Positions 1 to 64,000 of a stretch of 64,000 nucleotides of DNA are shown in pieces. The DNA is from Phyllobacterium phragmitis (GTDB lineage Bacteria; Pseudomonadota; Alphaproteobacteria; Rhizobiales; Rhizobiaceae). The notes beneath the pieces were generated by a model that saw only the letters and a list, made by a program, of their open reading frames with translations, was not told the DNA's origin and did no database searches. Each line of letters starts with the position of its first letter. Position 1 is the stretch's first letter. Position numbers and translations under genes: made by a program. The stretch covers positions 248,001 to 312,000 of the forward strand of contig NZ_PVBR01000002.1 of NCBI RefSeq assembly GCF_002980495.1. Direction: 5' to 3'.

Positions 1-1502
<1,502 letters not shown>

Positions 1503-1702
1503 GCCCCGTCCCGAAAGCGCAGACGCGTTTTCCCTGCCTTACCATCAACCGCCGGTGGATCGGAAAGCGGGATGATGATCGTTGCCCCGCCTCGAGTCAC
1601 ACGCTATAGTAGCTGCTATGCCGGAATTTCGGTTGCACTTGGCTATCTAATTATATTTTTATTAAGCGCATTTCAAACATATTTTTATTGCCGGAGAAAT
1701 GA

Positions 1703-2170
1703 ATGAACTTCATAAATGATCGCGAACTTGCATTGCGTTTTAAGAATAACGCAGTTCATTCGAATGAACGTTTTTTGTACTTTATTATATATATGACCAT
1801 TTCGACACTCTTTAGCGGATACATACTTGGATCGACGCTTTATGCGGATCCGATAAATAAATTCGATGTTTTATCCGACATTATAAATGTTATTATTATT
1901 ATTGCCGGCACGACTATCTGTTATAGAACGAATAGGGCTGGAGACGATAGAGAATTCATAGAAAGAATGATGTGCATAGGTTTTCCAGCCGCAATTAGAT
2001 CATTCATTATATTATTTATTTTTATTATATTATACTTAATATTTATCGGATCGATTGAACGAGAAAGAACATCCGAAGAATATTCACTCTACGCCATTCC
2101 GCCCGTGATCGCATATGGGTTGTATTTTTACTGGCGCATGAATGCCTCTATCAGGATAGCGGCAAATTAG
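1703..2170 (+). CDS. AT-rich orphan multi-pass membrane protein, unknown function
   Basis: A 155-residue protein of unknown function. Four hydrophobic segments are visible: about 25-45 (FLYFIIYMTISTLFSGYIL), 58-72 (rich in Ile and Val), 95-118 (FIILFIFIILYLIFIG) and 128-145. A GGAG Shine-Dalgarno ends 6 bases before the chosen ATG; an overlapping ATG four bases upstream stops after six codons. The gene and its upstream 100 bases are strikingly AT-rich, full of ATT/ATA/TTT codons, whereas both neighbours are GC-rich. This suggests horizontal origin or an orphan gene silenced by xenogeneic factors. It stands alone, convergent with the VOC gene that follows. I recognise no family. The good ribosome site and maintained frame argue that it is real. 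Confidence 0.75.
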   Translation: MNFINDRELALRFKNNAVHSNERFLYFIIYMTISTLFSGYILGSTLYADPINKFDVLSDIINVIIIIAGTTICYRTNRAGDDREFIERMMCIGFPAAIRSFIILFIFIILYLIFIGSIERERTSEEYSLYAIPPVIAYGLYFYWRMNASIRIAAN

Positions 2171-2202
2171 GCCGACATCGGCCATTTCGGCGTCCATATC
2201 AG

Positions 2203-2553
2203 TCACATATGGCTGAGAATATTGACGAGCCGCCCGAACGGATCGCGCACATAGAACCGCCGCACGCCCCAAGGCTCGTCGGCCGGCCCGTATTCTATTG
2301 CAAATCCCGCCTGCCTCATACGCTCCAGCGCGGCATCGACATCATCGACTTCGATCGACAGATCGGGCACCGGCGTGCCGGAGCCGCCCTGTGTGGCAAA
2401 ACTGATCTGGACACTCATCGCCTCGCGCGAACCATAGGTTTCGATCCAGCCATGATCCATCAACAGGTCGAGACCGAGCACATCCCGGTAAAACGGCTTG
2501 GCGGCGGCGATATCAGCCGTGGCGATATTGGCGACGATCCGCTTGACCTTCAT
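2203..2553 (-). CDS. VOC-family (glyoxalase/bleomycin-resistance fold) protein
   Basis: A 116-residue single VOC domain protein. The N-terminal half has the typical beta-alpha-beta pattern (MKVKRIVANIATADIAAAKPFYRD) and the C-terminal half ends FYVRDPFGRLVNILSHM, the usual end of glyoxalase I-like domains. The reading frame stays open 12 codons further upstream, but the ATG at 2553 has GGAG seven bases before it, so I start there. The substrate is not predictable. It lies 22 bases downstream of an SRPBCC gene on the same strand, a pairing frequent in rhizobial genomes, so the two are probably co-transcribed. Confidence 0.85.
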   Translation of the reverse strand: MKVKRIVANIATADIAAAKPFYRDVLGLDLLMDHGWIETYGSREAMSVQISFATQGGSGTPVPDLSIEVDDVDAALERMRQAGFAIEYGPADEPWGVRRFYVRDPFGRLVNILSHM

Positions 2554-2575
2554 CGCACTTCTCCCACTCCAGGCC

Positions 2576-2983
2576 TCAGGACGGCGCATTCTCCATTAAT
2601 GCCTTCAATGTCTCCAGGTCGCGTTCGACCCATTCGGCATCTGATTGGAACCGCGCCTCGTCCATGCCCTCGATCCGGAACAGCGTGAATACGACCTCGC
2701 TGCCGTAGCCATTGCGGATGACGCGCAGCGGAATGTAAACCTCCGCCCCGTCGCCAAGCATGACCGTATGGTCGACGACACCGAAATCATTCGGCAGAGA
2801 AAACCGTATCCGGACGCGGCCCGATGGACCGTCTGCGAACCATTCGTCGCCGGATTTTTCAAGGCCGTTGACGAGGCCGGAAGCCCATAGAGGGAAGTTC
2901 TCCGGCCTCGCCAGAAACGTGTAGACCTCGCGCCAGTCGCGATCAATGGTGATGCTGATGCTGCGGCATTCATAGGTGCTCAC
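2576..2983 (-). CDS. SRPBCC-family (START-like, polyketide cyclase type) protein
   Basis: A protein of about 135 residues with the START/SRPBCC helix-grip pattern: an N-terminal strand (ISITIDRDWREVYTFLARPENFPLWASG), a central beta sheet, and a long C-terminal helix (WVERDLETLKALMEN). Proteins of this fold bind hydrophobic ligands; the ligand here is unknown. Start choice: an AAGGAG lies one base before an ATG at 2989 but seven bases before a GTG at 2983, so GTG is the more likely start (MSTYECRS). It is probably the first gene of a two-gene unit with the VOC gene downstream. Confidence 0.8.
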   Translation of the reverse strand: MSTYECRSISITIDRDWREVYTFLARPENFPLWASGLVNGLEKSGDEWFADGPSGRVRIRFSLPNDFGVVDHTVMLGDGAEVYIPLRVIRNGYGSEVVFTLFRIEGMDEARFQSDAEWVERDLETLKALMENAPS

Positions 2984-3037
2984 CAGCATTCTCCTTCAAT
3001 TCCAGTACGCTTATCAGCACCAATTCCATTGCCTTCG

Positions 3038-3499
3038 CTACCGGCAGGCGCCTCTGCCGACGATGCTGTAGCCGCCGCGCTCCGCCTCGCAGGAGTTCGA
3101 GAAGGTCCGAACGGAACTGCCTCGACGTGCGCAAACCGGCGCATATTCGCGTGTACAGAACTCCGGTCGCTCCGGTCGTTCCGGCCTTCCTGGACGCGGC
3201 GGACGAACAGGTCCGGGCCCTCCCCCACCATTCCAGCCGCCGCTGCCCGGACGGCCGCTGCATTCACCGCGACGCACGATCCGGAAGCCTTCCGCATTCG
3301 CCTGGCAGCTATTACCGAAAGTCCGGCGCGACCCACCACGCTCACCACAGACCGGCGCATAGATCATTGGACACATTTGCGGCTTGTCTGGCCGCGGCTT
3401 CATAGGACCGCCACCATCCTCGACCGCAACGCAGCCCGTCAGCAGCAGCACTGCAGCAAGCGCACCCAGCCTAGGCATTTCCGTACGGATAAATGTCAT
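3038..3499 (-). CDS. Lipoprotein with two Kazal-type protease-inhibitor domains
   Basis: A 153-residue secreted protein. The N-terminus is a lipoprotein signal (LAAVLLLTGC, lipobox Cys at about residue 23). Two similar Kazal-like modules follow, each with a CP/CT..YAPVCG/CA core, a conserved RTF.NSC.A stretch and a terminal GEC or GAC. Each module keeps four Cys, fewer than the six of eukaryotic Kazal inhibitors. The modules are joined by a Gly- and then Pro/Arg/Glu-rich linker (about residues 82-112). A GAGAGG site precedes the ATG. Such proteins are thought to inhibit serine proteases at the cell surface; that role is inference here. The gene overlaps, on the opposite strand, a long open frame that is not coding. 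Confidence 0.85.
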   Translation of the reverse strand: MTFIRTEMPRLGALAAVLLLTGCVAVEDGGGPMKPRPDKPQMCPMIYAPVCGERGGSRRTFGNSCQANAEGFRIVRRGECSGRPGSGGWNGGGGPGPVRPPRPGRPERPERPEFCTREYAPVCARRGSSVRTFSNSCEAERGGYSIVGRGACR

Positions 3500-3613
3500 G
3501 AAACCCTCTCCTCGCCATTTGCCCCGACCGCGTCCGCTTCAAGGCGCGCGATTCCACCCCGGCGCCATCGTAAGCCAGCGCGCCTGAATGACAAGACGGG
3601 AGGTAAGGAAGCC

Positions 3614-4687
3614 ATTACCACCACGCGCATTGCAGCTTCGCTTTTTGCCGTGTCTGTGCTTATCCTCTGTCAAACGGCGGCAGCTGCGGATAAGGACACA
3701 GTATTGGGAAAAACGGAACGCAGCTTCGGGACGGATGGCGAATATGAGCGCCTTGGCTGGCTTTTTCGAAGCGCCGCCCTTTTGAGCTTTGCCCTGGGTT
3801 TGGCCCTGGATTTGCCTGGCGCATTGGCGGATCCCCAGCCCGCCATAACCGAGGAAAAAGTCTCCGCTGCCGGAACGACGGCATCGCCGCCGGAAACCTC
3901 ACCGGCGAAACCAAAGGAAGCGCCCGCCCCGACCGTTGCCCAGATCTGTTCGCTGATCGCCACCAATGCCGACGGCTATGGCCTGCCGCGCGAATTCTTC
4001 GCCCGGCTGATCTGGAAGGAAAGCCGCTTCGATTATCGGGCCGTCAGCCCCGTCGGAGCGCAGGGCATCGCCCAGTTCATGCCCTACACGGCGAAGGAGC
4101 GCGGCCTGGCCGATCCATTCGACATCAAACAGGCCATCCCCGCCTCCGCGTCGCTTCTCAAGGATTTGCGTACCGCCTTCGGCAATTGGGGGCTGGCGGC
4201 GGCAGCGTATAATGCCGGCGCCGGAAGGGTCTCGTCATGGCTGAAATCGGGAGGTTTCCTGCCGCTCGAGACAGAGGGATATGTGCTCGATATCACCGGC
4301 CAGGCGGCGGATAATTTCGCCGCAGGCGCAAAACTGCAGTCAAGGCCGCTTGATGCCAAGCTCTCTTTCGACCAGGCCTGTCGCCGCATGCGCATCATCA
4401 AGACAGCGACCATCCCCATGGCACGTATCAAGCCCAAGCCATGGGGCATCCAGGTGGCGGGCAATTTCCGCCGCTCGGCTGCCGTCAGGCAGTGGAAGCG
4501 GACGAGACGCCAATTCCCGTCCATCCTCAAGGGACATCCCGCCGTGGTCAGTCGTATCCGCTCGCCAATAGGCAGGCGCGGCATCTATACCGTCAGGATC
4601 GGCGCAGATAGCCGAGCGGAGGCGGACCGCATCTGCAGCAATCTGCGCTCAGCTGGCGGCGCCTGCATCGTTCTGAAAAACCGTTGA
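3614..4687 (+). CDS. Lytic transglycosylase (SLT domain) with SPOR-like C-terminus; start uncertain
   Basis: A periplasmic peptidoglycan lytic transglycosylase. The SLT domain has the catalytic Glu in LIWKESRFDYRAVSPVGAQG, then GIAQFMPYTA and AAAYNAGAG. The last 70 residues (GIYTVRIGADSRAEADRICSNL) resemble a SPOR or related peptidoglycan-binding repeat. The frame stays open far upstream, across the Kazal gene, but that part looks non-coding. Two starts are plausible. One is ATT at 3614, ten bases after GGGAGG, which gives a good signal peptide ending QTAAAA. The other is TTG at 3704, seven bases after AAGGA, whose first 40 residues hold a second signal-like stretch (SAALLSFALGLALDLPGALA). 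No in-frame ATG exists at either place. I list the longer form. Confidence 0.8.
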   Translation: MTTTRIAASLFAVSVLILCQTAAAADKDTVLGKTERSFGTDGEYERLGWLFRSAALLSFALGLALDLPGALADPQPAITEEKVSAAGTTASPPETSPAKPKEAPAPTVAQICSLIATNADGYGLPREFFARLIWKESRFDYRAVSPVGAQGIAQFMPYTAKERGLADPFDIKQAIPASASLLKDLRTAFGNWGLAAAAYNAGAGRVSSWLKSGGFLPLETEGYVLDITGQAADNFAAGAKLQSRPLDAKLSFDQACRRMRIIKTATIPMARIKPKPWGIQVAGNFRRSAAVRQWKRTRRQFPSILKGHPAVVSRIRSPIGRRGIYTVRIGADSRAEADRICSNLRSAGGACIVLKNR

Positions 4688-4778
4688 CAACTTTTGTTCC
4701 AAGAAGAATTTCTCTGTGAAGTCAGGCGTTCGAAGCTTATGCTGCGCATGGCTGAAATAAGGCGAAAAACTTTTGCCC

Positions 4779-4806
4779 GCCAAAATTCGCTTGCCAAAAT
4801 TCGCTT
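4779..4806. repeat. Exact 14-base tandem duplication
   Basis: The 14-mer GCCAAAATTCGCTT occurs twice head to tail without mismatch. It lies in the 352-base gap between the lytic transglycosylase and the cold-shock gene, upstream of the likely cold-shock promoter. Otherwise this gap shows no gene; its distal half is presumably the long 5' untranslated region usual for cold-shock genes. Confidence 0.9.
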
Positions 4807-5039
4807 CATAGATCAGTCTCATCTCGTTCGGGCATTTTGCGAACAATGGAAGACTGGAAGAACGGCGCGCCGGAACCGCTATAAGTACCGGGCCGGGAAT
4901 TTCCTGGCAATGATCGGCTCCTTCCCTGATTTCGAGAACTGCCTGCATGACCCCTCCGCCGGGCGTGGTGCGCATGGCGGTTCGACTAAATCCGCTTTTC
5001 CCAGAGGGGGAGCGGCGCCAAGGAAAAGGAACGGATCCC

Positions 5040-5255
5040 ATGGCACAGACCGGTTTGGTCAAATTCTTCAACAGCGAAAAAGGCTTCGGCTTCATCAAGC
5101 CGGATGATGGCGGTCCGGACATCTTCGTCCACATCTCCGCCGTACAGGCTTCCGGCCTCACGGGGCTTGCCGATAACCAGAAAGTTTCCTTCGACACCGA
5201 GCCGGACCGCCGCGGCAAGGGTCCGAAGGCTGTGAATATTTCGGTCGCTGACTGA
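5040..5255 (+). CDS. Cold-shock protein, CspA family
   Basis: A 71-residue single cold-shock domain that binds single-stranded RNA and DNA. RNP1 (KGFGFI) and RNP2 (IFVHI) are intact, and the length is normal for CspA. The frame extends 31 codons upstream, but family alignment and the GGA-rich site place the start at the ATG at 5040 (MAQTGLVKFF). A strong terminator follows. The gene is probably monocistronic with a long leader, as in other bacteria where the leader acts as an RNA thermosensor; I cannot verify that structure here. Confidence 0.95.
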   Translation: MAQTGLVKFFNSEKGFGFIKPDDGGPDIFVHISAVQASGLTGLADNQKVSFDTEPDRRGKGPKAVNISVAD

Positions 5256-5282
5256 CCTTTCGTTCCCGGTCGAACCGGAACG

Positions 5283-5310
5283 AACCCCGGCCTCCGAGCC
5301 GGGGTTTTTT
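5283..5310 (+). terminator. Rho-independent terminator of the cold-shock gene
   Basis: A 9-base-pair stem AACCCCGGC/GCCGGGGTT with a CTCCGA loop runs into six T. Just upstream, 5264-5284 holds a second imperfect hairpin (CGTTC..GAACG). Confidence 0.93.
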
Positions 5311-5466
5311 GTTATCCCACTTCGATTTCTCCATACCGATTCAGGCCATAATTATACCGTGTTGACCGTTCAGCTTGCGTTCATACGGTTTTGGATAGAC
5401 CTGCAATCAGGTTGGTATCGAAATACTGTCCAGCCGGAATATCCATGCTTCTGAAGGAGGCAAAAA

Positions 5467-5934
5467 ATGAACCGCATTGTTAAGGCAGCAATTCTGGCAA
5501 CTGCGTCGGTGGCAGCCGTGATAGCCCCCATATCGATGACCACAGCGTCCGCCGGCGACTGGGGCCATCGCGGCGGCTGGGGCCACCATCGCCACGGGTG
5601 GGACCGTCCGCATTACCGTCATCGCAATCGTAGCGGGGATGCGCTCGCAGCCGGTGCCATCGGCCTCGCCGCCGGCGCCCTGATCGGCAGCGCGCTGTCG
5701 CAGCCGCGCTACGTCGAAGAGCCGCGCGTCATCTATCAACCGCGCCCGGCCTATAATGGCGGTTACTATCCGGCCGCTCCGCGCCGTGTCGTGACCTATC
5801 AGCGCTCCGGCGGCTTCGAGCCGTGGACGCGCGAATGGTACCGCTATTGCGCCGACCGTTACCGCTCGTTCAACCCGCAGACGGGCACCTATCGCGGTTA
5901 TGACGGTGCGGACCATTTCTGCACCGCCAACTGA
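5467..5934 (+). CDS. BA14K-family exported protein
   Basis: A 155-residue exported protein. The signal peptide (residues 1-29, cleaved after TTASA) is followed by a His/Gly/Arg-rich region, a short Ala/Gly-rich hydrophobic stretch (LAAGAIGLAAGALIGSAL, about 60-77) and a C-terminal BA14K motif (WYRYCADRYRSFNP then TYRGYDG and HFC). BA14K proteins were described first in Brucella as lectin-like immunoreactive membrane proteins; their role is unsettled. AAGGAGG lies 7 bases before the ATG. It is followed directly by an octamer tandem repeat, so the repeat lies in its 3' untranslated region. Confidence 0.92.
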   Translation: MNRIVKAAILATASVAAVIAPISMTTASAGDWGHRGGWGHHRHGWDRPHYRHRNRSGDALAAGAIGLAAGALIGSALSQPRYVEEPRVIYQPRPAYNGGYYPAAPRRVVTYQRSGGFEPWTREWYRYCADRYRSFNPQTGTYRGYDGADHFCTAN

Positions 5935-5940
5935 TCACTA

Positions 5941-5996
5941 CTAAGGGAGTAAGGGAGTAAGGGAGTAAGGGAGTAAGGGAGTAAGGGAGTAAGGGA
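5941..5996. repeat. Octamer tandem repeat, 7 units of (G/C)TAAGGGA
   Basis: Seven head-to-tail copies of GTAAGGGA (the first begins with C) start six bases after the BA14K stop codon. Complementary, degenerate TCCCTTAC-type units follow at about 6036-6081, so the RNA could fold into a long hairpin between two convergent genes. Octamer repeats are slippage-prone; a different octamer family (AGGGCAGT) is used for strain typing in Brucella. Confidence 0.95.
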
Positions 5997-6035
5997 ATGA
6001 AGCCGATTCTTCGGCCATTTCTGCCCTTATTTTCT

Positions 6036-6081
6036 GCCTTACTCCCCTATTCACTTATTCCCTTACTCTCTATTCCCCTAT
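6036..6081. repeat. Degenerate inverse copy of the octamer array
   Basis: Contains CCTTACTCCCC, TTATTCCCTTACTC and TATTCCCC, i.e. the octamer units in inverted orientation with drift. With 5941-5996 it makes an imperfect palindrome that could serve as a bidirectional transcript end. Confidence 0.75.
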
Positions 6082-6717
6082 CAAAAACGGATTTGTCCGC
6101 CGCTCCTCGCCGAAACGTCCGCCTGGCCCATGGCCGCAGATGAAGCCTATGTCGTCGCCGAGTGGCAGGAGCTTTTCCCTGATCGAGCGGAGCAGTGCCG
6201 CGTGATCGCCGCCAGGCAGATCGGTGCGCCCGATCGAACCGTGGAACAACACATCGCCTACATGGGCGAATTTCGCATCCCGGTTGAAATAGATGACATG
6301 ACCCGGCGCGTGGCCCGGACAATGCAGCACCTCGAATACATGGCTGCCGAAGGAAACCCTGTCCCCGTCCTGAAGCCAGCGGTCCGGCGTTACATTGCGG
6401 ACGCCGCCGCTGATCCCGTATTTCTGCGCGACCAGCTCGAGATTATCGAGGAGGAATTTGTCGGCCTCATGCGAGCCGATGATCTCGACGCCGAGCGCAT
6501 CCTTGAGATCGAGCGCGCCGCCTGCATGATCGATATGGCCATGGGTGAGCCAGATGGCCTCGATTGTGATCCCGTTGGAACGCACCGCTTCCAGGATCTG
6601 GTCCACATCACCTCCCGGATCGATGACCACACCCGTCTTGTCCTCGTCATCGAACAGAATCGTACAGTTCTGCTGGAACAGCGTGACGGGAATGATCAGT
6701 GCTTTCAGTTGACCCAT
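6070..6717 (-). CDS. Metallo-beta-lactamase-fold hydrolase (glyoxalase II-like, YcbL type)
   Basis: A 215-residue hydrolase with the metal-binding THGHIDHAGG motif (about residues 59-68), a downstream HCPGHAPGH (about 131-139), the bridging Asp in HVGDVLF and a final GHG. It is shorter than true glyoxalase II and lacks the C-terminal substrate domain, which fits the YcbL branch of thioesterase-like hydrolases. GGAGG precedes the ATG by six bases. The real substrate is unknown. It converges with the BA14K gene. Confidence 0.92.
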   Translation of the reverse strand: MGQLKALIIPVTLFQQNCTILFDDEDKTGVVIDPGGDVDQILEAVRSNGITIEAIWLTHGHIDHAGGALDLKDALGVEIIGSHEADKFLLDNLELVAQKYGISGGVRNVTPDRWLQDGDRVSFGSHVFEVLHCPGHAPGHVIYFNRDAKFAHVGDVLFHGSIGRTDLPGGDHAALLRSIREKLLPLGDDIGFICGHGPGGRFGEERRTNPFLIGE

Positions 6718-6953
6718 GGACTGCCTCCGGTAGGAAAAGAAACGGGGTTTTGAATGGTTTTAGTATCTTTCGCCTTCGGACGGAAGCAGAACGGAAAACG
6801 GGCGGTCGAAGACCGCCCGTAAACCGTAGAGTGTGGCAATTCCCCTTTTGATCGGCCGCAACGCGAACGATCAATTTCCCATCCCAGCATTCTCGCATGG
6901 GCAGCCGGAAGGCCGATATCAGGCCTTATTCCGAGATGCCCATACAGTCTCGC

Positions 6954-7235
6954 TCAAGCCTTGCTGGCAACAGCGTTCTTGATCAGCCCGACAACAGCGG
7001 TCAGCACCAGTCCGCCGATACCGCCGCCGGCAATGTGGCCGACAACGCCGCTGAGCGCGGAATCAAGGCTGCCATTGGTCAGAAGCGGTAGAAGCTGGCT
7101 GAGCACGACGCCGCCGATGCCGCCTGCTACTGTATTTCCAGCAGTACCGAGACTGAGGTTCTTGGCTGCGCCGGCAATATTGCCGCCGACAGCACCCGAA
7201 ACCAGCTGAATGATGATAGGAAGAAGAGCTTCCAT
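6954..7235 (-). CDS. Small Gly/Ala-rich hydrophobic protein
   Basis: A 93-residue protein made almost wholly of Gly-, Ala-, Val- and Leu-rich segments: MEALLPIIIQLVSGAVGG, then VAGGIGGVVLSQLLPLL and GHIAGGGIGGLVLTAVVGLI. The repeated GxxxG spacing resembles glycine-zipper membrane helices. I recognise no named family. The upstream-extended frame is less likely; the ATG at 7235 starts the hydrophobic part, with only a weak GGGGTGA ribosome site. Function unknown. It lies between the hydrolase and ilvE, all on the same strand but with separating gaps. Confidence 0.7.
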   Translation of the reverse strand: MEALLPIIIQLVSGAVGGNIAGAAKNLSLGTAGNTVAGGIGGVVLSQLLPLLTNGSLDSALSGVVGHIAGGGIGGLVLTAVVGLIKNAVASKA

Positions 7236-7384
7236 AATTGTCACCCCGTCAAAGTGTTTCTCGCCAAAGCAGAATCTCCGGCAAGGTGATGTTGGACGGT
7301 TTACCGGCAAAGTCAAACCGGATCGCAGTTCAAAAAGAAAAATGCGACGGAAACTGCCGCATTTCTTGTTTAAAACTTAACAGA

Positions 7385-8275
7385 TTATTCTGCTGCGGCC
7401 CGTTTTGGTTGAACTTCAGCCATATAATCGTGCATCAGGTTGGTGGCGACATCGCCGACGGTGAACCGATATGGCCCGATTTCGGCAACTGGAGTGACTT
7501 CCGCCGCCGTGCCGGTGAGGAAGCATTGCTCGAAATCTTCAAGCTCCTCCGGCATGATGACCCGCTCCACCACTTCGTAGCCACGGCGCCTGGCCAGGTC
7601 GATGACCGTGCGGCGCGTGATGCCGTCGAGGAAGCAGTCGGCGAGAGGCGTGTGGATGACGCCGTCCTTGACGAAGAAGATGTTCGCGCCGGTCGCCTCG
7701 GCCACCTGGCCACGCCAGTCGAGCATCATCGCATCGGCGTAACCCTTGGCCTCTGCCGCATGCTTGGAGAGCGTGCAGATCATATAGAGACCTGCGGCCT
7801 TCGATTTCGAGGGCGCGGTTTTCGGGTCTGGACGGCGATATTCCGCGATATCGAGGCGGATGCCCTTCAGCTTCTGCGCCGGATCGAAATAGCTTGGCCA
7901 CTGCCAGATGGAGATGGCGAGATTGATCCGGTTGTTCTGTGCCGACACGCCCATCGATTCACTGCCGCGCCAGGCGATCGGGCGGACATAGGCATCCTCG
8001 AAACCCTGCTTGGCCAGAAGCTGGCGGGATGCCTCGTTGATCTCGGCGACGGAATAGGGAATATCGAAGCCGAGGATATGGGCGGATTCGTGCAGGCGCT
8101 CGGTATGCTCGTTGAGCTTGAATATCTCACCGCCATAGGCGCGCTCGCCTTCGAACACGGCGCTGGCGTAGTGCAGACCATGGCTCAACACATGCACCTT
8201 CGCATCCGCCCAGCGAAGGAACTCGCCATTCATCCAGATGGTACCTTGAAGCTGATCGAACGGAACGGATGCCAT
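7385..8275 (-). CDS. ilvE: Branched-chain amino-acid aminotransferase
   Basis: A PLP enzyme of fold type IV that makes the last step of valine, leucine and isoleucine synthesis and the first step of their breakdown. The 296 residues match the family length. The PLP lysine is expected in SKSKAAGLYM (about 155-164); the Glu of VAEATGANIFF and the GITRRTVIDLA segment bind cofactor and substrate. The start MASVPFDQLQ gives the expected family N-terminus. It is divergent from a MarR-type regulator gene, and the intergenic region carries a palindromic repeat (8303-8349). leuA at 51 kb makes the leucine precursor that this enzyme aminates. Confidence 0.96.
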   Translation of the reverse strand: MASVPFDQLQGTIWMNGEFLRWADAKVHVLSHGLHYASAVFEGERAYGGEIFKLNEHTERLHESAHILGFDIPYSVAEINEASRQLLAKQGFEDAYVRPIAWRGSESMGVSAQNNRINLAISIWQWPSYFDPAQKLKGIRLDIAEYRRPDPKTAPSKSKAAGLYMICTLSKHAAEAKGYADAMMLDWRGQVAEATGANIFFVKDGVIHTPLADCFLDGITRRTVIDLARRRGYEVVERVIMPEELEDFEQCFLTGTAAEVTPVAEIGPYRFTVGDVATNLMHDYMAEVQPKRAAAE

Positions 8276-8302
8276 GTTAACCTCCAGGCGTTTTCATTCC
8301 CC

Positions 8303-8349
8303 AAGCATGATCCGGAAAAGTTGCAGACTTTTGCGATAAGATCATGCGG
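8303..8349. repeat. Dispersed palindrome, type D (copy 1)
   Basis: Imperfect inverted repeat that begins AAGCATGATCCGGAAAAGT and ends ATAAGATCATGCGG around a GCAGACTTTT core. It lies between ilvE and the divergent MarR gene. Related copies lie at 23314-23380 and 28806-28852. The motif is widespread in Rhizobiales intergenic DNA. Confidence 0.9.
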
Positions 8350-8561
8350 TTAAAAAATTTCCGGGTCTTGTGCGGTGCCGCCCGTTCCCGGTTACCAGAC
8401 GGCAGACTATTGGACAAAAATGATTATATACGCAATTCAGAGAGGGATTATGTCTTGAAAAGCCGTACTAACTTTACGTTTCATTCAAAATATGGCCAAC
8501 AGCTTAGCGAAAATTATCAGCGCGCCTAAATTAAGTCAATAAAGCTGACATATCTTTTCAG

Positions 8562-9083
8562 ATGACCGGAGCCCGTAAAGTGAAGCGCACCAGGGACGCA
8601 TCCTATATCACCGAGGCCCTTTCCAACGAGGACGCCGCGGATCTCAACATTATCGAGCTCCTGTTCTTTGCCTATCGGGACTTCACCGCCGATCCGGACC
8701 TGATCCTGGAAAAGATCGATTTCGGACGGGCGCACCATCGTGTTCTCTATTTCATCAACCGAAAACCGGGCATGACGGTCGCCGAACTCCTGGATGTGCT
8801 GAAGATCACCAAGCAGAGCCTTGCCCGCGTTCTCAAGCAGCTGATCGACACGGAGCACGTCGTGCAGGTGACAGGCCCGCGCGACCGCCGCCAAAGGGAA
8901 CTTTATCCCACCGCAAAGGGGCGCGAGCTGGCGCTTGCCCTCGCCCTGCCACAGTCCCGCCGTATCGCCCGGGCGCTGCAGGAAAGCGGCCCCGACAACC
9001 GCGCGGCGATCGAACACTTCCTCAAAGCGATGGTCAATCCCGACCAGCGCGTGCAGATCGACAGTTTGCCCGCAGCAGGTTAG
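8562..9083 (+). CDS. MarR-family transcriptional regulator
   Basis: A 173-residue winged-helix regulator. The central part (MTVAELLDVLKITKQSLARVLKQLIDTEHV, about 68-97) is the helix-turn-helix, followed by the wing with the family motif GPRDRRQRELYPTAKG. It probably represses itself or neighbours in response to small ligands. A possible operator is GTCA-N7-TGAC at 8535-8549, between ilvE and the ATG. It lies 26 bases upstream of a response-regulator gene and may be co-transcribed with it. The ligand cannot be told from sequence. Confidence 0.92.
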   Translation: MTGARKVKRTRDASYITEALSNEDAADLNIIELLFFAYRDFTADPDLILEKIDFGRAHHRVLYFINRKPGMTVAELLDVLKITKQSLARVLKQLIDTEHVVQVTGPRDRRQRELYPTAKGRELALALALPQSRRIARALQESGPDNRAAIEHFLKAMVNPDQRVQIDSLPAAG

Positions 9084-9109
9084 AATTCGTGAAGAAAGCA
9101 GGTGGCGAG

Positions 9110-9838
9110 ATGATGAAGACAAAGGATGCCGACATGGTCATCGAAGAAAAACTGGTTACCGACGACGCACCGCATCTTCTCGTTGTCGATGATGATACCC
9201 GTATCCGCAGCCTTCTGTCGCAATATCTCACCGGCAGCGGCTTCCGCGTCACCGTGGCGGCGAATGCGGCGGAGGCACGGCGCAAGCTGGAAGGTATCGA
9301 TTTCGACCTGCTGATCGTCGACATCATGATGCCCGGAGAGAGCGGCGTTTCGCTGACGAAATCGCTGCGCGAGCAGAAAGAGGTGCCTATCCTGATGCTG
9401 ACCGCCCTTTCGGAGACCGACAGCAGGATCGACGGTCTGGAAGCGGGCGCGGACGATTACCTGCCCAAGCCTTTCGATCCGCGCGAGTTGATCCTGCGGA
9501 TCAACAATATTCTTCGGCGCGGCGCGCCGCCGCTGCAGCCGAAAATCGAGCAGGTGGTCTTCGGTCCCTACACCTTCTTCATTCCGCGCAAGGAGCTGAA
9601 GAAGGCGGGCGAAAACATCAAGCTGACGGATCGCGAACAGGACATCATGGCGATCTTCGCCAAGCGGGCGGGCGAGACCGTACCGCGTCACGAACTGACA
9701 GGACAGGAAGGCGAAGTGGGCGAGCGCACCATCGACGTGCAGATCAACCGGCTGCGCCGCAAGATCGAGCAGGACCCGGCAAATCCAATCTGGCTTCAGA
9801 CCGTGCGCGGCATCGGATACAAGCTCAGTATCGAATGA
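9110..9838 (+). CDS. OmpR-family two-component response regulator
   Basis: A regulator of about 240 residues. The receiver domain has the acidic pair in VVDDDTR, the phospho-acceptor Asp in LIVDIMMPGESG, the Thr/Ser switch in LMLTALSE and the Lys in YLPKPFDP. The DNA-binding winged helix follows (LTDREQDIMAIF to QTVRGIGYKL). Possible starts are ATG at 9110, 9113 and 9134; the last has the best ribosome site (AAGGA, seven bases away), so the true protein may be 234 residues. The partner kinase follows after a 112-base gap filled by a palindromic element. The stimulus is unknown. Confidence 0.95.
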   Translation: MMKTKDADMVIEEKLVTDDAPHLLVVDDDTRIRSLLSQYLTGSGFRVTVAANAAEARRKLEGIDFDLLIVDIMMPGESGVSLTKSLREQKEVPILMLTALSETDSRIDGLEAGADDYLPKPFDPRELILRINNILRRGAPPLQPKIEQVVFGPYTFFIPRKELKKAGENIKLTDREQDIMAIFAKRAGETVPRHELTGQEGEVGERTIDVQINRLRRKIEQDPANPIWLQTVRGIGYKLSIE

Positions 9839-9873
9839 GACATTTCGCATCCATTGGGGCTAGCCGGGATTTT

Positions 9874-9948
9874 GGAGCGGTTCCTGTTTCGATGGAATCG
9901 CGAGGCGCCCCCTCTGTCCCGCCAGCATTTCTAAAAATGAATTGCTCC
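9874..9948. repeat. Small palindromic element, type F (copy 1), between regulator and kinase
   Basis: A block of about 75 bases bounded by GGAGC and GCTCC, with the inner motif GCGGTTCCTGTTTCGATGGAAT. A related shorter copy (GCGGTTCCTGTTCCCATGGAAT on the other strand) lies upstream of putA at 60284-60324. The right edge ends two bases before the kinase ATG. Confidence 0.75.
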
Positions 9949-9950
9949 AT

Positions 9951-11291
9951 ATGAAATCGCTCTGGACGCAATTTGCCAGATGGCTGGCGCGCAAGATGCC
10001 GAAGCGGCTTTATGCCCGCTCGCTCATCATCATCATCGCGCCCATGGTGCTGCTGCAGTCGGTCATCGCCTTCGTCTTCATGGAGCGCCACTGGCAGATG
10101 GTCACCGAGCGCCTCTCGACGGCGGTCGTGCGGGATATCTCCGCCATCATCGACATTCTCGAGACCTACCCGCAGGATCCGGGATATGAAAACATCATCC
10201 GCATCGCCCAGCAGCGCCTGGCGCTCAACATATCCATCCTGCCGCCCGATCCCCTGCCCCCGCCCGGTCCCAAGCCGTTCTTCTCCATCCTCGATTATTT
10301 TCTGAGCGAGGAGATCACGCGCCAGATCAACCGGCCATTCTGGATCGATACCGTCGGCGATTCCGATCTGATCGAAATCCGCGTCCAGCTCGAAGACAAG
10401 GTGCTGCGCGTCTTTGCCCGGCGCAGCCAAGCCTATGCCTCCAACACGCTGATCTTCCTGATCTGGATGGTCGGAACCGCGCTGGTGCTGCTCACTATCG
10501 CCATCCTGTTCCTGCGCAATCAGATCAAGCCGATCCAGCAACTCTCCCAAGCCGCCGAAAGCTTCGGCAAGGGGCAGCCGATGCCGCAGGGCTTTCGCCC
10601 GCGCGGCGCCGAGGAGGTTCGCCGCGCCGGCCTGGCCTTCATCCAGATGCGCGAACGCATCGAGCGCCAGATCGAGCAGCGCACGGCAATGTTGAGCGGC
10701 GTCAGCCACGATCTGCGCACCATATTGACCCGCTTCAAGCTGCAATTGGCGCTTGCCGGCTCCAAGATCGATGCCGAGCCGCTCAACCAGGATATCGCCG
10801 ACATGCAGACCATGCTGGAGGGTTATCTGGCCTTTGCCCGCGGCGAAGCCTCCGAGGAGCAGGGAACCTTCGATCTCGCCCGCCTTTTCGACAAGCTGGA
10901 TGAGGAGGCGAAACTTCGCCAACGCGATTTCACCTCGCGGATAGAAGGCGACAGCATCGTGCAGGTCCGCCCCAACGCTTTCGCCCGCCTGATCAGCAAT
11001 CTCGTCGCCAACGCCTTCCGCCATGCGCAGACGGTGGAGGTGACGGCAATCCACAGCGCAGCCGGGCTGACCGTCACGGTCGATGATGACGGGAGCGGCA
11101 TTCCCGCTGAAAAACGCGAGGATGTCTTCAAGCCGTTCGTCAGGCTCGACGAGGCGCGCAACCAGGACGCGGGCGGCACCGGCCTCGGCCTCGCCATCGC
11201 CCGCGACATCGCCCGCAGCCACGGCGGCGACATCACGCTCCACGACAGCCCGCTGGGCGGCCTGCGCGCCATGGTGAGAATACCGGCCTGA
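9951..11291 (+). CDS. Two-component sensor histidine kinase (EnvZ-like)
   Basis: A 446-residue inner-membrane kinase. Its first transmembrane helix lies at about 25-47 (SLIIIIAPMVLLQSVIAFVF). A periplasmic domain of about 110 residues follows, then the second helix (LIFLIWMVGTALVLLTIAIL, about 165-184), a HAMP linker (IKPIQQLSQAAESFG), the phospho-acceptor box SGVSHDLRTILTRF and the ATPase with N box (LISNLVANAFRH), DDDGSGIP and GGTGLGLAIARD. It pairs with the response regulator upstream. The start at ATG 9951 follows the type F element directly and has no Shine-Dalgarno; a TTG three codons upstream is the only alternative nearby. Confidence 0.94.
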   Translation: MKSLWTQFARWLARKMPKRLYARSLIIIIAPMVLLQSVIAFVFMERHWQMVTERLSTAVVRDISAIIDILETYPQDPGYENIIRIAQQRLALNISILPPDPLPPPGPKPFFSILDYFLSEEITRQINRPFWIDTVGDSDLIEIRVQLEDKVLRVFARRSQAYASNTLIFLIWMVGTALVLLTIAILFLRNQIKPIQQLSQAAESFGKGQPMPQGFRPRGAEEVRRAGLAFIQMRERIERQIEQRTAMLSGVSHDLRTILTRFKLQLALAGSKIDAEPLNQDIADMQTMLEGYLAFARGEASEEQGTFDLARLFDKLDEEAKLRQRDFTSRIEGDSIVQVRPNAFARLISNLVANAFRHAQTVEVTAIHSAAGLTVTVDDDGSGIPAEKREDVFKPFVRLDEARNQDAGGTGLGLAIARDIARSHGGDITLHDSPLGGLRAMVRIPA

Positions 11292-11356
11292 GGCTTGGGA
11301 TAGCTGACGCAGCCTGTCCGACGACGCTATATTTTCATCGTAGCATCAACGGTAAC

Positions 11357-11398
11357 GCCGAGGATTCCTGTGACAATCACAGGAATCCATGCCTCGGC
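11357..11398. repeat. Long hairpin between convergent genes
   Basis: GGATTCCTGTGA and its exact complement TCACAGGAATCC are separated by CAA, and an outer GCCGAG/CTCGGC pair extends the stem past a small bulge. There is no T run, so it is either an unusual transcript end or a palindromic repeat unit between the kinase and csaA. Confidence 0.85.
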
Positions 11399-11450
11399 CT
11401 CTCCACCGCGTTAACAGTATGATGATCTCAAGGCCAAGCACATAAACGTT

Positions 11451-11798
11451 CTAAAACAGCTTGCCGCCGTTCGGCACCGGCTTATCGACGGATGCAAGCA
11501 CGACCGCGCCCTCATCGTCCGGCAGGCCGAGCGTCAGCACTTCGGACATGAACGGGCCGATCTGGCGCGGCGGGAAATTGACCACCGCCAGCACCTGGTA
11601 GCCGACCAATTGCTCAAGCGTATAGTGCTTGGTGATCTGGGCCGAGGATTTGCGGATCCCGATCTCCTCACCGAAATCGATCTTCAGCTTGATGGCCGGC
11701 TTGCGCGCTTCCGGGAAGGGTGCGGCTTCGATGATCGTGCCGCAGCGTATATCCACCTTCTCGAAATCGTCCCAGCTGATCGTATCAGGCTTGCTCAT
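11451..11798 (-). CDS. csaA: CsaA-type tRNA-binding-domain protein (export chaperone)
   Basis: A 115-residue protein consisting of one tRNA-binding (EMAP/OB-fold) domain, as in Bacillus CsaA, which binds pre-proteins and can assist Sec export. Family features are [31 protein letters not shown] and the conserved [18 protein letters not shown]. Length is normal. It is followed on the same strand by nothing close; upstream, 35 bases away, a YbjN-domain gene on the same strand probably shares its transcript. Confidence 0.92.
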
Positions 11799-11833
11799 TC
11801 CTCTATATCCCGAAAGGATTACGTGGCCGCGCG

Positions 11834-12334
11834 TCAGGCGTGGCCAACGGTTTCGAACAGGACGCTATCCAGCGCCTCGCGCGCCGAAACACCCGACCAG
11901 ACGACGAACTGGAACGCCTGGAAATAGCATTCGCAGGCATCGAGCGCACTCGCCAGAAGCACTTCCACCTGCCGGCTCGTCGGCTCGGCGCCACCGGCCA
12001 GAAGCAGCGACTGGCGGAACATGACCGCGCCTTCTTGCTGCCAGAGGTCGAAATGTCCCATCAGCAATTGCTCGTTGATCAGCGAGAGAAGCCGCATGAC
12101 TTCGTTGACGCGTGGCTCAACCACTTTGATATCGAACGCGCAGGCCAGATGGAGCGCCTCGAAATCTTCCATCCACGAGAAGGAAACGTGATAATCTGTC
12201 CACAATCCCGCCACCGACATGGCAATTTCATCGTCGCCTGTACGCTCGAACGACCAGTCGTTTGAATGCGCGACCTGCTCGATGACATCCACGGGATGCG
12301 CATCGCGAGCGATTTCAAGCTCAAGAAGGCTCAT
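11834..12334 (-). CDS. YbjN-domain protein
   Basis: A 166-residue protein with the YbjN fold: a conserved N-terminal helix ([22 protein letters not shown]), a tryptophan-rich strand region ([18 protein letters not shown]) and the later stretch [23 protein letters not shown] typical of the family. YbjN in E. coli affects stress tolerance and motility by an unknown mechanism. Start choice: AGGA lies one base before an ATG at 12340 but seven bases before the ATG at 12334, so I use the latter. Probably the first gene of a unit with csaA. Confidence 0.85.
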
Positions 12335-12675
12335 AACCATTTCCTGTATCTGGAGCAGACCTTCACAAAGAGGTCATACTCGAAATCTTGACGAGCGCAC
12401 CACACGCCCGCCTGAAAGCACACGCAAACACATACTGATACTGGAGAACGGCCTGTAAGGCACTTGACCCGCTAACACCCCCCGCGCCGTCACCACATGA
12501 CCCGGTTTCGAATCATGTAGTGTTTTCAGTCTATTGATGCTGAGTCACAGCGCTACCCCCTTTTCGAAAAGAGGCGCGAAAGCATGTGGACAGAGCCTGT
12601 CGCGCAGATTCACGCGGCACCTGTAACTGACTCTAAGACAAGGGTTTTTACTGTCCGGAGCCTGTTGATAAAATT
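12335..12675. other. Gene-free gap between ybjN-like and ubiK-like genes
   Basis: No credible coding frame in these 341 bases. It must hold the promoter of the minus-strand ybjN-csaA unit. The only structure I see is an inverted repeat ACATGA-N12-TCATGT at 12495-12518, which could be an operator; nothing else stands out. Confidence 0.5.
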
Positions 12676-12996
12676 TTAGGAATTATCTCTGGATTTTGAC
12701 GAAGCAGAAGGCGATTTCGTCGATTTGGGCGCGGATTGCCGCTCGATTTTAGCAAGACGCGCTTCGAGCGCTTCGATCCGCGTGATGAGTGCACTGTTCT
12801 CGGTGCGTGCCTTCACGGCCATTTCGCGCACGGCCTCGAAATCCTCGCGCTGCACGACATCCATGGAATTGAGGATTCGCTCGACCTGTGCGCGCATGGC
12901 GGTTTCCACTTCGCGCCGGACGCCCTGAGCCGCTCCGGCCGCATCCGTCACAAGTTTGGCGAGTTCATCGAGCACCCGGTTCGTTCCGTTGGTCAT
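12676..12996 (-). CDS. UbiK-family accessory factor (BMFP, coiled coil)
   Basis: A 106-residue helical protein with the UbiK/BMFP pattern: N-terminal amphipathic helix (VLDELAKLVTDAAGAAQGVRREVETAMRAQ), the marker VVQREDFEAVREMAVKARTEN, and a C-terminal coiled coil (LITRIEALEARLAKIE) with a Ser/Lys tail. Family members trimerise, bind lipids and support aerobic ubiquinone synthesis. It is transcribed away from lgt, so the two share a divergent intergenic region of about 200 bases. Confidence 0.9.
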   Translation of the reverse strand: MTNGTNRVLDELAKLVTDAAGAAQGVRREVETAMRAQVERILNSMDVVQREDFEAVREMAVKARTENSALITRIEALEARLAKIERQSAPKSTKSPSASSKSRDNS

Positions 12997-13195
12997 GGCA
13001 AGTCACCTCTATTGAGCGCCCTAAAGGTCGCACGGCGCTGTGTGTGAAATAAGCCTCCATATTATGCGATGCAAGCACCGGATTGAAATCGTGATGAATT
13101 CATGCACCTAAGAGCTGCCTGACATGATGGCCTGACACGATACTTGACCGGCGCGGGATCGTCTTGCATGGTCCGCGCAATTTTCGGAGAGACCC

Positions 13196-14044
13196 ATGAT
13201 CGAGCCGCTTCTGCCGCTGTCCGCCCTCGCCTTTCCCGACATCGATCCGGTGATCTTCTCGATCGGCCCGCTGGCGGTGCATTGGTATGGTCTCGGCTAT
13301 GTCGTCGGCATCCTCTTTGCCTGGTGGTACGGCAAGCGCCTTCTCTCAACCCCGCGTCTTTGGGCAGGCGACCAGCCGCCGATGAAACCGGATATGCTCG
13401 ACGATTTCGTGGTCTGGGCTGCTCTCGGCGTCGTCCTTGGCGGCCGCATCGGCTACGTGCTCTTCTATAATTTGAGCTATTATCTCGCCAATCCCCTTGC
13501 CATTGTTGCGGTGTGGGATGGCGGCATGTCGTTTCACGGCGGCATTCTCGGCACCACGCTCGCCATGTTCCTCTTTGCCCGCTCGCGCGGCATCGGCGTG
13601 TGGAGCATGTTCGACACCGTCGCGGCGGGCGTTCCCGTCGGGCTCGGACTGGTGCGCATCGCCAATTTCATCAATTCCGAACTGTGGGGCCGTGTTACCG
13701 ACGTCCCATGGGCCTTCTATTTCCCCAATGGCGGCCCGCTGCCGCGCCATCCCAGCCAATTATATGAGGCGGCGCTGGAAGGTCTCGTGCTTTTCACGGT
13801 TCTGTGGCTGCTCATCCATAAGAGCCTCAAGCTCAAGGTATCAGGCTATATCAGCGGCATCTTCGTCGCCGGCTACGGCCTCAGCCGGATCATCGTGGAA
13901 TTCTTCCGCGAGCCGGACCCGCAACTCGGCTATCTCTTCGGTGGCTGGCTGACCATGGGCATGGTGCTTTCCCTGCCGATGGTGCTGATCGGCCTTTGGG
14001 CGGTGCTGCGCGCCAAGAATGCCGCACGCCGCACCCTGGCTTGA
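13196..14044 (+). CDS. lgt: Prolipoprotein diacylglyceryl transferase
   Basis: An inner-membrane enzyme that attaches diacylglycerol from phosphatidylglycerol to the lipobox Cys. The 282 residues hold seven predicted helices, the conserved HGG of [13 protein letters not shown], the signature [16 protein letters not shown] and the motif [15 protein letters not shown] lies four bases from the ATG. Lgt acts on lipoproteins such as those encoded at 3038-3499 and 17263-17835. It begins a run lgt-midA-pgeF-M24 transcribed in one direction. Confidence 0.97.
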
Positions 14045-14054
14045 TGATGTCGCG

Positions 14055-15155
14055 ATGACGGCCCTGAAACAGCGCCTTGTCAGGCTGGTCGAGGCGGCAG
14101 GACCGATCAGCGTCGCCGAATATATGACGGCCTGCCTCGGCGACCGCGAGGCAGGCTATTACACGACGCGCGAGCCTTTCGGGCGCGATGGCGATTTCAT
14201 CACCGCGCCGGAGGTGAGCCAGATGTTCGGCGAGTTGATCGGCGTCTGGTGCGTCGGCGCTTGGGCTGCGCTCGGCCAGCCGCAGAATGCAGTGCTTTGC
14301 GAAATCGGCCCCGGACGCGGCACGCTGATGGCGGATATGCTGCGCACCCTGGCACGAATTGCCCCGGCCTTCCTCCGCTCCGTCCGCATCGCCATGGTCG
14401 AGACCAGCCCGCGCCTCACCGAAATCCAGCAGCAAAAATTGAGCGGTGCTGCGCCGTCTATCAGTTGGCATCAACACATCGAGGATATCCCCGAAGGGCC
14501 GCTGATCCTCGTCGCCAATGAGCTTTTCGATGCGCTGCCGATCCGCCAGTTCGTCAAGATCAATGATCGCTTCGTCGAACGCCTCGTCACAACAGTGTCA
14601 ACGGATGAGGGTACGGGCCTGGGCTTCACAGCAGGCGCCGGCTCGATCGATGCCGCACTTCTGCCCGATGGTCACATGCAGGCACCCGACGGCGCGATCT
14701 TCGAGGCAGCGCCCGTCCGCACCGCATTGATGCAGCAGATCGCTGAGCGCATCGGCGCCGGCCGGGGGGCCGCCCTTCTCATCGACTATGGTCATCTCGA
14801 AGCCGGCTTCGGCGACACGCTGCAGGCGGTTTCAAAGCACAAGCCGCAGGGCGTGTTCGAAAGACCCGGCCAAGCCGACCTGACCAGCCATGTGGATTTC
14901 GCCGCACTGGCCGAGACGGCGCGCGCCCTCGCCTGCCGGACAGGCACGATGACGCAGGGCGATTTCCTGATCGCCATGGGGCTGCTCGACCGCGCCAGAC
15001 AACTTGGCGCGAACAAGGATGAAACCTATCGCGAGCAGATAAGGCATGATGTCGAACGCCTCGCCGGCCCCGACCAGATGGGGACGCTCTTCAAGGTGCT
15101 CTGCGTCAGCGATCACCAGAGCCGCATCTTTCCGTTCGACCGGCAATCGGAGTAG
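14055..15155 (+). CDS. MidA/NDUFAF7-family SAM-dependent methyltransferase
   Basis: A 366-residue class I methyltransferase. The SAM site is EIGPGRGTLMADMLR (about 85-99), preceded by the conserved GDFITAPEVSQMFGELIGVW. Later family marks are LVANELFDALPIRQF and IDYGH. The human relative NDUFAF7 methylates an arginine of complex I subunit NDUFS2; the bacterial protein probably does the same on NuoD, but that is inference. The start ATG at 14055 is 11 bases after the lgt stop, consistent with co-transcription. Confidence 0.93.
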   Translation: MTALKQRLVRLVEAAGPISVAEYMTACLGDREAGYYTTREPFGRDGDFITAPEVSQMFGELIGVWCVGAWAALGQPQNAVLCEIGPGRGTLMADMLRTLARIAPAFLRSVRIAMVETSPRLTEIQQQKLSGAAPSISWHQHIEDIPEGPLILVANELFDALPIRQFVKINDRFVERLVTTVSTDEGTGLGFTAGAGSIDAALLPDGHMQAPDGAIFEAAPVRTALMQQIAERIGAGRGAALLIDYGHLEAGFGDTLQAVSKHKPQGVFERPGQADLTSHVDFAALAETARALACRTGTMTQGDFLIAMGLLDRARQLGANKDETYREQIRHDVERLAGPDQMGTLFKVLCVSDHQSRIFPFDRQSE

Positions 15156-15232
15156 AATTCGCCCTCCGAAATGCAGCGATTGACTTCCCTTCCCCCCTCC
15201 CTCACCATCCCGCGCCTTGAGGAACCCCGCCG

Positions 15233-16024
15233 ATGCCGACAATCGACCGCCCCGCCCCGATACGCTCGCCGCTGCTCGAAACCGGAGACGGCAAATACAT
15301 TGTGCATGGCTTCTTCACACGCCAGGGCGGCGTCTCCCAAGGAATTTATCACGGCCTCAATGTCGGCGCCGGCTCCCATGACGAACCGAAAAACGTTGCG
15401 GAGAATCGCCGCAGGGTGGCCCATAGCCTTGGCGTGAAGCCGGAGAATCTCCTGACCGTCCATCAGGTGCATTCCCCCGACGTCATCACCGTTACCGGCC
15501 GCTTCGACGGCGAAAGGCCGAAGGCGGACGCCATGGTCACCAACACGCCGGGCATCGCGCTCGGCGCGCTCAGCGCCGATTGCGGACCGGTGCTCTTCGC
15601 CGACATCGAGGCCCGTGTCATCGGTTCGGCGCATGCCGGCTGGCGCGGCGCGATCGGGGGCATCCTCGAGAATACGGTGGAAGCCATGATCGCGCTCGGC
15701 GCGGATCGCTCGCGCATCGTCGCCGTGCTCGGACCGACGATCGGACCGGAGAATTATGAGGTCGGCCCGGAATTTTTCGCCGAATTCATTGCGAAGAATG
15801 CCTCCTATGCCCATTATTTCAGCCCGTCCCGGCAGGAGAACTATAAAATGTTCGACCTGTGGAGCTTCATCCTCGACAGGTTGAAAGCATCAGGCGTAAA
15901 TGCCGATGCGCTCAAGAAATGTACTTATGCCGACGAAGCGCAATTCTTTTCCTATCGGCGCACCACCCACCGCAACGAAGCGGATTATGGGCGCCAGATT
16001 TCAGCCATAGCCATCGTGGAGTAG
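15233..16024 (+). CDS. pgeF: Peptidoglycan editing factor PgeF (multicopper-oxidase-related, YfiH family)
   Basis: A 263-residue protein of the DUF152/YfiH fold. The metal and active-site residues appear in HQVHSPDV, SADCGPVLF and SAHAGWRGAIGG; the C-terminus has CTYADEAQFFSYRR. In E. coli PgeF removes wrongly incorporated L-Ser from UDP-MurNAc-peptides. Related proteins in animals (LACC1) act on nucleosides. It follows midA after a 77-base gap and precedes the M24 gene by four bases, so the three are probably one unit. Confidence 0.95.
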   Translation: MPTIDRPAPIRSPLLETGDGKYIVHGFFTRQGGVSQGIYHGLNVGAGSHDEPKNVAENRRRVAHSLGVKPENLLTVHQVHSPDVITVTGRFDGERPKADAMVTNTPGIALGALSADCGPVLFADIEARVIGSAHAGWRGAIGGILENTVEAMIALGADRSRIVAVLGPTIGPENYEVGPEFFAEFIAKNASYAHYFSPSRQENYKMFDLWSFILDRLKASGVNADALKKCTYADEAQFFSYRRTTHRNEADYGRQISAIAIVE

Positions 16025-16028
16025 ACTA

Positions 16029-17180
16029 ATGGCCCTTCATTTCGAGCCGGAAGAATATACCGCACGCCACGACCGCCTGGTCCTGAAAATGGCGGAAGAA
16101 AAACTCGACGCGCTGCTCCTGTTTTCGCAGGAGAGCATGTACTGGTTGACCGGCTACGACACGTTCGGCTTCTGCTTTTTCCAGTGCCTGGTCGTCAAGG
16201 CCGACGGTTCGATGCTGCTCATGACCCGCTCGGCGGATCTGCGGCAGGCGCGCCAGACCTCCAATATCGAGAATATCGTGCTGTGGACCGACAGGGAGAA
16301 CGCCAATCCGGCGATCGACCTGCGCAATATCCTCAACGAGATGGACCTGCTCGGCTGCCGCATCGGCATCGAATATCAGACCCATGGGCTGACCGCTGCC
16401 AACGGTCGCCTGCTTGATGAGCAACTGACTTCCTTCGGCAAGCTGATGGATGCATCCGGCCTCGTCGACCGGCTGCGGCTTCTCAAGAGCCCGGCGGAAA
16501 TCGCCTTTGCCCGCAAGGCAGCCGGCTTGAGTGACGATGCGCTCGACGCTGCTTTGAAGATCACCAAGGCAGGTGCCAGTGAAGCCGATATCCTGGCCGA
16601 CATGATGAGCGCGAACTTCCGCGGCGACGGCGATTTTCCCGCCAATGAATTCATCATCGGCTCGGGCCCTGACGCCCTGCTTTGCCGCTATAAATCCGGC
16701 CGGCGCAAGCTGACGAAGAACGATCAGCTGACGCTCGAATGGTCGGGCGTCTATAGGCACTATCACGCGCCCATGATGCGCACGATCCTGACCGGAAAGC
16801 CGTCCAAGCGTCACATGGAGCTTTATGACGCCGCCCGCGAGGCGCTCGAAGCCGTCGAAGCGGCGATGACCCCCGCCTGCACCTTCGGCGATGTGTTCGA
16901 TGCCCATGCCAAGGCGATGGAAGCCCATGATTTGACCCGGCACAGGCTGAACGCCTGCGGCTATTCGGTCGGCGCACGCTTCACGCCGTCATGGATGGAC
17001 CCGCAGATGTTCTATTCCGGCAATCCGGAGCGTATCGAGCCTGACATGACGCTCTTTGCCCATATGATCATCATGGATTCAGACAGCGAAACCGCGATGA
17101 CGCTGGGGCGCACCTATCTGACCACAAGCGGCGCGGCCGAGCCGCTTTCCCGTCATTCTCTCGACTTGATTGTCAAGTGA
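16029..17180 (+). CDS. M24 peptidase-like protein, creatinase/ectoine-hydrolase subgroup
   Basis: A 383-residue two-domain protein of the aminopeptidase P/creatinase fold: an N-terminal creatinase-like domain (LLFSQESMYWLTGYD) and a C-terminal pita-bread domain from about 155. True metallo-peptidases have a DxG...SDxTRT metal pair. Here the matching segment reads LTLEWSGVYRHYHAPMMRT, so both Asp ligands are absent. That pattern fits the non-metal branch (creatinase, ectoine hydrolase) more than proline peptidase. The substrate is therefore open, though automatic tools would call it Xaa-Pro peptidase. It begins four bases after pgeF. Confidence 0.88.
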   Translation: MALHFEPEEYTARHDRLVLKMAEEKLDALLLFSQESMYWLTGYDTFGFCFFQCLVVKADGSMLLMTRSADLRQARQTSNIENIVLWTDRENANPAIDLRNILNEMDLLGCRIGIEYQTHGLTAANGRLLDEQLTSFGKLMDASGLVDRLRLLKSPAEIAFARKAAGLSDDALDAALKITKAGASEADILADMMSANFRGDGDFPANEFIIGSGPDALLCRYKSGRRKLTKNDQLTLEWSGVYRHYHAPMMRTILTGKPSKRHMELYDAAREALEAVEAAMTPACTFGDVFDAHAKAMEAHDLTRHRLNACGYSVGARFTPSWMDPQMFYSGNPERIEPDMTLFAHMIIMDSDSETAMTLGRTYLTTSGAAEPLSRHSLDLIVK

Positions 17181-17262
17181 ATCGAAATCCTTATAAGTTG
17201 GCAATAGTATAGGTTGGAGATCAGCGGGGATCGCCGCAGCTTCTGGAGCAAGCAGCCGAAAA

Positions 17263-17835
17263 ATGAAAAAACAGATCACTTCGATTGTTCTGCTGTTCGT
17301 CGGAGCGCTTGCCGGCTGCAACAGCACCGAAGCAACACTGTCCGTGCCGAATTCCAGTGGTACGGCTGCAGCCGCGGCGTCAACCGGCCAGGCGGCGGGA
17401 CTGACCACCAACCAGCCATCGACGACCCAACCAGGCATGGCATCCCAGACTGCCGGAACGCTGCGCCTCGACAAGCTGCAGATCGCCCCCATCGTCGGCG
17501 CCCCTGTCAGCGTCGTCACGCCGCTGTCGCGCCGGTTGGCCGCCGATGCGAAAGCCAGCGGCGTGATGCTTGCCGGCGCCAGCGAAACCGGCCAGGCCTA
17601 CGTCATGAAGGGCTATTTTTCGGCACTTCCAGAAGGTGCCCAGACGACGATCGTCTATGTCTGGGACATCCTCGATCCCTCAGGCAACCGCCTGCACCGC
17701 ATCCAGGGCCAGGAAAAGGTCGCAGGCAGCGCACTGCAGGAACCCTGGAGCGTGGTTCCCGCCTCGGCGATGGAAGCGATCGCCGCCCGCACCATGCAGG
17801 AATACGCAGCCTGGCTTGCGGCAAACCGCGCATGA
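17263..17835 (+). CDS. Putative lipoprotein, unknown function
   Basis: A 190-residue protein with a lipoprotein signal peptide (MKKQITSIVLLFVGALAGC, Cys at residue 19). A low-complexity Ser/Thr/Ala linker leads to a folded domain from about residue 65 (LRLDKLQIAPIVGAPVSVVTPLSRRLAADAK), with the later stretches YVMKGYFSALPEGAQTTIVYVWDI and ALQEPWSVVPASAMEAIAARTM. I recognise the overall build from Rhizobiales genomes, but know no function. The gene is alone between the pgeF/M24 unit and prs. Confidence 0.8.
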   Translation: MKKQITSIVLLFVGALAGCNSTEATLSVPNSSGTAAAAASTGQAAGLTTNQPSTTQPGMASQTAGTLRLDKLQIAPIVGAPVSVVTPLSRRLAADAKASGVMLAGASETGQAYVMKGYFSALPEGAQTTIVYVWDILDPSGNRLHRIQGQEKVAGSALQEPWSVVPASAMEAIAARTMQEYAAWLAANRA

Positions 17836-18058
17836 GCCACATAGGCGTTGCGTGCCAGACCGATAGTAGGAAAGCAGCATAAACCTCTGAAACCAAGAAG
17901 ATAATGCCGCCTCACGACCTCGGTTTCCGTTACTGGAGCCCGAAAATTTTTCAGTGATTGTTAGCCACATATCGTGATTGCGCGCTTGCATTGTGCGAGA
18001 GTCGCGGTAAAAGGCCGCTCATCCATAAGGCTCGACCAGCGCCAGGGGCAGATGAAGC

Positions 18059-18991
18059 ATGAAACTTTTCGCGGGCAACTCCAATCGTGTGCTGGCTGAA
18101 TCCGTTGCAAAATATCTGAACATCCCACTCGGCAAAGCCAGTGTCAGACGCTTTGCCGATCAGGAGATTTTCGTCGAGATTCAGGAAAATGTCCGCGGCG
18201 AGGATGTGTTCGTCCTCCAGTCCACGTCTTACCCGGCAAACGATCATCTGATGGAACTGCTCATCATGATCGATGCGTTCCGACGTTCCTCCGCCCGCCG
18301 CATCACCGCCGTCCTGCCCTATTTCGGTTATGCCCGGCAGGACCGCAAGCCCGGCCCCCGCACGCCGATTTCGGCCAAGCTGGTCGCCAATCTCATCACC
18401 GAGGCCGGCGCCAACCGCGTCCTGACCCTTGATCTCCATGCCGGCCAGATCCAGGGCTTCTTCGATATTCCGACCGACAATCTCTATGCGGTTCCGGTCA
18501 TCGCACGTGATGTGAAGGCGCATTACAGCACCTCCAATGTCATGGTCGTTTCGCCTGATGTCGGCGGTGTGGTGCGCGCCCGCTCGCTGGCAAAGCGCAT
18601 CGACGCGCAACTCGCCATCGTCGACAAGCGCCGCGAACGCCCTGGCGAATCGGAAGTCATGAACGTCATCGGCGACGTGACAGGCAAGGATTGCCTGCTA
18701 TTCGATGATATCGTCGATTCCGGCGGCACACTCTGTAACGCCGCCGAGGCGCTGCTGGCCAAGGGTGCGAAGAGCGTTACCGCCTATATCACCCATGGCG
18801 TGCTTTCCGGCGGGGCCGTCGCGCGCATCGCCGCTTCCAAGCTGAAGGAACTGGTGATCACCGATTCCATCCAGCCCACCGCCGCCATCACCTCGGCCCA
18901 TAATATCCGCGTCCTGCCGATTGCCGACCTGATCGGCGAAGCAATCTCGCGCACAGCTTCCGAAGAGTCCGTCTCCAGCCTCTTCGACTGA
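18059..18991 (+). CDS. prs: Ribose-phosphate pyrophosphokinase (PRPP synthase)
   Basis: Makes PRPP from ribose 5-phosphate and ATP, the precursor of purines, pyrimidines, NAD, histidine and tryptophan. The 310 residues match class I enzymes. Visible marks are the ATP loop RRFADQE, the flexible-loop motif [10 protein letters not shown], the metal-binding [11 protein letters not shown] and the PRPP loop [10 protein letters not shown]. It is followed by a large intergenic palindrome. PRPP made here feeds apt (25.8 kb). Confidence 0.97.
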
Positions 18992-18999
18992 AGCGGTTC

Positions 19000-19172
19000 C
19001 CCCTTCCTTCTCCCCTTGTGGGAGAAGGTGGCCGAGCGTGAGCGAGGTCGGATGAGGGGTCGATGCGCGCATTCCCGCTCGCCGAGCCGCCATCGAGGCG
19101 GCTTACTCACCACCCCTCATCCGCCTTCACTTCGTTCAGGCACCTTCTCCCACAAGGGGAGAAGGAAGGGGA
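19000..19172. repeat. RIME-like intergenic element, type A (copy 1)
   Basis: Inverted ends TTCTCCCCTTGTGGGAGAAG and its complement bound an inner part with GTGGCCGAGCG and ATGAGGGGT motifs that recur in inverted order. It fills the gap between the convergent prs and HerA genes. Other copies are at 35778-35942 and, truncated, at 45738-45864. Confidence 0.93.
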
Positions 19173-19179
19173 GAAACAT

Positions 19180-20691
19180 TTATTCCGCAGCAGACCGTTC
19201 TTCTGACGCCTCATCAGGCGCATTGGGATCGCCCGGTCCCGTCTCGCAGCCAAGATCGGGAAAGGCGACGACGCGTTTTCCCGTGAAGTCGGTGCGAACC
19301 ACCAAAAGCCCCCTCTCCTCGAAATAGGTCAAAAGCCGCCGCGCCCGGCTGGTCGAGTGCGTGCCATAGGCACGCGCCAGCACCGCATCCGACGGGCAAG
19401 GCGCGCCCGTGACGGCCGCCTGCGCGACGATCAGGAACACACCCTGCACATCGTCGGTCAGGCTTTCCGAAAGGTTCAGCGCCTGCTGCCAGGCCTGGCC
19501 CGAGGCGGTTTCACCGTCAAGATTGGTCTGCGCCAGCGCCAGCCTGCGGCGGAAGGCGGGCAAGGCCAGGGGCTCTCCCGATACGCGGTGGATGCGGCAA
19601 CGGACGAGAAAATCCTGATAGAGCACGGCGACGGAGCGGAACGAGGCTTCGGGATCGTCGATGATCTCGCGCATCACCTTATCGATGCGGTTCTCGCGCT
19701 CGGCATCGGCAATGCCCGGGAAAAGTGGTTCCACCGGCGCTTCGGGCTCCGGCTTGGCCTTGGTGAGCTGGGCCAGGATCTCGGCGGTCGGGCGCGGCGG
19801 CGGCGCGACGGGCGCACGCCTTGCGATGGGGCGTATCTCGCCGGGGCTCGGCGTGAAGATGAGTTCGCGCGCATCTTCAGGCGCATCCGGCAGCGGCATC
19901 AGCTTGGGGCTGCCCGACCGGGCGGAGGTTTCCACCGTGCCGATCTTGATCGGCAGCGGCCGCCGTGACAGCGCCGGCCCGAGCGCCACGAAATGGCCGC
20001 GCGCCAGATCGCGGAACATCTCCGCCTGCCGCCGTTCCATGCCGAGTAGATCGGCGGCGCGCGCCATGTCGATATCGAGGAATGTCCGACCCATCAGGAA
20101 GTTCGAGGCCTCGGCCGCCACGTTCTTGGCGAGCTTCGCCAGCCGTTGCGTGGCGATGACGCCGGCAAGCCCGCGCTTGCGGCCGCGGCACATCAGATTG
20201 GTCATGGCGCCGAGCGACAGCTTGCGCGCCTCGTCAGCCACCTCGCCGCCAACGGCGGGAGCGAAAAGCTGCGCCTCGTCGACGACGACCAGCATCGGAT
20301 ACCAGAAATCGCGGTCGGCATCGAACATGCCACCGAGGAAGGCCGCGGCACAGCGCATCTGCTGTTCGACATCGAGCCCTTCCAGATTGAGAATGACCGA
20401 AACGCGATGCTGCCGGATACGCGCGGCGATCCGCGTCAGCTCGGCCTCGGTGCGCGCGGCATCGACCACGACATGGCCAAAGCTATCTGCAAGCGTGACG
20501 AAATCGCCTTCCGGATCGATGATGCATTGCTGCACCCAGGGGGCGCTCTGTTCGAGCAGGCGGCGAAGAAGATGCGACTTTCCCGAACCCGAATTGCCCT
20601 GCACCAGCAGGCGCGTCGCGAGCAATTCCTCCAGATCGAGCATGGCCGCGGTCCCGCCGGACGTGGCTCCCATGTCGATGCCGACCTTCAT
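19180..20691 (-). CDS. HerA-type P-loop ATPase (DUF87/DUF853-like)
   Basis: A 503-residue ATPase. The N-terminal third has Walker A GNSGSGKSHLLRRLLE (about 33), the IIDPEGDF motif typical of HerA and FtsK-like pumps, Walker B MLVVVDEAQLF (about 150) and the sensor motif VIATQRLAKLAK. The C-terminal half is Pro/Arg-rich, then helical with a possible winged helix (SDAVLARAYGTHSTSRARRLLTYFEERGLLVV). HerA family members move DNA. No nuclease gene (NurA or the like) is adjacent, so a Hel-Nuc defence pair is not supported here. AGGAGG lies 4 bases before the ATG; the longer frame upstream is not needed. Confidence 0.88.
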   Translation of the reverse strand: MKVGIDMGATSGGTAAMLDLEELLATRLLVQGNSGSGKSHLLRRLLEQSAPWVQQCIIDPEGDFVTLADSFGHVVVDAARTEAELTRIAARIRQHRVSVILNLEGLDVEQQMRCAAAFLGGMFDADRDFWYPMLVVVDEAQLFAPAVGGEVADEARKLSLGAMTNLMCRGRKRGLAGVIATQRLAKLAKNVAAEASNFLMGRTFLDIDMARAADLLGMERRQAEMFRDLARGHFVALGPALSRRPLPIKIGTVETSARSGSPKLMPLPDAPEDARELIFTPSPGEIRPIARRAPVAPPPRPTAEILAQLTKAKPEPEAPVEPLFPGIADAERENRIDKVMREIIDDPEASFRSVAVLYQDFLVRCRIHRVSGEPLALPAFRRRLALAQTNLDGETASGQAWQQALNLSESLTDDVQGVFLIVAQAAVTGAPCPSDAVLARAYGTHSTSRARRLLTYFEERGLLVVRTDFTGKRVVAFPDLGCETGPGDPNAPDEASEERSAAE

Positions 20692-20955
20692 CCTGCCTCC
20701 TGAATTGCTGTTCGAATCGATGGCGGCGGCGCGGACCAAAACAGTGCCGACGCAAGCCCGCCATCCCTTTAGCACTCCAAACCCGCCAGCGCGCCTGTCT
20801 TGTCGCGAAACCCACAACAAGTACCGCAGGACTGCGCAAGAGGGGATCCATGACCGGTAAGGACGGAAAACGCCGATAGTGTCTCAGTTTGATTTTTCGG
20901 CTGTGGGTGGAAAGCGAACCTTGCAATCGTAACAGCAATCGCTGTGACGCCCGTT

Positions 20956-21555
20956 TCAAGAATGGTTCGGTTCGAGACAAACGAAGCTCCACTTTACCTC
21001 GCTCCTACCGAGCATGTCGTCACGTTCGTTCTGGTGAATGCAACGGAGGCCAACCGCTGCCGCGAGCGCAATGGTCTCGGCTGTCGAGACATCAAACATC
21101 TTCCGCCTTGCCGGTACAGGTCCGTGTCGCAAAGACATGATGATCCTGCCTTCGCGTTCCATGAGATTCGCAAGATGCCGCATAGCGATGCTGCGTTCGG
21201 CTTCCTCCAGATGCATCCACACCGCCGTGAGCATGATAACATCGTAGCGTGCACCTTGATTTCTCACGACCGAGAGGTCCGGCAAAGTGTCGTCGACCCA
21301 CTCAATTGCCTTCCCGGCATGAAGGCGTAGCCCCTCACCGCGAAGCTCCGCCGTGGGTTCCACAGCGACAACTTTGTGACCCTTTGCCGAAAGCGCCGCT
21401 GCGTCACGCCCCGACCCTGCTCCGATATCGAGGATGCGACTTGGATTGTCGGGAAACAGGTGAAGGACGTCACGGTGAACGTCGGAGAATTTTATGCTTT
21501 CATACTGTTCGGCAAGCGTCTTTGCGTTTTCACCGTAACCATCTGTTCCCCGCAT
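20956..21555 (-). CDS. Class I SAM-dependent methyltransferase
   Basis: A protein of about 199 residues. The SAM motif is RILDIGAGSGRDAAALSAKGHKVVAVEP (about 40-67), followed by the acidic strand RYDVIMLTAVWMHLE and REGRIIMSLRHGP. This places it among small UbiE/Tam-like methyltransferases; the substrate is unknown. The open frame runs far upstream across other genes, but the SAM domain needs only the part after the ATG at 21555, which has GGGCAGGG just before it. The gene looks less GC-rich than its neighbours, which may point to later acquisition. It is divergent from rplY. Confidence 0.8.
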   Translation of the reverse strand: MRGTDGYGENAKTLAEQYESIKFSDVHRDVLHLFPDNPSRILDIGAGSGRDAAALSAKGHKVVAVEPTAELRGEGLRLHAGKAIEWVDDTLPDLSVVRNQGARYDVIMLTAVWMHLEEAERSIAMRHLANLMEREGRIIMSLRHGPVPARRKMFDVSTAETIALAAAVGLRCIHQNERDDMLGRSEVKWSFVCLEPNHS

Positions 21556-21675
21556 CCCTGCCCACTTAAACCCTGTTAGTGTTGACGTCGCCACGAAACT
21601 GGCATCCCACATAAACTTCCGCAACGGGTCGCCAGCCGGAATTCGAACCGAGACGCAACCGAACGCCCTGCGAAC

Positions 21676-21704
21676 TTGCACATTTGCGGCCTTTCCGTTA
21701 TAGA
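21676..21704 (+). promoter_or_regulatory. Promoter of the rplY-pth unit
   Basis: TTGCAC, a 17-base spacer and TATAGA match a housekeeping-sigma promoter, about 150 bases before the rplY start. Confidence 0.65.
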
Positions 21705-21855
21705 GCCGCCATCCGTGTAGACACCCTTGGAGGCAACACGGAATGGGGCGGCCTTTCGTTCGTGCGTCGAACGGCAAATCGGCCGCTTCATGTTTTTCTG
21801 CCCCGGCCAGCCGGACAGGAGAACACTCCAGATTAGAACCTCGAAAGGAAATGCC

Positions 21856-22485
21856 ATGAGCGAACAATACGAGCTCAAGGCCGAGGCGCGCGAACGGGTC
21901 GGTAAGGGGTCCGCCCGGCAACTTCGGCGCAACGGTAAAGTGCCTGCAGTCATCTATGGCGACAAGCAGCCCCCCATCTCGATCGCCTTGCCCTACAAGG
22001 AACTCTTCCTCAAGATCCACAGCGGCGGTTTCAGGACGACCGTCGCGACGATCGACGTCGACGGCAAGAAGATCCAGGTCCTGCCGAAGGACTATCAGCT
22101 TGATCCGGTTCGTGATTACCCGGTTCATGTCGACTTCCTGCGCGTTTCGGAGAAGTCGGTCGTTCAGGTCAACATTCCCGTTCACTTCACGAATGAGGAA
22201 GCGGCTCCCGGCATCAAGCGCGGCGGCGTTCTCAACATCGTTCGTCACGAGATCGAGTTCACCGCGCCTGCCAATGCGATTCCCGATTTCATCGAGATCG
22301 ACCTGACCGGCAAGCAACTCGGCGATTCCATCCATATTTCCGCGATCAGCCTGCCGAAGGGTGTCACGTCGGTCATTCAGGACCGCGACTTCACCATCGC
22401 GACCATTGCCGCACCCGCTGGCCTCAAATCCGAGGAAGGCGCGGCTACGGAGGAAGCTGAGACGGAAGAGAAGGAAGGCGAGTAA
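21856..22485 (+). CDS. rplY: 50S ribosomal protein L25 (Ctc/TL5 type)
   Basis: A 209-residue 5S rRNA-binding protein of the long L25 type: an N-terminal L25 domain ([25 protein letters not shown]) and a C-terminal beta domain ([20 protein letters not shown] to ISLPKGV). It ends in an acidic Glu/Ala/Thr tail. AAAGGAA precedes the ATG; the frame upstream is not coding. It is followed after 30 bases by pth, the common order in Alphaproteobacteria. Confidence 0.97.
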
Positions 22486-22515
22486 TCGTCTTTCCGCATA
22501 TCGGGAGCCGTTTCC

Positions 22516-23289
22516 ATGCTGCTTATCGCAGGACTTGGCAATCCAGGCTCCCGCTATGCGAAAAACCGGCACAATATCGGTTTCATGGCGGCGGACGAGA
22601 TACACCGCCGCCATCGCTTTTCTCCCTGGCAGAAAAAATTCCAGGCTGAAATCGCCGACGGCACCATCGACGGCGAAAAGGTGCTCCTCATCAAGCCGCA
22701 GACCTTCATGAACCTTTCCGGCCAGGCGGTCGGCCAGGCCATGCGTTTTTATAAGCTTTCCCCCTCCGATCTCGTGGTCATCTATGATGAACTGGATCTG
22801 CCTGCCGGCAAGGTCCGCGCCAAGACCGGCGGCGGAGCGGGCGGACACAATGGTATCAAGTCGATCGATGCGCATTGCGGCAAGGATTACCGCCGCATCC
22901 GGCTCGGCATCGGCCATCCCGGCGTCAAGGAACTGGTGCACGGCCATGTGCTGGGCGATTTCGCCAAGGCCGACAGTGAATGGCTGGAGCCGCTTCTGGC
23001 TGGCATAGCGGACAATGCGGGATTTCTGGTGAAGGGTGACGACAACGGCTTCATGAACCGCATATCGCTCGCGATGGGCGGCGGTGATCCTCGGTCGATC
23101 GCGAGGAAAGAGCCGAAAGAAGGGAAAGACAAGGCCAAGGAGGACAGGGGCGAAGCCGGAAAACCGGCGGGCGCGGCAAAGGGCCAGAGCCATATACGCC
23201 AGGCGCGCGCGCCCAAGCCCGCGGCCGATATCCCCGCCAGCGGACCGATGGCCGACATGCTGAAGAAGCTGCTCGGCAAAAAGGATTGA
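22516..23289 (+). CDS. pth: Peptidyl-tRNA hydrolase with C-terminal extension
   Basis: Releases peptides from stalled peptidyl-tRNA. Catalytic features are the His in KNRHNIGF (about residue 20), the Asn in [10 protein letters not shown] and the Asp in [11 protein letters not shown], followed by [12 protein letters not shown]. The catalytic domain takes about 190 residues. The extra 60 residues are Lys/Glu/Ala-rich and end in [13 protein letters not shown], an extension seen in relatives of this order. It lies 30 bases after rplY and 117 bases before ychF, with a type D palindrome in between. Confidence 0.97.
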
Positions 23290-23313
23290 AATTCGCCCTT
23301 TAAGGGCATTCAA

Positions 23314-23380
23314 AAGCATGATCCCGAACCGAAGGTCGGCGTCAGCAAAAAGTTGCAGACTTCCAGGTAAGATCATGCGG
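23314..23380. repeat. Dispersed palindrome, type D (copy 2)
   Basis: Starts AAGCATGATCCCGAACC and ends GGTAAGATCATGCGG around AGTTGCAGACTT. It carries about 20 extra bases (CGAAGGTCGGCGTCAGC) compared with copy 1. Confidence 0.88.
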
Positions 23381-23406
23381 CCAAACAAGGATAAGGACGG
23401 AATATC

Positions 23407-24510
23407 ATGGGTTTCAAATGCGGCATCGTCGGCCTGCCGAACGTCGGGAAATCGACGCTTTTCAACGCGCTGACCAAGACGGCGGCGGCGCAAGCCGCGA
23501 ACTACCCCTTCTGCACCATCGAGCCCAACACCGGCGAAGTCGCCGTGCCCGATCCGCGCATGAAAGAAATCGCAGCCGTCGCCAAGTCGCAGAACATCAT
23601 CCCGACCCGCATCTCCTTCGTCGATATCGCCGGCCTCGTGCGCGGCGCGTCGAAGGGCGAAGGCCTCGGCAACCAGTTCCTCGCCAATATCCGCGAGGTC
23701 GATGCCATCGTTCATGTGCTGCGCTGCTTCGAGGATGATGACATCACCCATGTCGAGGGCCGCATCGATCCGGTTTCCGATGCCGAGACGGTCGAAACGG
23801 AACTCATGCTCTCCGATCTCGAAAGCCTGGAGCGCCGCATCGTGCAGATCCGCAAGCGCGCCACCGGCAAGGACAAGGAAGCATTGGCGGTGCTGCCGAT
23901 GATGGAAAAGGCGCTCGAACTCCTGCAGGACGGCAAGCCCGTGCGCATGTTGCTCAGGGATATCGCGCCTGACGACCTGCCTATCCTCCAGGAGCTGAAC
24001 CTGCTCACCTCGAAACCCGTTCTCTATGTCTGCAACGTCGCCGAAAGCAACGCTGTGGCGGGCAATGAGCATACCAGGGCCGTCGCTGCCATGGCCGAAG
24101 CGCAAGGCGCCGAGACGGTCGTCATTTCGGCTGCCATCGAGGCGGAAGTCGCGCAGCTTTCCGACGAGGAAGGCAAGGAATTTCTCGATGCCATCGGCCT
24201 TGAGGAGCCCGGCCTCGATCGGCTGATCCGCGCCGGATACAAGCTTCTCGACCTCATCACCTACTTCACCGCCGGCCCCAAGGAGACACGCGCCTGGACG
24301 GTGAAGCGTGGTTCCAAGGCACCGCAGGCGGCGGGCGTCATCCACACGGATTTCGAGCGCGGCTTCATCCGCGCCCAGACCATCGCCTTCCATGACTATG
24401 TCGCCCTTGGCGGCGAAGTGGCAGCCAAGGAAGCGGGCAAAGCCCGCGACGAAGGCAAGGAATATGTGGTGCAGGATGGCGACGTGATGCTGTTCAGGTT
24501 CAATACCTGA
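23407..24510 (+). CDS. ychF: Redox- and ribosome-associated ATPase YchF (Obg family)
   Basis: A 367-residue P-loop protein: [16 protein letters not shown] (Walker A), [22 protein letters not shown], a coiled-coil insertion and the C-terminal TGS domain ([20 protein letters not shown] to [14 protein letters not shown]). YchF hydrolyses ATP rather than GTP because it lacks a normal NKxD; this is family knowledge. It helps stress responses and translation start. The length matches the family. Confidence 0.97.
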
Positions 24511-24567
24511 TTCAGCATTAGGCAGTTTTCATGGTTGAAACATAGAAGGACAAAGCCCCTTCTCCTG

Positions 24568-24600
24568 CCGTCATTCTCGGGCTTGTCCCGAGAATGACGG
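24568..24600. repeat. Dispersed palindrome, type C (single copy)
   Basis: CCGTCATTCTCGGG and CCCGAGAATGACGG face each other around CTTGT, a perfect 14-base stem. It lies between ychF and the first MaoC gene. A split copy is at 26455-26564. Confidence 0.95.
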
Positions 24601-24631
24601 CTAGGGGAAAGCTTCGAGGAGGAGGCGGAAT

Positions 24632-25120
24632 ATGGACATGAAGCTTCACCATTATGCCTATGAGGACCTCGCAATAGGCTTGGAATTTCCGCTGGGGCCG
24701 AAGGACGTGACGGCGGAGGAGATCATCGCCTTCGCCCGCGAATTTGACCCGCAGCCCTTCCATCTCGATGAGGCGGCGGGCAAGGCAAGCGTTCTCGGCG
24801 GGCTCGCGGCCTCGGGCTGGCACACCGTTTCCATGCTGATGCGCATGATGTGCGACGCCTATATCACCGGCTCCACCTCTCAGGGCGCGCCCGGCGTCGA
24901 CTTCGTCAAGTGGAAGAGGCCGGTTCTGGCGGGCGACACGCTTGCGGGCAGGACGAAGGTCCTCGACCGTCGCGTTTCCCGATCGAAGCCCGATCTCGGC
25001 TTCGTCACCGTGCACCATGAATTGTTCAATCAGAATGGTGAAAGTGTCTGCGAGGCGCAGCACATGGGCATGTTCCTGCTACGCGATCCGCAGCACAAGG
25101 CAGAGGAAGCGCCACGATGA
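24632..25120 (+). CDS. MaoC-family hydratase/dehydratase (first of pair)
   Basis: A 162-residue hot-dog-fold protein. The hydratase-2 motif is REFDPQPFHLDEAAGKASVLGGLAASGWHT (about 38-67), which supplies the catalytic Asp and His. MaoC proteins hydrate enoyl-CoA or related thioesters. The actual substrate is unknown. It overlaps by four bases (ATGA) with a second MaoC gene, which strongly suggests a heteromeric pair or two steps of one pathway. Confidence 0.92.
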   Translation: MDMKLHHYAYEDLAIGLEFPLGPKDVTAEEIIAFAREFDPQPFHLDEAAGKASVLGGLAASGWHTVSMLMRMMCDAYITGSTSQGAPGVDFVKWKRPVLAGDTLAGRTKVLDRRVSRSKPDLGFVTVHHELFNQNGESVCEAQHMGMFLLRDPQHKAEEAPR

Positions 25121-25581
25121 GCCTGCTGGAAGAACAGATCGGTATCGAGCAGACGCTCGGCAGCTACACCTTCAGCGCCGACGAAATCATCCGCTTCGCC
25201 ACGCTTTACGACCCGCAGCCGTTCCACACCGATCCCGAAGCCGCGAAGAACAGCAATTTCGGCGCACTCTGCGCCTCCGGCTGGCACACCACCGCCGTCT
25301 GGATGAAGCTCAACGTGCAATCCATGGGAGAAGCGCTGAAAACGGCCAGGGCGCGCGACGAAACACCCCCCGTCTTCGGCCCTTCGCCCGGCTTCGAAAA
25401 CCTCAAATGGCTCAGGCCCGTCTATGCCGGCGATACCATCACCTATAAGCGCACCATCAAGGCCGTCCGTCCTCTTGCCTCCCGTCCCGGCTGGTCGATG
25501 CTGATCATGCACTCATCCGCGTATAATCAGGACGGCGTGAAGGTGATGGAATTTGATAGTGCTGCGCTGGTTAGAGTGTGA
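25117..25581 (+). CDS. MaoC-family hydratase/dehydratase (second of pair)
   Basis: A 154-residue hot-dog-fold protein with the same motif as its neighbour: LYDPQPFHTDPEAAKNSNFGALCASGWHT. The two share the LKWLRPVYAGDTI-type C-terminal strand. It is translationally coupled to the first MaoC gene by an ATGA overlap. Tandem MaoC genes in this arrangement are frequent in Rhizobiales, but no function is established that I know of. A type B RIME-like element follows. Confidence 0.92.
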   Translation: MSLLEEQIGIEQTLGSYTFSADEIIRFATLYDPQPFHTDPEAAKNSNFGALCASGWHTTAVWMKLNVQSMGEALKTARARDETPPVFGPSPGFENLKWLRPVYAGDTITYKRTIKAVRPLASRPGWSMLIMHSSAYNQDGVKVMEFDSAALVRV

Positions 25582-25607
25582 AACGAGATTGAGGTAGCGA
25601 ACGTCAT

Positions 25608-25774
25608 CTCACCCCCCTCTGGCTTGCCAGCCATCTCCCCCTCAAGGGGGGGGAGATTAGCTGATATGCGCGACGGCATTCACTCTTCAACGCTTGTTGA
25701 TTGATGGAGGCACCGATGCAGGCCTGATCTCCCCCCTTGAGGGGGAGATGCCCGGCAGGGCAGAGGGGGGTGAG
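25608..25774. repeat. RIME-like intergenic element, type B (copy 1)
   Basis: Inverted halves: CACCCCCCTCTGGCTTGCCA with ATCTCCCCCTCAAGGGGG on the left, and the complement on the right, separated by about 70 unique bases. Copy 2 is at 53147-53309. It separates the convergent MaoC and apt genes. Confidence 0.93.
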
Positions 25775-25796
25775 ATCGAAAAACACCGCCCAACGA

Positions 25797-26342
25797 TCAC
25801 TCCCCCTCAAATTCCACAAGCGTGCGCACGGTAACGCCGAGCGCCTCGATCTTCTTGGCGCCGCCCAGATCGGGCAGGTCGATGATGAAGCAGGCGGCCA
25901 CGACATCGGCCCCCATCTGCATGAGAAGCCTGGCCGCGCCCTCCGCCGTTCCGCCGGTGGCGATCAGATCGTCGACGAGGACCACCTTTTCGCCCGGTAC
26001 GATGGCATCGCGGTGCATCTCCATTTCATCGACGCCATATTCGAGACTGTAGGCGATGCGCACCGTATCGTGCGGCAGCTTGCCCTTCTTGCGGATCGGC
26101 ACGAAACCGGCCGAAAGCTGATGCGCGATCGCGCCGCCCAGGATGAACCCGCGCGCTTCGATACCCGCCACCTTGTCGATCTTGCCGCCCGCATAGGGGT
26201 AGACCAGTTCGTCCACGGCGCGCCGGAAAGCGCGTGCATTGCCCAGAAGCGTCGTGATGTCGCGAAACATGATGCCGGGCTTCGGATAATCCGGAATGGT
26301 CCTGATGGATTCTTTCAATGTTTCGCGCAGCGCCAAATCCAT
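25797..26342 (-). CDS. apt: Adenine phosphoribosyltransferase
   Basis: Salvages adenine to AMP with PRPP. The 181 residues carry [15 protein letters not shown] near the start (typical Apt), the PRPP loop [16 protein letters not shown] (about 122-137) and [10 protein letters not shown]. Length normal. It uses the PRPP that prs makes. It is 235 bases downstream of petC on the same strand, with a type C palindrome pair in between, so it may be transcribed on its own. Confidence 0.97.
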
Positions 26343-26454
26343 GTGATTTCCTTTCGGTTCATCAGGTATCTTATCAAAGAAAAGGGCGCCGTTGGCGCCC
26401 TTCCCTCAAATAGCTAAAACTTGCAGAATTACCTTGAAACAGCATCCCCACTGG

Positions 26455-26564
26455 CCGTCATTCTCGGGCTTGTCCCGAGAATCTACAGCGGCATGATGTT
26501 TCAGCACCGTAATTGCTCTTCTTTTCCTTGTCGCAGATTCTCGGGACAAGCCCGAGAATGACGG
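26455..26564. repeat. Dispersed palindrome, type C (split pair)
   Basis: Two facing copies of the TCATTCTCGGGCTTGTCCCG unit, separated by about 55 bases. The left one ends GAGAATCTAC and the right one mirrors it, so the whole is a large inverted repeat downstream of petC. Confidence 0.92.
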
Positions 26565-26576
26565 CAAGGCTAAGGC

Positions 26577-27446
26577 TCAATGTGGGACATTCTCCCAGAC
26601 CCGGCGCTTGACGGCATAGACCAGGCCGGCAAACAGGATGAGGAAGATCATGACGCGGAAACCCGTCCTCTTGCGCGCCTCCAGATGCGGCTCGGCGGCC
26701 CACATCAGGAATGCCGAAACGTCGCGCGAATACTGGTCCACCGTCTGCGGCGCGCCGTCGTCATAGGTGACCTGATCGTCCGAGATCGGCTTGGGCATGG
26801 CAAGCGACTTGCCTGCAATGAAATACGGGTTGTAGTAAGTGCCTGCCGGAACCTGCATTCCTTCCGGTGGCGTGTGGTCATACCCCGTCAGAAGTGCGTG
26901 GATATAGTCCGGTCCCGCTTCCGCATATTGCGTGAACAGGTCGAAGATGAAGGTCGGGAAACCGCGCTCGACGGCGCGCGCCTTGGCGATCAGCGAGAAA
27001 TCGGGCGGAACAGCGCCACCGTTGGATGCGGCCGCCGCCTCGTCATTTGGGAATGGCGGCGGAAAATAATCGGTCGGAATGGCCTTGCGGGTGAACATCT
27101 CGCCATCCGCGTTCGGGCCGTCCTGGACCTCGTATTCGGCAGCGAGCGCCTTCACCTGATCTTCCGAATAGCCGAGTTCCTCGAACGACCGGAACGCCAC
27201 GAGATTCATCGAATGGCAGCTGGAGCAGACTTCCTTGAAGACCTTGAGACCGCGCTGAAGCTGGCCCTTGTCATAGGTCCCGAAAGGACCGGCGAAGGAC
27301 CAGTCTTCCTGATGCGGCTTGATGATCGGGAAATGCGCTGGCTCTGCTTCGCTGTGTTCTTCCTGGGCAAGAGCGCCGCCGACAAGACCGACAGCAAGCA
27401 TGACGCCGAAGCTGAGCGTAGCGAAACCGGTGAGGATCGTTTTCAT
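26577..27446 (-). CDS. petC: Cytochrome c1 of the bc1 complex
   Basis: The heme c subunit of respiratory complex III, which passes electrons from the Rieske centre to cytochrome c. The 289 residues show a signal peptide (cleaved after GGALA), the heme-binding CSSCH (about residue 74), the axial Met in the region after ALLTGYDHTPPEGM, and a C-terminal membrane anchor (VMIFLILFAGLVYAV). The reading frame extends upstream through the cytochrome b gene, but the signal peptide fixes the ATG at 27446. It is the last gene of petABC. Confidence 0.96.
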   Translation of the reverse strand: MKTILTGFATLSFGVMLAVGLVGGALAQEEHSEAEPAHFPIIKPHQEDWSFAGPFGTYDKGQLQRGLKVFKEVCSSCHSMNLVAFRSFEELGYSEDQVKALAAEYEVQDGPNADGEMFTRKAIPTDYFPPPFPNDEAAAASNGGAVPPDFSLIAKARAVERGFPTFIFDLFTQYAEAGPDYIHALLTGYDHTPPEGMQVPAGTYYNPYFIAGKSLAMPKPISDDQVTYDDGAPQTVDQYSRDVSAFLMWAAEPHLEARKRTGFRVMIFLILFAGLVYAVKRRVWENVPH

Positions 27447-27475
27447 GAGACAGTCCTTAATATCTGGCAGTTCGC

Positions 27476-28777
27476 TCAGCCTTTGGTTTCCGGAGCGGCG
27501 GTCGCGCTGGCGGGCACGGCACCGCCTTTTTTCGACTTGGCCAGCACCGCTTCGGTAATCGAGTTCGGCAATCGCTTCGGCGTCTCGATCAGCCCGAGAA
27601 CCGGCATGATGACGAGGAAGAACGCGTAGTAGTAAAGCGTGGCGAACTGCGCCATGTGGACATAGCTGCCTTCCGCCGGACGTGAGCCGAGCCAGCCGAG
27701 GAAGATGGCATTGGCCGCAAACAGCCAGAAGAACACCTTGTACCACGGGCGGTAGACCGCGGAACGCACCTTCGACGTGTCGAGCCAGGGAACCAGGAAT
27801 AGCACCGCGATCGAGCCGAACATGACCAGAACGCCGCCGAGCTTGGAATCGATCGGACCGACATTGAACGTGATGGCGCGCAGCATCGCGTAGAACGGCA
27901 GGAAGTACCATTCAGGAACGATGTGGGCTGGCGTCTTCAGCGAATCGGCCGGGATATAATTGTCCGGGTGGCCGAGATAGTTGGGCATGTAGAAGATGAA
28001 ATAGGCAAACACGATGAAGAACAGCACCATGCCGAACGCGTCCTTGACGGTCGCATAAGGCGTGAACGGCAGCGTGTCGGTCTTCGACTTCACCTCGATG
28101 CCGGTCGGGTTGGTCTGCCCCGTCACATGCAGCGCCCAGACGTGCAGGACGACGACGCCCGCAATCATGAACGGCAAGAGGTAATGCAGCGAGAAGAAAC
28201 GGTTCAGCGTCGGATTGTCGACCGCGAATCCGCCGAGCAGCAATTGCTGGATCGGATCCCCGATGATCGGGAAGGCGGTAAAGAAGCCGGTGATGACGGT
28301 CGCGCCCCAGAACGACATCTGTCCCCACGGCAGAACATAGCCCATGAAGGCCGTCGCCATCATCAGGAGATAGATGATGACGCCGAGGATCCACAGGAGC
28401 TCGCGCGGCGCTTTATAGGAGCCGTAATAGAGACCCCGGAATATATGGAGATAGACGGCGACGAAGAACATCGAAGCGCCATTGGCGTGCATGTAGCGCA
28501 GGAGCCAGCCAAAATTGACGTCGCGCATGATCTTCTCGACCGAATTGAACGCGATGCCGGTGTTCGCTGCGTAGTGCATGGCCAGAACCACGCCCGTCAA
28601 AATCTGCGAAACCAGCATGATCGCCAAAATTCCGCCGAACGTATAGGCATAGTTCAGATTGCGCGGAACCGGATAGGCGATGAAGGAATCATAGACGAGA
28701 CGCGGCAATGGCAGCCTTGCGTCGATCCATTTTTCGATGCCGGTGCTCGGCGTATAGGTGGAATGTCCGCCACTCAT
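27476..28777 (-). CDS. petB: Cytochrome b of the bc1 complex
   Basis: The quinol-oxidising and quinone-reducing membrane subunit of complex III. The 433 residues show eight transmembrane helices, heme ligands in helices B and D (the HANGASMFF and HYLLPFM regions) and the [12 protein letters not shown] motif of the Qo site. The C-terminus ends in an Ala/Lys/Thr tail. GGGAG lies seven bases before the ATG at 28777. Rieske precedes and cytochrome c1 follows, in operon order petA-petB-petC. Confidence 0.97.
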
Positions 28778-28805
28778 ATCGTGTCTCCCAAAAACCCTTT
28801 TAGAG

Positions 28806-28852
28806 CCGCATGGTCTTATCCGAAAAGTCTGCAACTTTTCAGGATCATGCTT
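28806..28852. repeat. Dispersed palindrome, type D (copy 3), inside petABC
   Basis: CCGCATGGTCTTATCCGAAAAGT and ACTTTTCAGGATCATGC-type arms lie in the 74-base gap between the Rieske and cytochrome b genes. A hairpin here could attenuate or process the operon transcript. Confidence 0.9.
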
Positions 28853-29415
28853 TAGCCGATCTTGATCTGCGTATCAGAGAGGAACGCGTACGGCGGAATG
28901 AACATATTCTCCGGCGCCGGACCGCTGCGGATGCGCCCGGCCGTATCGTAGGTCGAGCCGTGGCAGGGGCAGAACCAGCCTCCGAACTCTCCTGATTCGC
29001 CGAGCGGAATACAGCCCAGATGCGTGCAGATGCCGATCATGATGAGCCAGTTTTCCTTGCCCTCGCCCGCCGAACGGGCCAGATCGGTGGCCTGCGCGTC
29101 GGACGCCAGATTGGCATTGCGCGCAATCGGATCCTTGAGGGCCGAAAGGGCGGTATCCTTGGCGTCGCCAACCTCTTTGGGTGTGCGGTTGCGGATGAAG
29201 ATCGGCTTGCCGCGCCATTTGACCGTCAGCGACATGCCCTCCGTCACGGAAGAAATGTCCACTTCGACCGAGGCTGCCGCCAGTGTCGAGGCATCAGGGC
29301 GCATCTGGTCGATGAAAGGCCATGCGAGACTTGCCGCCCCCACGACGCCCGCCATACCGGTCGCTATGTAGAGAAAATCACGCCGTGTCGGCTCAGCCGT
29401 GTCGTGTGCGCTCAC
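28852..29415 (-). CDS. petA: Rieske iron-sulfur subunit of the bc1 complex
   Basis: A 187-residue protein. The twin-arginine signal is [11 protein letters not shown] and its hydrophobic stretch serves as anchor. The [2Fe-2S] site is CTHLGCIP and CPCHGSTYD. The frame begins with a TTG at 29433, but AAGGA eight bases before a GTG at 29415 points to that GTG as start ([14 protein letters not shown]), and the signal then begins at the usual place. First gene of petABC, opposite in direction to no close neighbour. Confidence 0.95.
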
Positions 29416-29555
29416 GAGACCTATCCTTTCCAACTTTCATTTCCACGAGGCATTCCGCGTCCCCTCTCATGAGATCGGCCCATGGCGAATGGGCCGGGCG
29501 GAATCCCCCGGCATGTTGCGTGGTTTCTAGGCGTGATGTTACGGCTTGTCCAGAC

Positions 29556-29579
29556 GGCAGGATGGCAGGACGGCAGGAT
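29556..29579. repeat. Octamer tandem repeat, 3 units of GGCAGGA(T/C)
   Basis: GGCAGGAT, GGCAGGAC, GGCAGGAT in direct succession upstream of petA. It is a short slippage-prone array. Confidence 0.85.
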
Positions 29580-29633
29580 GTCGCAGGCTATGCACAGCGG
29601 TGATTTGGAACGGGAAACAGCGGGGGAGCGTGT

Positions 29634-29694
29634 AGGGAATAGTGAGATGGTGAAGAAAGAAAGCTCCCATTCGCTATCTCACTACTCACTCCTT
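29634..29694. repeat. GAATAGTGAG-type inverted repeat, type G
   Basis: AGGGAATAGTGAGATGGTGAA on the left faces TTCGCTATCTCACTACTCACT on the right. It reaches into the last codons of the ABC gene. Related hairpins lie at 31541-31618 and 54266-54339. Confidence 0.75.
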
Positions 29695-31529
29695 CCGATG
29701 AAGCCGCCGGACTGGCGCGCCCACAGCGAGGCGTAAATTCCGCCGCGTGCAAGCAGTTCTTCATGCGTCCCCTCTTCAACGATACGACCGTGATCCATCA
29801 CGACAAGACGGTCGAGCCGCGCGATGGTGGAGAGCCGGTGCGCGATGGCGATGACGGTCTTTCCCTCCATCAGACGGTAGAGATTGTCCTGTATCGACGC
29901 CTCCACTTCCGAATCGAGCGCCGAGGTCGCCTCATCGAGAATGAGGATCGGCGCATTCTTCAAGATGGCGCGCGCAATCGCTATGCGCTGGCGCTGGCCG
30001 CCGGAAAGCTGGACGCCCCGCTCGCCGACAAATGCCTCGAAGGCCTTTCGCCCCTTGAAATCCTCCAGCGAGGCGATGAACTCGTCGGCTTCCGCCTGGC
30101 GCGCGGCGGTGAGCACTTCCTCCTCCGTCGCATCATCGCGGGCAAGCAGGATATTGTCCTTTAGCGAACGGTGTAGCAGCGCCGTTTCCTGACTCACCAC
30201 GGCAAAGGCCCGCCTGAGCGAAGCCTGCGTCACGCCGCTTATATCCTGCCCATCGACCAGTATACGCCCCTTTTCGACATCGAAGAGCCGCAGGATCAGA
30301 TTGATCAGCGTGGTCTTGCCGGCGCCCGAATGGCCGACGAGGCCGATGCGCTCGCCACCCCTGATGGAAAGGTCGATATCGTCCAGCACACCGCCCGCCT
30401 TTCCATAATGGAAGGTGACGTGCTGGATATCGATCGCCCCTTTCGTGATCTGCAGCGGCTTGGCGCCCGGCCGGTCTTCGAGGCCGAGCGGCGCGGCGAC
30501 CAGTCGCATCGAATTCTCGATCAGGCCGAGTTGCCGCAGCATGCCGTTGAGCTGCATCATCAGCCGGCTGAGCAGCATGCTGAGACGCAGCACCAGCCCC
30601 AGCGTGAACGACACCTCCCCTACCGTCATGGTCCCCTTGGTCCACAGATCGATGGAAAGGGCCGCCACGCTCACGATCATCAGGCCCGAAAGCGCGGTCA
30701 GCACTATGCGCACGCCGGTAACCGAGCGGTACAATGGCAGGAGCGCGCCCAGATAACGGTCGAACCCGTCGCGCAGATAGGCTTCGTCCGCATCAGCCGT
30801 GTTGAGCTTGATCGTCTGGATGTTGGAATAGCTGTCGACGATGCGCCCGTTGATCATCGAGCCGGCTTCGGCGGACGCCTCGGCACGCTTGCGGATCACC
30901 GGCAGGTAATGCCGCGCGATGAACACGAACGTGACGATCCACAGGATCACGGCCGCTGCCAGCCGCCAGTCGAGGCGGCCGATCAGCGCAAGCGTCGTGA
31001 AACTGTAGATCAGCATGAACCAGACCACCTGGATGAAACTGGTCATCAGGTCGCCAGCCGCCTGCCCGGCCTGCCAGACCTTCGTAGCGATGCGCCCGGC
31101 AAAATCGTTCTGGAAAAACGCATAGGACTGGCGCAGCACGTGAGCATTGGCCTGCCAGCGGATCATATTGTAGAAACCCTGCGACAGCGTCTGATCATCC
31201 AGAAGCGTGTTCACCGCCGTGACGGCGAGACGCACGAAAAGGACTGTCGCCGCCATGAACAGCAGTTCCGGCCCCGCCGCCGCCATCAGGCCCTGCCAGC
31301 TCTTCTCCGCCGTCTGGTCCAGAATATCGACCAGCCTGCCCATGAAGTAGAACAACCCCGCCTCCACCAGCGGCGCCAGCCCACCGACGATGAGGGCCAG
31401 CGCAAGCGCCCCCTTCGCCTGCCGGGCATAATGCCAGAGAAAGCGCGCGGTCGTGCCGGGCGGGCGCAGATCGTCCGTCTTGCGGAAGGGATCGACCCAG
31501 CGTTCGAAGAGGCTGTAGATCGCGTTCAT
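29682..31529 (-). CDS. ABC exporter half-transporter (second gene of pair)
   Basis: A 615-residue fusion of a six-helix membrane domain (residues about 40-330) and an ATPase (from about 360). Walker A is GHSGAGKTTLINLIL, the signature LSGGQRQRIA, Walker B ILILDEATSALDSE and the H-loop AIAHRLST. It is close in sequence to its upstream neighbour, so the two probably arose by duplication and may form a heterodimer. The cargo is unknown; MsbA-type lipid and drug exporters have this build. A type G hairpin separates the two genes. Confidence 0.93.
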   Translation of the reverse strand: MNAIYSLFERWVDPFRKTDDLRPPGTTARFLWHYARQAKGALALALIVGGLAPLVEAGLFYFMGRLVDILDQTAEKSWQGLMAAAGPELLFMAATVLFVRLAVTAVNTLLDDQTLSQGFYNMIRWQANAHVLRQSYAFFQNDFAGRIATKVWQAGQAAGDLMTSFIQVVWFMLIYSFTTLALIGRLDWRLAAAVILWIVTFVFIARHYLPVIRKRAEASAEAGSMINGRIVDSYSNIQTIKLNTADADEAYLRDGFDRYLGALLPLYRSVTGVRIVLTALSGLMIVSVAALSIDLWTKGTMTVGEVSFTLGLVLRLSMLLSRLMMQLNGMLRQLGLIENSMRLVAAPLGLEDRPGAKPLQITKGAIDIQHVTFHYGKAGGVLDDIDLSIRGGERIGLVGHSGAGKTTLINLILRLFDVEKGRILVDGQDISGVTQASLRRAFAVVSQETALLHRSLKDNILLARDDATEEEVLTAARQAEADEFIASLEDFKGRKAFEAFVGERGVQLSGGQRQRIAIARAILKNAPILILDEATSALDSEVEASIQDNLYRLMEGKTVIAIAHRLSTIARLDRLVVMDHGRIVEEGTHEELLARGGIYASLWARQSGGFIGRSE

Positions 31530-31540
31530 GCCTTCCTTTC

Positions 31541-31618
31541 TTAAGGGAATATGGGAATAAGTGAGTAAGGGGGAAAAACATATTCCCCTATTCCCTGACT
31601 CCCCTACTTACTTATTCA
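31541..31618. repeat. GGGAATAAGTGAGTAAGG-type inverted repeat, type G
   Basis: AAGGGAATATGGGAATAAGT with GAGTAAGGGG faces ATATTCCCCTATTCCC with ACTCCCCTACTTACTTATTC around AAAAAC. It fills the gap between the two ABC genes and overlaps the last codons of the upstream one. The unit resembles the octamer array at 5941. Confidence 0.85.
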
Positions 31619-33474
31619 GCGGCGACATCCTCCGACAAATGATCGTCGAAGCCGAGGAACCCGCCGGATTGCCGCGCCCACAGTCCGGCATAGATGCCGC
31701 CCTGCGCGATCAGTTCCTCATGCGTGCCCTCTTCGACGATCCGCCCGCGATCCATCACGATCAGGCGGTCCAGTGCGGCGATCGTCGAAAGCCGGTGCGC
31801 GATGGCGATGACCGTCTTGCCCTCCATCAGGCGGTAGAGATTGTCCTGTATCGCCGCCTCCACTTCCGAATCGAGCGCCGAGGTCGCCTCATCGAGAATG
31901 AGGATGGGTGCATCCTTCAGCATGACCCTTGCAATTGCAATGCGTTGGCGCTGCCCGCCGGAGAGTTTTACACCACGTTCGCCGACATGCGCATCGAAGC
32001 CCTTCCGCCCTTTCAGGTCGGTCAGCGACTGGATGAACTCGCCCGCTTCGGCGTGGTTCACCGCTTCCCGCATCATCTCCTCCGTCGCGTCCGGACGGCC
32101 GTAAAGAATGTTGTCGCGCACCGAGCGGTGGAGGAGCGATGTGTCCTGCGTGACCATGGCGATATTGGCGCGCAGCGAATCCTGCGTCACTTGCGCAATA
32201 TTCTGCCCGTCGATCAGGATGCGGCCGGCCTCCAGATCGTAGAAACGCAGGAGCAGGCTGACCAGCGTCGACTTGCCGGCGCCGGAGCGTCCCACCAGGC
32301 CGATCTTCTCGCCCGGACGGATCTTCAACGCCAGATCGTCGATGACGCCCTCGCCCTTGCCGTAATGGAATCGGATATGATCGAAAACGATCTCGCCCTT
32401 CGAAACATGCAGGGCGGACGCTCCCGGCACATCAGCGACAAGCCGCGGCTGCGCGATCGAGGCCATACCGTCCTGCACGGTGCCGATATTTTCGAACAGC
32501 GCTGACATTTCCCACATGATCCATTGCGACATGCCGTTGAGGCGCAGCACCAGACCGATGCCGACTGCCACGGCACCGATGGTCACGGCTTCGCCGAGCC
32601 ATAGCCAGATGCCGATGGCGCCCGCCGAAAAAAGAAGAAGGCAATTCAGCATATAGAGCGAGAAATAGAACTTCGTCACCAGCCGCATCTGGCGGTGAAC
32701 CGTATCCTGGAACGTCAGCAGGCTTTCGCGGGCATATTCCTCCTCGCGGTTCGAATGGGAAAACAGCTTGACTGTCGCGATATTGGTATAGCTGTCGACG
32801 ATCCGACCCGTCATGGTCGAGCGTGCGTTCGCCTGTTCTTGCGAAATGACGCGCATCTTCGGAATGAAGAACCGTAAGAGCCCGATATAGGCGGTCACCC
32901 ACACCAGGAAGGGTAGCATCAGCAGCCAATTCGCCGAGGCTGCGATGATCAGCGTGCCGGCGAAATAGACCACGACATAGTTGAGCACGTCGAGGAGCTT
33001 CATCACCGTCTCGCGCACGGCGAGCGCCGTCTGCATCAGCTTGGTCGAGATGCGGCCGGCGAACTCATCCTGGAAGAAGGTCATCGACTGGCGGATCAGA
33101 TAACGATGGATCATCCAGCGCACCCGCATCGGGTAATTGCCGAGCAGTGTCTGGTGGATGATCAGCGAGTGGAACAACGCCACTGCCGGCAGGATCACCA
33201 GAACGACACCGGCGATCAGCGTGAGCCGCCATCCCTCATTGGCAAGGAACGTCTCCCGCGACTGGTTCGAAAGCCAGTCGACGATATTGCCGAGGAATGC
33301 GAACAGCGAAACCTCGATGACGGCGATCGTCGCGGCGCCAACCGCCATCAGCCCGACCCATGGCCAGGCGCCTCTGGTGTAATACATGCAGAACGCCACC
33401 AGACTGCGCGGCGGCTCGCGCAGATCGACGTCGGGAAATGCATGTAGCCTTTGCTCAAACCAGCGGAACATCAT
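31612..33474 (-). CDS. ABC exporter half-transporter (first gene of pair)
   Basis: A 620-residue half-transporter. Six membrane helices (about 35-320) precede an ATPase with Walker A GRSGAGKSTLVSLLL, signature LSGGQRQRIA, Walker B ILILDEATSALDSE and H-loop AIAHRLST. It ends with a FDDHLSEDVAAE tail. Both NBDs keep their catalytic Glu, so neither looks degenerate. It is first in the transcript; a possible leader ORF lies 200 bases upstream (33674-33760). Confidence 0.93.
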   Translation of the reverse strand: MMFRWFEQRLHAFPDVDLREPPRSLVAFCMYYTRGAWPWVGLMAVGAATIAVIEVSLFAFLGNIVDWLSNQSRETFLANEGWRLTLIAGVVLVILPAVALFHSLIIHQTLLGNYPMRVRWMIHRYLIRQSMTFFQDEFAGRISTKLMQTALAVRETVMKLLDVLNYVVVYFAGTLIIAASANWLLMLPFLVWVTAYIGLLRFFIPKMRVISQEQANARSTMTGRIVDSYTNIATVKLFSHSNREEEYARESLLTFQDTVHRQMRLVTKFYFSLYMLNCLLLFSAGAIGIWLWLGEAVTIGAVAVGIGLVLRLNGMSQWIMWEMSALFENIGTVQDGMASIAQPRLVADVPGASALHVSKGEIVFDHIRFHYGKGEGVIDDLALKIRPGEKIGLVGRSGAGKSTLVSLLLRFYDLEAGRILIDGQNIAQVTQDSLRANIAMVTQDTSLLHRSVRDNILYGRPDATEEMMREAVNHAEAGEFIQSLTDLKGRKGFDAHVGERGVKLSGGQRQRIAIARVMLKDAPILILDEATSALDSEVEAAIQDNLYRLMEGKTVIAIAHRLSTIAALDRLIVMDRGRIVEEGTHEELIAQGGIYAGLWARQSGGFLGFDDHLSEDVAAE

Positions 33475-33906
33475 GAAACCTCATATGCGGCGGCCTGACC
33501 AACCCGGCAAGATCATACCGGCGGAGAGACCGAAAAGAGAGCGAAACGGATAAAACCCGTCGAGCCAACGGCGGTGTTAAAAACGGGAACCTATCGACAT
33601 GACGCAAACCTGCGAGCACAAGAAAACGGCTGCGGTAATGCGTCGAAACAGCAAAACGAAATCTGGAGAAGAACTACCGGAAACGATCGGACGCAGAACT
33701 GCGTGACATGGAGGAAGGAGAGACCTTCGGCCATGGGAGAAGTCTGGTCATGATGATCATCGACACCTCCATCGGTTCGTCTGCGGGAGCCCCGTATAGA
33801 CAATCCCGACGCTTTTGGCGAGAGCCCGCGCGACAAAATGTCCTGCCGCCTGCCCTCAACTGACAGCTGTTGCCATTCAGCCACCATCCGGGCTAGGCCC
33901 GCATCC
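33475..33906. other. Intergenic region between divergent ABC and trmL genes
   Basis: 432 bases without a clear gene. The minus strand has one small frame with a good ribosome site (33674-33760). Near 33555-33580, minus strand, CCGT/ACGG with TTTT could be a weak terminator before the ABC genes. Longer frames on either strand look like shadows. Confidence 0.5.
33674..33760 (-). CDS. Candidate 28-residue leader peptide upstream of ABC exporters
   Basis: MIIMTRLLPWPKV begins this short frame; it ends SRSSASDRFR. GGAGG lies five bases before the ATG, which is a strong ribosome site for so short a frame. It lies about 200 bases upstream of the ABC pair on the same strand. It may be an upstream ORF that controls the exporters by ribosome stalling, but there is no known family and it may be chance. 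Confidence 0.3.
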   Translation of the reverse strand: MIIMTRLLPWPKVSPSSMSRSSASDRFR

Positions 33907-34362
33907 ATGGACCTTCGCATAGCCCTCTACCAGCCGGACATTCCCGGCAACACCGGGACGATCCTGCGCATGGCCGCCTGTCTCGGCATCGGCGTGGATG
34001 TGATCGAACCCGCCGGCTTCGACATTTCCGACAGGGCGCTGAAGCGCGCCGGCATGGATTATCTGGAACAGGCAGCCCTCACCCGCCATCTCGATTGGGC
34101 GCATTTCGACAGATGGCGGAAAGGCGCCGGCCGGCGGCTGGTGCTGTTTTCGACCAGGGCCGCCGAGCCCTATACGCGCTTTGTCTTCAACCCCGGCGAT
34201 GTGCTCCTGTTCGGGCGGGAATCGGCGGGTGTGCCCGATCACGTGCACGAAAGCGCCGATGCCAGGCTGCTGATCCCGATGGTGGAGAACGCCCGCTCGC
34301 TCAACATCGCCCTTTCCGCCGCAATGGCCACCGGCGAGGCGCTGCGCCAGATCCGCGCGTGA
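33907..34362 (+). CDS. trmL: tRNA (cytidine/uridine-34 2'-O)-methyltransferase
   Basis: A 151-residue SPOUT methyltransferase that modifies the wobble base of tRNA-Leu isoacceptors. Family marks are LYQPDIPGNTGTILRMAAC, LLFGRESAGVP and the C-terminal knot IPMVENARSLNIALSAAMATGEALRQ. Length normal. The start is the ATG at 33907, since the frame upstream is out of the family pattern. It is divergent from the ABC pair and converges with a small hypothetical gene. Confidence 0.95.
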   Translation: MDLRIALYQPDIPGNTGTILRMAACLGIGVDVIEPAGFDISDRALKRAGMDYLEQAALTRHLDWAHFDRWRKGAGRRLVLFSTRAAEPYTRFVFNPGDVLLFGRESAGVPDHVHESADARLLIPMVENARSLNIALSAAMATGEALRQIRA

Positions 34363-34435
34363 GCGAAAACGAATCACCAAACAACGGGATAGGACGAAAA
34401 GCCAAATCAGAATCTGAACAACGAATGCGGTCTTC

Positions 34436-34696
34436 TCAGTCCGCCGTCGGCAGCCGCCGCATGGTGAATTCGATCACGTCGTCGGGCCGCTCGCACCAGC
34501 TCTCGATCTCGGTCCAATAGGCGGCCTTTGGAAACATCGCGAACCATTCCCGCGCCTTTTCACGGGCGTCGTCGCGCGGCAGTGTGAATGTTTCGCGGAT
34601 GAAGCCATCGCGCGGCAAACGCTGTTTGCGGGCGCGGCCTGCCTCAAGCTGCTTGCGCAGGCCATTGAGCGGTGGACGGGGTAGATTGGCGGCCAT
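34436..34696 (-). CDS. Small conserved-looking protein, unknown function
   Basis: An 86-residue basic protein: MAANLPRPPLNGLRKQLE, then a FIRETFTLPRDDAREKAREWF helix, then AAYWTEIESWCE and DDVIEFTMRRL. The regular spacing of charged and aromatic residues and a GAGG site upstream suggest a real gene. I know no family. It lies between trmL (convergent) and hemF (divergent). Confidence 0.65.
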   Translation of the reverse strand: MAANLPRPPLNGLRKQLEAGRARKQRLPRDGFIRETFTLPRDDAREKAREWFAMFPKAAYWTEIESWCERPDDVIEFTMRRLPTAD

Positions 34697-34849
34697 CGTG
34701 AACCCTCGCAAAACCCTTCGTCCGCAAGGTAGCGTGGTTGTAATGGGAAAACGAGTCATTTCTTGGGGAGCAAGCCTTCCTGTCTCTGTTCGCCCTTTGC
34801 GCCATATCGATAGTTTGCTACGAATCCATGAAAAAGGATAAAATACCTC

Positions 34850-35764
34850 ATGCAGCGCTCTGATATTCCCAGCACGCTTCCGCCCGAGCTCGAAGAGAAG
34901 AAGGCCCTCGCCAAGGTCTGGTTCGAGGAATTGCGCGACAGGATATGCGCGGCGCTGGAGCAATTGGAGGACGAGCTCGACGGACCGCTTTCCGACCGCG
35001 GGCCCGGCCGATTCGTCCAGACACCCTGGCAGCGGGATGAAGGCAATGGCGGCGGCGGTGTGATGTCGCTCATGCACGGCCGCGTCTTCGAAAAGGCCGG
35101 GGTCCACACCTCGACCGTCTTCGGCGAGTTTTCGCCCGAGTTCCGCAATCAGATCCCCGGCGCGGAAGAAGATCCGCGCTTCTGGGCTTCCGGCATTTCG
35201 CTGATCGCGCATCCGCAAAACCCCAACGTGCCCGCCGTGCACATGAACACGCGCATGGTCGTCACCTCGCGCCAATGGTTCGGCGGGGGCTCCGATCTGA
35301 CACCGGTCCTCGACCGCCGCCGCACGCAGGACGATCCCGACACCAAAGCCTTTCACAAAGCGCTGAAATTCGTCTGCGACAAGCATCGCGATGTCGCCGA
35401 CTACGACAAGTTGAAGGCATGGTGCGACGAATATTTCTTCTTAGCCCACCGCAATGAGCCGCGCGGCATCGGCGGCATTTTCTACGACTGGCTGCATTCC
35501 CCCGACGAGGCCGGCGGATGGGAAGCGGATTTCAACTTCACCCGCGATGTCGGGCGCGGCTTTTCGGTGATTTACCCGCATCTCGTGCGGCAGAACTTCA
35601 ACCTGGACTGGACCGCCGACGACCGCCAGGAGCAACTGGTCCGGCGCGGTCGCTATGTCGAATTCAACCTGCTCTACGACCGCGGCACCATTTTCGGCCT
35701 GAAGACCGGCGGCAATGTCGATTCCATCCTGTCATCCATGCCGCCGACGGTGAAATGGCCGTGA
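34850..35764 (+). CDS. hemF: Oxygen-dependent coproporphyrinogen III oxidase
   Basis: Heme pathway enzyme that makes protoporphyrinogen IX from coproporphyrinogen III with oxygen. The 304 residues contain [19 protein letters not shown], the signature [10 protein letters not shown] and the C-terminal [24 protein letters not shown]. The heme made would serve petC and petB. No FNR/FixK-type box is visible in its upstream 120 bases. A type A RIME element follows. Confidence 0.97.
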
Positions 35765-35777
35765 TGGCGCGTTGCCA

Positions 35778-35942
35778 CCTCTCCTTCTCCCCTTGTGGGA
35801 GAAGGTGGCCGAGCGAAGCGAGGTCGGATGAGGGGTGGCAAGCAAGCCGCCTCAACGGCGGCGCGGCGAGCGAGGATGCACGAGAACCCCCCCTCATCCG
35901 GCCCTTCGGGCCACCTTCTCCCACAAGGGGAGAAGGAAGAGG
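35778..35942. repeat. RIME-like intergenic element, type A (copy 2)
   Basis: Full-length copy: inverted TCTCCCCTTGTGGGAGAAGG ends with GGCCGAGCGAAGCGAGGTCGG inside. It lies between convergent hemF and cca and overlaps none of them. Confidence 0.93.
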
Positions 35943-35944
35943 CG

Positions 35945-37225
35945 TCAGCCCTCGCCCGTCCCCGTCACATCCGGTAATCTCGTCAGCAGCGCCTCGCGGT
36001 CGAGCGTGAAACCCGATTCGATCCAGAGGTCCTCGAGCGCCCGCTGCGCCCGACCGATCTCCGGCCCCTTCTTCATGCCTGCCGCAACCAGATCGCCACC
36101 GGTAAGCGGAAAGCGCGGCGTCTCATAGGTTTCAGCCTGCTGCAGGAGGCGTAAATAGCGCCCCGCCTCTATCATGGCCGTCGCATTGCCTGCCGCGGCA
36201 TCGACGCGGACCGCCGCAAGCGCCAGCCGCAATCTGTCGAGAACGGCCTGCCTGCTGCCGCGATAGATTCGCCTGATCAGCCCGAGATCCGAAAGGCTCG
36301 GCTTGAGCGCATCCGCGCGTGCCCACGCCTCGATCCTGGCCCGTTCGGCATTCGACATTTTCAGCCGCTCGCCCAGCACCGCCATCCGTGCTGCATCGGG
36401 CGGCACCAGGCTTTCGAGACGCAAAAGCGCGTCCGCCGGCCAGTCGAGCTCCTGTTCGGCGCGGACCAGGCCGTGAACGGCATCGATGCCCCATTTCTCG
36501 CTTTCCGGCAGGACGACGTTCAAAACGCCGGTTTGCCGCATCCATAAGAGAGCCCGTGATGGATCGGGCGCCGAGAGAAGCTTCTTCAACTCGTCCCATA
36601 TCCGCTCCTTCGACAGGCCCGTCAGCCCATCCTTCAGGCGCGAGCAGGCTTTCAGCCCCCCCGCTTCCGGCCGCCCCGATCCATACCAGGCGAAGAAGCG
36701 GAAGAAGCGCAGGATGCGTAGATAATCCTCCTGGATGCGCAACTCGGCATCTCCGATGAAGCGCAAGGTCCGCGTCTCGATATCCCTCTGTCCTCCGACA
36801 TCATCGACCAGCGTGCCGTCCGCCCTGGCGTAGAGCGCATTGATGGTGAAGTCGCGCCGCTCGGCATCGGCCTTCCAATCGCGCCCGAAGGCGACTTTCG
36901 CCCGCCTTCCGTCGGTTTCGATATCGGCGCGCAGCGTCGTCACCTCGAAGGGTCTGCCGCCGGCGACGACAGTCACCGTGCCATGCTCGATACCGGTCGG
37001 CACAACCTTGAATCCGCAGCCTCTGGCGCGGCGCATGGTTTCTTCAGGCAGGGTGGTCGTCGCGATATCGATATCCGCGACCTTCTGGTCGAGAAGCGTG
37101 TTGCGGATCGCACCGCCGACGACACGCGCCTCCTCGCCGTCGCTGGAAAGCGCGGCGAGCAGCATTTGCAGGTGTTTGTCGGACAGCCATGGCGCCCGTC
37201 CTTCAATGGAAACGATATCGCTCAA
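35945..37225 (-). CDS. cca: CCA-adding tRNA nucleotidyltransferase
   Basis: A 426-residue class II nucleotidyltransferase. The head domain has VVGGAIRNTLL, the metal motif DIDIATT, the RRDFTINALY motif and the later EDYLRILRFFRF. The tail has helical neck and body domains. It adds or repairs CCA at tRNA ends. The start is TTG at 37225, which overlaps the stop of the upstream nudix gene (TTGA), with AAGG eight bases upstream. Third gene of a tightly coupled unit DUF1285-nudix-cca. Confidence 0.95.
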   Translation of the reverse strand: MSDIVSIEGRAPWLSDKHLQMLLAALSSDGEEARVVGGAIRNTLLDQKVADIDIATTTLPEETMRRARGCGFKVVPTGIEHGTVTVVAGGRPFEVTTLRADIETDGRRAKVAFGRDWKADAERRDFTINALYARADGTLVDDVGGQRDIETRTLRFIGDAELRIQEDYLRILRFFRFFAWYGSGRPEAGGLKACSRLKDGLTGLSKERIWDELKKLLSAPDPSRALLWMRQTGVLNVVLPESEKWGIDAVHGLVRAEQELDWPADALLRLESLVPPDAARMAVLGERLKMSNAERARIEAWARADALKPSLSDLGLIRRIYRGSRQAVLDRLRLALAAVRVDAAAGNATAMIEAGRYLRLLQQAETYETPRFPLTGGDLVAAGMKKGPEIGRAQRALEDLWIESGFTLDREALLTRLPDVTGTGEG

Positions 37226-37878
37226 GCGTAGAGCCTTTCATAAAGCGTGCGGATGATGCCGGCGGTCACGCCCCAGATGAAGCGATCCTGATAAGGCATC
37301 GTGTAATAGAACCTCTCACGGCCTTCCCATACCCTGCTTTCGCGGCGGTGGTTGCGCGGGTTCATCAGGAAGGAAAGCGGCACCTCGAAGACGTCAGCCA
37401 CCTCATCCGGATTGGGGATGATATCAAACGGCGTGCGCACGACCGCCAGCACCGGCGTGATCGAATAACCCGTCGTCGTGAGATAGCGCGGCAGCCGGCC
37501 GAGAAGTTCCGCTCTGTGGGCTTCAAGGCCGATTTCCTCGTGCGCCTCGCGCAGCGCCGCATGTTCCGCCGTTCCATCCTCCGGATCGATGGCGCCGCCG
37601 GGAAAGGCGATCTGGCCCGAATGCTTGCGCATGGAGGCATTGCGCAACGTCAGGAGCATCGTCGCTTCCGGGCCGCGATCGACGACGGGAACCAGCACCG
37701 CCGCATCGCGCATCCTCGTCGTCGCGAGCATCTGGCCCAGATCGGGATTGAGCAGATGATCGCCGCGATCCTCGCTGACGCCGCCATGGCCGATATCGGC
37801 AATGCGCGCCGCAAAGACCTGCGCCGAAAATGCACCGGCCTCCCCGTCATGCCTGGATTCTCCAGCAAGGAGCTTCAC
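37222..37878 (-). CDS. Nudix hydrolase, CoA pyrophosphatase type (NudL-like)
   Basis: A 218-residue hydrolase. The nudix box is GGAIDPEDGTAEHAALREAHEEIGL (about 94-118); the upstream RNASMRKHSGQIAFPGG is the NudL/CoAse signature. It likely cleaves CoA derivatives to 4-phosphopantetheine and adenosine 3',5'-bisphosphate. It starts at GTG 37878, overlapping the previous stop (GTGA), and ends by overlapping cca. The GC-rich three-gene overlap points to one transcript. Confidence 0.92.
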   Translation of the reverse strand: MKLLAGESRHDGEAGAFSAQVFAARIADIGHGGVSEDRGDHLLNPDLGQMLATTRMRDAAVLVPVVDRGPEATMLLTLRNASMRKHSGQIAFPGGAIDPEDGTAEHAALREAHEEIGLEAHRAELLGRLPRYLTTTGYSITPVLAVVRTPFDIIPNPDEVADVFEVPLSFLMNPRNHRRESRVWEGRERFYYTMPYQDRFIWGVTAGIIRTLYERLYA

Positions 37879-38534
37879 GAGCGAAAAGCCTCTAGTTCAT
37901 CGGCGGGCTGGATCGGAAAGACTGCGCCGTTCGAGCGGACGGCGAACATCGGCTCCCCGTCGATCTCCACATCCTCGCCCAGCGCCACCAGATCGTACAT
38001 GACGGGCCGCGCCAAAAGCGCCTCCAGCCTGCCGCGCACCAGGAGATAAGGTTTCAGCCCCTGATTTTCCTCCGCGGTCTCGAACCGCAGCGGATTGCCG
38101 GATCCCGCCTCCACCACATCGCCGACATTGGTGCGAAATGTCAGGACCTGCTTGGCGCCTTTGCCCGACACGTTCATCTCAACCGCCAGGAACGGCGCGT
38201 CCTCGACCCGGATGCCGACCTTTTCCACCGGTGTGACCAGATACGTCCGGCCATCCTCGTCCTTGCGCAGGATCGTCGAGAAAAGCCGGACAAGCGGTTT
38301 GCGGCCGATCGGCGTCCCCATGTAGAACCATGTCCCGTCTGCGCGGATTTCCATGTCTATATCGCCGCAGAAATCGGGATTCCATTTCTCGACCGGCGGC
38401 AGGCCTTTTTCGCCTTTGCCCGCCGCGCGCGTCCCGTCATCGAGCGCGCGGCCGATCAGCGCCTCCAGCCCCGATGCGTCCGGCCCGGAAACGAACTCCC
38501 GTTTCGATCCAGAAACTACACTGCTTTTTCTCAT
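37875..38534 (-). CDS. DUF1285-family protein
   Basis: A 219-residue protein of the DUF1285 family, function unknown. Family marks are PVEKWNPDFCGDIDMEIRADGTWFYMGTPIGRKPLVRLFSTIL (about 48-90), LVTPVEKVGIRVEDAPF and LARPVMYDLVALGE near the end. It is first in the DUF1285-nudix-cca overlap unit, and divergent from moxR. The gene order recurs in many alphaproteobacteria (family knowledge). Confidence 0.92.
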   Translation of the reverse strand: MRKSSVVSGSKREFVSGPDASGLEALIGRALDDGTRAAGKGEKGLPPVEKWNPDFCGDIDMEIRADGTWFYMGTPIGRKPLVRLFSTILRKDEDGRTYLVTPVEKVGIRVEDAPFLAVEMNVSGKGAKQVLTFRTNVGDVVEAGSGNPLRFETAEENQGLKPYLLVRGRLEALLARPVMYDLVALGEDVEIDGEPMFAVRSNGAVFPIQPADELEAFRS

Positions 38535-38643
38535 ACGACTCGGCTATTCTCACATTGAAAATTAAGGCTACGTCACGAAATAGTCACCGTTACGCGGCTT
38601 GTCAGCATGTCATAGTGATTTAACTTGTCCAGATAGGGCATAG

Positions 38644-38691
38644 TTGCAGCCCGGCAGGGCCGAGTTAAAGCCCGGTAGGGCCCAATTAAAG
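38644..38691. repeat. Imperfect 21-base tandem repeat upstream of moxR
   Basis: Two 21-base units TTGCAGCCCGGCAGGGCCGAG and TTAAAGCCCGGTAGGGCCCAA lie head to tail, followed by a further TTAAAG. They lie within 100 bases of the moxR start, possibly in its promoter or leader. Confidence 0.75.
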
Positions 38692-38736
38692 CATTGTCCC
38701 GCTCGTCATAGCGGTGAGACCGATTGCGAGGAAGCC

Positions 38737-39744
38737 ATGAGCGTTGTCAAAACAGCCGACCCCATCGATCCCAAGGCTCTGGTTGCCGAAGCCGAGCGCG
38801 CCCTGCACGATATCTCGACAATCCGCGACGCCGTCGGCACCGTGATCTTCGGACAGGAAAGCGTCATCGAGCGCGCCCTCGTAGCACTTCTGGCCGGCGG
38901 CCACGCGCTTCTCGTCGGCGTTCCCGGCCTCGCCAAGACCAAGCTGGTGGAAACGCTTGGGCTCGTGCTCGGTCTCGACGAGCGCCGCGTGCAGTTCACG
39001 CCCGACCTGATGCCATCGGATATCATCGGTTCGGAGGTCATGGAGCAGAATGCCGACGGCCGCCGTTCCTTCCGTTATGTGAAAGGTCCGATCTTCGCGC
39101 AGCTCCTGATGGCCGATGAGATCAACCGCGCCTCGCCGCGCACCCAGTCGGCGCTGCTGCAGGCGATGCAGGAATATCACGTGACGGTCGCGGGCGAGCG
39201 TCATGACCTGCCTTCGCCCTTCCATGTGCTGGCGACGCAGAACCCGCTCGAGCAGGAAGGTACCTATCCGCTGCCGGAAGCCCAACTCGACCGTTTTCTC
39301 ATGCAGATCGACATCCTCTATCCCGAGCTGGACGCGGAGCGCCGCATCCTGCTCGAAACCACCGGCACGTCGGATGCCAAGGCTCGGGGCGTCATCACCG
39401 CCCTGCGGCTGAAGGAGATGCAGAACCTGATCCGCCGGATGCCGGTTTCGGAAAACGTCGTGGAAGCGATCCTGAACCTGGTGCGCTCGGCGCGCCCCGG
39501 CACCGGCAGCGAACATGCCGACCGCCACATCGCATGGGGTCCGGGACCGCGCGCCAGCCAGGCGATGACGCTCTGCGCCCGCGCCCGTGCACTCTATGAC
39601 GGCCGTCTGGCCCCTTCGGTGGACGATGTGAAGGCGCTTGCCGAGCCCGTCCTCCAGCACCGCATGGCCTTGACCTTCGCCGCACGTGCCGACGGCATGA
39701 ACGTCCGCGATGTCATCGCCAATCTCGTGAAGGCAGCCATTTGA
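38737..39744 (+). CDS. MoxR-family AAA+ ATPase
   Basis: A 335-residue AAA+ chaperone-like ATPase. Walker A reads GVPGLAKTKLVETLG, Walker B LLMADEINRASPRTQSALLQAMQE and the MoxR mark is FHVLATQNPLEQEGTYPLPEAQLDRF. MoxR proteins help assemble or activate VWA-domain proteins. The start is the ATG at 38737 (GAGGAAGCC before it). It opens a four-gene operon with one-base and four-base overlaps between the first genes. Confidence 0.95.
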   Translation: MSVVKTADPIDPKALVAEAERALHDISTIRDAVGTVIFGQESVIERALVALLAGGHALLVGVPGLAKTKLVETLGLVLGLDERRVQFTPDLMPSDIIGSEVMEQNADGRRSFRYVKGPIFAQLLMADEINRASPRTQSALLQAMQEYHVTVAGERHDLPSPFHVLATQNPLEQEGTYPLPEAQLDRFLMQIDILYPELDAERRILLETTGTSDAKARGVITALRLKEMQNLIRRMPVSENVVEAILNLVRSARPGTGSEHADRHIAWGPGPRASQAMTLCARARALYDGRLAPSVDDVKALAEPVLQHRMALTFAARADGMNVRDVIANLVKAAI

Positions 39745-40658
39745 TGGCGGCGCTCGGGCAGCGCGTCCAGCCGGTCGCAACGACCGATGCGCTTGCCCGC
39801 GCCAGACAGCGCGCCGCGCTGGTGCCCGATCTCCTGGTCGAGGCGCGCCGGGTGGTCAACACCGTCATCACCGGCTGGCATGGCCGGCGCAGACGTGGAA
39901 TGGGCGAAAATTTCTGGCAGTTCCGGCCCTATGTCGAAGGGGAAGCGCTGTCGCGTATCGACTGGCGGCGTTCGGCCCGCGATGATCATACCTATGTGCG
40001 CGACCGCGAGTGGGAAGCGGCACATACCGTCTGGCTGTGGGCCGATCCTTCCGTCTCCATGCATTTTCAATCCAACCTTGGCGAAGTCTCCAAGGAGTGG
40101 CGCTCGCTGGTCGTCACGCTGGCGCTCGCCGAGCTTTTGTCCCGCAGCGGCGAGCGTATTGCTTTCCCCGGCATCATAGACCCCTTCGCCGCGCGCAACG
40201 GCGCCGAGAGGCTTGCGGCGGCACTTGTCCATTCCACCGGCGTGTCCGCGCTGCCCGAGATCGCGAATATCCGCCGCTTCTCCGACATCATCATGGTCAG
40301 CGATTTTCTCCAGCCTGTCGAAGAGATGCTCGAACTTCTCGAACGTCTGGCCAAACACGGCGTCCGCGCCCATCTGATCGAGATCGCCGACCCCGCGGAA
40401 GAGGTGTTTCCCTATTCCGGCCGCACCGAATTCCGCGATCCCGAGACGGGTGAAAGGATCACCGCCGGACGTGCGGAAACCTATGCACAGGACTACCGCA
40501 AGCTCTATCTCGCCCGCCGCCAGACGCTTTCCGACTATTGCAAGCGGCTTGGCTGGAGCTTCACCGTCAATCACACCGACCGCCCGGCATCCGAAGCGCT
40601 GGTGCGGGTGCATATGAACATGACCGCCGATATGGGCTATCGCGGAGGCGCCGCATGA
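39744..40658 (+). CDS. DUF58-domain protein
   Basis: A 304-residue protein. DUF58 marks are GRRRRGMGENFWQFRPYVEGEALSRIDWRRSARDD (about 49-83) and later EEVFPYSGRTEFRDPETG. DUF58 proteins are the usual client-side partners of MoxR and look like degenerate VWA folds. The start overlaps the moxR stop by one base (TGATG). It ends overlapping the next gene by ATGA. Confidence 0.93.
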   Translation: MAALGQRVQPVATTDALARARQRAALVPDLLVEARRVVNTVITGWHGRRRRGMGENFWQFRPYVEGEALSRIDWRRSARDDHTYVRDREWEAAHTVWLWADPSVSMHFQSNLGEVSKEWRSLVVTLALAELLSRSGERIAFPGIIDPFAARNGAERLAAALVHSTGVSALPEIANIRRFSDIIMVSDFLQPVEEMLELLERLAKHGVRAHLIEIADPAEEVFPYSGRTEFRDPETGERITAGRAETYAQDYRKLYLARRQTLSDYCKRLGWSFTVNHTDRPASEALVRVHMNMTADMGYRGGAA

Positions 40659-43594
40659 ACGCACTTCCGCTTGCTTTCGGCGCGCCGATGATCCTGGCCG
40701 GCCTGATCGCGTTGCCCATCATCTGGTGGCTCCTGCGCATGACGCCGCCGCGCCCGCAGGAGGAAGTGTTTCCGCCGCTGAGAATCCTCGCCAATGTGTT
40801 GAAGAAGGAGGAGACCCCGAGCAAGAGCCCGTGGTGGATGACGCTTTTGCGCCTCCTTCTGGCCGCGCTGGTGATCCTGGCGCTGGCCGAACCGGTCTGG
40901 AATCCCCGCCCGGTCACGCTGACCGGCAATCAGCCCGTCGCCATCGTCCTCGACAATGGCTGGGCATCGGCGGAAGACTGGCAGATCAAGCTGGAAACGG
41001 CGGAGCGCCTCGTCTCCGACGCGGAAGAGGCAGGCGCGCCGATCTATGTCATGGGCACGGCGGAGCGGACCAATACGGAGATCGGGCCCTTCGACGCCAC
41101 TGGCGCGCTGGAAAGGCTGCAGGCTTTGAAGCCCCGTCCGATTCCTGTCGATCGCCAGGAAGCGTTCGGCCGCCTCGCCTCTGCGATAGCTGCAACCCCT
41201 GGCGCCCGCGTCGCCTATCTCAACGATGGCGTCGAAACGGCGGATGCCGCAGCCGCTCTTGGCCAACTCGAAGAGAGCGGCGCAGCCTCGATGCTCTGGT
41301 ACAGGCCTGATACCGCCAATCTCGCCGGCCTGGTCTCGGTCGACAATGGCGCCGACGCACTGGTCGTCCATGCGGTGCGGCCGACCGATGCCGGTCAGCC
41401 GCGTAGCGTCACCGTCGGCGCTTTCGACAATAAGGGACGCCGTATCGCCGAAACAAGCATGGCATTCGGCGCCGGAAGCAGCGAGGCGGAGGGCCGCATC
41501 GAAGCGCCGATCGAACTGCGCAATGATTTTACGACCATCCGCATCGACAGTTCCCGACAGGCCGCCGCGACGCGCCTTCTCGACGACAACACGAAAAGGC
41601 GACGCGTGGCGCTGCTTTCGGGCGCCGAGGCCGATACCGCCCAGCCGCTGCTGTCGCCACTTTATTACATCTCTCGCGCCCTGCAGCCTTTCGCCGATAT
41701 CCTGCAGCCGCGCACCGCCGATCTCGCCGTGTCGGTGCCCGAACTGCTCGACCATACGCCATCGGTCGTGGTGATGGCCGATATCGGCAAATTGCCGGAG
41801 GCGGCGGAACAGCGGCTTGCCGATTGGGTCGCCAAGGGCGGGACGCTCATCCGCTTTGCCGGGCCGAGGCTCGCCGGCGCGAGCGACGACGACACATTGC
41901 TGCCGGTCACGCTCAGGCGCGGCGAACGCTCGCTCGGCGGAACGCTTTCCTGGACCGAGCCGCAGCGGCTTGCAGCTTTTCCGGCAACGGGGCCGTTCTC
42001 CGGCCTTCCCACACCGCAGGATGTCACGGTCAGCCGGCAGGTGCTGGCCGAACCCTCCCCTGAGCTTTTCGAGAAGAGCTGGGCCAATCTGGCCGACGGA
42101 ACGCCGCTCGTGACAGGAGAAACGCAAGGCCGCGGCCGGATCGTGCTTTTCCATATCGCGCCTGACGCCACCTGGTCCAACCTGCCGATCAGCGGCACCT
42201 TCGTCGACATGCTGCGCCGCATCGTCGTTCTCTCCCGCAATCTCGGCGGCAGCGAAGAGAACGGCACGGCCAGCGTCTCGCTTCCGCCCTATCTCATGCT
42301 GGCGGCGGATGGATCGATGATACCGCCGACATCAGAAACCAAGCCGCTTGCCATCGGCGGCAACGCCACGCCTGAGGTGAGCTACGACAATCCGCCTGGC
42401 TTCTATGGTTCCGAGGACGCGCTCTATGCGCTCAATCTTCTGGGCCCGCGGACGGAGCTGACACCGCTGGTCCAGCCCTCGCTTTCCTTCCCCGTCACCG
42501 CGACGGCCTATGCCGCCGATGAATCGATCCGCCTGCGCGGGCCGCTTTTCGCGGCGGCGGCGATCCTGCTGGCGCTCGATACGCTGCTCGTACTCTGGCT
42601 CGGCGGGCATTTCCGCCCTGGTCCATACAAGGGCTCTCGTAAAGGCACGCGCAAAGCGGCAGCCCTTGGCGCGCTGGCGCTTTTGCTTCTGCCGGCAGCG
42701 CTGTTTTCATCCGCTTTACCGCTTGCCGGCGGACAGGCCCTGGCGCAAACGTCGAGCCCAGCACCCGCCGAATCGCCAAAAGACAACGATACCATCGCGC
42801 GTGACAACGATACCATTTTACATGATGACAGCAGGCCCGGCGACCAAACGATGATTAATGCGGTGTCCGTCACCCATCTTGCCTATGTCACCACCGGCGA
42901 CAAGGCTGTCGACGATATCAGCCGGGCCGGCCTTCAGGGCCTCACCCGGTTCCTGATGGAGAAGACGGCGCTGGAGCCCGGCGCGCCGATCGGCCTGGAC
43001 CCGGCACGCGACGAGCTTTCCTTCTATCCGCTGATCTATTGGCCGATCGACGCCAATGCGCCGATGCCGAGCGAGGCCGCGATCGCCCGCATCGACGCCT
43101 ATATGCAGCAGGGCGGCACCGTTCTGTTCGACACCCGCGACGAATTTGCCGCCGGCGCCGGGCTCGACGGCTCCACCACACCCGCCGGCCAACGGCTGCG
43201 CGCCATTCTCGACGGCATGAACGTACCGCCGCTCGAACCCGTTCCAAGCGACCATGTCCTGAGCAAATCCTTCTATATCATGCCGGATTTTCCGGGCCGC
43301 TATCGCGGCAGCCCGCTTTGGGTGGAAGCTTCTCTCAACAGCGAGAGCCGCCAGGACCGCCCGGTGCGCACCGGCGATGGCGTCAGCCCGATCCTCATCA
43401 CCGCCAATGATCTGGCCGGCGCATGGGCCGTCGACCCGCAAGGCGCGCCATTGCTTCCGACCGTTCCCAACGACCCGATGCAGCGGGTCTATGCGCTGCG
43501 CGGCGGTGTCAATATCATGATGTACATGCTGACCGGCAACTATAAGTCCGATCAGGTCCACGTCCCCGTTCTGCTTGAACGGCTCGGAAACTGA
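40655..43594 (+). CDS. BatA-N-terminal membrane protein with C-terminal DUF4159
   Basis: A 979-residue membrane protein. N-terminal part: BatA-like two-helix segment (APMILAGLIALPIIWWLLR and LLRLLLAALVILALA) and a long periplasmic-type region of VWA/GATase-like strands. A membrane helix lies near residue 640 (AAAILLALDTLLVLWLG) and another near 670-690. The last 210 residues match DUF4159 (LAYVTTGDKAVDDISRAGLQGL, then GTVLFDTRDE). ATGA overlap with DUF58 gene. It is the third of four operon genes. Confidence 0.9.
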   Translation: MNALPLAFGAPMILAGLIALPIIWWLLRMTPPRPQEEVFPPLRILANVLKKEETPSKSPWWMTLLRLLLAALVILALAEPVWNPRPVTLTGNQPVAIVLDNGWASAEDWQIKLETAERLVSDAEEAGAPIYVMGTAERTNTEIGPFDATGALERLQALKPRPIPVDRQEAFGRLASAIAATPGARVAYLNDGVETADAAAALGQLEESGAASMLWYRPDTANLAGLVSVDNGADALVVHAVRPTDAGQPRSVTVGAFDNKGRRIAETSMAFGAGSSEAEGRIEAPIELRNDFTTIRIDSSRQAAATRLLDDNTKRRRVALLSGAEADTAQPLLSPLYYISRALQPFADILQPRTADLAVSVPELLDHTPSVVVMADIGKLPEAAEQRLADWVAKGGTLIRFAGPRLAGASDDDTLLPVTLRRGERSLGGTLSWTEPQRLAAFPATGPFSGLPTPQDVTVSRQVLAEPSPELFEKSWANLADGTPLVTGETQGRGRIVLFHIAPDATWSNLPISGTFVDMLRRIVVLSRNLGGSEENGTASVSLPPYLMLAADGSMIPPTSETKPLAIGGNATPEVSYDNPPGFYGSEDALYALNLLGPRTELTPLVQPSLSFPVTATAYAADESIRLRGPLFAAAAILLALDTLLVLWLGGHFRPGPYKGSRKGTRKAAALGALALLLLPAALFSSALPLAGGQALAQTSSPAPAESPKDNDTIARDNDTILHDDSRPGDQTMINAVSVTHLAYVTTGDKAVDDISRAGLQGLTRFLMEKTALEPGAPIGLDPARDELSFYPLIYWPIDANAPMPSEAAIARIDAYMQQGGTVLFDTRDEFAAGAGLDGSTTPAGQRLRAILDGMNVPPLEPVPSDHVLSKSFYIMPDFPGRYRGSPLWVEASLNSESRQDRPVRTGDGVSPILITANDLAGAWAVDPQGAPLLPTVPNDPMQRVYALRGGVNIMMYMLTGNYKSDQVHVPVLLERLGN

Positions 43595-43607
43595 GCGGGA
43601 GAAGCCG

Positions 43608-45698
43608 ATGTATATGTCGCTCGATTTCCAACCGCTTTTCTCTCTGCCCTGGCTTGCAGCACTTCTCGTGCCGCTGGCGCTCCTGGTGCTCGCCGGGCTT
43701 TTCTTCCGCCAACGCGGCAGCGTCATCCGCCTGCTGGCGTTTCTGGCGCTCGTCCTTGCCCTCATCAATCCGATCCTGATCGATGAAGAGCGCGAGCCCC
43801 TGAAAAGCGTCGTCGCCGTTGTCGTCGATCGCAGCCAGAGCCAGGATATCGGCAACCGCCGCGCCGATACCGACGCCGCCGTCAAGCTGGTCGAGGAGCA
43901 GCTTGGAAAATTGCCGCAATTCGACGTGCGCGTCATCGAGGCCGGCCGGGCGAGCGATGATGACGACGGCACCTCCACAAAACTGTTCCAGGCGCTGAAC
44001 GGCGCATTCCGCGATGTGCCGCCCTCGCGTGTCGGCGGCGCGATCATGGTGACGGATGGCCAGATACACGACATTCCGGAAAACGCCGCCGGGCTCGGCT
44101 TCAACGCCCCGATTCACGGGCTGATCACCGGAACGCCCGACGAATTCGACCGCCGCATCCGTTTCGTGCACGCACCGCGCTTCGGCATCACCGGAAAGCC
44201 GCAGCAACTCGTCTATACCGTCACCGATGAAGGCGAAAGCCCGCCGGCAAGCGGAACGGCGCGCGTCCGCGTCATCGTCAATGGCGATGTGGTGAGCGAG
44301 GAGAATGCCGTCATCGGTGCCGAAACGCCTGTCGAAGTGGTCTTGCCCAGGGCGGGCACCAACATTGTCGAGATCAGGACTGACCCGCTTCCAGGCGAAG
44401 TCACCGAGACCAACAACCGCGCCGTGGCGATGATCGACGGCATCCGTGAAAATCTCCGCGTGCTCCTGGTTTCAGGCGAACCGCATAATGGCGAGCGCAC
44501 CTGGCGCAATCTTCTCAAATCCGACGCGTCCGTCGATCTCGTCCATTTCACCATTCTGCGTCCGCCGGAAAAGCAGGACGGCACGCCGATCAACGAATTG
44601 TCGCTGATCGCCTTTCCGACGCGCGAGCTATTCGTTGAAAAGATCGAGGATTTCGATCTCATCATCTTCGACCGCTACCAGCACCGCGATGTGCTGCCGC
44701 TGCTCTATTATGATTACATCGCACAATACGTCGAAAATGGCGGCGCGCTGCTGATCGCCGCGGGCTCCGAATATGCCGGCAACCAGTCGATCGCGCGCAC
44801 ACCGCTGCTCAGCGCCCTGCCGGCACTTCCGACCGGCCAGATCACCGAAAAGGCCTTTTTCCCGCGCCTGACCTATACGGGCCAACGCCATCCCGTGACG
44901 CGCGGACTGGAAGGCGGCGCACAGGAGCCGCCGCAGTGGAGCCGCTGGTTCCGCATCATCGACGTCGACAGGCCGCAGGGCGAGGTGATCATGAAGGGTG
45001 CCGACAACAGGCCGCTTCTGGTGCTCAACCGCGTCGGCGAAGGCCGTATCGGCATGTTCCTGTCCGACCAGGGCTGGCTCTGGGCGCGCGGCTTCGAAGG
45101 CGGCGGCCCCTATGCCGCACTCTACCGCCGCATCGCCCATTGGCTGATGAAGGAGCCGGAACTGGAAGAGGAAGCGCTGACGGCAAGCGGCAGCGGCCGT
45201 ACGCTGCAGGTCCGCCGCCAGACCATGGGCGACAATCCCGGCAATGCCAGCGTCATCACGCCGTCAGGCCGAACCGTCGAGGTGCCGCTGAGCCAGAGCG
45301 AGCCCGGCATCTTCAGCGGATCGCTGCAATCCGACGAAATCGGCCTGTTCCAGGTCGCCAATGGCGACCTGAACACGCTTGCCCATGTCGGCCCCGTCGA
45401 CGCGCCGGAATTCACCGACAGCATCTCGACGACTGCGAGACTCGATCCGCTGGCCAGCGAAACCGGCGGCAGCGTCCGGCGACTGCGGGCAGAAGCCGAT
45501 CAGAGCAATGTTGAAGTGCCCGGGATCATTGCCGTGCGCAATACGGCGGCGGCGAGCGGCAATAGCTGGATAGGCCTGCGTGAAACCGGCGACACGGCGC
45601 TCAGGAGCGTCAACCGCCTGCCGCTCTTCTCAGGCTTCCTCGGCCTTGCCGCCATGCTTCTGGTGCTTGGCAGCATGTGGTACCGCGAGGGGCGGTAG
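43608..45698 (+). CDS. Large membrane protein of the moxR operon (GATase/VWA-like)
   Basis: A 696-residue protein. Two N-terminal membrane helices (LPWLAALLVPLALLVLAGLFF, LLAFLALVLALINPIL), a VWA-like beginning (VVAVVVDRSQSQDIG, with the DxS.S metal site), a second Rossmann-like domain (LRVLLVSGEPHNGERTWRNLL) that resembles GATase1, and a C-terminal helix (FSGFLGLAAMLLVLGSMW). GGGAG before the ATG at 43608. This completes a moxR-DUF58-BatA/DUF4159-VWA operon. The corresponding operon RL3499-RL3502 of Rhizobium leguminosarum is reported to be needed for envelope integrity. Confidence 0.9.
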   Translation: MYMSLDFQPLFSLPWLAALLVPLALLVLAGLFFRQRGSVIRLLAFLALVLALINPILIDEEREPLKSVVAVVVDRSQSQDIGNRRADTDAAVKLVEEQLGKLPQFDVRVIEAGRASDDDDGTSTKLFQALNGAFRDVPPSRVGGAIMVTDGQIHDIPENAAGLGFNAPIHGLITGTPDEFDRRIRFVHAPRFGITGKPQQLVYTVTDEGESPPASGTARVRVIVNGDVVSEENAVIGAETPVEVVLPRAGTNIVEIRTDPLPGEVTETNNRAVAMIDGIRENLRVLLVSGEPHNGERTWRNLLKSDASVDLVHFTILRPPEKQDGTPINELSLIAFPTRELFVEKIEDFDLIIFDRYQHRDVLPLLYYDYIAQYVENGGALLIAAGSEYAGNQSIARTPLLSALPALPTGQITEKAFFPRLTYTGQRHPVTRGLEGGAQEPPQWSRWFRIIDVDRPQGEVIMKGADNRPLLVLNRVGEGRIGMFLSDQGWLWARGFEGGGPYAALYRRIAHWLMKEPELEEEALTASGSGRTLQVRRQTMGDNPGNASVITPSGRTVEVPLSQSEPGIFSGSLQSDEIGLFQVANGDLNTLAHVGPVDAPEFTDSISTTARLDPLASETGGSVRRLRAEADQSNVEVPGIIAVRNTAAASGNSWIGLRETGDTALRSVNRLPLFSGFLGLAAMLLVLGSMWYREGR

Positions 45699-45737
45699 AA
45701 CCGTCCCATCGCTCGAGTCCAGGGCAATGTGAACGCG

Positions 45738-45864
45738 GATAAGGGGTGGCGAACAAGCCGGCTCGATGGCGGCGCGGCGAGCGGGTATGCGCGGCATCTA
45801 CCCCTCATCCGACCTCGCTTACGCTCGGCCACCTTCTCCCACAAGGGGAGAAGGAAAGAGGGGG
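45738..45864. repeat. RIME-like intergenic element, type A (truncated copy 3)
   Basis: Only the right half plus the inner part is present: AAGGGGTGGCGAACAAGCCGG to the end CACCTTCTCCCACAAGGGG. The left palindrome is missing, so this is a half-element. Confidence 0.88.
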
Positions 45865-45900
45865 CACCGTCACATCTATTCCATATGCGATTTCCCCGCC

Positions 45901-46407
45901 TCAAGCCCGGTCGGCGTGGCGCACAAGGCCTGACACGTTCTCCAGCGCGCGCGGTGAAAACTCGCATGCGAGCAGCCGGTTGGGATCGACGGGCGCCGGC
46001 ATCATGATCCGGCCGGGCTCGACCTTGCGGAAGCCGAAAGGCGCGTAATAGAGTTCGTCGCCGACGAGCACGACCAGCCTGTGGCCGGCGAGCCTTGCTG
46101 CTTCCATCGCCATGCGCATCAACGCCCGGCCAATCCCCCGGTTCTTCCATTCCGGCCTGACGGCAAGCGGTCCGAGCAAGAGCGCCGGCGTTATCCCGAT
46201 CACCACATGCGTCATGCGCACCGAGCCGACGACGATGCCACCCTGAAGCGCCACGAAGGAAAGCGACCGGTCATGCGGCCCCCCTTCGCGAATGCGATAG
46301 GCGGCACGCGTAAAACGGCCCGGCCCGAAGGCCTGGCTGTTGATGGCTTCGATTTCGGGATCGTGCGCGGGACCTTCCTGCACGTAGGTCAGTTCGAGTT
46401 GCAGCAT
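45901..46407 (-). CDS. GNAT-family N-acetyltransferase
   Basis: A 168-residue GNAT domain protein. The acetyl-CoA loop is VRPEWKNRGIGRALMRMAMEAAR (about 87-109), preceded by ALLLGPLAV and followed by LVVLVGDELYYAPFGFRKV, which is the C-terminal part of the fold. The substrate is unknown. Start uncertain: ATG 46407 (MLQLELTYVQEG) has no clear ribosome site, and longer starts up to 46473 are possible. It has the moxR operon convergent on one side and a palindrome pair on the other. Confidence 0.85.
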   Translation of the reverse strand: MLQLELTYVQEGPAHDPEIEAINSQAFGPGRFTRAAYRIREGGPHDRSLSFVALQGGIVVGSVRMTHVVIGITPALLLGPLAVRPEWKNRGIGRALMRMAMEAARLAGHRLVVLVGDELYYAPFGFRKVEPGRIMMPAPVDPNRLLACEFSPRALENVSGLVRHADRA

Positions 46408-46478
46408 GGCAAAGGCGATCGCAAATTGAGAAATCGGAACGCCGCGAAGGGCGCAGACAGGCATCGACAGCAACGCAC

Positions 46479-46522
46479 CTAGAGCGCCGTGCGTCCAATT
46501 GGACGCGCAAAGGACGCTCTAG
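46479..46522. repeat. Palindrome, type E part 1
   Basis: CTAGAGCG..CGCTCTAG bound a 44-base inverted repeat whose core GCGTCCAATTGGACGC (46491-46506) is a perfect 16-base palindrome. Directly beside part 2. I recall this pair as widespread in Brucella and Mesorhizobium intergenic DNA. Confidence 0.88.
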
Positions 46523-46534
46523 CACTTTTAAATG

Positions 46535-46582
46535 CTGCATAATTTTATCCTTAAATCGATTCCGATTTAAGGAATTATGCAG
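46535..46582. repeat. Palindrome, type E part 2
   Basis: CTGCATAATTTTATCCTTAA and TTAAGGAATTATGCAG face each other around ATCGATTCCGAT, with one short bulge. It is AT-rich and lies in the 408-base gap between GNAT and GST genes, which otherwise holds no gene. Confidence 0.9.
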
Positions 46583-46815
46583 TAGCGCTGGTCCGGTTTC
46601 ATCGTCGGATGAAAGGCAATCCCGTCAAAGCATTTCTCCCAAAATACGGCCACACTAAGTACCGCATTCATGATCAGGCGGGCTCCGTATCATCAAAATC
46701 ACCTGGCGTAAACGAAATAAATCGCACGGATGCGGGAAGGGTTACACTGCGTTCAACGATCCACGGCTGCCAAGCCATGCCCCCTCCCCTATATTGGGCT
46801 GAAAGGAGACAGACC

Positions 46816-47808
46816 ATGGGACTTCTGGTAGACGGCATCTGGCATGACAAATGGTACGACACATCGGACAGCGGCGGACGCTTCGTGCGTTCCAAATCGC
46901 AGTTCCGCAACTGGGTGACGGCGGATGGCAGCGCCGGGCCGAGCGGCGAAGGCGGCTTCAAGGCGGAACCGGGACGCTATCATCTCTACGTTTCCCATGC
47001 CTGCCCCTGGGCGCATCGCACACTGATCTTCCGCGCCCTGAAGAAGCTCGAGGACGTGATCTCCGTCTCGGTGGTCGACTATCACATGGGCGAGGAAGGC
47101 TGGACGCTCTATGGCCGGGACGGCGGAACCGGCGATCATCTCTACGGAGCCAAACGCCTGCACGAGATCTATACCCGCGCCGATCCGAACTATTCCGGCC
47201 GCGTCACCGTGCCGGTTCTGTGGGACAAGCAGCGCCAGACCATCGTGTCGAACGAATCCGCCGAGATCATCCGCATGCTCAATTCGGCCTTCAACGAATT
47301 CGACGACGCATCGCTGGATTTCTATCCCGAGGGTTTGCGCGCCGAAATCGATGCGATGAACGATTTCGTCTATCCCAACATCAACAATGGCGTTTATCGC
47401 GCCGGCTTCGCGACGACGCAGGAGGCCTATGAGGAAGCCTTCAACCAATTATTCGCAGCGCTCGATGAAATCGAGGAGCGGCTTTCGCGCCATCGCTATC
47501 TGACCGGCGACCAGCTGACCGAAGCCGACTGGCGGCTGTTCACCACACTTCTGCGTTTCGACCCGGTCTATGTCGGCCATTTCAAATGCAACCGGCAGAG
47601 GATCGCCGATTATCCGAACCTCTCAAACTATACCCGCGACCTCTATCAGGTGCCGGGCGTCGCCGGAACGGTCAACATGCGCCACATCAAGGCGCATTAT
47701 TACGGCAGCCACAAGATGATCAACCCGACCGGAATCATCCCTGCGGGGCCGGCGATCGACTACGGCGCGCCGCATGACCGGAATCGGTTTGCCAGCAAAG
47801 CCGCATGA
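46816..47808 (+). CDS. Glutathionyl-hydroquinone reductase (YqjG/ECM4 type glutathione transferase)
   Basis: A 330-residue GST of the Xi class. The active-site Cys is in CPWAHR (Cys63), in the N-terminal thioredoxin fold; later marks are VPVLWDKQRQTIVSNESAEIIRML and the C-terminal all-helical domain (LTEADWRLFTTLLRFDPVYVGHFKCN). It reduces glutathionyl-hydroquinones. AAGGAG lies seven bases before the ATG at 46816, so the longer frame upstream is not used. The last 14 codons recur almost exactly downstream of ompW (48739-48780). Confidence 0.95.
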   Translation: MGLLVDGIWHDKWYDTSDSGGRFVRSKSQFRNWVTADGSAGPSGEGGFKAEPGRYHLYVSHACPWAHRTLIFRALKKLEDVISVSVVDYHMGEEGWTLYGRDGGTGDHLYGAKRLHEIYTRADPNYSGRVTVPVLWDKQRQTIVSNESAEIIRMLNSAFNEFDDASLDFYPEGLRAEIDAMNDFVYPNINNGVYRAGFATTQEAYEEAFNQLFAALDEIEERLSRHRYLTGDQLTEADWRLFTTLLRFDPVYVGHFKCNRQRIADYPNLSNYTRDLYQVPGVAGTVNMRHIKAHYYGSHKMINPTGIIPAGPAIDYGAPHDRNRFASKAA

Positions 47809-47895
47809 GGCGGGCGCTTTCACATTCAGCAATCGTGGCATTTTTGTTACACGATTGATCGAAGATCAGCGCCTTTTACATACAAGCAGTTATCG

Positions 47896-47909
47896 TTGAC
47901 CCAGATCAA
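47896..47909. promoter_or_regulatory. FNR/FixK-type box upstream of ompW
   Basis: TTGACCCAGATCAA fits the TTGAT-N4-ATCAA box with one change. It is 63 bases before the ompW ATG; a CATGTT at 47932-47937 could be the -10 of a promoter activated from the box. Confidence 0.65.
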
Positions 47910-47972
47910 ACTGCCCTCTCTCCGGCGGCGTCATGTTGCGCCGTCATCCATAGGGATCAAGGAGAGAAGATC

Positions 47973-48668
47973 ATGGTGAAACAGCGTAAGGGCTTGGTAC
48001 AGGGAATGGCGGCGGCCGCTGCCCTCCTTCTCGCGGGGCATGAGGCCGCCGCGGCCGACCTCATAACGGCTCCCCAGGCGCCCGTGGCGGAAGCGCCGGC
48101 GGCTTTGAGCCCATGGCAGTTCCGCCTGCGCGCGCTGGGCGTCATCACCAATGACAAGGGCAGCGTCGACCAGATCCCCGGCTCCGACCTGTCCTATTCG
48201 GACACGGTGATACCGGAGCTCGACATCACCTATTACTTCACCGACAATTTTGCAGCCGAGCTCATCCTGGGCACCACCAAGGCCAATATCGACGGTGGCG
48301 GAGCGATCGGCGGCCTCGGCAAGCTTGGCGACGTCTGGGTGCTGCCGCCGACGCTGACGCTGCAATACCACTTCACCAATTTCGGCGCCTTCAAGCCCTA
48401 TGTCGGCGCGGGCGTGAATTACACGATATTCTACAATCAGGACGCCACCGGCGCCCTCTCCGATATCGACGTCGAGAACACCTTCGGCACCGCGCTGCAG
48501 GTCGGCTTCGATTACATGATCGACGAGCATTGGGGCCTCAATTTCGACGTGAAGAAGATCTTCCTCAAGCCCGACTTCAACGCCACATTGGCCGACGGCA
48601 CGGCGATCTCGGGCGAAGCCAAGCTTGATCCATGGCTGATCGGCGCCGGCGTGACCTACCGGTTCTGA
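47973..48668 (+). CDS. ompW: OmpW-family outer-membrane protein
   Basis: A 231-residue small beta-barrel. Signal peptide residues 1-27 (LLAGHEAAAA cleavage); then FRLRALGVITNDKG, SDTVIPELDITYYFTDNFAAELILGTTK, and a terminal Phe of YRF, as in outer-membrane barrels. In E. coli ompW is controlled by FNR; here a FNR/FixK-type box lies at 47896-47909. OmpW is thought to pass small hydrophobic molecules. It has its own terminator. Confidence 0.94.
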   Translation: MVKQRKGLVQGMAAAAALLLAGHEAAAADLITAPQAPVAEAPAALSPWQFRLRALGVITNDKGSVDQIPGSDLSYSDTVIPELDITYYFTDNFAAELILGTTKANIDGGGAIGGLGKLGDVWVLPPTLTLQYHFTNFGAFKPYVGAGVNYTIFYNQDATGALSDIDVENTFGTALQVGFDYMIDEHWGLNFDVKKIFLKPDFNATLADGTAISGEAKLDPWLIGAGVTYRF

Positions 48669-48713
48669 TGACGGGAACGGGCGGGGATTCCCGCCGACTG
48701 TCGACTTGCGATT

Positions 48714-48735
48714 AAGGGCGTGATGCGCCCTTTTT
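48714..48735 (+). terminator. Rho-independent terminator after ompW
   Basis: AAGGGCG and CGCCCTT pair around TGATG and run into five T. A second hairpin (GGCGGG/CCCGCC) lies just before it at about 48680-48695. Confidence 0.9.
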
Positions 48736-48738
48736 CAT

Positions 48739-48780
48739 GCGCCGCATGACCGGAATCGATTTGCGAGCAAAGCCGCGTAA
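48739..48780 (+). pseudogene. 3'-end relic of a second glutathione-transferase gene
   Basis: 13 sense codons and a stop that translate to the same APHDRNRFASKAA as the C-terminus of the reductase at 46816. Of 42 bases, four differ, and all codon changes are synonymous (CGG to CGA, GCC to GCG, GCA to GCG, TGA to TAA). No upstream body of the gene remains. Confidence 0.7.
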
Positions 48781-48802
48781 GCGATTCAACCAGCAGGCTA
48801 AT

Positions 48803-49273
48803 TCACCAGAGCTCCGACGGCTTTTCGCCTTCAAGGATTTCCTGGAGACGGCGGCGCGTCGATTTCGTCGTCGCCTCGGGTAGATCGTCGATGGGAAAGA
48901 AACCGGCCTCGGCGATTTCGCGGTCGGCAAGGCGCGGCGCGGTCTGCCGGAAATCGCGGCAGACATAAAGTGCCACATGATCGCGTTTGGAGGCATGCGC
49001 GTTCTTGTAGAGCGCGAAAAGCGCGGGCGTTCCGGTGAGCTCGATATTACCCTCCTCGCGCAGTTCCTTCGCCAATGCCTCGGCAAAGGTTTCGTCGGTT
49101 TCGACACCGCCGCCCGGAAACTGCCAGCCCGGCACGTAGGTGTGGCGGATGAGGAAAACCGTTCCCGCCTTTTCATCCAGCACGACCGCGCGCACGCCGA
49201 GCGTCATCGGGCGACGGAACAGGAAATAGCTATGGAACACCCAGTGCCGCAGTCTCATGCTGATGTCTGCCAT
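48803..49273 (-). CDS. Nudix hydrolase
   Basis: A 156-residue nudix protein. The box is GGGVETDETFAEALAKELREEG (about 53-74). It departs from consensus GX5EX7REUXEEXGU at two places: Lys instead of Arg (KEL) and Asn in place of the Gly that follows EEG. The metal-binding Glu residues (EALAKELREE) are kept. Neighbours give no substrate hint; dinucleotide or ADP-ribose hydrolysis is possible. Start: ATG 49273 or the ATG five codons later. Confidence 0.9.
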   Translation of the reverse strand: MADISMRLRHWVFHSYFLFRRPMTLGVRAVVLDEKAGTVFLIRHTYVPGWQFPGGGVETDETFAEALAKELREEGNIELTGTPALFALYKNAHASKRDHVALYVCRDFRQTAPRLADREIAEAGFFPIDDLPEATTKSTRRRLQEILEGEKPSELW

Positions 49274-49355
49274 GTGGGACGGGTTCCCTCGTTTTTCATG
49301 CTGCGACGCAGCCGGACGCTGGATTTAAGACCAGTGCTATTCTAAACCGGTGTAC

Positions 49356-50288
49356 ATGTTTCATCTGGCGCACATTTCCGACATACACCTTTCTCCGCTG
49401 CCCGGCATCACCTATCGCGAACTCGCGTCCAAGCGCATCACCGGTTACATCAACTGGCGGCGCAACCGTCAGGGCGTGATGACCACAGGCGCGCTCGAAG
49501 CGCTGATGGCCGACCTGAAGGCACAGGCCCCGGATCATATCGCCATAACCGGCGATCTCGTCAATCTGGCGCTCGATTTGGAACTGGAAGCCGCGAAGCT
49601 GTGGCTCGAAACGCTGGGCGATCCCGCCGATGTTTCCCTCGTCCCGGGCAATCATGACGCCTATGTGCCCGGCGCCCTCGACAAGGCGTGCCGCATCTGG
49701 GAACCATGGATGCGCGGCGACGGCATCGACAATGCCGGCCATCGGGTCCAGTTTCCCTATATGCGCGTGCGCCAGGGCGTGGCTCTGATCGGCGTATCCT
49801 CGGCGCGCGCCACCGCGCCCTTCATGGCCAGCGGCGATCTCGGGCGCGGCCAGGCCAGGCGTTTGGCCAAGATGCTGGACGAAGCGGCAGGGCGCGGCCT
49901 TTTCCGGGTAGTGATGATCCACCATCCACCGGTGCGCGGCGCGGCCCCCGCCCATAAGCGGCTCTATGGCATCGGCAGGTTCCAGAAGATCATCGGCAAG
50001 CACGGCGCCGAACTCGTCCTGCACGGACACACCCATCTCGCAACGCGTTACGAGATCGACGGCCCGTCATGGAAGGTCCCCGTCATCTGCGTGCCTTCCG
50101 CCAGCCAGAGTTTCGGTGAAAAGCGTCCCGCGGCGCGCTTCAATCTTTTCAGCATCGAAAAACAGGACGGGACATGGACCTGCCGCTGGACCGAGCGGGG
50201 CGTCATCGATTCCGACAGGGTGATCGCCACGATCGCCGAGCATGAACTCGATGTCGCCCATGCATCGCAGCCCGCAACAGGCTCTTAG
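49356..50288 (+). CDS. Calcineurin-like metallophosphoesterase
   Basis: A 310-residue phosphoesterase. Metal-binding blocks in order: HISDIHLSP (residue 5), AITGDLVNLA (about 64), VPGNHDAYV (about 98), VMIHHPPVRG (about 189) and LVLHGHTHLATRY (about 225). The overall arrangement fits the cyclic-nucleotide phosphodiesterase CpdA-like group, but the exact substrate cannot be told. The frame opens at a GTG at 49350; ATG 49356 is preferred. It is divergent from the nudix gene. Confidence 0.92.
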   Translation: MFHLAHISDIHLSPLPGITYRELASKRITGYINWRRNRQGVMTTGALEALMADLKAQAPDHIAITGDLVNLALDLELEAAKLWLETLGDPADVSLVPGNHDAYVPGALDKACRIWEPWMRGDGIDNAGHRVQFPYMRVRQGVALIGVSSARATAPFMASGDLGRGQARRLAKMLDEAAGRGLFRVVMIHHPPVRGAAPAHKRLYGIGRFQKIIGKHGAELVLHGHTHLATRYEIDGPSWKVPVICVPSASQSFGEKRPAARFNLFSIEKQDGTWTCRWTERGVIDSDRVIATIAEHELDVAHASQPATGS

Positions 50289-50313
50289 GGTAAGTCGGAA
50301 AAAAGCGGGACGC

Positions 50314-50961
50314 CTAGATCACCAGCCCGATTCGGTCCTGCAGCAGCGCCAGCACAAGGCCACCGGCAACGAGAGCGCCGATCAGGAACCAGACGAGCCC
50401 CGCCACGAACCCGGCCCACCGGCTTTGCCGGCGCGGAGCCTCGGCAAGTGCCGCCGCCTGGACGGAAACCGGCGCGGGCGTCTCCTCGACCTCCGTGGCC
50501 TGGGGCCCCGAAACAGGCACGCCGCCGCGCAGGCTGATGAGATCGCCTTCGAGAAGACGCTCCCGTTCGACGATGCGCTCCGCAATATAGGCGGTCACCG
50601 CATCGGAAACCGGCTTGATCTCGGTGGATTCGACGATGACGATGCGCCCCAGCCGCGTATCGCGCACAAAACGGTAGGTGCGGCGGTCCCGCGCCATCAT
50701 CACATGCGACGTGGCGTCGATCCACAGGCGCGGCTGCAGCCCGGTCGAGAGCGCGAAATCCCATTGCGGATCGTCGGAGGGAACGTCGTCGAACACCGGC
50801 TGCAGATCCTGCGCCAAAAGTTCGAGCCTGGCACGGTCGGCCTCCTTCATGTCGACCACCACGTCGCCACGATCGGCGGCGGCGATCTTCGCCGTGCGCA
50901 CCGCATCCGACAGCCTGTTCATGGCTCCGGCTGAACTGACCTTCTCGCTCGTCTCGCTCAT
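50314..50961 (-). CDS. Putative single-anchor membrane protein, unknown function
   Basis: A 215-residue protein with a soluble N-terminal part (SDAVRTAKIAAADRGDVVVDMKEADRARLELLAQDLQPVF), a beta-rich middle (RLWIDATSHVMMARDRRTYRFV), a helical region and one C-terminal membrane helix (WAGFVAGLVWFLIGALVAGGLVLAL). I do not recognise a named domain. It begins at ATG 50961, seven codons into a longer open frame that also opens with ATG at 50994. Converges with the phosphoesterase. Confidence 0.8.
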   Translation of the reverse strand: MSETSEKVSSAGAMNRLSDAVRTAKIAAADRGDVVVDMKEADRARLELLAQDLQPVFDDVPSDDPQWDFALSTGLQPRLWIDATSHVMMARDRRTYRFVRDTRLGRIVIVESTEIKPVSDAVTAYIAERIVERERLLEGDLISLRGGVPVSGPQATEVEETPAPVSVQAAALAEAPRRQSRWAGFVAGLVWFLIGALVAGGLVLALLQDRIGLVI

Positions 50962-51101
50962 GGTACGTCCTGATCTTGGGCCTTGATTAATCAAGCATTA
51001 ACCTAGAGCAAGACGCGAGCAAATGGAAATGATCTGTTTGAGCGGCGTCCCAACCCCACCGGAAAGGAGCGACGCGCGCCCCTTCCCCGAAGACCGAGCG
51101 A

Positions 51102-52820
51102 TTATTCCTGCCGCTGCGCCGCGACAACCCGGTTCGCCGCCGCGATGATCGCTTCCAGCGAAGCCGTGACGATGTTGTCATTGATGCCGACGCCGAATAT
51201 CCGGCCGGCGGGATGGGCGATTTCCATGTAGCAGACGGCGGACGCATCCGACCCCTGACGCAGCGAATGCTCGGAATAATCGACGACCGAAAGCTGGATG
51301 CCGAGATAATGCGAGAGCGCATCGACGAAGCCATCGATCGGCCCGGTGCCATTGCCCTCAATCCGCTTCGTCTCGCCATTGTCGGTGATGTCGGCGGCCA
51401 TGATCCGGCGGCCCTTGCGCTCAGTATCGGGAAAGGTGTGGTGATCGATGAATTTCAGCCGCGCGCCCGGCTGCTCCACATAATGCTTCTGGAACTCGTC
51501 ATGGATGCGCTTCGAGGGCAGTTCCTTGCCTTCCTCATCGGTGATCTGCTGGATCACGTCGCGGAACTCGACCTGCAGATTGCGCGGCAGATTCAGCCCG
51601 TAATCGGCCTGCAATATATAGGCGAGACCGCCCTTGCCCGATTGCGAATTGATGCGAATGATCGCCTCATAGGAGCGCCCGACATCCTGCGGATCGATCG
51701 GCAGGTAAGGCACCTCCCACAACGGCTTGTTGGCCTGCCGGATCGCCTTCATGCCCTTGTTGATCGCGTCCTGATGCGAGCCGGAAAACGCCGTATAGAC
51801 CAGTTCGCCCACATAGGGGTGCCGCTCGGTGATCTTCATCTGGTTCGAATATTCGTAAGTCTCCTTCATCCGGTTGATGTCGGAGCAGTCGAGTTCCGGA
51901 TCGACGCCCTGCGTCAGCATGTTGAGCGCCAGCGTCACCACATCGACATTGCCGGTGCGCTCGCCATTGCCGAACAGCGTCCCCTCCACCCGGTCCGCGC
52001 CCGCCATCAGGCCCAGTTCGGTCGCCGCGATGCCGGTGCCGCGATCATTATGCGGATGCAGTGAGACGATCAGGTTTTCGCGATTGTCGAGATTGCGGCA
52101 CATCCATTCGATCTGGTCGGCATAGATGTTCGGCGTCGCCATCTCCACCGTCGAGGGGAGATTGATGATGAGCTTGTTTTCCGCCGTAGGCTGGATGATC
52201 TCAGCCACCGCGTTGCAAATCTCGAGCGCCACGTCCAGTTCCGTGCCGGTAAAACTCTCCGGCGAATATTCGAAGCGGAAGCCGCCCCCGGCCTTGGCCG
52301 CCATGTCGGTGATCATCTTGGCCGCATCGGTGGCGATCTGCTTGATGCCCGCGACATCCTTGGCGAACACCACCCGGCGCTGCAATTCGCTGGTGGAATT
52401 GTAGAAATGGATGATCGGGCGCTTTGCGCCCTCAAGCGCCTCGAAGGTCCGGGTGATCAGTTCGGGCCGGCACTGCACCAGCACCTGCAACGAGACATCG
52501 TCAAGAACGTTGCCTTCTTCGACGCACCAGCGGGCGAAGTCGAAATCCGTCTGCGAGGCCGAGGGAAAGCCGATCTCGATTTCCTTGAAGCCCATGTCGA
52601 GCAGAAGCTGAAACATCCGCGCCTTGCGGTCATGCCCCATCGGGTCGATCAGCGCCTGATTGCCGTCACGCAAGTCCACGGAACACCAGATCGGCGCTTT
52701 CTCGATGCGCTTGCCCGGCCAGGTCCGGTCTGGAATATCGACCGCCGGATAGGCCTGGTACTTGGTGGCGGCGACGGGCATGCCTTTGGCAAAGGCGGAA
52801 GGCGTTTTGTTCTCGTTCAT
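51102..52820 (-). CDS. leuA: 2-isopropylmalate synthase (long form)
   Basis: First committed step of leucine synthesis, joining acetyl-CoA and 2-ketoisovalerate. The 572 residues include the TIM-barrel motif SVDLRDGNQAL (about 48), the metal-binding HPHNDRGTGIA, GNGERTGNVDV and the C-terminal allosteric dimer domain (NGTGPIDGFVDAL, VGINDNIVTASLEAI) that senses leucine. ATG 52820 is the start; the TTG four codons upstream is not needed. It lies behind a leader peptide (52960-53076) with Leu codons, so it is probably under attenuation as well as feedback inhibition. Confidence 0.97.
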   Translation of the reverse strand: MNENKTPSAFAKGMPVAATKYQAYPAVDIPDRTWPGKRIEKAPIWCSVDLRDGNQALIDPMGHDRKARMFQLLLDMGFKEIEIGFPSASQTDFDFARWCVEEGNVLDDVSLQVLVQCRPELITRTFEALEGAKRPIIHFYNSTSELQRRVVFAKDVAGIKQIATDAAKMITDMAAKAGGGFRFEYSPESFTGTELDVALEICNAVAEIIQPTAENKLIINLPSTVEMATPNIYADQIEWMCRNLDNRENLIVSLHPHNDRGTGIAATELGLMAGADRVEGTLFGNGERTGNVDVVTLALNMLTQGVDPELDCSDINRMKETYEYSNQMKITERHPYVGELVYTAFSGSHQDAINKGMKAIRQANKPLWEVPYLPIDPQDVGRSYEAIIRINSQSGKGGLAYILQADYGLNLPRNLQVEFRDVIQQITDEEGKELPSKRIHDEFQKHYVEQPGARLKFIDHHTFPDTERKGRRIMAADITDNGETKRIEGNGTGPIDGFVDALSHYLGIQLSVVDYSEHSLRQGSDASAVCYMEIAHPAGRIFGVGINDNIVTASLEAIIAAANRVVAAQRQE

Positions 52821-52912
52821 GTTTCTTCTCAAACGTTGAAGGCTGGAACATACCGGCAGGATATGACCGGATATCGACAGCGGAGGGTCTCGTCAGAAAT
52901 TCCTTGATGGGC

Positions 52913-52961
52913 AAAAGGAGCTTGGGGCCTGGCAGCCATTCGACCGCCGGACGCTCCTCTT
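52913..52961 (-). terminator. Attenuator terminator of leuA (candidate)
   Basis: On the minus strand, AAGAGGAGC pairs with GCTCCTTTT (one mismatch) and inside it GGCGGTC pairs with GGCTGCC. A competing pair, CGACCG in the leader codons (52973-52978) with CGGTCG (52941-52946), would break the inner stem and act as antiterminator. Confidence 0.55.
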
Positions 52962-53076
52962 ACCGAGCCCGACGGTCGCCGATAAGGCCGAGAAGAAGCG
53001 AGAGTGGCAGCGCGCAAGCCTTCGCGTCCGCAAATGCGGAGCGTGCGAAGGGGGACATGGCCGGGCGCGTATTCAT
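52960..53076 (-). CDS. leuA leader peptide (candidate)
   Basis: A 38-residue open frame whose C-terminal part reads ALPLSLLLGLIGDRRAR; it has six Leu codons in a run of ten (CTG, CTC, CTT, CTT, CTC, CTT). No Shine-Dalgarno precedes the ATG at 53076. The promoter is TTGCGT-N17-TATCAA with 8 bases to the ATG, so the transcript would be leaderless or nearly so. The leader overlaps the 5' arm of an attenuator hairpin. This is the arrangement expected of transcription attenuation by leucine shortage. Confidence 0.65.
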   Translation of the reverse strand: MNTRPAMSPFARSAFADAKACALPLSLLLGLIGDRRAR

Positions 53077-53084
53077 GGAAATGA

Positions 53085-53113
53085 TTGATAATGGAGATGC
53101 GGGGAGGACGCAA
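53085..53113 (-). promoter_or_regulatory. Promoter of leuA leader
   Basis: Minus strand: TTGCGT (53113-53108), 17-base spacer, TATCAA (53090-53085), then TCATTTCC and the ATG. The geometry is the same as that of the trpL promoter at 56708-56736. Confidence 0.6.
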
Positions 53114-53146
53114 GAAGATCTTGAATTGGAAACAGTGGTGGGGTGG

Positions 53147-53309
53147 CTCACCCCCCTCTGGCTTGCCAGCCATCTCCCCCACAAGGGGGGGAGATTGGCC
53201 TTCATGAACGTGCGGCATCAATCGCAGAGGTTGCAAAAGGAATGCGGAGAGTAATATCAGCCAATCTCCCCCCTTGTGGGGGAGATGCCTGGCAAGGCAG
53301 AGGGGGGTT
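53147..53309. repeat. RIME-like intergenic element, type B (copy 2)
   Basis: Left part CTCACCCCCCTCTGGCTTGC with CATCTCCCCCACAAGGGG, right part its complement, separated by about 60 unique bases. It sits between the cation transporter gene and the leuA promoter. Confidence 0.93.
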
Positions 53310-53344
53310 GCTTCGCGATTCCATCAAACAGAAACCGCTCCCCC

Positions 53345-54253
53345 TCAAGCAAAGGGCACCGCAGCCGTCCCCTTTGGCAATTTCGCCTCGTTCTCCGGTT
53401 CCACATGGATGACGACGCGGGCGCTGGGGATCGTCGCTTTCAGCGCGTCCTCGACACGGTCGCAGATGACATGCGCGTCGCCGACTTTCATCTCCGCTGC
53501 CACCACCAGATGGAATTCGATGAAAGTGGCGCGGCCGGCGATGCGGGTCTTCAGATCATGCACCTCGATCGCCCCGCCCGCATTGGCGGAAATGATGTCG
53601 CGGATGCGCATCGTTTCGTCAGGATCGACGCCGACATCCATCAGCCCCTGCACCGACGAATTGATGACATGCCAGCCCTGCCAGAGGATGTTGAGGGCGA
53701 CGATGACCGCAAGCAGCGGGTCGAGCACTTCCCAACCGGTGGCGAGCGCCGCGACAAGGCCGATGACGACCCCGACCGAGGTGATCACGTCGGTCATGAT
53801 ATGCTTGCCATCGGCCAGAAGCGCCGGCGATTTCTCCCGTGTGCCGACGCGGATCAGCAACATCGCCCAGAAGACGTTGATCACGCTGGCGGCGCCATTG
53901 ATGGCAAGGCCGATCCAGGGTTGCTCCAGCATCCGCGGCGCGCGGAACGCCCCCCACGCTTCGCGAAAGATGAGAAGCGCGGCAACGACGATCAGCACAC
54001 CTTCGAGCACGGCGGAGAAATATTCGGCCTTGTGATGGCCATAGGGATGGTTCTGGTCGGCGGGCTTATGGCTGACGCGGATCGCCCACCAGGCGGCAAT
54101 TGCTGCAATGACGTTGACGATGGATTCGAGCGCGTCCGAATAAAGCGCAACCGAGCCGGTGACGGTGAAGGCTACGTATTTCAGCCCGAGAACGCAGAAA
54201 GCGACCGGGATGGACCATATGGAAAGAAGTTGAATCTTTTTCTTCGCGTCCAT
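53345..54253 (-). CDS. Cation diffusion facilitator (CDF) metal transporter
   Basis: A 302-residue inner-membrane metal exporter. It has six helices; transport-site residues are SDALESIVN (helix II) and ADGKHIMTDVITSVG (helix V), where the HxxxD/DxxxD pattern fits zinc- or iron-type members. The C-terminal cytosolic domain (about 210-290) has the ferredoxin-like fold (VHDLKTRIAGRATFIEFHLVV). ATG at 53345-54253 has no strong ribosome site; TTG four codons upstream is the alternative. Confidence 0.92.
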   Translation of the reverse strand: MDAKKKIQLLSIWSIPVAFCVLGLKYVAFTVTGSVALYSDALESIVNVIAAIAAWWAIRVSHKPADQNHPYGHHKAEYFSAVLEGVLIVVAALLIFREAWGAFRAPRMLEQPWIGLAINGAASVINVFWAMLLIRVGTREKSPALLADGKHIMTDVITSVGVVIGLVAALATGWEVLDPLLAVIVALNILWQGWHVINSSVQGLMDVGVDPDETMRIRDIISANAGGAIEVHDLKTRIAGRATFIEFHLVVAAEMKVGDAHVICDRVEDALKATIPSARVVIHVEPENEAKLPKGTAAVPFA

Positions 54254-54265
54254 GGTCAATCCCAA

Positions 54266-54339
54266 AGAGTGAATGGTGAAATAGTGAATGGTGAATAGTG
54301 GTTTTTCTATTCACCATTCACTACTCGCCATTCACCACT
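54266..54339. repeat. GTGAATGGTGAA-type inverted repeat, type G
   Basis: AGTGAATGGTGAAATAGTGAA with GGTGAATAGTGG faces CTATTCACCATTCACTACTC with GCCATTCACCACT around TTTTT. It lies between trpE(G) and the CDF gene and touches the trpE(G) stop. Confidence 0.85.
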
Positions 54340-56524
54340 AAGCCGCGCGTTCTTTCGCCCGCCGCGGCAGATGCGCCACGACATTCTCGATCATGCGCAT
54401 GCCGGCATCATGGCCCAGCGTCATAATCGATTCGGGGTGAAACTGCACCGCTGCGATCGGCTCCTTCTTATGTTCGAACGCCATGATGACCCCATCCTCC
54501 GTCTCCGCCGTGACGATGAAATCGTCCGGCAGGCGCACCGGATCGGCAAAGATCGAGTGATAGCGCCCGACCGTCACCTCCTTCGGCAGGCCGGAGAAGA
54601 TGCGGCCCGGCTTGAGCACGCGGATGCGCGAAGGCTTGCCGTGCATCGGCTCGTGCAATTGCCGAAGCGTGCCGCCATAGGCCTCGGCGAGCGCCTGCAG
54701 CCCGAGACAAACGCCGAAGATCGGCAGCTCGCGCTGGCGTGCCTTGGCGATGGTCGCCTTGCAGTCGAAATCCTCCGGCTTGCCGGGACCCGGTGAAAGC
54801 ACGACGAGATCCGGCTTGAGCCGGTCGAACAGTTCCTCCGGCACCGGCGAACGGACCGTCGAGACAGTCGCCCCGGTCTGACGGAAATAATTCGCCAGCG
54901 TATGCACGAAGGAATCCTCGTGATCGACGAGCAGGATCGACAGTCCTTCGCCGACACGCGACGCGGCCCGCGCCTCTCCCGACACATTGGCCTTGTGCGC
55001 ATCGCGAATGGCCGACAGCATGGCGGAAGCCTTCAGCTCCGTCTCCGCCTCTTCCTCCTCGGGAATGGAATCGTAAAGAAGCGTCGCGCCGGCGCGCACC
55101 TCGGCGATACCGTCCTTGATGCGGATGGTGCGCAGCGTCAGGCCGGTGTTCATGTCGCCGTTGAAATGCACCATTCCGATCGCGCCGCCATACCAGGCGC
55201 GTGGGCTCTTCTCGTTTTCCTCGATGAAACGCATCGCCCAGAGTTTCGGCGCGCCCGTCACCGTCACGGCCCAGGCATGGCTGAGGAAGCCGTCGAACGC
55301 GTCCATCCCCTCGCGCAACCGCCCCTCGATATGATCGACGGTGTGGATGAGCCGCGAATACATCTCGATCTGCCGCCGCCCGATGACGCGCACCGAACCC
55401 GGCTCGCACACTCGGCTCTTGTCGTTGCGGTCGACATCCGAGCACATGGTCAGCTCGGATTCGTCCTTCTTCGAGTTCAGCAGCTTGAGGATCTGTTCCG
55501 AATCCGAGATCGCATCGTCGCCGCGCTTGATCGTGCCGGAGATCGGGCAGGTCTCGATCCGCCGGCCATTGACCCGCACGAACATCTCCGGCGACGCGCC
55601 GACCAGATATTCACCTTGTCCGAGATTGATGAAGAAGGAATAGGGCGACGGATTGATCGCCTTCAACCGGCGCGCAATCTCCGAAGGTTTGGTCTCGCAG
55701 CGCTCATAGAAGATCTGGCCCGGCACCACTTCGAAAAGGTCGCCGCGCTTGAAGCTCTCCTTGGCCTTCTCGACCAACTGCGCGAATTCGCCCGGATTGT
55801 GATCGCCGCGCGACGGGATGCTGGCCGAGGGCTCGAACGGCGCGGCTTTCGTCTCGCGCGACAGCCCTTCCGTGGAGGAACCGCTGAAGGAGAACTCATA
55901 ACGGTCGAACCAGGCCTTGGCCGAATAATGATCGGCGACCAGGATCTCGTCCGGCAGGAACAGCACCAGATCGCGCTGATCGTCGGGACGCTTCAGCTTG
56001 AGGTCGATCGGATCGAACTGAAACGCCAGATCGTAACCGAAGGCGCCATAGAGCCCGAGACTGGCATCGTCCTCGGAGAAGAACAGGCCGACGATGGCGC
56101 GCAGGACCGTGAACACCGAAGGCGCGCGCGACCGCTCCTCCTCGGTGAAATGCCGCTGCGGCTTGGCGATCTCCAGTTCGATCCGCTTTTCCTCCGCCGT
56201 CACCACCGTTACGTCGGCGAGACCCTTCAGAATGCCGAGGATCGGGCGCAGCATCACCACGCCACGCGTGTTGAGCGCCTCGATCTTCATGTGGCGGCCG
56301 CTTGAGGTGATGACCACAGGCGGATCGATGATCGCCGTATCCCAGCGCGTATAGCGGCCCGGATATTCATAATTGGAGGAAAAAACCGCCCCGCGCCGCC
56401 CATCGAGCGCATCGATGCGGGCTTCGATCGCCCCTGCATAGCCAGTCGGAACCCGCGTCCGCGTGATGGCGATACCGCCAGCCGTTACATATTCGTGCAT
56501 TTCGTTTTCGGCAGTCATTGCCAT
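54338..56524 (-). CDS. trpE(G): Fused anthranilate synthase TrpE-TrpG
   Basis: First step of tryptophan synthesis, both subunits in one chain. The 728 residues hold an N-terminal TrpE part (GTIKRGDD near 335, [37 protein letters not shown]) and, after about 530, a GATase1 TrpG part ([15 protein letters not shown] with the nucleophile Cys, and a C-terminal HPESIMT His/Glu pair). This fusion is typical of Rhizobiales. The ATG at 56524 has GGAG nine bases upstream; TTG 56533 and ATG 56518 are alternatives. It lies behind a trpL attenuator. Confidence 0.96.
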
Positions 56525-56576
56525 CGTCCTCAACTCCGTTGCGCTCTAGCCCTGGCGGCTCTGCGGACGGTCAAAC

Positions 56577-56607
56577 AAAAAGGCCGCCCGGAAAATCCGT
56601 TGCGGCC
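56577..56607 (-). terminator. trp attenuator terminator
   Basis: Minus strand: GGCCGC, AA, CGG, ATTTT, CCG, G, GCGGCC, then TTTTT. The GCGGCC just past the trpL stop codon (on the minus strand, near 56643-56650) can pair with the GGCCGC arm and act as antiterminator. Confidence 0.9.
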
Positions 56608-56651
56608 CTGTTCACTTTTGCGCGCGTGCAAAAACGACTGCGTGGCCGCTA

Positions 56652-56699
56652 TTAGCGGACCCACCACCAGCCATTCACGATAATGCGCGCGTTGTTCAT
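56652..56699 (-). CDS. trpL: trp leader peptide with three consecutive Trp codons
   Basis: A 15-residue peptide MNNARIIVNGWWWVR with three Trp codons in a row. It fits the leader peptide of the rhizobial trpE(G) attenuator (in Sinorhizobium a 14-residue peptide of similar form). The TTGCAA-N17-TAACAA promoter lies 8 bases from the ATG and no Shine-Dalgarno is present, so the message is leaderless or nearly so, as in Sinorhizobium. Codons TGG TGG TGG GTC CGC can pair with the following GCGG, the protector fold that competes with the antiterminator. Confidence 0.9.
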   Translation of the reverse strand: MNNARIIVNGWWWVR

Positions 56700-56707
56700 G
56701 GAGGTGA

Positions 56708-56736
56708 TTGTTAGCGTCGAGCCGCGCATCTTGCAA
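56708..56736 (-). promoter_or_regulatory. Promoter of trpL
   Basis: Minus strand: TTGCAA (56736-56731), 17 bases, TAACAA (56713-56708), then TCACCTCC and the ATG. Confidence 0.75.
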
Positions 56737-56793
56737 CCGCAAATCATATGACCTTCAACGGCCCCGGCGAAAAAGGCCCTGAAAAGCGGTCCG

Positions 56794-56935
56794 AAAAAAG
56801 GAAAGTCCGGATCGTGTGGAGCGATCCGGACTTTCATTGCCCGTTCGACGGACAATACCAAGCAGGGCATAAGCGGGGGGACCCTGCCTGATCTCGCCCG
56901 AATATCGGAAATGCCCCATTTGCGATATTCGGATA
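56794..56935 (-). ncRNA. Candidate structured small RNA between putA and trpL
   Basis: Four hairpins in a row on the minus strand. (1) 56932-56898: 10-base-pair stem CCGAATATCG/CGATATTCGG plus an inner AAATG/CATTT. (2) 56887-56862: GCAGGG/CCCTGC with a C-rich loop TCCCCCCGCTTATG. (3) 56856-56836: ATTGTCCGT/ACGGGCAAT, loop CGA. (4) 56835-56801: a perfect 14-base-pair stem GAAAGTCCGGATCG followed by C and six T (56799-56794). It lacks a credible coding frame. No clear promoter was found; the 5' end is a guess. Confidence 0.6.
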
Positions 56936-57007
56936 TATGCAATCATTAGGTGTTAAAATTCATCAAGTACGGTTCATATCTATCGTAGGTTGTATTCCCA
57001 TTCAAGC

Positions 57008-57034
57008 AAAAAAAGCCTCGCCTCCGAAGCTTTT
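57008..57034 (-). terminator. Terminator of putA (bidirectional)
   Basis: AAAAGC/GCTTTT outer pair, TCG/CGA inner pair, with seven T on the minus strand. The stem lies 60 bases past the putA stop codon. Confidence 0.85.
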
Positions 57035-57093
57035 CCACAGAATGGTTAAAACCACAATGATATGTTGCCTTAAAGCAACAACCTATGAGGGCA

Positions 57094-60000
57094 TCAGCCT
57101 TCACCCATGGCGATCAGGCTGGCATTGCCGCCCGCAGCCGCCGTATTGACCGAAACCACCTGTTCCAGCACAAAGCGCGTGAGATAGGTCGGCCCGCCAG
57201 CCTTCGGCCCGGTGCCGGAGAGGCCGGAGCCGCCGAAGGGCTGCGTGCCGACGACCGCGCCGATCGTGTTGCGGTTGACATAGATATTGCCGACATCGAG
57301 ACGGTCCACCGCCTTGGCGACCGTCGCTTCGATGCGCGTGTGCAGGCCGAAGGTCAGGCCGTATCCGGTAGCGGCGATCTGATCGAGCACCCGGTCGAGC
57401 TCTTTAGCCTTCCAGCGCACGACATGAAGAATAGGGCCGAACACTTCGCGCGTCAGCACTTCCGGACGGTCGAGCTCGACGATATGCGGCGCGAAGAAAA
57501 TGCCCTCCTCCGGCGCGGTGCCGGCGAAGCGGACCTTCTGCGTTCTTGTCATTTCGGCGATGTGCTCGGCGAGCATGGCACGCTGCGCCTCGTCGATGAT
57601 AGGGCCGACATCGGTGGACGGCAAGGCGGGATCGCCCATGACAAGCTCCCGCGCAGCACCCTCGATCATCTCCAGCATCGGGTCGGCGATATCCTCCTGC
57701 AGATAGAGGATGCGCAGCGCCGAGCAGCGCTGCCCGGCGGAACGGAAGGCCGACATGATCACATCGTCGGTCACCTGTTCGGCAAGCGCCGTCGCATCGA
57801 CGATCATCGCGTTGAGCCCGCCGGTTTCGGCGATCAACGGCACGATCGGCCCCTTCTTGGCTGCCAGCGCCCGGTTGATCGCCCACGCCGTCTCGGTCGA
57901 ACCGGTGAAGGCGACACCGCCAATGGCCGGGTGCGCAGTGAGTGCCGCACCGACCGCGCCATCGCCCGGCACATAGAGAACGGCATCTTTGGGGATACCC
58001 GCCTCGTGCAGGAGCTTCACCGCCTCGAAGGCCACCAGCGGCGTCTGCTCGGCCGGCTTGGCGATCACCGCATTGCCGGCGGCAAGCGCCGCTGTCACCT
58101 GGCCAAGGAAGATCGCCAGCGGGAAATTCCACGGGCTGATGCAGACGAAGACGCCGCGCCCGCGATGGCGCAGCCGGTCATCCTCACCCGTCGGCCCCGG
58201 CATCACCTGGTCATGGCCGAACTGGCGGCGCGCTTCCGCCGCATAATAGCGGCAGAAATCCACCGCCTCGCGGATTTCGGCAATGCCGTCATCGAGCGTC
58301 TTGCCCGCCTCGCGCGAAAGCAGATCGAGCAGCCTGTCGCGGTTCTTCTCCAGGAGATCGCTGGCGCGTTCGAGCGCCACGGCACGGGTCTCGACCGCCA
58401 CACGCGACCAGGCGACAAAGCCCTTGCGAGCGATCTCGACCGCCCGCCCCGCCTCTTCCGCGCTAGCCGCGACGACGCTGCCGACAGGCGCACCATCGAC
58501 AGGCGAAAGCACTGGCTCCGCCCTGCCCGAAACCTTGATGCCGGGGATGAGCGGCGACGCATCGACATTGCCACGGGCAGACGCCATGCCGCTAAGGAGA
58601 CCGGCAAGCGCCTCACGATCGCCGAACTCAACACCGGCCGAATTGCGCCTTCTGCCGTAGAGGTCGCGCGGCAGCGGGATGGCCGGATGGCGATAGCCCT
58701 TGCCGTCCTCAAGCTTTTGCGCCGGACGCACCAGAAGATCGGAGATCGGCACGCTCTCGTCGCCCACCACGGAGACGAAAGACGAATTGGCGCCGTTTTC
58801 CAGAAGCCGGCGCACGAGATAGGCGAGCAGGTCGCGGTAGCCGCCGACCGGCGCATAGATGCGGCAGGCGATCTTCTCGCCCTTCTCGGTAATCTGCTTG
58901 AAAAGGCTTTCGCCCATGCCGTGCAGGCGCTGGAACTCAAAGCCGCTCCGGTCAGTGCCCGCCATATCCAGGATGGCGGCGACCGTCAGCGCATTATGCG
59001 TGGCGAACTGCGGAAAGATGCGCGGCCGCGCCGCAAGCATCCGCTGCGCGCAGGCGAGATAGGAGACATCCGTCGCCGGCTTGCGGGTGAAGACGGGATA
59101 ATCCGCAAGCCCGCGCTCCTGCGCGCGCTTCACTTCCGTGTCCCAATAGGCGCCCTTGACGAGGCGCACCATCATGCGTCGCCCGAACCGCCCGGCAAGC
59201 GCATCGATATGCTCGATGACGGCGAGCGCCCGCTTCTGATAGGCCTGGATGGCGAGGCCGAAACCGTCCCAGCCGTCGAGCGAGGGATCGGCAAACACCC
59301 GGTCGATCACATCGAGCGAAAGTTCCAGGCGATCCGCCTCCTCCGCATCGATGGTGAAATTGAGATCATAGGCTTTCGCCTTCTGCGCGAGCGCCAGCAC
59401 ATCGGGCACCAGCTCTTCCAGCACCTCATCGCGATGCGTGGCGAGATACCGCGGATGCAGCGCCGAAAGCTTGACCGAGATGCCCATGCGGTCCGGCAAA
59501 GGCTTGTTGCCCGTCGCCCGGCCGATGGCGTCGATCGCATCGGCGTAGGATTTGTAATAGCGTTTCGCGTCGGCGCTCGTCCGCGCGCCTTCGCCCAGCA
59601 TGTCGAAAGAATGGCGATAGCCCTTGGCCTCGTTCGTGCGCGCCCGCTTCAATGCCTCGCCGATGGTTTCGCCCAAAACGAAATGATGACCGAGAAACCG
59701 CATCGCCTGCTTGGTCGCGGTGCGCACCGTCGGCAGGCCGACGCGCTTAACCAGCACCGAGACGACGCCCTCCGGCGTCTCGCCCGGCTTGATCACCTTG
59801 GCGGACAAGCCCAGCGCCCAGGCGGAGGCCGAGACGAACCAGGTGTCGCCATGCCCCTCATGCTCGGACCAGTGGCCCTGCTTCAGCTTGTCCTCGATCA
59901 GCTTGTCCTGCGTCGCCGCGTCAGGCACCCGCAAAAGCGCCTCCGCCAGCACCATCAAGGCCAGCCCCTCGCGCGTCGAAAGCCCGTATTCGCGCAGGAA

Positions 60001-60210
60001 ATCCTCCACGCCGCCAATGCCGCTCGCCTGTTTGCGGATCGAGGCGATATAGTCCGCCGCCCGCTCGTCGATGCGCCGGTTGGCCGCCGCATCGAAGCTG
60101 ACGGCCTTGATGAGCGACGCGACCAGCGCCTTGTCATCGGACGCATAAGGCGCCGCGAAAGGCGCGATCGTCGGTTTGGCGGACGAAAGAGTGGCGGCCC
60201 GAACCGTCAT
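57094..60210 (-). CDS. putA: Bifunctional proline dehydrogenase / P5C dehydrogenase
   Basis: Oxidises proline to glutamate. The 1038 residues are of the short class: an N-terminal PRODH domain (about 80-450; FAD site around LVKGAYWDTEVKRAQ and YPVFTRKPATDVSYLAC) and a C-terminal ALDH domain (about 500-1000; VVAASAEEAGRAVEIARKGF, AFRSAGQRCSALRIL with catalytic Cys). There is no N-terminal ribbon-helix-helix repressor domain as in E. coli PutA, so regulation is left to the divergent Lrp-type gene. GGAG lies seven bases before the ATG at 60210. Confidence 0.96.
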   Translation of the reverse strand: MTVRAATLSSAKPTIAPFAAPYASDDKALVASLIKAVSFDAAANRRIDERAADYIASIRKQASGIGGVEDFLREYGLSTREGLALMVLAEALLRVPDAATQDKLIEDKLKQGHWSEHEGHGDTWFVSASAWALGLSAKVIKPGETPEGVVSVLVKRVGLPTVRTATKQAMRFLGHHFVLGETIGEALKRARTNEAKGYRHSFDMLGEGARTSADAKRYYKSYADAIDAIGRATGNKPLPDRMGISVKLSALHPRYLATHRDEVLEELVPDVLALAQKAKAYDLNFTIDAEEADRLELSLDVIDRVFADPSLDGWDGFGLAIQAYQKRALAVIEHIDALAGRFGRRMMVRLVKGAYWDTEVKRAQERGLADYPVFTRKPATDVSYLACAQRMLAARPRIFPQFATHNALTVAAILDMAGTDRSGFEFQRLHGMGESLFKQITEKGEKIACRIYAPVGGYRDLLAYLVRRLLENGANSSFVSVVGDESVPISDLLVRPAQKLEDGKGYRHPAIPLPRDLYGRRRNSAGVEFGDREALAGLLSGMASARGNVDASPLIPGIKVSGRAEPVLSPVDGAPVGSVVAASAEEAGRAVEIARKGFVAWSRVAVETRAVALERASDLLEKNRDRLLDLLSREAGKTLDDGIAEIREAVDFCRYYAAEARRQFGHDQVMPGPTGEDDRLRHRGRGVFVCISPWNFPLAIFLGQVTAALAAGNAVIAKPAEQTPLVAFEAVKLLHEAGIPKDAVLYVPGDGAVGAALTAHPAIGGVAFTGSTETAWAINRALAAKKGPIVPLIAETGGLNAMIVDATALAEQVTDDVIMSAFRSAGQRCSALRILYLQEDIADPMLEMIEGAARELVMGDPALPSTDVGPIIDEAQRAMLAEHIAEMTRTQKVRFAGTAPEEGIFFAPHIVELDRPEVLTREVFGPILHVVRWKAKELDRVLDQIAATGYGLTFGLHTRIEATVAKAVDRLDVGNIYVNRNTIGAVVGTQPFGGSGLSGTGPKAGGPTYLTRFVLEQVVSVNTAAAGGNASLIAMGEG

Positions 60211-60283
60211 GAGTATTCTCCATGAGCAAGTCGGGAAAAATACGTAGCGGTTTCCCAAGGCTTGCGTAAAAATCAAAGGCTAT

Positions 60284-60324
60284 AGAACGGTTTCCCCAAT
60301 TCCATGGGAACAGGAACCGCCCCA
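60284..60324. repeat. Small palindromic element, type F (partial copy 2)
   Basis: AGAACGGTTTCCCCAATTCC and GGGAACAGGAACCGCC resemble the element at 9874-9948. It lies in the putA-putR intergenic region. Confidence 0.55.
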
Positions 60325-60420
60325 TGGATTTCACCCATATATTTTATTTTACATAGTTGTTCTCACCGATTAAAAACCCTTCAATAGTGATTTTTCCCAA
60401 GGAAAAGGGATTTTTAGGGA

Positions 60421-60882
60421 ATGAAGGACCTCGACCAGATGGACCGCAAGATCCTGCGCGCATTGCAGGACAATGGCAGGCTCACCAACACCGAATTGGC
60501 CGACTATATCAATCTATCACAAACGGCGACGGCGGAGCGCGTAAAACGCCTGACGCGCGACGGCTATATCCTCGGCTATGCCGCCAAACTCTCGCCAAAG
60601 CTGCTCGACCGCTCGATGCTGGTCTTCGTCGAGATCAAGCTCGACCGCACCACGCCTGAAGTCTTCGACACCTTCGCCGCGGCGACGCGCAAGAACCCCG
60701 ACGTGATGGAATGCCACATGGTGGCCGGCGGCTTCGACTATCTGGTCAAGGCGCGTGTCGCCGACATGGAACACTACCGCCGCTTCCTCTCCGACGCGCT
60801 ATTGTCGCTGCCGGGGATACGGGAGACGCATACTTATGCGGTGATGGAGGAGGTGAAGGAGACGGCGAGCATTCCGATTTGA
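60421..60882 (+). CDS. putR: Lrp/AsnC-family regulator of putA (PutR-like)
   Basis: A 153-residue regulator. An N-terminal helix-turn-helix (LDQMDRKILRALQDNGRLTNTELADYINLS, about 3-32) and a C-terminal AsnC ligand domain (HMVAGGFDYLVKARVADMEHYRRFL). The gene is divergent from putA, as PutR is in Agrobacterium and Rhodobacter, where it activates putA with proline. A short inverted TTTTTCCC/GGGATTTTT near 60391-60417 is the only operator-like feature. Start ATG 60421 follows AGGGA; ATG 60439 is also possible. Confidence 0.92.
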   Translation: MKDLDQMDRKILRALQDNGRLTNTELADYINLSQTATAERVKRLTRDGYILGYAAKLSPKLLDRSMLVFVEIKLDRTTPEVFDTFAAATRKNPDVMECHMVAGGFDYLVKARVADMEHYRRFLSDALLSLPGIRETHTYAVMEEVKETASIPI

Positions 60883-60917
60883 GAGGGGAGGGTTTGGCAT
60901 CGGTGACGTGACGGAGG

Positions 60918-61130
60918 TCAAGCATCACCCTTGGCCAGATGATAGGCAACAAGCGCATTGGCATGCCCGTGCCCCAGTCCGTGCTCCGACTTCAACACGG
61001 AAACCATCTCCATATGCTTCTTTCCCTTCATCCCATCCAGCACCGCCAGCCAATGACCGATCGGCTGGCCATATGTCTTCTCGATGGAAGGAAAGTAGGA
61101 AGCAGGCCCTTTGACCTTCTCTGCCGGCAT
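60918..61130 (-). CDS. DUF4287-domain protein
   Basis: A 70-residue protein of the DUF4287 type: SYFPSIEKTYGQPIGHWLAVLDGMKGKKHMEMVSVLKSEHGLGHGHANALVAYHLAK covers the domain. Its function is unknown. The start is ATG 61130 with AGGA ten bases before it. It lies beyond putR and in the same direction as chrA, 118 bases downstream of it. Confidence 0.88.
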   Translation of the reverse strand: MPAEKVKGPASYFPSIEKTYGQPIGHWLAVLDGMKGKKHMEMVSVLKSEHGLGHGHANALVAYHLAKGDA

Positions 61131-61248
61131 TTGGGTGATCTCCTGTCTCTGGCGGAACCGTGTTTGTGAATATGCTGTCATCAGAGGACGATTGATGGGC
61201 GCGCGATCCGACAGAGGGGGCGGATTATTCTGCAGCCCCAACGGAGAC

Positions 61249-62661
61249 TTACCGTCCCCACGACATCAGCAGCGCCCAGGCAATTCCGAAAACCGCTGAT
61301 AATAGGAGCGTAGTGATCACGGTCATCCTGAAATGGAAAATGGCGAGTGATGCCAATATTGTCAGCACGAGCGACGGCCAGACAATTGAACTGATGACCG
61401 GCACATTCATCGACCATAGGCCCCATGAGACGGTCCACATCTCGGTGAACAGCACATGCAACCCAAACCAGATGGCCAAGTTGAGGATCACGCCCACGAC
61501 CGCTGCTGTGATGGCCGACATTGCTCCTGCCAGAGCGGCATTGCCGCGCATGCTCTCGATGAATGGTGCTCCCAGGAATATCCAAAGGAAGCTCGGCAGA
61601 AATGTCACCCAGGTGGTCAATATCGCAGCGAGTGTTGCCGTCACCAGCGGATTGAGCACTCCCGGATCGCGATATCCCGCGAGAAAGCCGACGAACTGTG
61701 TAACCATGATCAGGGGGCCGGGTGTGGTTTCAGCCATGCCAAGCCCATCCAGCATCTCGTGCGGTTGCAGCCAACCGAAATGCTGGACCGCCTCCTGAGC
61801 AACGTAGGCAAGGACAGCATAGGCGCCGCCAAACGTGACCACGGCCATCTGGCTGAAGAAGACACCGATCTTGGCAAAAACGTTCGTTGGCCCGAGTGTC
61901 AGCAAGATAGCGATGACGGGGAGGAACCAGAGAGCGGCCAGAATAGCCGAAATCCTTATGGACCAGGCCAGGTTTGGGCGGGCGTGAACAGGAATATCCG
62001 CTCCAAGAAGCGAATCCCGGTCTTCCAGTATCTTTCCTGATTGAGCTTTGTGACCGCCGCCCACCTTGAAAGCCGCAATGCCCGCCCTGCCACCGAGGTA
62101 GCCGATCACGCCGGTTGCGATGATGATGAACGGAAAGGGGATCTGGAGGAAGAAGATGGCGATGAATGCCGCAGCGGCGATAGCGACCATCACCCTGTTC
62201 TTCAGGGCGCGGCTGCCGATACGGAAGACCGCCTGCAACACAACGGCCAGGACCGCGCATTTCAAACCGAAGAACATGCCTTCGATGAAGGTGACATTGC
62301 CGAAAAGCACATAGATGTAGCTAAGCGCGAGGATCGAAAGAAACCCCGGCAGGACAAACAGGATACCGGCGATCACGCCGCCCAATGTCCTGTTGAGCAA
62401 CCAGCCGATGTAGATGGCAAGCTGGTGGGCTTCCGGTCCGGGCAGAAGCATGCAGTAGTTGAGCGCATGCAGGAACCGGTGCTCTCCGATCCATCGTTTC
62501 TCGTCAACCAGGATGCGATGCATTACCGCGATCTGCCCTGCGGGACCGCCAAAACTGAGGGCGGCGACCCGAATCCAGACTCTTATGGCTTCAGACAAGG
62601 GGATGATATCGGCCGCCCTCCCGCGTCTGGCGCTCAACGTGCCTTTGGCGAGGTCGGCCAT
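61249..62661 (-). CDS. chrA: Chromate efflux transporter ChrA (long chain)
   Basis: A 470-residue proton-driven exporter of the CHR family. Two homologous halves are visible: FGGPAGQIAVMHR in the first, FGGAYAVLAYVAQEAV in the second; each begins with a helix bearing the conserved FGG/P. The first half has LLPGPEAHQLAIYIG, the second TTPGPLIMVTQFVG. It exports chromate or sulfate-like oxyanions. It follows chrB by five bases in an operon chrB-chrA. Confidence 0.94.
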   Translation of the reverse strand: MADLAKGTLSARRGRAADIIPLSEAIRVWIRVAALSFGGPAGQIAVMHRILVDEKRWIGEHRFLHALNYCMLLPGPEAHQLAIYIGWLLNRTLGGVIAGILFVLPGFLSILALSYIYVLFGNVTFIEGMFFGLKCAVLAVVLQAVFRIGSRALKNRVMVAIAAAAFIAIFFLQIPFPFIIIATGVIGYLGGRAGIAAFKVGGGHKAQSGKILEDRDSLLGADIPVHARPNLAWSIRISAILAALWFLPVIAILLTLGPTNVFAKIGVFFSQMAVVTFGGAYAVLAYVAQEAVQHFGWLQPHEMLDGLGMAETTPGPLIMVTQFVGFLAGYRDPGVLNPLVTATLAAILTTWVTFLPSFLWIFLGAPFIESMRGNAALAGAMSAITAAVVGVILNLAIWFGLHVLFTEMWTVSWGLWSMNVPVISSIVWPSLVLTILASLAIFHFRMTVITTLLLSAVFGIAWALLMSWGR

Positions 62662-62666
62662 TGTTC

Positions 62667-63479
62667 TTACCCCTTCCTCGGGTTCGGCCAGTTATGTGTC
62701 TCGTCAGCCGCGTCACGGCACCATCTATAGAACGCATCGTAGAGCGTCAGTCCGGCGTCCAATTGTTCGAGATCGTCGTTGAACATGCGGGAGAGCCCAA
62801 GTGATGCGGCCAGCAGGCCAGGCACTTCCGGCGCAAGCTCGGGCCGCGCAGTATCCGCTCCTCGCACGATCGTGGCGAGATGCAGGAGTGGTTCGGATTT
62901 GAGGGCGAACTCCTCCACCATGACATCGAAGGTGCAAAGCTCTCCTCGATGGCTCCAGAATACATCGTCGATGTCAAATGGCGTTGCATTGAAGCGGTCC
63001 GCAACGGCGGGCACGTCACGGGCGGGAACGTAGAGGAAGACAGCGAAGGGATCGATGAAGCGGCGGATAAGCCACGGGCATGCAATCCGATCTATCTTCG
63101 GGCGAGCACGTGTCACCCAGACCGTCCGTCTTCGCGCATCACGCGGCGGGAGTTTCTCATTGGGAACCAGCATTCCCCTTGCCGCTTTCCAGGCTTCAAA
63201 ACCGCCCTCTAGCACCTCTGACGGTGTTCGTTCGTGGCGAAGATGCGCCGCAACACCGTGGCTGAGTTTCTGTCCTTTCTGGCAGATAAGGATCGACGGA
63301 CCTATCACGTCCGATCTCCACACCTCCACCTCGCGGTAATCGCGCTTGATCGAGCCGGGAATGATCCTGGGATCGCTGGCAAAATCATCATCAGTGCGCA
63401 CATCGATAAGAATCGGCGCGCTCGGCGTCCCAATGATACGATTTAATTTATCAGAAGTAATTTCGAGAAATGACGGCAT
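62667..63479 (-). CDS. chrB: ChrB-domain protein with N-terminal rhodanese
   Basis: A 270-residue two-domain protein. Residues about 1-105 are a rhodanese domain with the active-site loop CQKGQKLSHGVAA; from about 115 a ChrB C-terminal domain begins with VWVTRARPKIDRIACPWLIRRFIDP and includes FDIDDVFWSHRGELCTFDV. ChrB homologues act as chromate sensors or regulators upstream of chrA. The rhodanese front suggests sulfur or thiol chemistry. It is five bases upstream of chrA. Confidence 0.93.
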   Translation of the reverse strand: MPSFLEITSDKLNRIIGTPSAPILIDVRTDDDFASDPRIIPGSIKRDYREVEVWRSDVIGPSILICQKGQKLSHGVAAHLRHERTPSEVLEGGFEAWKAARGMLVPNEKLPPRDARRRTVWVTRARPKIDRIACPWLIRRFIDPFAVFLYVPARDVPAVADRFNATPFDIDDVFWSHRGELCTFDVMVEEFALKSEPLLHLATIVRGADTARPELAPEVPGLLAASLGLSRMFNDDLEQLDAGLTLYDAFYRWCRDAADETHNWPNPRKG

Positions 63480-63655
63480 AACGCGTCCCTCCGGTTGACT
63501 CGGGTTCCAAGGACGCGATTCTTCAGCCGTGGCCTCGTGGGGTGATCGCTACCCCATAGTGGGATTTTGCAGCAGCTAAAGCGGATGTCAATATCCTTCG
63601 TCAAGTGTCACAAATGACTGTCCGTGGCACGGCTCCGCCGTTCGCTTCCTCTCCT

Positions 63656-64000
63656 CTACCCCACATCCCCCCAATCCACCCGCCTCGTCTTCCTATACCC
63701 CTCCCTGTCCCGCTTCGTCACAAGTCTCTCCTCCGCCGTCCCGTCCGCAAGACACAGCTTCAGCGTGATCCGGCCAACTCCCGCCTTGGGCGGAGCGATC
63801 ACGCGGGCCTTTGCCGCCACAGTGGGAAACCGCGCCGCCGCGAGGTAGATGTATTTCTCGTCTTCCCACGGCACTTCGCCGGCCTTGGCCAGCCGGTGCA
63901 GGCGCGAGCGGGCGACACGGCGGGAGAAATGGCACCAGTCTGGCGCACTAAGCGGGCATGTCGCCTCGTGCGCGCAGGGGGCTGCGAGATGCGCGCCTTT
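63656..64000 (-). CDS. Rsm22-family small-subunit ribosomal protein, 3' part (5' end outside window)
   Basis: The reading frame is open to the window edge. About 114 residues are visible, including the Cys-rich AHLAAPCAHEATCPL, PDWCHFSRRVARSRLHR and the tail VDWGDVG. Conserved Cys (PCAHEATC..DWC) fit the mitochondrial-type Rsm22 / methyltransferase-like 17 family, which has a zinc or Fe-S site and acts on the small ribosomal subunit. The stop is at 63656. It converges with nothing: chrB is 176 bases away on the same strand, downstream of this gene. Confidence 0.85.
   Translation of the reverse strand, partial: KGAHLAAPCAHEATCPLSAPDWCHFSRRVARSRLHRLAKAGEVPWEDEKYIYLAAARFPTVAAKARVIAPPKAGVGRITLKLCLADGTAEERLVTKRDREGYRKTRRVDWGDVG

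Follow-up and report, generated by a model that had tools for sequence, protein, structure and literature searches.

A conserved four-hairpin RNA between putA and the trp leader of Phyllobacterium phragmitis: a candidate small RNA family with a near-constant hairpin loop

The minus strand between putA and the trp leader of the window (the whole 64,000-nucleotide stretch of DNA that was analysed) carries four successive hairpins at 56794–56935. They had been pointed out in a preliminary description made from the letters alone, and refolding reproduced them. The same description placed them between a putA terminator and the trpL promoter. By eye, a hairpin with a T run does follow putA at approximately 57034–57008, but the terminator scan did not list that hairpin. 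On the other side, the segment 56577–56680 matches both RcsR1 and Trp_leader, each under its curated cut-off (Rfam 15). The features of the locus are as follows.

56977–57005, minus strand: promoter-like box, TTGAAT (57005–57000), 17 nt, TAGATA (56982–56977); same spacing and place in the genus members, by eye.
56794–56970, minus strand: proposed small RNA of about 177 nt, with a deduced 5′ end; fold z −5.65; kept in six genus members.
56934–56970, minus strand: 5′ leader, mostly unpaired; conserved within the genus and recognisable in genus g17.
56897–56933, minus strand: hairpin 1 (H1), variable in sequence and conserved in pairing; in the unfitted alignment, both partners differ in 3 of 9 pairs.
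56857–56892, minus strand: hairpin 2 (H2), bearing the conserved loop; 0 of 11 pairs changed on both sides in the unfitted alignment.
56871–56878, minus strand: loop core CCCCGCUU, putative contact site; the 8-mer occurs in 32 of 35 members.
56836–56856, minus strand: hairpin 3 (H3), variable in sequence; seen in fold and covariation.
56794–56835, minus strand: hairpin 4 (H4, stem-loop 56835–56801) with a six-T tail, an intrinsic terminator.
56577–56680, minus strand: neighbouring trp leader (RcsR1-like), outside the RNA; Rfam RF02552 at 32.9 bits, cut-off 60.

Elsewhere in the window, a chrB-a RNA motif (RF03078) was found on the minus strand at 63477–63560 with 71.6 bits, above its cut-off, near frame 61249–62661, which we take to be a chromate transporter.

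The region 56790–56940 has a folding energy of −71.7 kcal/mol, compared to −46.3 (s.d. 3.75) in 200 dinucleotide shuffles, none of which was as good (z −6.77). H4 consists of a perfect 14-bp stem and a 7-nt loop, followed by C and six T at 56799–56794, just as the preliminary description had it, and it is the sole terminator-like site listed by a scan of 56500–57150, where shuffles average 0.9. No reading frame is common to the six genus members. In the alignment of 34 members, G-U cells (133) outnumber A-C cells (28), and the minus strand is therefore favoured as the RNA strand. In general, the region presents itself as a conserved, non-coding and structured RNA.

The 5′ end, on the other hand, had been expected near 56935, and a position farther upstream is more likely. 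In the six genus genomes, conservation runs upstream of H1 through the leader to a TTGNNN-17-TANNNN box, which by eye lies just after the putA-ending hairpin. Because of this conserved leader and the promoter-like box at 57005–56977, transcription would more probably start near 56970, giving an RNA of about 177 nt. In the most distant members, H1 lies almost directly behind the −10 box. A consensus promoter scan listed nothing at 57005–56977, and the boxes of the genus members do not outscore Markov shuffles. Directly preceding the RNA in three relatives are TTGACA-17-TATAAG (L200), TTGACA-17-TATAAA (L202) and TTGACA-17-TAAAAT (L204), with 11/12 matches; 0, 1 and 1 of 100 shuffles, respectively, were as good. 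Averaged over the 35 members, the best box scores 8.6, compared to 7.6 in shuffles. As regards a transcription unit of its own, then, the terminator is clear, and the promoter is clear in several relatives and weak in the genus of the window. The sigma-EcfG motif, GGAA(C/T)-15 to 19-CGTT, was absent within 200 nt in all six genus members.

Covariation was measured on two kinds of alignment. Six members were aligned with MAFFT without fitting to the structure; this unfitted alignment scores 0.235 for covariation, compared to 0.190 in shuffles, of which 1 in 500 came as high. Both partners differ in 6 of its 42 pairs. H2 contributes none of the six, and 44 of the 500 shuffles attain the same count. 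When 34 members are aligned to the covariance model R2 (see below), 89.8% of the cells pair, every one of the 42 pairs varies on both sides, and covariation scores 0.643, compared to 0.238 in shuffles (0 of 500 as high) and at most 0.149 for slid pairings; fitting to the structure inflates the size of this effect. On average, two members are 48% identical, and the window shares 39–59% with members outside its genus. A MAFFT alignment of distant members (A6) was poor and was excluded, and A8 took the place of A7, in which L112 was misaligned in H2. A9 contains two antisense rows, which the 35-member counts leave out, and one misaligned row, L227, which they keep; A10 omits all three. All four hairpins covary and, judged from these comparisons, the RNA is kept as a structured RNA.

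The covariance search that the preliminary description had proposed was run, and its outcome was positive. Model R1, built on the six genus members, gave full-length matches in other genera; within approximately 1.5 kb of the 30 loci with the best trp-leader matches, it gave none. Model R2, built on 15 sequences from 14 genomes, was searched over 394 genomes of the family; in the window, itself a training member, it matches 56793–56945 with 129 bits. At E ≤ 1e-4, 47 of the 394 genomes matched. Of these, 30 genomes from 14 genera reach at least 41.8 bits, with 32 copies (two each in G010 and G100); 14 of these 30 supplied sequences to R2 and match by construction, and 16 are new. The other 17 genomes score 32.9–39.0 bits. 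Ten of them were examined for place: G358 and G068 are syntenic and eight are not, one of the eight (G297) lying on a contig of just 4.9 kb. Since the weak matches are mostly non-syntenic, scores above approximately 41 bits look reliable, and lower ones need synteny. Terminator-like hairpins by themselves yield many weak matches to the model. In G021, a 28-bit match lies 509 nt before trpE. Among 199 genomes of the order, nine matched, namely, G000, G119 and seven genomes of other families at 33.5–39.0 bits; three of these seven were examined, and none was syntenic. In G010 and G100, the RNA copies stand in tandem (L162 5924–6362 and L199 7308–7679), with different sequences, each with a promoter-like box.

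Sixteen further genomes were reached via named loci. R2 was strong in three of them (Brucella endophytica, Phyllobacterium salinisoli and a metagenome-assembled genome labelled Rhodobacteraceae), all of species already counted within the 30, weak in three (29.8–31.9 bits) and without a match in ten. Ten of the genomes other than the three strong ones were examined upstream of trpE: the loop core was absent from the 1.5 kb there in nine, and Aurantimonas has one loose match. Those examined include Phyllobacterium sp. KW56, Phyllobacterium sp. 2063 and P. myrsinacearum; in KW56, another kind of gene ends just before the trp promoter, leaving no room for the RNA. The distribution is patchy; three named Phyllobacterium genomes showed no such RNA ahead of trpE, so that in some lineages it appears to be dispensable. 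One of the genera that carry it, g115, is likely Bartonella, because G119 and G383 (the two tested of the five trpE-less g115 genomes G119, G195, G254, G383 and G412) contain several Bep C-terminal (BID) domains; no BID domain was found in G307 or G347, also of g115.

The loop of H2 is the part that changes least. The preliminary description had noted an exposed, C-rich loop 2 with the stretch TCCCCCC. The exposed loop is indeed there (CCCCCCGCUUAU at 56880–56869) and is C-rich, but the conserved element is more specific and reads CCC(C/U)GC(U/C)(U/A). This 8-mer lies in the H2 loop in 31 of the 32 members that have it, and elsewhere in L209; L169, L213 and L227 are without the full core. The H2 stem changes freely, and the loop is near-constant, part of this constancy having been selected by the search, because R2 was trained on 15 of these sequences. 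The matched loop core has a mean unpaired probability of 0.86, compared to 0.39 for the whole RNA; in two g17 members, most of it is predicted to pair (0.31 and 0.38). In 69,385 flanking bases, the pattern occurs nine times.

The preliminary description had recognised no known sRNA family here, and no Rfam 15 family matched the RNA at the curated threshold in the window or in L200, L203 and L204. At looser thresholds, Thr_leader (27.4 bits, L106) and anti-hemB (25.1 bits, L103) appeared, both far under their cut-offs. The RcsR1/trp leader is a neighbour on the same strand that lies downstream of the RNA with a match of its own; RF02552 matches 56577–56680 and not 56794–56970. In L112, BASRCI153, a Brucella sRNA family, gave a weak match on the plus strand at 685–780 (30.8 bits, cut-off 137), approximately 700 nt upstream of the RNA in G319.

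Comparison with described sRNAs was made on loop, hairpin number and place. GsrN of Caulobacter is, like the RNA here, small and intergenic with an exposed C-rich loop; in GsrN, this loop is the most conserved part and base-pairs with katG mRNA at a G-rich stretch, but GsrN has a sigma-EcfG promoter and usually lies near stress-response genes, whereas the RNA here lies beside trp (PMC5869019). NfeR1/alpha-r14 is likewise a Rhizobiales sRNA with unpaired C-containing loops; it has its own sigma-70 promoter, and its anti-SD loops silence several mRNAs, but its hairpins number three and each loop carries the anti-SD motif, whereas here there are four hairpins and a C-rich loop in H2 only (PMC7143759). 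EcpR1/SmelC291 shares with the RNA a conserved GC-rich loop in a Rhizobiales sRNA, and EcpR1 has several targets; its loop, however, is UCCGCCGCAUCU, in the first of two hairpins, and its gene lies between divK-pleD and rpmG (PMC4414408), whereas the RNA here has CCCCCCGCUUAU, four hairpins and another place. The Brt RNAs of Bartonella are also structured, intergenic and present in several copies; they are 194–203 nt long and lie 10–18 nt upstream of HTH genes (PMC5387305), whereas in the five g115 genomes without trpE, the match to the cation efflux gene starts 407–591 nt downstream of the RNA, only query proteins having been placed on that stretch. On the features tested, the RNA belongs neither to GsrN nor to NfeR1; its loop, its number of hairpins or its place rules out EcpR1, NfeR1, Brt and the trp leader.

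It is possible, although doubtful, that the RNA is real but already listed, the Bartonella member being BbsR9 of B. bacilliformis, or the family including MH_s11 of Mesorhizobium huakuii. This concerns novelty, is compatible with the function favoured below and is weighed apart from the explanations discussed there. BbsR9 resembles the RNA in being intergenic and conserved in Bartonella, with a sigma-70 promoter, a terminator and GC-rich pairing regions (PMC7717549), but its target nuoF showed, by eye, no common loop match in the five trpE-less g115 genomes. MH_s11 is a 165-nt RNA with homologs in Bartonella, but it sits between a plus-strand and a minus-strand gene, unlike the RNA here. In the open-licence PMC literature, to which supplements and most subscription papers do not belong, no sRNA upstream of trpE was recognised in this group. 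The RNA may thus form a new sRNA family, compared with BbsR9 and MH_s11 by description only, single members of which may already stand in published lists.

Based on place, covariation, loop, terminator, retention without trpE and the strong sigma-70-like boxes of relatives, the earlier suggestion of a separate small-RNA gene is well supported at the sequence level. We consider it fairly probable that the gene encodes an autonomous, trans-acting sRNA that pairs through the H2 loop. An RNA of approximately 150–180 nt would be transcribed from its own sigma-70 promoter, and H2 would offer the loop CCC(C/U)GC(U/C)(U/A) for pairing with G-rich sites of several mRNAs. Pairing would probably occur at or near ribosome-binding sites, as the preliminary description had supposed and as we infer by analogy with the sRNAs above, and would alter the translation or stability of the mRNAs. 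H1 and H3 would serve as scaffold and protection, and H4 with its U tail would act as the terminator and might also be a site for Hfq. A second contact may be made by the extra unpaired leader of g17 and the window's genus.

A search for targets in ten small genomes with AGCRGGG shortly before ATG returned 30 to 189 matches per genome, and the reversed-pattern control is a poor one, as the purine bias is reversed too. From the matches listed, ten sites common to G119 and G383 were picked by eye, and 5 of the 10 pairs have a frame of more than 60 aa from that ATG in at least one genome. One of these five, presumably a pyruvate dehydrogenase E2-like frame, resembles a gene start in both G119 and G383; it was rejected as a target on account of an A where the loop of G119 and G383 needs a pairing partner for G.

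A rather unlikely alternative is that the loop is a protein-binding site, through which the RNA titrates or guides a regulator or an RNA chaperone with no mRNA pairing. A constant loop is predicted equally by this reading, the tandem arrangement in G010 and G100 would be in keeping with titration, and no conserved mRNA partner was found, the target search being too weak to count as a negative. However, GsrN provides a precedent for a C-rich loop pairing with G-rich mRNA, and NfeR1 one for anti-SD loops.

The place of the RNA bears on a further alternative, in which it belongs to the trp operon as a cis element, that is, an extra leader, attenuator or insulator before trpL. As shown by comparison of the loci, the ancestral place of the RNA gene is upstream of trpL-trpE. 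In 23 of the 30 genomes, trpE lies downstream on the same strand (in one of these, G104, with the trpG part alone). The six genus genomes among the 23 each also have putA upstream of the RNA, and in the 17 non-genus genomes, the TrpE match is 74 to 2081 nt away. This arrangement speaks for a cis role, but the RNA has its own terminator ahead of the trp promoter, and in g22 and g26, trpE is 1.6–2.1 kb away. In addition, six small genomes without trpE retain the RNA, and the gene downstream of it, approximately 270–590 nt away, is the cation efflux gene found behind trpE in other genomes. A whole-genome TrpE search of G119, G195, G254, G383, G412 and G010 gave only remote matches of at most 48 bits. 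Because the RNA is kept in these six genomes, it is not a trp leader, and a role in cis is very improbable. In G115 (L026), the RNA lies too near the contig end, and the upstream region has a relative of the gene found upstream of the RNA in g22.

Two side observations belong to this neighbourhood. In the 1.4-Mb genome G104 (L210), the TrpE query matches over the trpG part only (54%) at a distance of 74 nt from the RNA, and a remote trpE-like match lies elsewhere in the genome; the trp operon may be in the course of being dismantled there. In three genus members, inverted repeats stand between the RNA and the trp leader and differ from locus to locus: those at approximately 1280–1380 in L002 are of the GGGATGACGG type, at approximately 1798–1890 in L005 of the GGCGAGGAT type and at approximately 11574–11690 in L014 of the CATCTCCCC type. 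The L014 type recurs elsewhere in the L014 locus, and these repeats are perhaps small mobile palindromes.

That the locus is a terminator alone with chance hairpins around it is hardly credible, for although terminator-like hairpins do attract weak model matches, hairpins 1–3 covary as well and full-length matches occupy the same place in 14 genera.

The autonomous sRNA that pairs through its H2 loop can also be put in a wider frame. Whether it represents an old sRNA family that has so far been undescribed is, in our judgement, an evenly poised question; such a family would belong to that part of the Rhizobiaceae (as defined by GTDB) in which this genus and Bartonella-like bacteria are placed, would lie beside trp, would act as a broad post-transcriptional regulator via a near-constant 8-nt loop and would have been kept through genome reduction after the loss of trp. 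The result would be an sRNA family that is defined and can be aligned, extends from 5-Mb genomes to reduced ones of 1.4 Mb and offers a contact loop open to testing. The small AT-rich genomes would be a good setting for finding the targets of the RNA, and its survival after the loss of the neighbouring operon would be a clean case of a function independent of place.
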